Source: Candidatus Campbellbacteria bacterium CG10_big_fil_rev_8_21_14_0_10_35_52
GTDB taxonomy: Bacteria; Patescibacteriota; Minisyncoccia; Phycocordibacterales; UBA2163
DNA length: 14,680 nucleotides
NCBI GenBank assembly: GCA_002778715.1
Contig: PFAA01000040.1
Coordinates: 1 to 14,680, forward strand
Reading direction: 5' to 3'
This document shows positions 1 through 14,680 of this stretch, piece by piece (positions within the stretch are counted from its first letter, which is position 1; each line of letters opens with the position of its first letter). A model generated the notes under the pieces. The model was given only the letters and a program-made list of their open reading frames with translations, was not told where the DNA came from and searched no databases. Position numbers and translations under genes: made by a program.

Positions 1-4
1 GCAA

Positions 5-325
5 TTGAAAAATGAAGCTCTTGTGATATGGAAACATATCCAAGAGCAAAAAAAAGAAAATTATAAGAGTTCTCTTTCTCTTATAATTGAAGAGAAAGAA
101 AAAGAGAAAAGCCGACAGGAGGAGAGAGAATTGAAAAACCTCCTGCGTCTAAAAGACGCTCTGGAGTTAACGAAAGATTTCGTTGACTCTGGTGGGGTTC
201 AGGAAAGAGATAATCTGTTAGTAGTCGGATACGACTACTACAGAGGAGAGTTAGCGCCAGTTTGGGCTGACTTCTCTCAAGAGCTCTCAAAACTGAAAAG
301 CTTTGAAGCTCTCAAGAGAGAATAA
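5..325 (+). CDS. Hypothetical charged protein, possibly not translated
   Basis: This is an open frame of 106 codons from TTG at 5 to TAA at 323-325. It is open to the left edge, so the true start may lie outside the window. I do not recognise the protein. Residues 10-60 are rich in Lys, Glu, Gln and Arg and would form a charged, probably helical or coiled-coil segment. The C-terminal part is more mixed and includes GYDYY and PVWADF. There is no signal peptide or membrane segment. Codon use departs from the genes downstream: GAG, GAC, TAC, CTG and CTC are frequent here, while those genes favour GAA, GAT, TAT and CTT. Nearly all of the frame also lies inside consecutive perfect or near-perfect hairpins (separate entry), which an ordinary coding sequence would not show. 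It may be a small foreign gene with a structured mRNA, or a chance open frame across a structured RNA. Confidence 0.35.
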   Translation: MKNEALVIWKHIQEQKKENYKSSLSLIIEEKEKEKSRQEERELKNLLRLKDALELTKDFVDSGGVQERDNLLVVGYDYYRGELAPVWADFSQELSKLKSFEALKRE

Positions 326-346
326 GAAAATTATTTTCTTATTCTC
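17..346 (+). ncRNA. Candidate structured RNA: chain of consecutive stem-loops
   Basis: Reading by eye gives these helices in order: 17-23+25-30 with 35-40+41-47 (bulged T24, GAAA loop); 59-69 with 78-88; 116-122 with 139-145; 145-150 with 154-159 (AAA loop); 161-175 with 178-192 (three G-T pairs); 214-217+219-227 with 232-240+241-244 (bulged T218, GATA loop); 245-258 with 264-277 (two bulges); 280-312 with an internal bulge, a mismatch and a GAAA loop; and 318-330 with 334-346 (13 bp, TTA loop). The linkers are A- or purine-rich. GNRA-type tetraloops, single-base bulges and G-T pairs are typical of folded RNA rather than of DNA palindromes. A strong terminator follows directly. The 5' end may be outside the window. 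I see no hallmark of tmRNA, RNase P RNA, 6S RNA or SRP RNA. The strand is inferred from the terminator. Confidence 0.42.
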
Positions 347-349
347 ACC

Positions 350-410
350 AGCGTCTTATTTGTTTAAGCATTAAATATTATGCCAAACAAATAAGACGCT
401 TTTTTTATTT
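350..410 (+). terminator. Intrinsic terminator after the 5' structured region
   Basis: Arms 350-365 and 385-400 form a perfect 16-bp stem around a 19-nt loop that has its own small GCAT/ATGC pair. The stem ends in a run of seven T (400-406) and a further T-rich stretch to 410. It ends whatever is transcribed from the left edge. The stem base (AGCGTCT/AGACGCT) repeats the sequence of the small hairpin at 145-159, so the two could exchange partners. Confidence 0.85.
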
Positions 411-411
411 A

Positions 412-456
412 ACATATAAGGCAAGTCGGACTTGTCTTATATGTATTATATTTTTT
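412..456 (+). terminator. Second tandem hairpin with T-rich tail
   Basis: Arms 412-425 and 431-444 pair over 14 bp with one G-T pair and a 5-nt loop. They are followed by ATTATATTTTTT (445-456). The hairpin sits 11 bases after the stem of the first terminator and looks like a back-up terminator. The tail is less regular than in the first. Confidence 0.6.
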
Positions 457-506
457 GTAGTTTAGCGACCTTGGCGATTAATTATGTAGATAATGATAAT
501 AATAAT

Positions 507-528
507 TTCATACGATATATCGTATGAA
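507..528. repeat. 22-bp perfect palindrome, copy 1 (operator-like)
   Basis: The half-site TTCATACGATA is followed by its exact reverse complement. The inner 20 bases recur at 568-587. A short, perfect, duplicated palindrome in an intergenic region fits the binding site of a dimeric helix-turn-helix repressor. No regulator gene is present in the window and I cannot name the family. Confidence 0.6.
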
Positions 529-547
529 AAAAAGAAATAAATATAAA

Positions 548-567
548 TAAAATAAAATAAAATAAAA
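548..567. repeat. (TAAAA)4 tandem repeat between the two palindromes
   Basis: Four exact copies of the 5-mer TAAAA fill the 20 bases immediately before the second palindrome, in a generally A-rich spacer (529-567). Such a repeat can change length by slippage and would alter the spacing of the flanking palindromes. Confidence 0.7.
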
Positions 568-587
568 TCATACGATATATCGTATGA
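568..587. repeat. 20-bp perfect palindrome, copy 2 (operator-like)
   Basis: The half-site TCATACGATA is followed by its reverse complement and is identical to the inner 20 bases of the copy at 507-528. The two centres are exactly 60 bp apart. The site lies just before a possible gene remnant and about 190 bp before the promoter of rpoB. Confidence 0.6.
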
Positions 588-596
588 AACAATAAA

Positions 597-776
597 TGGC
601 GGGTGGCATGTCAAAGTTTCGCCTTAATATTCTTGTCCGCTCAAAGCATTGATGGCAGAATAACAAAAAAATATCCTTTCTATCGGGAAAAATTGGCCGC
701 GCGCGAATTAAAAACCACAAACAGATCGGGCCGGATTTATAGTAGCGATATTGTGGCTGTGGAAAACTTTTATTGA
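597..776 (+). pseudogene. Possible gene remnant
   Basis: In an otherwise very A+T-rich gap this stretch is visibly richer in G+C. One frame is open from 587 to TGA at 774-776 with protein-like composition. It includes ALIFLSAQSIDGRITKK (about 621-671), which loosely resembles the N-terminal strand and SxDGxI motif of RibD C-terminal/dihydrofolate-reductase-like proteins. No ATG lies in this frame (only GTG at 603), and an ATG at 608 sits in the neighbouring frame (MSKFRLNI...), so a frameshift near the start is possible. The family's following motifs are not visible and the frame is only about 60 codons. It could also be chance. This is a weak call, recorded because the composition is distinct. 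Confidence 0.2.
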
Positions 777-801
777 CATTATATATTGATTGATATATAC
801 T
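773..801 (+). promoter_or_regulatory. Sigma-70-type promoter for rpoB
   Basis: A perfect -35 box TTGACA (773-778) is separated by 17 bp from TATACT (796-801), five of six matches to the -10 consensus. Transcription would start near 808, giving a leader of about 278 nt before rpoB. The -35 box overlaps the TGA that closes the upstream remnant frame. The sigma factor encoded in this window keeps the residues that read such boxes, which agrees with this call. Confidence 0.7.
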
Positions 802-807
802 ATGCAA

Positions 808-1085
808 ACATGTTTTAATATCAGTATGAGATTAAATGATGAATGAGTAAAGAGGATTTTTATACTAATAAAACAAAGAGGTAGAAACAGTGTATGGCAA
901 GCTGTTTCATAATTTAATAGACGCACTTAACCTTTTCTGATTATTTTACTTATCGGAATAAAATAATAAAATTTTTTAATTCAAAACGGCTTGCAAACAA
1001 AAAGCCGTCATTTTGTTGTATTGTTTTGCGAAAGATTTTTTAGCAATAGTTTGGCAATTAATTATTAATAATCACAATTTTTATT
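808..1085 (+). promoter_or_regulatory. Structured 5' leader of rpoB
   Basis: The predicted untranslated leader contains three hairpins: 884-890 with 902-908, 940-948 with 959-967 (A+T only), and 986-992 with 1002-1008. The last is ACGGCTT/AAGCCGT with a 9-nt loop, followed by the T-rich CATTTTGTTGTATTGTTTT, and could act as a weak terminator or attenuator. Two very short frames with ATG starts occur (843-884, 13 codons; 894-917, 7 codons), the second starting inside the first hairpin's loop. Whether either is translated cannot be judged. In many bacteria rpoB is read from the rplJL operon, so a separate promoter and long leader is compatible with its own regulation. That is inference. Confidence 0.4.
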
Positions 1086-4000
1086 ATGAGTGTAAAAAAA
1101 GAGAAAATTAATCCCGCTATACTGACAAAAACTTCAGTTAAAACTATGGAGAAAAAATATTTCGGTAGATTTAAAAAACCTCTTATAGAGCTTCCTAATC
1201 TTGTTGAGCCGCAATTAAAATCATTTGATTGGATTATAAAAGAAGGACTAAAAGAAGTATTTACGGAGATTTTCCCAATAGACGATTATTCTAATAAAAA
1301 ATTCCAATTAGAGTTTATAAATTTTGAAATAGACAAACCTAAATTCACAGAGCATTACGCGAAAGAAAACAGACTTTCTTATGACGCGCCTCTTCGCGCG
1401 ACCGTTCGGCTTAAAAACAAAACCACGGGAAGCGAGAAAGAACAAGAAATTTTTTTGACGGATTTTCCTATGATGACAGACCACGGAACATTTATTGTAA
1501 ATGGCATAGAGCGAGTTGTCGTTTCTCAGCTGGCTCGTTCTTTTGGCGTATTTTTTACAGCTCAAGAGATTAAAGGGAAAAGATATTTTGGAGCAAAAAT
1601 AATCCCCGCCAGAGGGGCATGGATAGAAATTGAAAGCGAAGCGGACGGAGTGATTTATATAAAAATAGACAGAAAAAGAAAATTTCCGATAACATCGTTT
1701 TTGCGCATATTGGGCGCGCATTTTGATAAAGATATGCTGTCTCTTTTCGCGAACAATAAATTTGCGAAAAAGATAATAAATTCGTCACTTGAAACTGATT
1801 CGGCAAAAACAATGGACGAAGCATACATAGAAATTTATAAAAAAATAAGAGAAGGAGATATTGCCACGCCTCATCACGCGAAAGAATTTATAGATTCAAT
1901 TTTTAGTTCCGACCGTTATGATATTTCCAATGTCGGGCGGTATCGTTTTAATCAAAGATTTAAAAAAGCCGTAAGTGAACGCGAAATGGAAAGAAAAGTT
2001 ATTTCTCTTGACGACATAGTTTCAATAGTTTCTCATATAATAACATTAAATAATACGCCATACGCTGAACCTGACGATATTGACCATCTTGGATTTAGAC
2101 GGGTGCGATATGTCGGAGAAATGCTTCAGCAGAGAATACGAGTCGGAATGTCGCGAATAAAAAGAAATATTCAGGATAGAATGTCAACTGTTGATTCTGA
2201 GACAGCTTTGCCGGCGCAGTTTATAAATCCAAGACCTCTTCAAGCAAGTATAAAAGAATTTTTTACTACAGGTCAGCTTTCAAAATTTATGAGCCAGCAG
2301 AATATTCTCGCGGAACTTGAGGATATTAGAATGCTTTCGGCTTTAGGACCGGGCGGGTTGGACAGAAAACGGGCAGGTTTTGAAGTAAGAGATGTTCATA
2401 CTTCTCACTACGGTCGTCTTTGCCCGATTCATACGCCTGAAGGTCCGAACATAGGGCTTATATTGCGCCTTGCAACATACGCGCGCGTAAATAAATTCGG
2501 AATGATTGAAACTCCTTACGCAAAGGTTGAGAATGAAAAGATAACCGATAAAATTTTGTATTTAAACGCTCACGAAGAAGAAAATTATAATATTGCTCAT
2601 GCCGCTACAAAATATGATAAGGATGGAAATATAATGGAAGATTTTGTTGAAGTTCGGAAAAATGGCGAACCAAATCTTGTCGCGAAAAAAGATATTCATT
2701 TTATAGACATAGCGACAAATCAGGCATTTTCCGTGGCAACATCAATGATACCGTTTCTTGAACACAATAATGCCGCTCGCGCAAGTATGGGTTCTAATAT
2801 GCAAAAACAAGCGGTACCCCCTATAATTCCTGAAGCGCCTCTTGTCGCAACGGGTATTGAAGAAGGCGCCGCTCGCGATACTGGAAGAATTGTAATATCA
2901 AAAACGGACGGAATTGTTAAATTTGTTGACGCAAAAAAGATTATTATAGAAAATAATAAGAAAGAAAAAATTCAATATGACCTTATAAATTTTTCAAGAA
3001 CAAATGATTTCTCTGTATTTCATCAAAGACCAGTCGTTTCTCTTGAAAATAAAGTCAAGAAAGGAGACCTTCTCGCCGATACTTCATCAAGCTCGGGCGG
3101 ACAAATCGCTCTTGGTCATAATGTAAGAGTCGCATTTATGCCTTGGTTTGGAGCAAATTATGAAGATGCCATCATATTGTCGGAAGGACTTGTAAAAAAC
3201 AGCAAATTCACGAGTATTAGAATGAATGAACTTGATGTAAGCGTTCGCGATACAAAACTTGGTCCCGAAATAACAACTCATGATATTCCAAATGTCGGAG
3301 AAACAAAATTAAAAAATCTTGATGAAGACGGTATTGTAAGAATTGGCGCGGAAGTCAGAGCGGGCGATATTTTAGTCGGGAAAGTTACTCCAAAAGGAGA
3401 ATCGCAACTTACCCCTGAAGAAAGACTTTTGAGGTCTATATTTGGAGAGAAGGCAAAAGATGTTAAAGACACTTCTCTTCGTTTGGAAGGCGGTAAACGA
3501 GGTAGGGTTATTGGTGTTAAGATATTTTCACGCAAGAAAGGAGATTCGCTTGAATCAGGCGTTATAAAAAAAATTCACATAACGATAGCCCAAATAAGAA
3601 ATGTGTCCGTAGGAGATAAACTTGCCGGACGACATGGAAATAAAGGCGTTATATCAAAAATATTGCCGGAAGAAGATATGCCATATAGCGAAGATGGAGA
3701 GCCGATTGATGTAATTCTTACACCGCTTGGCGTTCCATCAAGAATGAATCTTGGACAAATACTTGAACTTCATCTTGGACTTGCGGCAAATACTCTTAAT
3801 TATCAGGCAATAGTGCCTTCTTTTGCCGGAGCTGATGAGAAAGAAATAAAAGAAGAGCTTAAAAAAGCGGGATTTAAAGAAGACGGCAAGATGAAACTAT
3901 ATGACGGAAGGACGGGAGAAGAATTTAATCAGGATATTTCTGTTGGATATATGTATATTATGAAGTTGCAACATATGGTTGAAGATAAAGTTCATATGCG

Positions 4001-4307
4001 TTCAATAGGACCATATTCTCTTATCACGCAACAACCACTTGGAGGAAAAGCGCAGTCCGGAGGTCAAAGATTTGGAGAAATGGAAGTATGGGCTCTTCTT
4101 GGATACGGCGCCGCTTATACGCTCCGCGAAATGCTTACCATAAAGTCAGACGACATACTCGGACGGTCTGAAGTATTTGATGCCATAATAAAAGGCGAGC
4201 GAATCCGCAATCCTCATACGCCGGCGGCATTTAATGTATTGCTTAATAATCTGCGCGGATTGTCGCTTAATATACAGCTTGAGAAAATAAAAAATAAAAA
4301 AGTTTAA
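1086..4307 (+). CDS. rpoB: DNA-directed RNA polymerase subunit beta
   Basis: This is the 1073-residue beta subunit, which with RpoC forms the catalytic cleft of RNA polymerase. It is shorter than the E. coli protein (1342) because the large lineage-specific inserts are absent. Visible landmarks are the rifampicin-pocket segment at 394-420 running into LGPGG (420-424), HYGRLCPIHTPEGPNIGL (441-458), NMQKQAVP (571-578), NYEDAIILSE (691-700, acidic pair E693/D694), GDKLAGRHGNKGVIS (843-857, active-site lysines K845 and K853), and the C-terminal GGKAQSGGQRFGEMEVWAL (986-1004) that contacts RpoC. Compared with E. coli, the rifampicin pocket has K400 (Q513), S403 (D516), D413 (H526) and M416 (R529), while S418 (S531) is kept. 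The ATG at 1086 gives the expected N-terminus and has no Shine-Dalgarno sequence. rpoC follows after 11 bp. Confidence 0.98.
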   Translation: MSVKKEKINPAILTKTSVKTMEKKYFGRFKKPLIELPNLVEPQLKSFDWIIKEGLKEVFTEIFPIDDYSNKKFQLEFINFEIDKPKFTEHYAKENRLSYDAPLRATVRLKNKTTGSEKEQEIFLTDFPMMTDHGTFIVNGIERVVVSQLARSFGVFFTAQEIKGKRYFGAKIIPARGAWIEIESEADGVIYIKIDRKRKFPITSFLRILGAHFDKDMLSLFANNKFAKKIINSSLETDSAKTMDEAYIEIYKKIREGDIATPHHAKEFIDSIFSSDRYDISNVGRYRFNQRFKKAVSEREMERKVISLDDIVSIVSHIITLNNTPYAEPDDIDHLGFRRVRYVGEMLQQRIRVGMSRIKRNIQDRMSTVDSETALPAQFINPRPLQASIKEFFTTGQLSKFMSQQNILAELEDIRMLSALGPGGLDRKRAGFEVRDVHTSHYGRLCPIHTPEGPNIGLILRLATYARVNKFGMIETPYAKVENEKITDKILYLNAHEEENYNIAHAATKYDKDGNIMEDFVEVRKNGEPNLVAKKDIHFIDIATNQAFSVATSMIPFLEHNNAARASMGSNMQKQAVPPIIPEAPLVATGIEEGAARDTGRIVISKTDGIVKFVDAKKIIIENNKKEKIQYDLINFSRTNDFSVFHQRPVVSLENKVKKGDLLADTSSSSGGQIALGHNVRVAFMPWFGANYEDAIILSEGLVKNSKFTSIRMNELDVSVRDTKLGPEITTHDIPNVGETKLKNLDEDGIVRIGAEVRAGDILVGKVTPKGESQLTPEERLLRSIFGEKAKDVKDTSLRLEGGKRGRVIGVKIFSRKKGDSLESGVIKKIHITIAQIRNVSVGDKLAGRHGNKGVISKILPEEDMPYSEDGEPIDVILTPLGVPSRMNLGQILELHLGLAANTLNYQAIVPSFAGADEKEIKEELKKAGFKEDGKMKLYDGRTGEEFNQDISVGYMYIMKLQHMVEDKVHMRSIGPYSLITQQPLGGKAQSGGQRFGEMEVWALLGYGAAYTLREMLTIKSDDILGRSEVFDAIIKGERIRNPHTPAAFNVLLNNLRGLSLNIQLEKIKNKKV

Positions 4308-4318
4308 CTTTCATCATT

Positions 4319-7300
4319 ATGTCAATCATAAATAATAAAACACATAAAACATCATTATTAAATACAGAGAATTTTGATATTGTATCATTAAAACTCGCTT
4401 CCCCTGATACGATTTTAGAATGGTCTTTTGGCGAAGTAACAAAGCCAGAAACGATAAATTATAGAACTCAACGGTCTGAAAAAAATGGGTTGTTTGATGA
4501 AAAGATTTTTGGTCCTGAAAAAGATTATGAATGTTATTGCGGTAAATACAGAGGTATACGATATAGAGGAATTATATGCGAGAGGTGCGGAGTTGAAATA
4601 ACGCGTTCTATCGTTCGCCGCGAGAGAATGGCGCATATAGAACTTTGCACTCCAGTATCTCACATCTGGTTTTTACGCAGTATTCCTTCAAGGATTAGTT
4701 TGATATTGGGAATTTCCGCAAGCAATGTGGAGAAAATAATATATTTTGCCGGATATATTGTTACAAAAGTCATTGAGGAAGAGAGAATAAAAATTCTAAA
4801 AGACCTTGATATTGAATACAAGACAAAAATTAAATCAGTAAATGACGATAAGACAAAAACGCGATTAAAAGAACTTTTTGTGTCCGCTAAAAAAGAAATA
4901 GAAAATATACAAGAAGGAGCGGTTTTAGACGAGATTGTATATCATAAATACGCGATAAAATACGGAACTCTCTTTGAAACGGGAATAGGCGCCGAAGCAA
5001 TATATGATATTTTTAAAAATCTTGACCTTAAAAAACTGATTGAAAAATTAGAAACACAGCTTGAAAAAGCCAAATCAATTGAAAGAGAGAAAACAAACAA
5101 ACGCCTTTCTCTTATAAAAGCGATGGATTCCGCAAATATACGGCCAGAATGGATGTTTATGATTCGTATTCCTGTCATACCACCCGCTCTGCGTCCAATG
5201 GTCGCGCTTGAAGGAGGAAGACATGCGACATCCGATGTCAATGACCTTTATAGGAGAGTTATAAATAGAAACAATCGTCTAAAAAAATTAAAGGAAATTA
5301 ACGCGCCCGATGTTATCTTAAGAAATGAAAAAAGAATTTTACAGGAAGCAGTTGACGCTCTTATTGATAATTCATTAAGACGCGGAAATATGCTGTTTTC
5401 CGCGATGAATCAAGCGCAAAGAAGACCACTTAAATCGCTTTCCGATTATTTGCGAGGCAAACAGGGATATTTCAGACAAAATCTTCTCGGGAAAAGAGTT
5501 GATTATTCAGGCCGTTCAGTAATAGTTATAGGTCCTGATTTGAAGCTTGATGAATGCGGTCTTCCGAAATATATGGCGCTTGAATTATTTAGACCGTTTA
5601 TTATCGCTAAACTTCTTGAAAGAGAGCTTGCGTATAATATCCGCGGAGCGGGACGGCTGATTGACGAAAACATACCTGAAGTATGGGCAATTTTAGAAGA
5701 AGTAATTAAAGAAAAATTTGTTTTGCTTAATCGCGCGCCAACACTACATAGGCAAGGTATTCAGGCATTTAAGCCAATCTTGATTGAAGGAGACGCAATT
5801 CAAATACATCCGCTTGTATGTCCCGCGTTTAACGCTGATTTTGACGGAGATATGATGGCGGTTCATATACCGCTTTCGGAAGAAGCTCAATTTGAAGCAA
5901 AAAATATTATATCAGCGAATAAAAATATTCTTAAACCGGGCAATGGCGACCCTGTTATATCAACAAAAATGCTTGATATTGTGCTTGGATGTTATTGGAT
6001 GACAAAAATTATACCGGGTGAAAAAGGGGAAGGAAAAATATTTCCTAATCCAAACAGCGCCATAACCGCGTATGATTTTGACGCGGTCGGTTTTCGCGCG
6101 AAAATAAAAGTAATGCCTTCTGACAAATTGAGATATAAAAGATTTGAAGGACTGCCGTTTGAAACATCTATCGGAAAAATATTGTTTAATAGCACATTGC
6201 CGAATGATTATCCTTATGTTGATTATGAAATAACAAATAAAAGTATGATGGCTCTTGTTGATGATTTGATAAGAATATACGGACTTGATAAAATTCAGGA
6301 AATTATAAATAAAATAAAAAATTTCGGATTTAAATATGTTACTCACTCTGGTATAACATGGGGTATTGACGATGTCATTGTTCCTGAAAAAAAGAAAGAA
6401 ATAATAAAAAACGCAAAAGAAAAATCAAAAGAAATCACTATTCATTATAATGAAGGACTTATCTTGAAAGAAGAAATGAGGCGAATGAATATAGAAATTT
6501 GGACAAATGCTAAAAATGAAATAGAAAAAGAAATACCAAACACTCTTAAAAAAGACGGTTCGGTGTATGATATGTGGAAATCGGGCGCTCGAGGGTCTTT
6601 AGGTCAAATTACACAAATGTCAGGAATGGTCGGTCTTATGCAAAATCCTAAAGGAGAAACTATTGGATTTCCAATTATTGCTTCAATGAAAGAGGGTCTT
6701 ACTCCTATAGAATATTTTACGACTACGCACGGTTCGCGAAAGGGACTTACGGATACAGCTCTTCAAACTGCAAAAGCCGGATATCTTACAAGACGACTTT
6801 TTGATGTAGCGCAGGACGCTATAATAACAGAGGAGGATTGCGGAGTAAAAGAAGGTATTTTGATAAATAAAGTTAGCGCGTCAGGATTTGGAATTTCTAT
6901 GGCGAAAAATATAAAAGGGAGATTTCTCGCGGAAGATATTAAAAATTCCGAAGGAAATATATTATTTAAGAAAGGAATTCTTTTAAAAGAAAAAGAAGCA
7001 AAAGAGATTGAAGATACAGGTATAGAAAGCGTAAGCGTAAGGTCTCCTATGGTATGTAAAACACAGCAAGGTATTTGCCAAAATTGCTACGGCATTGATA
7101 TGACAACGAAGAATCTTGTAGAAATTGGCGAGGCGGTCGGCACCATAGCGGCTCAAGCTATCGGAGAGCCGGGCACGCAACTTACAATGAATACAAAACA
7201 TACAGGCGGAGCATTCTCGGCAGGAGGCGATGTAACGCAGGGACTTCCAAGAGTTGATGAAGTATTTGAAAAGAGGACTCCAAAAAATCCCGCAAATATC

Positions 7301-8005
7301 GCGTATGTTGACGGTATTGTTTCAGAGATAAGAAATGAGGCAAAAGAAAAAATAATCATCTTACTTCCGAATGCCGGCGAGAAAGCCGTGAAATCAAAAA
7401 AAGGCTTGGAATACATTGTTAATTTCAGAAGAACAATACTTGTGAAGGTTGGAGACAAAGTATCAAAAGGAGATTTTTTAACTGACGGGTCGGCGGATAT
7501 AGATGAATTATTTAAATATGCCGGAAAGAGAAAAACGCAGGACTATATAATCAATGAAATTAACAGAATATACGAATTGCAAGGGGCAACAATATCAAGG
7601 AAACATATAGAATTAATAATAAAACAAATGTTTTCCCGTATGAAAGTGAAAGACATATTAAGCGATGTTTTCACGGCAGGCGATATTATTGAGAATCACG
7701 AATTTGCAAATGCCAACAAATACGCAAAAGAAAACAACACGAAACAGCCGACCGCGGAGCCGCTTGTTCTTGGAATATCAGAAGTGTCTTCATCAAGAAA
7801 AAGTTTTCTTTCCGCCGCGTCGTTTCAAAATACGACAAGGATACTTATAAACTCGGCAATTCGCGGAAGTATTGACAAGTTAATCGGGCTTAAAGAAAAT
7901 GTTATCATAGGAAGATTAATCCCAGCGGGAACCGGATTTAAAGGAAGCCCGAAAGCTAAAATGATAGAGGAGATAAAGAAAGCAAGGGGCGAAGATGAAG
8001 GATAA
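4319..8005 (+). CDS. rpoC: DNA-directed RNA polymerase subunit beta'
   Basis: This is the 1228-residue beta' subunit, carrying the catalytic magnesium site of RNA polymerase. The N-terminal zinc ribbon has C72, C74, C87 and C90. The catalytic loop is NADFDGDMMAVHIPLS (505-520) with D507, D509 and D511; M512 replaces the usual glutamine. The bridge-helix and F-loop region includes GARGSLGQITQMSGM (756-770) and THGSRKGLTDTALQTAKAGY (803-822). The second zinc site is C841, C913, C920 and C923. The trigger-loop segment is GTQLTMNTKHTGG (952-964), where N958 and K960 stand in place of the R933 and F935 of E. coli; H961 (H936) is kept. The protein is shorter than that of E. coli (1407), lacking most of its inserts. 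The ATG at 4319 lies 11 bp after rpoB in the same operon and has no Shine-Dalgarno sequence. Confidence 0.98.
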   Translation: MSIINNKTHKTSLLNTENFDIVSLKLASPDTILEWSFGEVTKPETINYRTQRSEKNGLFDEKIFGPEKDYECYCGKYRGIRYRGIICERCGVEITRSIVRRERMAHIELCTPVSHIWFLRSIPSRISLILGISASNVEKIIYFAGYIVTKVIEEERIKILKDLDIEYKTKIKSVNDDKTKTRLKELFVSAKKEIENIQEGAVLDEIVYHKYAIKYGTLFETGIGAEAIYDIFKNLDLKKLIEKLETQLEKAKSIEREKTNKRLSLIKAMDSANIRPEWMFMIRIPVIPPALRPMVALEGGRHATSDVNDLYRRVINRNNRLKKLKEINAPDVILRNEKRILQEAVDALIDNSLRRGNMLFSAMNQAQRRPLKSLSDYLRGKQGYFRQNLLGKRVDYSGRSVIVIGPDLKLDECGLPKYMALELFRPFIIAKLLERELAYNIRGAGRLIDENIPEVWAILEEVIKEKFVLLNRAPTLHRQGIQAFKPILIEGDAIQIHPLVCPAFNADFDGDMMAVHIPLSEEAQFEAKNIISANKNILKPGNGDPVISTKMLDIVLGCYWMTKIIPGEKGEGKIFPNPNSAITAYDFDAVGFRAKIKVMPSDKLRYKRFEGLPFETSIGKILFNSTLPNDYPYVDYEITNKSMMALVDDLIRIYGLDKIQEIINKIKNFGFKYVTHSGITWGIDDVIVPEKKKEIIKNAKEKSKEITIHYNEGLILKEEMRRMNIEIWTNAKNEIEKEIPNTLKKDGSVYDMWKSGARGSLGQITQMSGMVGLMQNPKGETIGFPIIASMKEGLTPIEYFTTTHGSRKGLTDTALQTAKAGYLTRRLFDVAQDAIITEEDCGVKEGILINKVSASGFGISMAKNIKGRFLAEDIKNSEGNILFKKGILLKEKEAKEIEDTGIESVSVRSPMVCKTQQGICQNCYGIDMTTKNLVEIGEAVGTIAAQAIGEPGTQLTMNTKHTGGAFSAGGDVTQGLPRVDEVFEKRTPKNPANIAYVDGIVSEIRNEAKEKIIILLPNAGEKAVKSKKGLEYIVNFRRTILVKVGDKVSKGDFLTDGSADIDELFKYAGKRKTQDYIINEINRIYELQGATISRKHIELIIKQMFSRMKVKDILSDVFTAGDIIENHEFANANKYAKENNTKQPTAEPLVLGISEVSSSRKSFLSAASFQNTTRILINSAIRGSIDKLIGLKENVIIGRLIPAGTGFKGSPKAKMIEEIKKARGEDEG

Positions 8006-8097
8006 GTTGTTTAGGTAAAGCGGAAAATTGGAGACAAAAAACAAAATAACAATCATCTTACTTTTTAGGTTTTGTGTTTTTAATTTTAATCTAAATT

Positions 8098-9819
8098 ATG
8101 TCATCTACAGTTGAAAAAATAAAAGACCGTTTGAATATTGTGGATGTTGTCAGCCAGTATATAAAACTTGAAAAAGCTGGCAATAATCTTAGAGCGAAAT
8201 GCCCGTTTCATAATGAAAAAACTCCTTCTTTTTTTGTATCGCCACTTAGAAATTCTTACTATTGTTTTGGGTGCAATGCGAGCGGAGATATCTTTTCGTT
8301 CGTTGAAAATTTTGAGGGGGTTGATTTTATGGGAGCTTTGAAAATATTAGGCGAAAAGTCGGGTATTCCGATTGTGTTTGAAAAAAAGACCGCTAAAGAT
8401 GAAAGGTCTCGTCTGTATAATATTATGGAAGAAGCTTGTTTATTCTTTGAAAAAAATTTGAAAGCCGATTTAAACGATAATATAAGAAAATATTTAAAAA
8501 AAAGAGGTTTAAACGAAGAAACGATTAAAAAATGGAAAGTGGGGTATTCTAGTTCGTCTTGGAGCGGGCTGTATGATTATTTGAGAAAAACTTTTATAGC
8601 GACAGATATAGAAAAAGCGGGACTTATAAAAAAATCCGATGAAAAAAACGATAATTATTATGATAGATTTCGCGACAGAATAATGTTTCCTATTTCAGAC
8701 AGTTCCGGAAGAATTATCGCTTTTTCTGGAAGAATTTTTAAAGAAGACGACAAAAACGCCAAATATATAAATTCTCCAGAGACACCGCTGTTTAGCAAAT
8801 CAAAAATTTTATATGGTTACGACAAAGCAAAATTTGCGCTCCGAAAATTAAATTTTTCAATCATAGTTGAAGGACAGATGGATTTATTAGCGTCTCATCA
8901 GGATGGTTTTACAAATACCGTAGCTGTGTCGGGAACAGCTCTTTCAATGGAACAGCTTAATCTTTTACGCCGACTTTCAAACAATATTGTTATGGCATTT
9001 GATTCTGATTCAGCGGGTGTGGCGTCATCGGGTAAAAGCGCTATGCTCGCGCTCTCACTTGGTATGGATGTGAAAGTTGCCAGATTGCCGTCAGGAGAGG
9101 ACCCATCATCAATTATATTAAAAGATAAAAACATATGGAAAGACGCGATTAAAAATTCAAAACACATTGTGGATTTTTATCTTGATATGTTTTTTGAATC
9201 AATAAATGATAAAAGAAAATTACATTTGAAAATACAGCAGATTGTAATCCCGTATATAGCAAAAATACCGAATAAAATAGACCAAGCTCATTTTATTTCC
9301 ACAACTGCGGCGCGTCTTGGCGTATCGGAAGATATTATACGGGAAGAGACATACAAGGTTTTGGAAAATAAAAATTATAATACAGATTATAATATTGATT
9401 CACAAAATTCGTTCAGAAAAGATGAAAAAGAGATTTTTTTATTAAAGAGAAGTTCAATAGAGAAAAAGATAGCGTCTATAATCAATTGGCAAAAAAGCAT
9501 AGACAATCCGATTATTGATATAAAATCCACAATCAATAAATTAGAAATTATTTTAGGTATTGAAAATACCAAACGCTTAATAAATGAAAATAAAAATACA
9601 GAAAAGTTTATTTTTGAATCAGAACATATATATGCAAATCATACGGATTTACAGGAAGATTTAGACGACCTTTTGCTTCATTTGGAACGAGAATGTCTGA
9701 AAGAATCTATGGATAAAATATTGGATGAACTAAAATTGGCGGAGGCGGAAGACGATTCGGATAAAATATCAGAAGCATTAAAGAAGCATAAAAAAATTTC
9801 AGGCAAATTAAACAAATAA
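8098..9819 (+). CDS. dnaG: DNA primase DnaG
   Basis: This 573-residue DNA primase makes RNA primers at the replication fork together with the replicative helicase. Domains in order are the CHC2 zinc finger with C35, H38, C56 and C59; a primase core with [10 protein letters not shown] (190-199) and [13 protein letters not shown] (222-234); and the TOPRIM fold with EGQMD (E258) and FDSDSAG (D302, D304), the metal-binding acidic residues. Residues from about 420 to 573 are charged and poorly conserved, where helicase-binding domains usually lie. The length is normal for the family. The ATG at 8098 gives a standard N-terminus ([18 protein letters not shown]). It lies 92 bp after rpoC with no clear terminator or promoter between them, so read-through from rpoBC is plausible. 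The sigma gene follows after 28 bp, the usual dnaG-rpoD pairing. Confidence 0.97.
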
Positions 9820-9847
9820 ACTTATTTATAATAATTTAAATTTATAT

Positions 9848-11188
9848 ATGACAAAATTAAAAAAGCCGCTAAAATCAAAAAATAAAACTTTTGTTTTAAA
9901 AGAAACAAAGAAACGCGCGAAAAATGTCAGGAAATCTTTAAAAATGCGTAAAGTTTTAAAAAACAGAAGTTTAAAAAAATCAATTAGCTTAAAAAACGGC
10001 AAACATAAATTATCTGCGAAAAAAAGAAAAAAAATACGCCATGGAATCGGCGTAAGAAAAAAAACTCCCATATCTTCGCTTAATAATAAAAGCGGACGAA
10101 TAGGAAAGAAAATAAAAGAGCTTGAAAAAAAATCAAACTCCCTTTTAACAAAAGGCCGTTCACGCGGTTTTATCACTTATGATGAGATATTAAAAGAATT
10201 TCCTTCAATAGAGGAAGATATTATTTTTCTTGAAGAATTATATGAAAAATTTAATTCAGCGAATATAGATGTGCTTGAAGGCGGTGGTATGCTTGATGAC
10301 AGCGTCACTGATATGGTTGATAAGAAAAATATATATAAACGCGGCAGTAATATAGCTTCGCATGATTCAATACAGATATATCTTAGAGATATAGGCAGAA
10401 ATCCTCTTATTAACGCAAAAGAAGAACGCGAACTCGCGAAAAGAATTTTAGACGGCGACACTGAAGCAAGAAATTTACTCGCGCGTGCGAATTTGAGACT
10501 TGTTGTGTCAATAGCGAAAAGATATGTTGGAAGAAGTCCCGACCTTACAATTCTTGACCTTATACAAGAAGGGAATTTAGGACTTTTTAAAGCGGTGGAT
10601 AAATTTGATTATACTAAGGGTTATAAATTTTCAACTTATGCCACATGGTGGATAAGACAAGCGATAACGCGAGCGCTTGCCGACCAGTCAAGAACTATCA
10701 GGATTCCCGTCCATATGGTTGAAACTATCGCGAAATATAAACAGACATTCAGACGCTTGTCTCAAGACCTCGGTCGCGACCCGCTTGCAGATGAAATAGC
10801 GGTTGAAATGGATCTTTCTACCGATAAAATTTATCAGATTGAAAAAATAAATCAGGATACAATTTCGCTCGAGCGTCCTGTTGGAGATGATGGTGATGAG
10901 AAATCAACATTAGGAGATTTTATAAAAGACGACAAAATATCTTCTCCGGACCAAGATACTTCAAGGCGTATTTTAGCAGACCAAATTCGCGAAATTATTA
11001 ACGACCTTTCTCCAAAAGAAAAAAAAATTCTTGAAATGAGAAATGGACTTGATGACGGCATATATCATACGCTTGAGGAAGTTGGTAAAGAATTTGGCGT
11101 TACCCGAGAACGAATTAGGCAAATTGAAGCAAAAGCTCTTGAAAAAATTCAAAAGCATGAAAAAGCACAGAGATTGAGGAATTATTGA
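9848..11188 (+). CDS. rpoD: RNA polymerase primary sigma factor with basic N-terminal tail
   Basis: This 446-residue housekeeping sigma factor (also called SigA) directs RNA polymerase to promoters. Residues 1-95 hold 31 Lys and 8 Arg but only three acidic residues. A region 1.1-like segment follows at about 104-144. Region 1.2 is at about 173-200 and region 2 at about 207-290, with [19 protein letters not shown] and the -10-reading helix [12 protein letters not shown], which keeps Q271 and T274 (E. coli Q437, T440). Region 3 is at about 293-362 and region 4 at about 376-446, with the helix-turn-helix [10 protein letters not shown] and the -35-reading residues R420, E421 and R424. The next in-frame ATG codons are at residues 33 and 148. 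Using 148 would remove region 1.1, and using 33 would still leave a basic tail, so the tail is real at least in part. Confidence 0.96.
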
Positions 11189-11296
11189 ATCAATAAAATA
11201 TAAGACGCGAGACGCGAAATATGACGAAAAATCTTATAACACTTTATACGATGAGTTTTCCACATTTTATTTCCTTTTATTTATTTTTGAAATGAG

Positions 11297-11324
11297 TTAT
11301 TATTAAGTCAGTTATCATTATAAT
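11297..11324 (+). promoter_or_regulatory. Possible promoter before the FKBP gene
   Basis: A perfect TATAAT lies at 11319-11324, with only a weak -35 match (TTATTA, 11297-11302, 16-bp spacer). It is 55 bp before the start codon, in a 190-bp A+T-rich gap where chance matches are common. The gap has no convincing terminator for the sigma gene. A 7-bp stem (11199-11205 with 11232-11238) has a long loop and no T run. Confidence 0.3.
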
Positions 11325-11378
11325 CGTAATTATGATATATTAGTTTTTAATTTATTATTAGATAATCTGTATTTATAT

Positions 11379-11903
11379 ATGAAGAAATTAAATAAAAATG
11401 AAAAGATAGCGGTGTTTGTGTCGCTTGCCGTGATATTATTTTTTTTCGCGGCTGCAAGTATTGTTGGTTTTATTTCAAATAAAATAAAAGTTGATTCAAT
11501 CGGCGCCAACGCGTCTTTGGGAGAATTAACAAATGAAAGAGATAATAAAATTATTTCATCAAACGCAAATAATATGACTATAACAGATATAAGTTTAGGA
11601 ACAGGAAAAGAAGCAAAACAGGGTCAGATATTAACGGTGCATTATACAGGCGCTCTTGAAGATGGAACAAAATTTGACAGTTCTATTGATAGAAACACGC
11701 CTTTTAGATTTATTCTTGGCGCGGGGCAAGTTATAAAAGGATGGGAAATTGGGTTTTTCGGAATGAAAGTCGGCGGAAAAAGAAAACTTGTGATTCCCGC
11801 GGAGCTCGCTTACGGCAGTCAAGATAGAGGGAATATTCCGGCGAATTCAACTTTATTTTTTGATGTTGAGTTGCTTGCCGCTGAAGACCAAGAGACATTT
11901 TAG
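11379..11903 (+). CDS. Membrane-anchored FKBP-type peptidyl-prolyl isomerase
   Basis: This 174-residue protein has a short basic N-terminus, one hydrophobic segment (about 10-32), a polar linker (about 34-65) and a single FKBP domain (about 66-170). The domain catalyses cis-trans isomerisation of Xaa-Pro bonds. The pocket residues known from human FKBP12 are all present: Y89 (HYTG), F99 and D100 (KFDSS), F109, V118 and I119, W122 (VIKGW), Y145 (AYGS) and F161 (FFDVELL). It should therefore be an active enzyme, tethered by its N-terminus with the domain probably outside the cytoplasm, helping secreted or envelope proteins fold. I see no lipobox cysteine, so the segment reads as an uncleaved anchor. 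A terminator follows, suggesting a single-gene transcript. Confidence 0.93.
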
Positions 11904-11943
11904 TTTTAATTTTCAGAGAATAAAGAATTTAAATGGCAAATAT

Positions 11944-11990
11944 AATGCAAACCCCCGCAAGCCAAAAACTTGTGGGGTTTTGCATTAGAG
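11944..11990 (+). terminator. Intrinsic terminator after the FKBP gene
   Basis: Arms 11944-11961 and 11969-11986 pair over 18 positions with one mismatch and one G-T pair around a 7-nt loop (CCAAAAA). The core is G+C-rich (CCCC/GGGG) and runs into TTTTGCATT. The T run is short and itself pairs in the full stem, so efficiency is uncertain. The outer part is symmetrical enough to work weakly on the other strand. Confidence 0.6.
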
Positions 11991-12007
11991 AATATTTATA
12001 ATATTCT
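11989..12007. repeat. Small A+T-rich hairpin
   Basis: AGAATATT (11989-11996) and AATATTCT (12000-12007) form a perfect 8-bp stem with a 3-nt loop, directly after the preceding terminator. The centre contains TATAAT, but no -35 box lies at a proper distance, so I do not call a promoter. Confidence 0.45.
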
Positions 12008-12024
12008 TGCAGTTACAATATGTC

Positions 12025-12130
12025 TATGAATTACGAAACGCAAAAATTTAGGTCCTCGCTCGCAAAATCTTTTTATTTTTTAAATGTTTTTGCTCAATAG
12101 ACCATAAATTTTTGCGTTTCGTAATTCATA
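12025..12130. repeat. Long perfect inverted repeat ending at the tgt start
   Basis: Arms 12025-12050 and 12105-12130 are perfect 26-bp reverse complements. The stem extends inwards by four pairs (12051-12054 with 12100-12103) past a single unpaired A12104. The loop is T-rich and contains a smaller GCAAAA/TTTTGC pair. The right arm ends three bases before the ATG of tgt. In a transcript containing both arms, the region just upstream of the tgt start would be locked in a stem. The layout (terminal inverted repeats, about 106 bp, no gene) would also fit a miniature mobile element, but I see no clear target-site duplication. Confidence 0.8.
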
Positions 12131-12133
12131 AAT

Positions 12134-13369
12134 ATGTTTAAGATTGAGAAAAAACTTAAAAATAAATTCGGCAGAGTCGGGGAATTTATAACTCCAAATG
12201 GTATCATAAAAACACCAGCTTTTATCGTTGTCGGAACGAAAGCCACGGTGAAATCACTCTCGCCGGAACAAGTCAATAATCTCGGCGCGCAAGCGGTGCT
12301 TGGCAATACATATCATTTATATTTACAGCCAGGCGATGATATTATAAAAAAAGCAGGTGGATTGAATAAATTTATGAACTGGAATGGTCCGACTTTCACC
12401 GACTCCGGCGGTTTTCAGGTGTTTTCTCTCGGCGAAGGATTTAGTTCTGGTGAAAATAAATTTAAATCTCAAAAAAATATTTTAAATCGCTCTTTAAAGA
12501 TTTCAAGTAAAATTCAGAATGTTCATACAAAATTAGTAAAAATAAAAGAAGACGGCGTGGAATTTCGTTCTTATATAGACGGAAGCAAACATTATTTTAC
12601 TCCTGAAAAATCAATAGAAATTCAAAATAATATCGGGGCAGATATAATATTCGCTTTTGATGAATGCTCTTCGCCATCCGCGGAATATGATTATCAAAAA
12701 GAGGCGATGGAGAGAACGCACAGATGGGCAAAGAGGTCTCTTTATTATAATAATCATCACTACCTGAAGAACTCGGGGGTTCAATTTCCAAGTTCTTCAA
12801 ACGGAAATAAACAAGCGTTGTTCGGAATCGTTCAAGGAGGAAAGTTTGGAGATTTACGAAAAAAAAGCGCAAAAGTTATAGGCGGAATGGATTTTGACGG
12901 TTTCGGCATAGGCGGGTCGTTTTCAAAAGAAGGATTAGACGAAACGCTTCGTTTTGTTAACGGTATTTTACCGGAAGAGAAAATAAAACATTTGCTTGGC
13001 ATAGGAGAACCGATTGATTTATTTATAGGAATTGAGAATGGAATAGATTCATTTGACTGCGTTTCTCCAACACGAATCGCGCGCACTGGAATGTTATATA
13101 CAAAACACGGAAGAATAAATATCATAAAAGCGGAATACTCGCGCGATTTTTCAAAAATAGAAGACGATTGCGAATGTTATACTTGCAAAAATTACACAAA
13201 AGCGTATCTTTCGCATCTTTTCCGCGCTCAAGAAATGTTCGCTTCAACTCTTGCGTCAATTCATAATTTATATTTCATAGTTAATTTAGTGAAGAATATA
13301 AGACAATCAATTTTGGATAAGAATTTTTACGAATTAAAAGAAAAATTTTTGAAAAAATATTATGCGTGA
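12134..13369 (+). CDS. tgt: tRNA-guanine(34) transglycosylase
   Basis: Tgt exchanges guanine 34 in the anticodon of GUN tRNAs for a queuosine precursor (or queuine). Residue names in brackets are from the Zymomonas mobilis enzyme. Visible residues are D90 in TDSGGFQVF (D102, general acid/base), D176 and C178 in FAFDECSSP (D156, C158), Q234 in GIVQGG (Q203), the nucleophile D308 in FDCVSPTR (D280), and the zinc ligands C346, C348, C351 and H377. The substrate-pocket segment that reads LAVGE in Zymomonas is SFSKE here (262-266). At 411 residues it is longer than usual because of an extra stretch at about 101-136 and a smaller one at about 212-225. No queuosine-synthesis gene is nearby, so the incoming base may be salvaged. 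The ATG at 12134 gives the expected N-terminus; it lies just after a long hairpin and overlaps uvrB at its end. Confidence 0.96.
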   Translation: MFKIEKKLKNKFGRVGEFITPNGIIKTPAFIVVGTKATVKSLSPEQVNNLGAQAVLGNTYHLYLQPGDDIIKKAGGLNKFMNWNGPTFTDSGGFQVFSLGEGFSSGENKFKSQKNILNRSLKISSKIQNVHTKLVKIKEDGVEFRSYIDGSKHYFTPEKSIEIQNNIGADIIFAFDECSSPSAEYDYQKEAMERTHRWAKRSLYYNNHHYLKNSGVQFPSSSNGNKQALFGIVQGGKFGDLRKKSAKVIGGMDFDGFGIGGSFSKEGLDETLRFVNGILPEEKIKHLLGIGEPIDLFIGIENGIDSFDCVSPTRIARTGMLYTKHGRINIIKAEYSRDFSKIEDDCECYTCKNYTKAYLSHLFRAQEMFASTLASIHNLYFIVNLVKNIRQSILDKNFYELKEKFLKKYYA

Positions 13370-14680
13370 TAAATTTAAATTAAAATCAAATTTCAAGCCG
13401 GCTGGAGACCAAATAAAAGCGATTAAAGAACTTATGGACGGCATTAAAGCGGGCGCGCGGCGACAGACCCTTTTGGGCGTAACAGGAAGTGGAAAAACAT
13501 TTACAATCGCGAATATTATTGAAAAGACGCAAAAACCGACACTTGTTTTAGCGCACAATAAGACGCTTGCCGCGCAATTGGCTCAAGAATATAGAGAATT
13601 TTTTCCAGCCGCCGCTGTGCATTATTTTGTATCATATTATGATTATTATCAGCCGGAAGCGTATTTGCCCATAACAGACACCTATATTGAAAAAGAAACG
13701 CAAATCAATGAAGAGATTGACCGACTTCGGCATTCTGCCACACAAGCGCTTTTGACTCGCAAAGATGTCATTATAGTAGCGTCAGTTTCGGCAATTTACG
13801 GACTTGGAAATCCTGTTGAGTATAAAAAAGTGAATATAAAAATTGAAAATAAAATGAAAATAACAAGAGCGGAGATTATAAGAAAACTTATTGAAATATA
13901 TTTTGAACGAACAAATGCAGACCTTGCGCCCGGTAAATTTAGGGCTATCGGCAATGTTATTGAAATAATGCCAGTCAATGAAAAGATTATATACAGAATA
14001 GAATTACTCGTTAACAAAATTATTAAGTTGGATAAAATTGACGAGATTTCAAGAAAAATTTTAGAAAAAGATATTAAATCATTTTTTCTTTTTCCAGCAA
14101 AACATTTTGTGACGCTAGAGAATGAAAGAAAGCGCGCCATAATTGATATTAAAGAAGAACTTAAGAAACGGCTCTCTGAACTAAAAAATGCAGGCAAGAT
14201 TTTAGAATATGAAAGATTGAAAAGAAGAACCAATTACGACCTTGCTCTTATAAGAGAAATTGGATATACAAACGGCATTGAAAACTATTCTCGGCATTTT
14301 GACGGCAGAAAAGATGGAGAACCACCATATACTTTACTTTCTTATTTCCCGCGAAAAAAAGACGGTTCGGCGGATTTTCTTACAATAATTGATGAATCGC
14401 ATGTTACTGTGCCGCAACTTGGAGGAATGTATGCTGGAGACAGAGCAAGAAAAAAAACACTGATAGAATTTGGTTTCAGATTGCCGTCCGCTATTGACAA
14501 CAGACCGCTTAATTTTGAAGAGTTTGAAGAAAAAGTAGGGCAAACTATTTATACATCCGCCACCCCAGCTGAATATGAAATCAAATACAGCGAGCAAGTT
14601 GTAGAGCAAATAATCCGTCCGACAGGATTAGTTGATCCGGAAATCATTATTCGTCCAATAAATATGACGGAGGTCGCACC
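13362..14680 (+). CDS. uvrB: Excinuclease ABC subunit B, 3' end outside the window
   Basis: The first 439 codons of UvrB are present; the family length is about 650-680, so the helicase C-terminal part and the UvrC-binding tail are missing only because the window ends. UvrB receives damaged DNA from UvrA, verifies it and recruits UvrC in nucleotide excision repair. Visible features are FKPAGDQ (11-17), Walker A GVTGSGKT (39-46, with K45), the beta-hairpin YYDYYQPEAYLP (92-103) that inserts between DNA strands, DRLRHSAT (120-127), the UvrA-binding domain (about 150-250), Walker B DESH (344-347), and TSATPAEYE (398-406). The start ATG at 13362 lies inside the end of tgt (8-base overlap, ATGCGTGA), so the two genes are probably translationally coupled. 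No Shine-Dalgarno sequence is evident. Confidence 0.97.
   Translation, partial: MRDKFKLKSNFKPAGDQIKAIKELMDGIKAGARRQTLLGVTGSGKTFTIANIIEKTQKPTLVLAHNKTLAAQLAQEYREFFPAAAVHYFVSYYDYYQPEAYLPITDTYIEKETQINEEIDRLRHSATQALLTRKDVIIVASVSAIYGLGNPVEYKKVNIKIENKMKITRAEIIRKLIEIYFERTNADLAPGKFRAIGNVIEIMPVNEKIIYRIELLVNKIIKLDKIDEISRKILEKDIKSFFLFPAKHFVTLENERKRAIIDIKEELKKRLSELKNAGKILEYERLKRRTNYDLALIREIGYTNGIENYSRHFDGRKDGEPPYTLLSYFPRKKDGSADFLTIIDESHVTVPQLGGMYAGDRARKKTLIEFGFRLPSAIDNRPLNFEEFEEKVGQTIYTSATPAEYEIKYSEQVVEQIIRPTGLVDPEIIIRPINMTEVA

What the first reader, a model, noticed from the sequence alone, without database searches (positions are those of the whole stretch)
17..346. Unbroken chain of about nine stem-loops coinciding with a small open frame
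Successive segments fold locally into hairpins: 17-47, 59-88, 116-145, 145-159, 161-192, 214-244, 245-277, 280-312 and 318-346. Features include two GAAA tetraloops (31-34, 295-298), bulged T24 and T218, G-T pairs and A-rich linkers, and a strong terminator follows. Nearly every base outside the linkers is paired with a neighbour. That is far beyond what coding sequence shows, and this density of hairpins is not seen elsewhere in the window apart from intergenic regions. The codon use of the overlapping frame is also unlike its neighbours. This could be a new structured RNA, or a small mRNA built to be structured. The 5' end may be missing.
Basis: partly seen in the sequence, partly recalled or inferred. 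Interest (0 to 1): 0.75.

Follow-up and report, generated by a model that had tools for sequence, protein, structure and literature searches.

The report
Protein-coding message packed with RNA hairpins
A small gene of an uncultured Patescibacterium is written so that its coding message folds into a nearly continuous row of hairpins, and a diverged relative has hairpins at the same places although much of the sequence has changed, which suggests that the shape of the message itself matters.

Summary
Window 1-346 folds far better than shuffles (z -9.3). The overlapping ORF (2-325) is a real gene, cut by the contig start at base 1. Its one homologue found, in Ca. Campbellbacteria genome G003, is a full 147-codon gene, 64% identical over 105 codons without gaps. 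Against nulls that keep the protein both genes are extreme (z -6.8 to -8.4); 19 segments of neighbouring genes are not (-0.4 +/- 0.8). The nine hairpins of the window's local fold have counterparts at the aligned positions, some with compensatory changes, some re-formed in a shifted register. Redrawing only the codons that differ destroys the folding (0 of 400 reach the real value, both ways).

So this is a protein-coding message maintained as a hairpin chain. Why is inferred: most likely its fold protects a strongly transcribed message. Inverted-repeat conversion is the main rival. The trait recurs in a few unrelated genes of the order, notably a lysozyme-like gene lying between 16S rRNA and tRNA-Ile. 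My searches found no such bacterial system described; hairworm mitochondrial coding palindromes come closest.

The parts
2..325 (+). Small protein-coding gene, 3' 107 codons; 5' part beyond the contig start
   Evidence: Open frame; homologue of 147 codons in G003, 64% identity over 105 codons, no gap
17..47 (+). Hairpin 1, 13 pairs, GAAA loop; outer stem shares its columns with the homologue, inner stem is shifted in register there
   Evidence: pair 17-47 is G-C here and T-A in the homologue
73..99 (+).
110..150 (+). Hairpin 3, core CAGGAGG/CCTCCTG at 116-145
   Evidence: counterpart at 111-150
155..199 (+). Hairpin 4, core 161-192; pair 172-181 is G-C here and A-T in the homologue, both changes synonymous
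214..244 (+). Hairpin 5; pair 220-239 is A-T here and G-C in the homologue
   Evidence: counterpart at 219-240
245..277 (+). Hairpin 6
   Evidence: counterpart at 244-277
280..312 (+). Hairpin 7, GAAA loop
   Evidence: counterpart at 279-313
318..346 (+). Hairpin 8, 13 pairs, overlapping the stop codon 323-325
   Evidence: counterpart at 314-354 before allowing for the indels seen
350..407 (+). Terminator-like hairpin 350-400 followed by a run of T
   Evidence: Sequence; 92% identical over 51 bases in G003, with a compensatory change in the inner stem
412..453 (+). Second terminator-like hairpin 412-444 with T-rich tail

Best explanation
The region is the 3' part of a protein-coding message whose coding sequence is maintained as a chain of local hairpins of roughly 30-45 nt. 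SHOWN by computation: a conserved frame; folding far beyond what protein and codon use require; hairpins at the same places in a diverged homologue; and structure kept by the very codons that changed. INFERRED: the folded state is selected at the RNA level. The homologue's operon has a perfect -35/-10 promoter, a hairpin just before each Shine-Dalgarno sequence and a terminator. I therefore think that the nascent and free message folds at once into hairpins that leave few single-stranded stretches for RNases, Rho or re-annealing to the DNA template, giving an abundant, long-lived message that ribosomes unzip one hairpin at a time. The protein is probably membrane-anchored with a long helix; its own function is unknown.
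For: Synonymous-shuffle z -6.8 and codon-draw z -8.4 for the window, -7.1 and -7.4 for the homologue, against -0.4 +/- 0.8 for 19 control segments. The homologue ranks 1 of 200 frames in G003 (z -10.4, next -5.4), the window frame 3 of 397 in G000. Nine hairpins with counterparts at aligned places; 3 two-sided and 4 one-sided changes that keep standard pairs among 51 shared pairs. 0 of 400 redraws of the differing codons fold as well, in both directions; redrawing only synonymously different codons 0 and 3 of 400. Pairing profiles correlate 0.67 against 0.50 +/- 0.07, 0 of 150. Stem positions changed less than unpaired ones at each codon position (no significance test). Promoter 12 of 12 in G003; 13 of 360 background regions reach 11 or 12. 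Sense fold more stable than antisense in both family members (-113 v -104, -141 v -106). In E. coli the 30% most abundant transcripts have more structured coding sequences than the 30% least abundant (PMC4619774, one section read).
Against: Only two sequences of the family are known, so covariation cannot be tested statistically. Several stems are not conserved pair by pair but re-formed in another register, and some window pairs are broken in the homologue. The antisense strand also folds far better than its shuffles, for the window as extreme as the sense strand. The strand-neutral count of G-U against A-C mismatches is 10 to 3 in this family but 32 to 20 (p 0.063) over nine hairpin-chain sequences, so RNA-level selection is not proved. 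Gene A of the same operon is not structured. A few other frames are as extreme without explanation (G000 L040 1739-1975; frames of G093 contig C2). Within the lysozyme-like family hairpins do not follow promoter score. No expression data. The window's own promoter lies beyond the contig.
Confidence: 0.5

Rival explanations
1. Inverted-repeat conversion: template switching at short imperfect palindromes repeatedly copies one arm onto the other, so that hairpins arise and persist without a function and are tolerated in dispensable small genes. High transcription, which exposes single strands, may favour it.
For: Hairpin 2 and the inner stem of hairpin 1 are replaced by hairpins of other sequence and register at the same place, with several base changes in both arms. 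Template switching is known to make and mend RNA stems (PMC8794818, abstract), and repeat conversion was proposed for coding palindromes of hairworm mitochondria (PMC6649704, passages). The gene is lineage-specific. Both strands fold well.
Against: Base differences are not significantly clustered: largest cluster 9 against a mean of 6.3 in simulations (8% reach it); 5 clusters of four or more against 4.5 expected. The process would have to be confined to a few genes: gene A next door has none, and most frames in three genomes are near zero. G-U mismatches outnumber A-C ones 10 to 3 in this family. Chromosomal lysozyme-like genes have chains, phage relatives mostly not.
Confidence: 0.25
2. Dual-function RNA: the transcript acts as a structured RNA in its own right (for example binding a protein or an RNA through several hairpins) besides coding for a protein.
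For: Folding covers the unit through the terminator and extends into the 5' part of the homologue; hairpins before both Shine-Dalgarno sequences differ by a compensatory pair; strong promoter.
Against: Loop sequences and pair register are not conserved as for a binding site or ribozyme. No Rfam match. No non-coding relative in 98 genomes by covariance model. Frame conserved throughout.
Confidence: 0.15
3. The hairpins act as single-stranded DNA, for example in recombination or transfer of a mobile element.
For: The antisense strand also folds far better than its shuffles; the gene is absent at this place in G001, G002 and G004.
Against: Sense is the more stable strand in both family members. 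The hairpins run on through the terminator of the unit. No relative in phage or plasmid records or viral contigs.
Confidence: 0.05

Closest known systems
Coding palindromes in mitochondrial genes of Nematomorpha (PMC6649704; abstract, outline and passages seen)
   Same: Inverted repeats lie inside working protein genes, both arms code for conserved residues, and several lie at the same place in related species.
   Different: There: perfect repeats up to 284 bp in mitochondrial core genes. Here: short imperfect hairpins in a row along a small bacterial gene, with register shifts between species.
Selection on local mRNA folding in coding sequences across the tree of life (PMC7063772; passages seen)
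   Same: Coding sequences can be under selection for local folding.
   Different: That is a weak genome-wide trend, weaker in endosymbionts and low-GC species; here single genes are extreme in small low-GC genomes whose other genes are near zero.
Template-switch origin and repair of RNA hairpins (PMC8794818; abstract and outline seen)
   Same: Stems re-formed with multi-base changes in both arms.
   Different: Described there for RNA genes, not for a chain inside a bacterial coding sequence.
Structured E. coli coding sequences of abundant mRNAs (PMC4619774; passages and one section)
   Same: Folding of the coding sequence goes with abundance of the message.
   Different: A correlation over many genes; no gene there was seen by me as a hairpin chain.
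Ribosome termination structure, RTS (PMC7518266; abstract and outline)
   Same: A stable hairpin at the end of the gene (318-346).
   Different: Here it overlaps the stop codon and is the eighth of a row.

Membership tests
Known structured RNA family (Rfam 15) | Match to a covariance model at the curated score | tested here: not met
   0 matches at gathering score in the window; lax search of 1-1085 gives 8 matches, best E 0.13, all far below gathering score
Non-coding structured RNA | No conserved protein-coding frame | tested here: not met
   105 codons aligned without gap, 27 of 67 identical residues with other codons
Dispersed palindromic element (REP, MITE, Rickettsia-type) | Copies elsewhere in the genome | tested here: not met
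   No hairpin has a full-length copy elsewhere in about 508 kb of G000 and 207 kb of G003 other than the homologous gene; short partial matches of 13-20 bases only
Group I/II intron or intron-borne frame | Intron structure around the frame | tested here: not met
   No Rfam match in the window or in L007
Type I toxin-antitoxin mRNA | Short hydrophobic toxin of under about 60 residues (recalled) | tested here: not met
   Homologue has 147 codons, mostly charged helix
Type I toxin-antitoxin mRNA | Antisense RNA repressing the message | not testable with these tools
   No expression data
Coding palindromes (Nematomorpha kind) | Inverted repeats inside a conserved frame, at the same place in relatives | tested here: met
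Coding palindromes (Nematomorpha kind) | Long perfect repeats | tested here: not met
   Stems of 10-19 pairs within the coding region, imperfect
Coding palindromes (Nematomorpha kind) | Shown to be transcribed and translated | not testable with these tools
   No reads available
Ribosome termination structure | Stable structure immediately downstream of the stop codon | tested here: inconclusive
   Hairpin 318-346 overlaps stop 323-325; next hairpin starts at 350

The most novel reading that the evidence does not exclude
Patescibacteria of this order have a class of 'armoured' messages: a few small genes in very strongly transcribed units, one of them lodged in the rRNA operon between 16S rRNA and tRNA-Ile, whose coding sequences are selected to fold as chains of hairpins. 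This would shield the RNA from RNases, Rho or R-loop formation, or store messages for bursts of translation on host contact. Hairpin position is conserved while sequence, register and even amino acids drift.
Probability: 0.3. Interest if true: 0.8.

Novelty: new variant of a known kind. Interest (0 to 1): 0.62.

Why it matters
A coding sequence normally gives way to the protein. Here hairpin and protein seem to be negotiated together along a whole gene, and hairpins persist where the protein has diverged. If selected, it gives a natural system for asking what whole-message structure does in bacteria (stability, R-loops, Rho, ribosome speed). If made by arm-to-arm conversion, it is a clear bacterial case of a mutational process writing protein sequence. 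The gene-specific recurrence, including a lysozyme-like gene inside the rRNA operon, makes both ideas testable by comparing relatives.

Tried and rejected
Homologue searches beyond the genus gave nothing convincing for this ORF: 98 relatives (apart from G000 itself and G003 only a weak 28% match in G067, E 0.006), 397 genomes of the order with the two-sequence profile, genome contigs (the one hit is G003's own record), viral contigs, phages and plasmids. Covariance model R1: besides the two sources four matches with E 0.02-0.7, one of them the other strand of the G003 gene; taken as chance. Pfam and PHROGs: no match above cut-off (best Pfam E for the window protein 0.0009, GLTP, below its gathering score). 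NCBIfam was tried once with a wrong coordinate and not repeated; PADLOC was not searched. Foldseek in the PDB: no match with E <= 0.001.

Other structured frames in the scans: frames with LAGLIDADG-like sequence (G000 L023, L044; named from recall, introns not tested), a frame overlapping RNase P RNA (G001 L116), a frame beside a tRNA (G093 L241, z -9.95; no Rfam family on it), a frame made of short repeats (G003 L089, -5.4). G000 L040 1739-1975 (-5.7) and several frames of G093 contig C2 (-5.9 to -4.7, among them a sigma-factor-like gene) stay unexplained and weaken the claim that such genes are rare.

Membrane-protein effect rejected as general: gene A in the same operon is unstructured. Promoter strength as sole cause rejected: no association inside the lysozyme-like family (7 of 19 loci score 11 or 12, one of them with z -0.2). 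Location in the rRNA operon as cause: not decided, since members there vary in z from -8.5 to -0.2.

Limits: one search reached 397 of 460 frames before its time limit; frames came from a mechanical caller, and long ones were cut to 450 or 600 nt. In one search the codon-draw null used window codon frequencies for both genomes. One search timed out and was replaced. One row (L099) was read on the wrong strand and is discarded; one search replaces it. L144 was dropped from the lysozyme-like z counts (under 270 nt), and 80 viral loci were reduced to 73 distinct proteins. That family was found because its G001 member topped a scan, so this member is not independent evidence; without it the count is 7 of 17. 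The sense-antisense comparison over 12 sequences includes eight chosen for a good sense z and is biased.

Full report
WHERE IT IS. Its genes read as rpoB, rpoC, dnaG, a sigma factor, an FKBP-type isomerase, tgt and uvrB (names from recall of the sequences). The nearest named relative, G003, matches MAG Candidatus Campbellbacteria bacterium RIFCSPLOWO2_02_35_12, contig MFAC01000001.1. The finding lies at the very start of the contig, so its 5' end is truly missing.

OBSERVATION. The fold is strong: z -9.3 for 1-346 and -9.5 for 1-317, with 0 of 100 shuffles as stable. Of 73 consecutive 200-nt segments of the window only the first three and 12001-12200, mostly intergenic, lie below -5. Its 59-88 is replaced by 73-99, and 145-159 is absorbed in longer stems. 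Pairing is 62% over 17-317 against 51 +/- 5% in 44 control stretches.

IT IS A GENE. The frame 2-325 has one homologue, G003 contig C1 8505-8948 minus strand, 147 codons, 64% identical over 105 codons without a gap. Of 87 base differences, 28, 18 and 41 fall on codon positions 1, 2 and 3; 27 of 67 identical residues use different codons. The homologue starts with a membrane-type segment behind a Shine-Dalgarno sequence and follows a 66-aa hydrophobic frame, 'gene A'. AlphaFold2 gives a membrane helix 2-25, a helix 32-100, a beta-hairpin 109-127 and a helix 129-146; the first two helices are mostly confident, the C-terminal part is not (mean pLDDT 72.9, pTM 0.32). No family or fold match was found. 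The gene lies upstream of rpoB in both genomes, in G003 with other genes between. In G001, G002 and G004 a ClpB-like gene is there instead (named from recall), and no match to the protein was found in those genomes.

STRUCTURE BEYOND THE PROTEIN. Shuffling synonymous codons gives z -6.8 (window) and -7.1 (homologue); drawing codons with the frequencies of neighbouring genes gives -8.4 and -7.4. Nineteen control segments average -0.4 (sd 0.8, min -1.8). Gene A is not structured (+0.3, +0.7). In per-gene scans with 20 shuffles the homologue is the first of 200 frames searched in G003 (z -10.4, next -5.4) and the window frame third of 397 in G000 (-5.5, behind L057 13967-14278 at -6.8 and L040 1739-1975 at -5.7). 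In G001, which lacks the gene, the two most extreme of 309 frames are -6.6 each: the lysozyme-like gene below and a frame overlapping RNase P RNA. Fifty-eight segments of 42 E. coli genes reach -4.0 at most. In G093 the lysozyme-like gene stands alone among 91 frames of contig C1 (-6.2, next -3.0), but of 300 frames of part of contig C2 three lie below -5, the extreme one (-9.95) beside a tRNA.

STRUCTURE MAINTAINED. Each of the nine hairpins from 17 to 400 has a counterpart at the aligned place: 17-47/16-48, 73-99/72-97, 110-150/111-150, 155-199/161-192, 214-244/219-240, 245-277/244-277, 280-312/279-313, 318-346/314-354 and 350-400/355-409 (the last two before allowing for the indels seen). 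The homologue's 5' part, not covered by the window, holds four more, though its excess stability is weaker (z -2.1 and -3.0). Of 92 and 83 pairs with probability above 0.5, 50 are at the same columns. Among 51 shared pairs at P > 0.3, three changed on both sides (17-47, 172-181, 220-239) and four on one side, all staying standard pairs; other window pairs, mostly at stem ends, are broken in the homologue. The inner stem of hairpin 1 and the whole of hairpin 2 are re-formed in another register with other bases. If only the 65 codons that differ are redrawn, keeping each protein, 0 of 400 redraws fold as well as the real gene in either direction; if only the 27 synonymously different codons are redrawn, 0 of 400 (homologue) and 3 of 400 (window) do. 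The pairing profiles correlate at 0.67, against 0.50 +/- 0.07 in redraws (0 of 150). Stem positions changed less than unpaired ones at codon positions 1, 2 and 3 (0.24/0.31, 0.12/0.25, 0.35/0.44; not tested for significance).

TRANSCRIPTION UNIT. In G003 gene A follows TTGACA-16-TATAAT, a perfect match. Of 360 upstream regions of longer G000 frames, 4 score 12 and 9 score 11. Each of the two genes is preceded by the same hairpin next to its Shine-Dalgarno sequence; the two copies differ by a compensatory pair (CTCGCT..AGCGAG and CTCGCC..GGCGAG), and no other copy of the whole element was seen in the G000 and G003 DNA fetched. The terminator hairpin at 350-400 is 92% identical in G003, again with a compensatory change in its inner stem.

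RECURRENCE. (a) A second small gene, G000 L057:13967-14278 and G003 L080:6009-6305 (about 52% identical), also carries a chain of hairpins. Synonymous z is -6.8 with 20 shuffles and -3.9 with a longer frame and wider span for G000, and -4.0 and -3.8 for G003. Its G001 relative is weak (-1.9; -2.7). Both chained copies lie 700-800 nt upstream of tRNA-Val on the same strand, and both have 11 of 12 promoter matches. (b) In G001 the top gene is a 162-aa lysozyme/transglycosylase-like protein with a hydrophobic N-terminus (best Pfam SLT, E 0.003, below cut-off). The family was found in 19 of 397 genomes of the order. Of 18 scored genomic copies 8 have z below -4, against 2 of 73 distinct viral relatives (Mann-Whitney p 2e-5; viral relatives limited to the best 80 of 342; phylogeny, GC and length not corrected). 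Of the 19 genomic loci, 14 show tRNA-Ile(GAU) downstream and 11 of these also 16S rRNA upstream, all on the same strand, within the flanks of at most 1.5 kb held. So this gene commonly sits in the rRNA operon spacer. Hairpin strength within the family does not follow promoter score or, as far as visible, location.

MECHANISM. Shown: a coding message kept as a hairpin chain. Inferred: the chain shields a strongly transcribed RNA. In E. coli the 30% most abundant transcripts have more structured coding sequences than the 30% least abundant (PMC4619774, section read), which fits but is only a correlation. Inverted-repeat conversion explains register shifts well and cannot be excluded. The strand-neutral count of G-U against A-C mismatches, which would separate RNA-level selection from a DNA-level process, is 10 to 3 here but 32 to 20 (p 0.063) over nine sequences; on the other hand base differences are not significantly clustered, as arm replacement would make them.

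WHAT IS KNOWN. The nearest published phenomenon that I found is coding palindromes of hairworm mitochondria (PMC6649704, abstract and passages). The listings of ten literature searches in an open-access library showed no bacterial gene described as a chain of hairpins; that library lacks most subscription journals, and I read only abstracts, passages and one section of five papers. I ran no literature search on a lysozyme-like gene in the rRNA spacer.

VERDICT. A real and unusual property of a small Patescibacterial gene, undescribed as far as these searches show; a new variant of a known kind (structured coding sequence), with the cause open.

Noticed in passing
L114:1611-2099 (G001) and loci L125, L127-L144: A lysozyme/transglycosylase-like gene lies inside the rRNA operon between 16S rRNA and tRNA-Ile(GAU), same strand: of 19 loci, 14 have the tRNA downstream and 11 of these also 16S upstream. 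Many copies have hairpin-rich coding sequences; it has hundreds of viral relatives (342).
   Followed up: partly
L057:13967-14278 (G000) and L080:6009-6305 (G003): A second, unrelated small gene with a hairpin chain; hairpins at similar places with different sequences, 700-800 nt upstream of tRNA-Val.
   Followed up: partly
window 506-527 and 568-589: Perfect palindrome TCATACGATATATCGTATGA, twice; its core occurs 9 times in 508 kb of G000, 2 times in 207 kb of G003 and not in 288 kb of G001.
   Followed up: partly
L007, about 8955-8990 and 9202-9236 (minus strand, G003): The same hairpin directly before the Shine-Dalgarno sequence of both genes of the operon, the two copies differing by a compensatory pair.
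   Followed up: partly
L007:8010-8321 (G003): TrpR-like gene (Pfam Trp_repressor, E 1e-5, just below cut-off) convergent with the homologue; no such frame was noticed at the same place in the window.
   Followed up: no
window 12001-12200: Strongly folded stretch upstream of and into the start of the tgt-like gene (z -7.3); no Rfam match.
   Followed up: no
L241:12801-13043 (G093): A frame with synonymous z -9.95 beside a tRNA, no Rfam match; perhaps an undescribed structured RNA.
   Followed up: partly
L023:6461-8400 and L044:16344-16853 (G000): Structured frames with LAGLIDADG-like sequence (named from recall); L044 also holds the 16S rRNA at G000:C22:13504-16081, drawn out to 2.6 kb. Probably intron-borne; not tested.
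   Followed up: no
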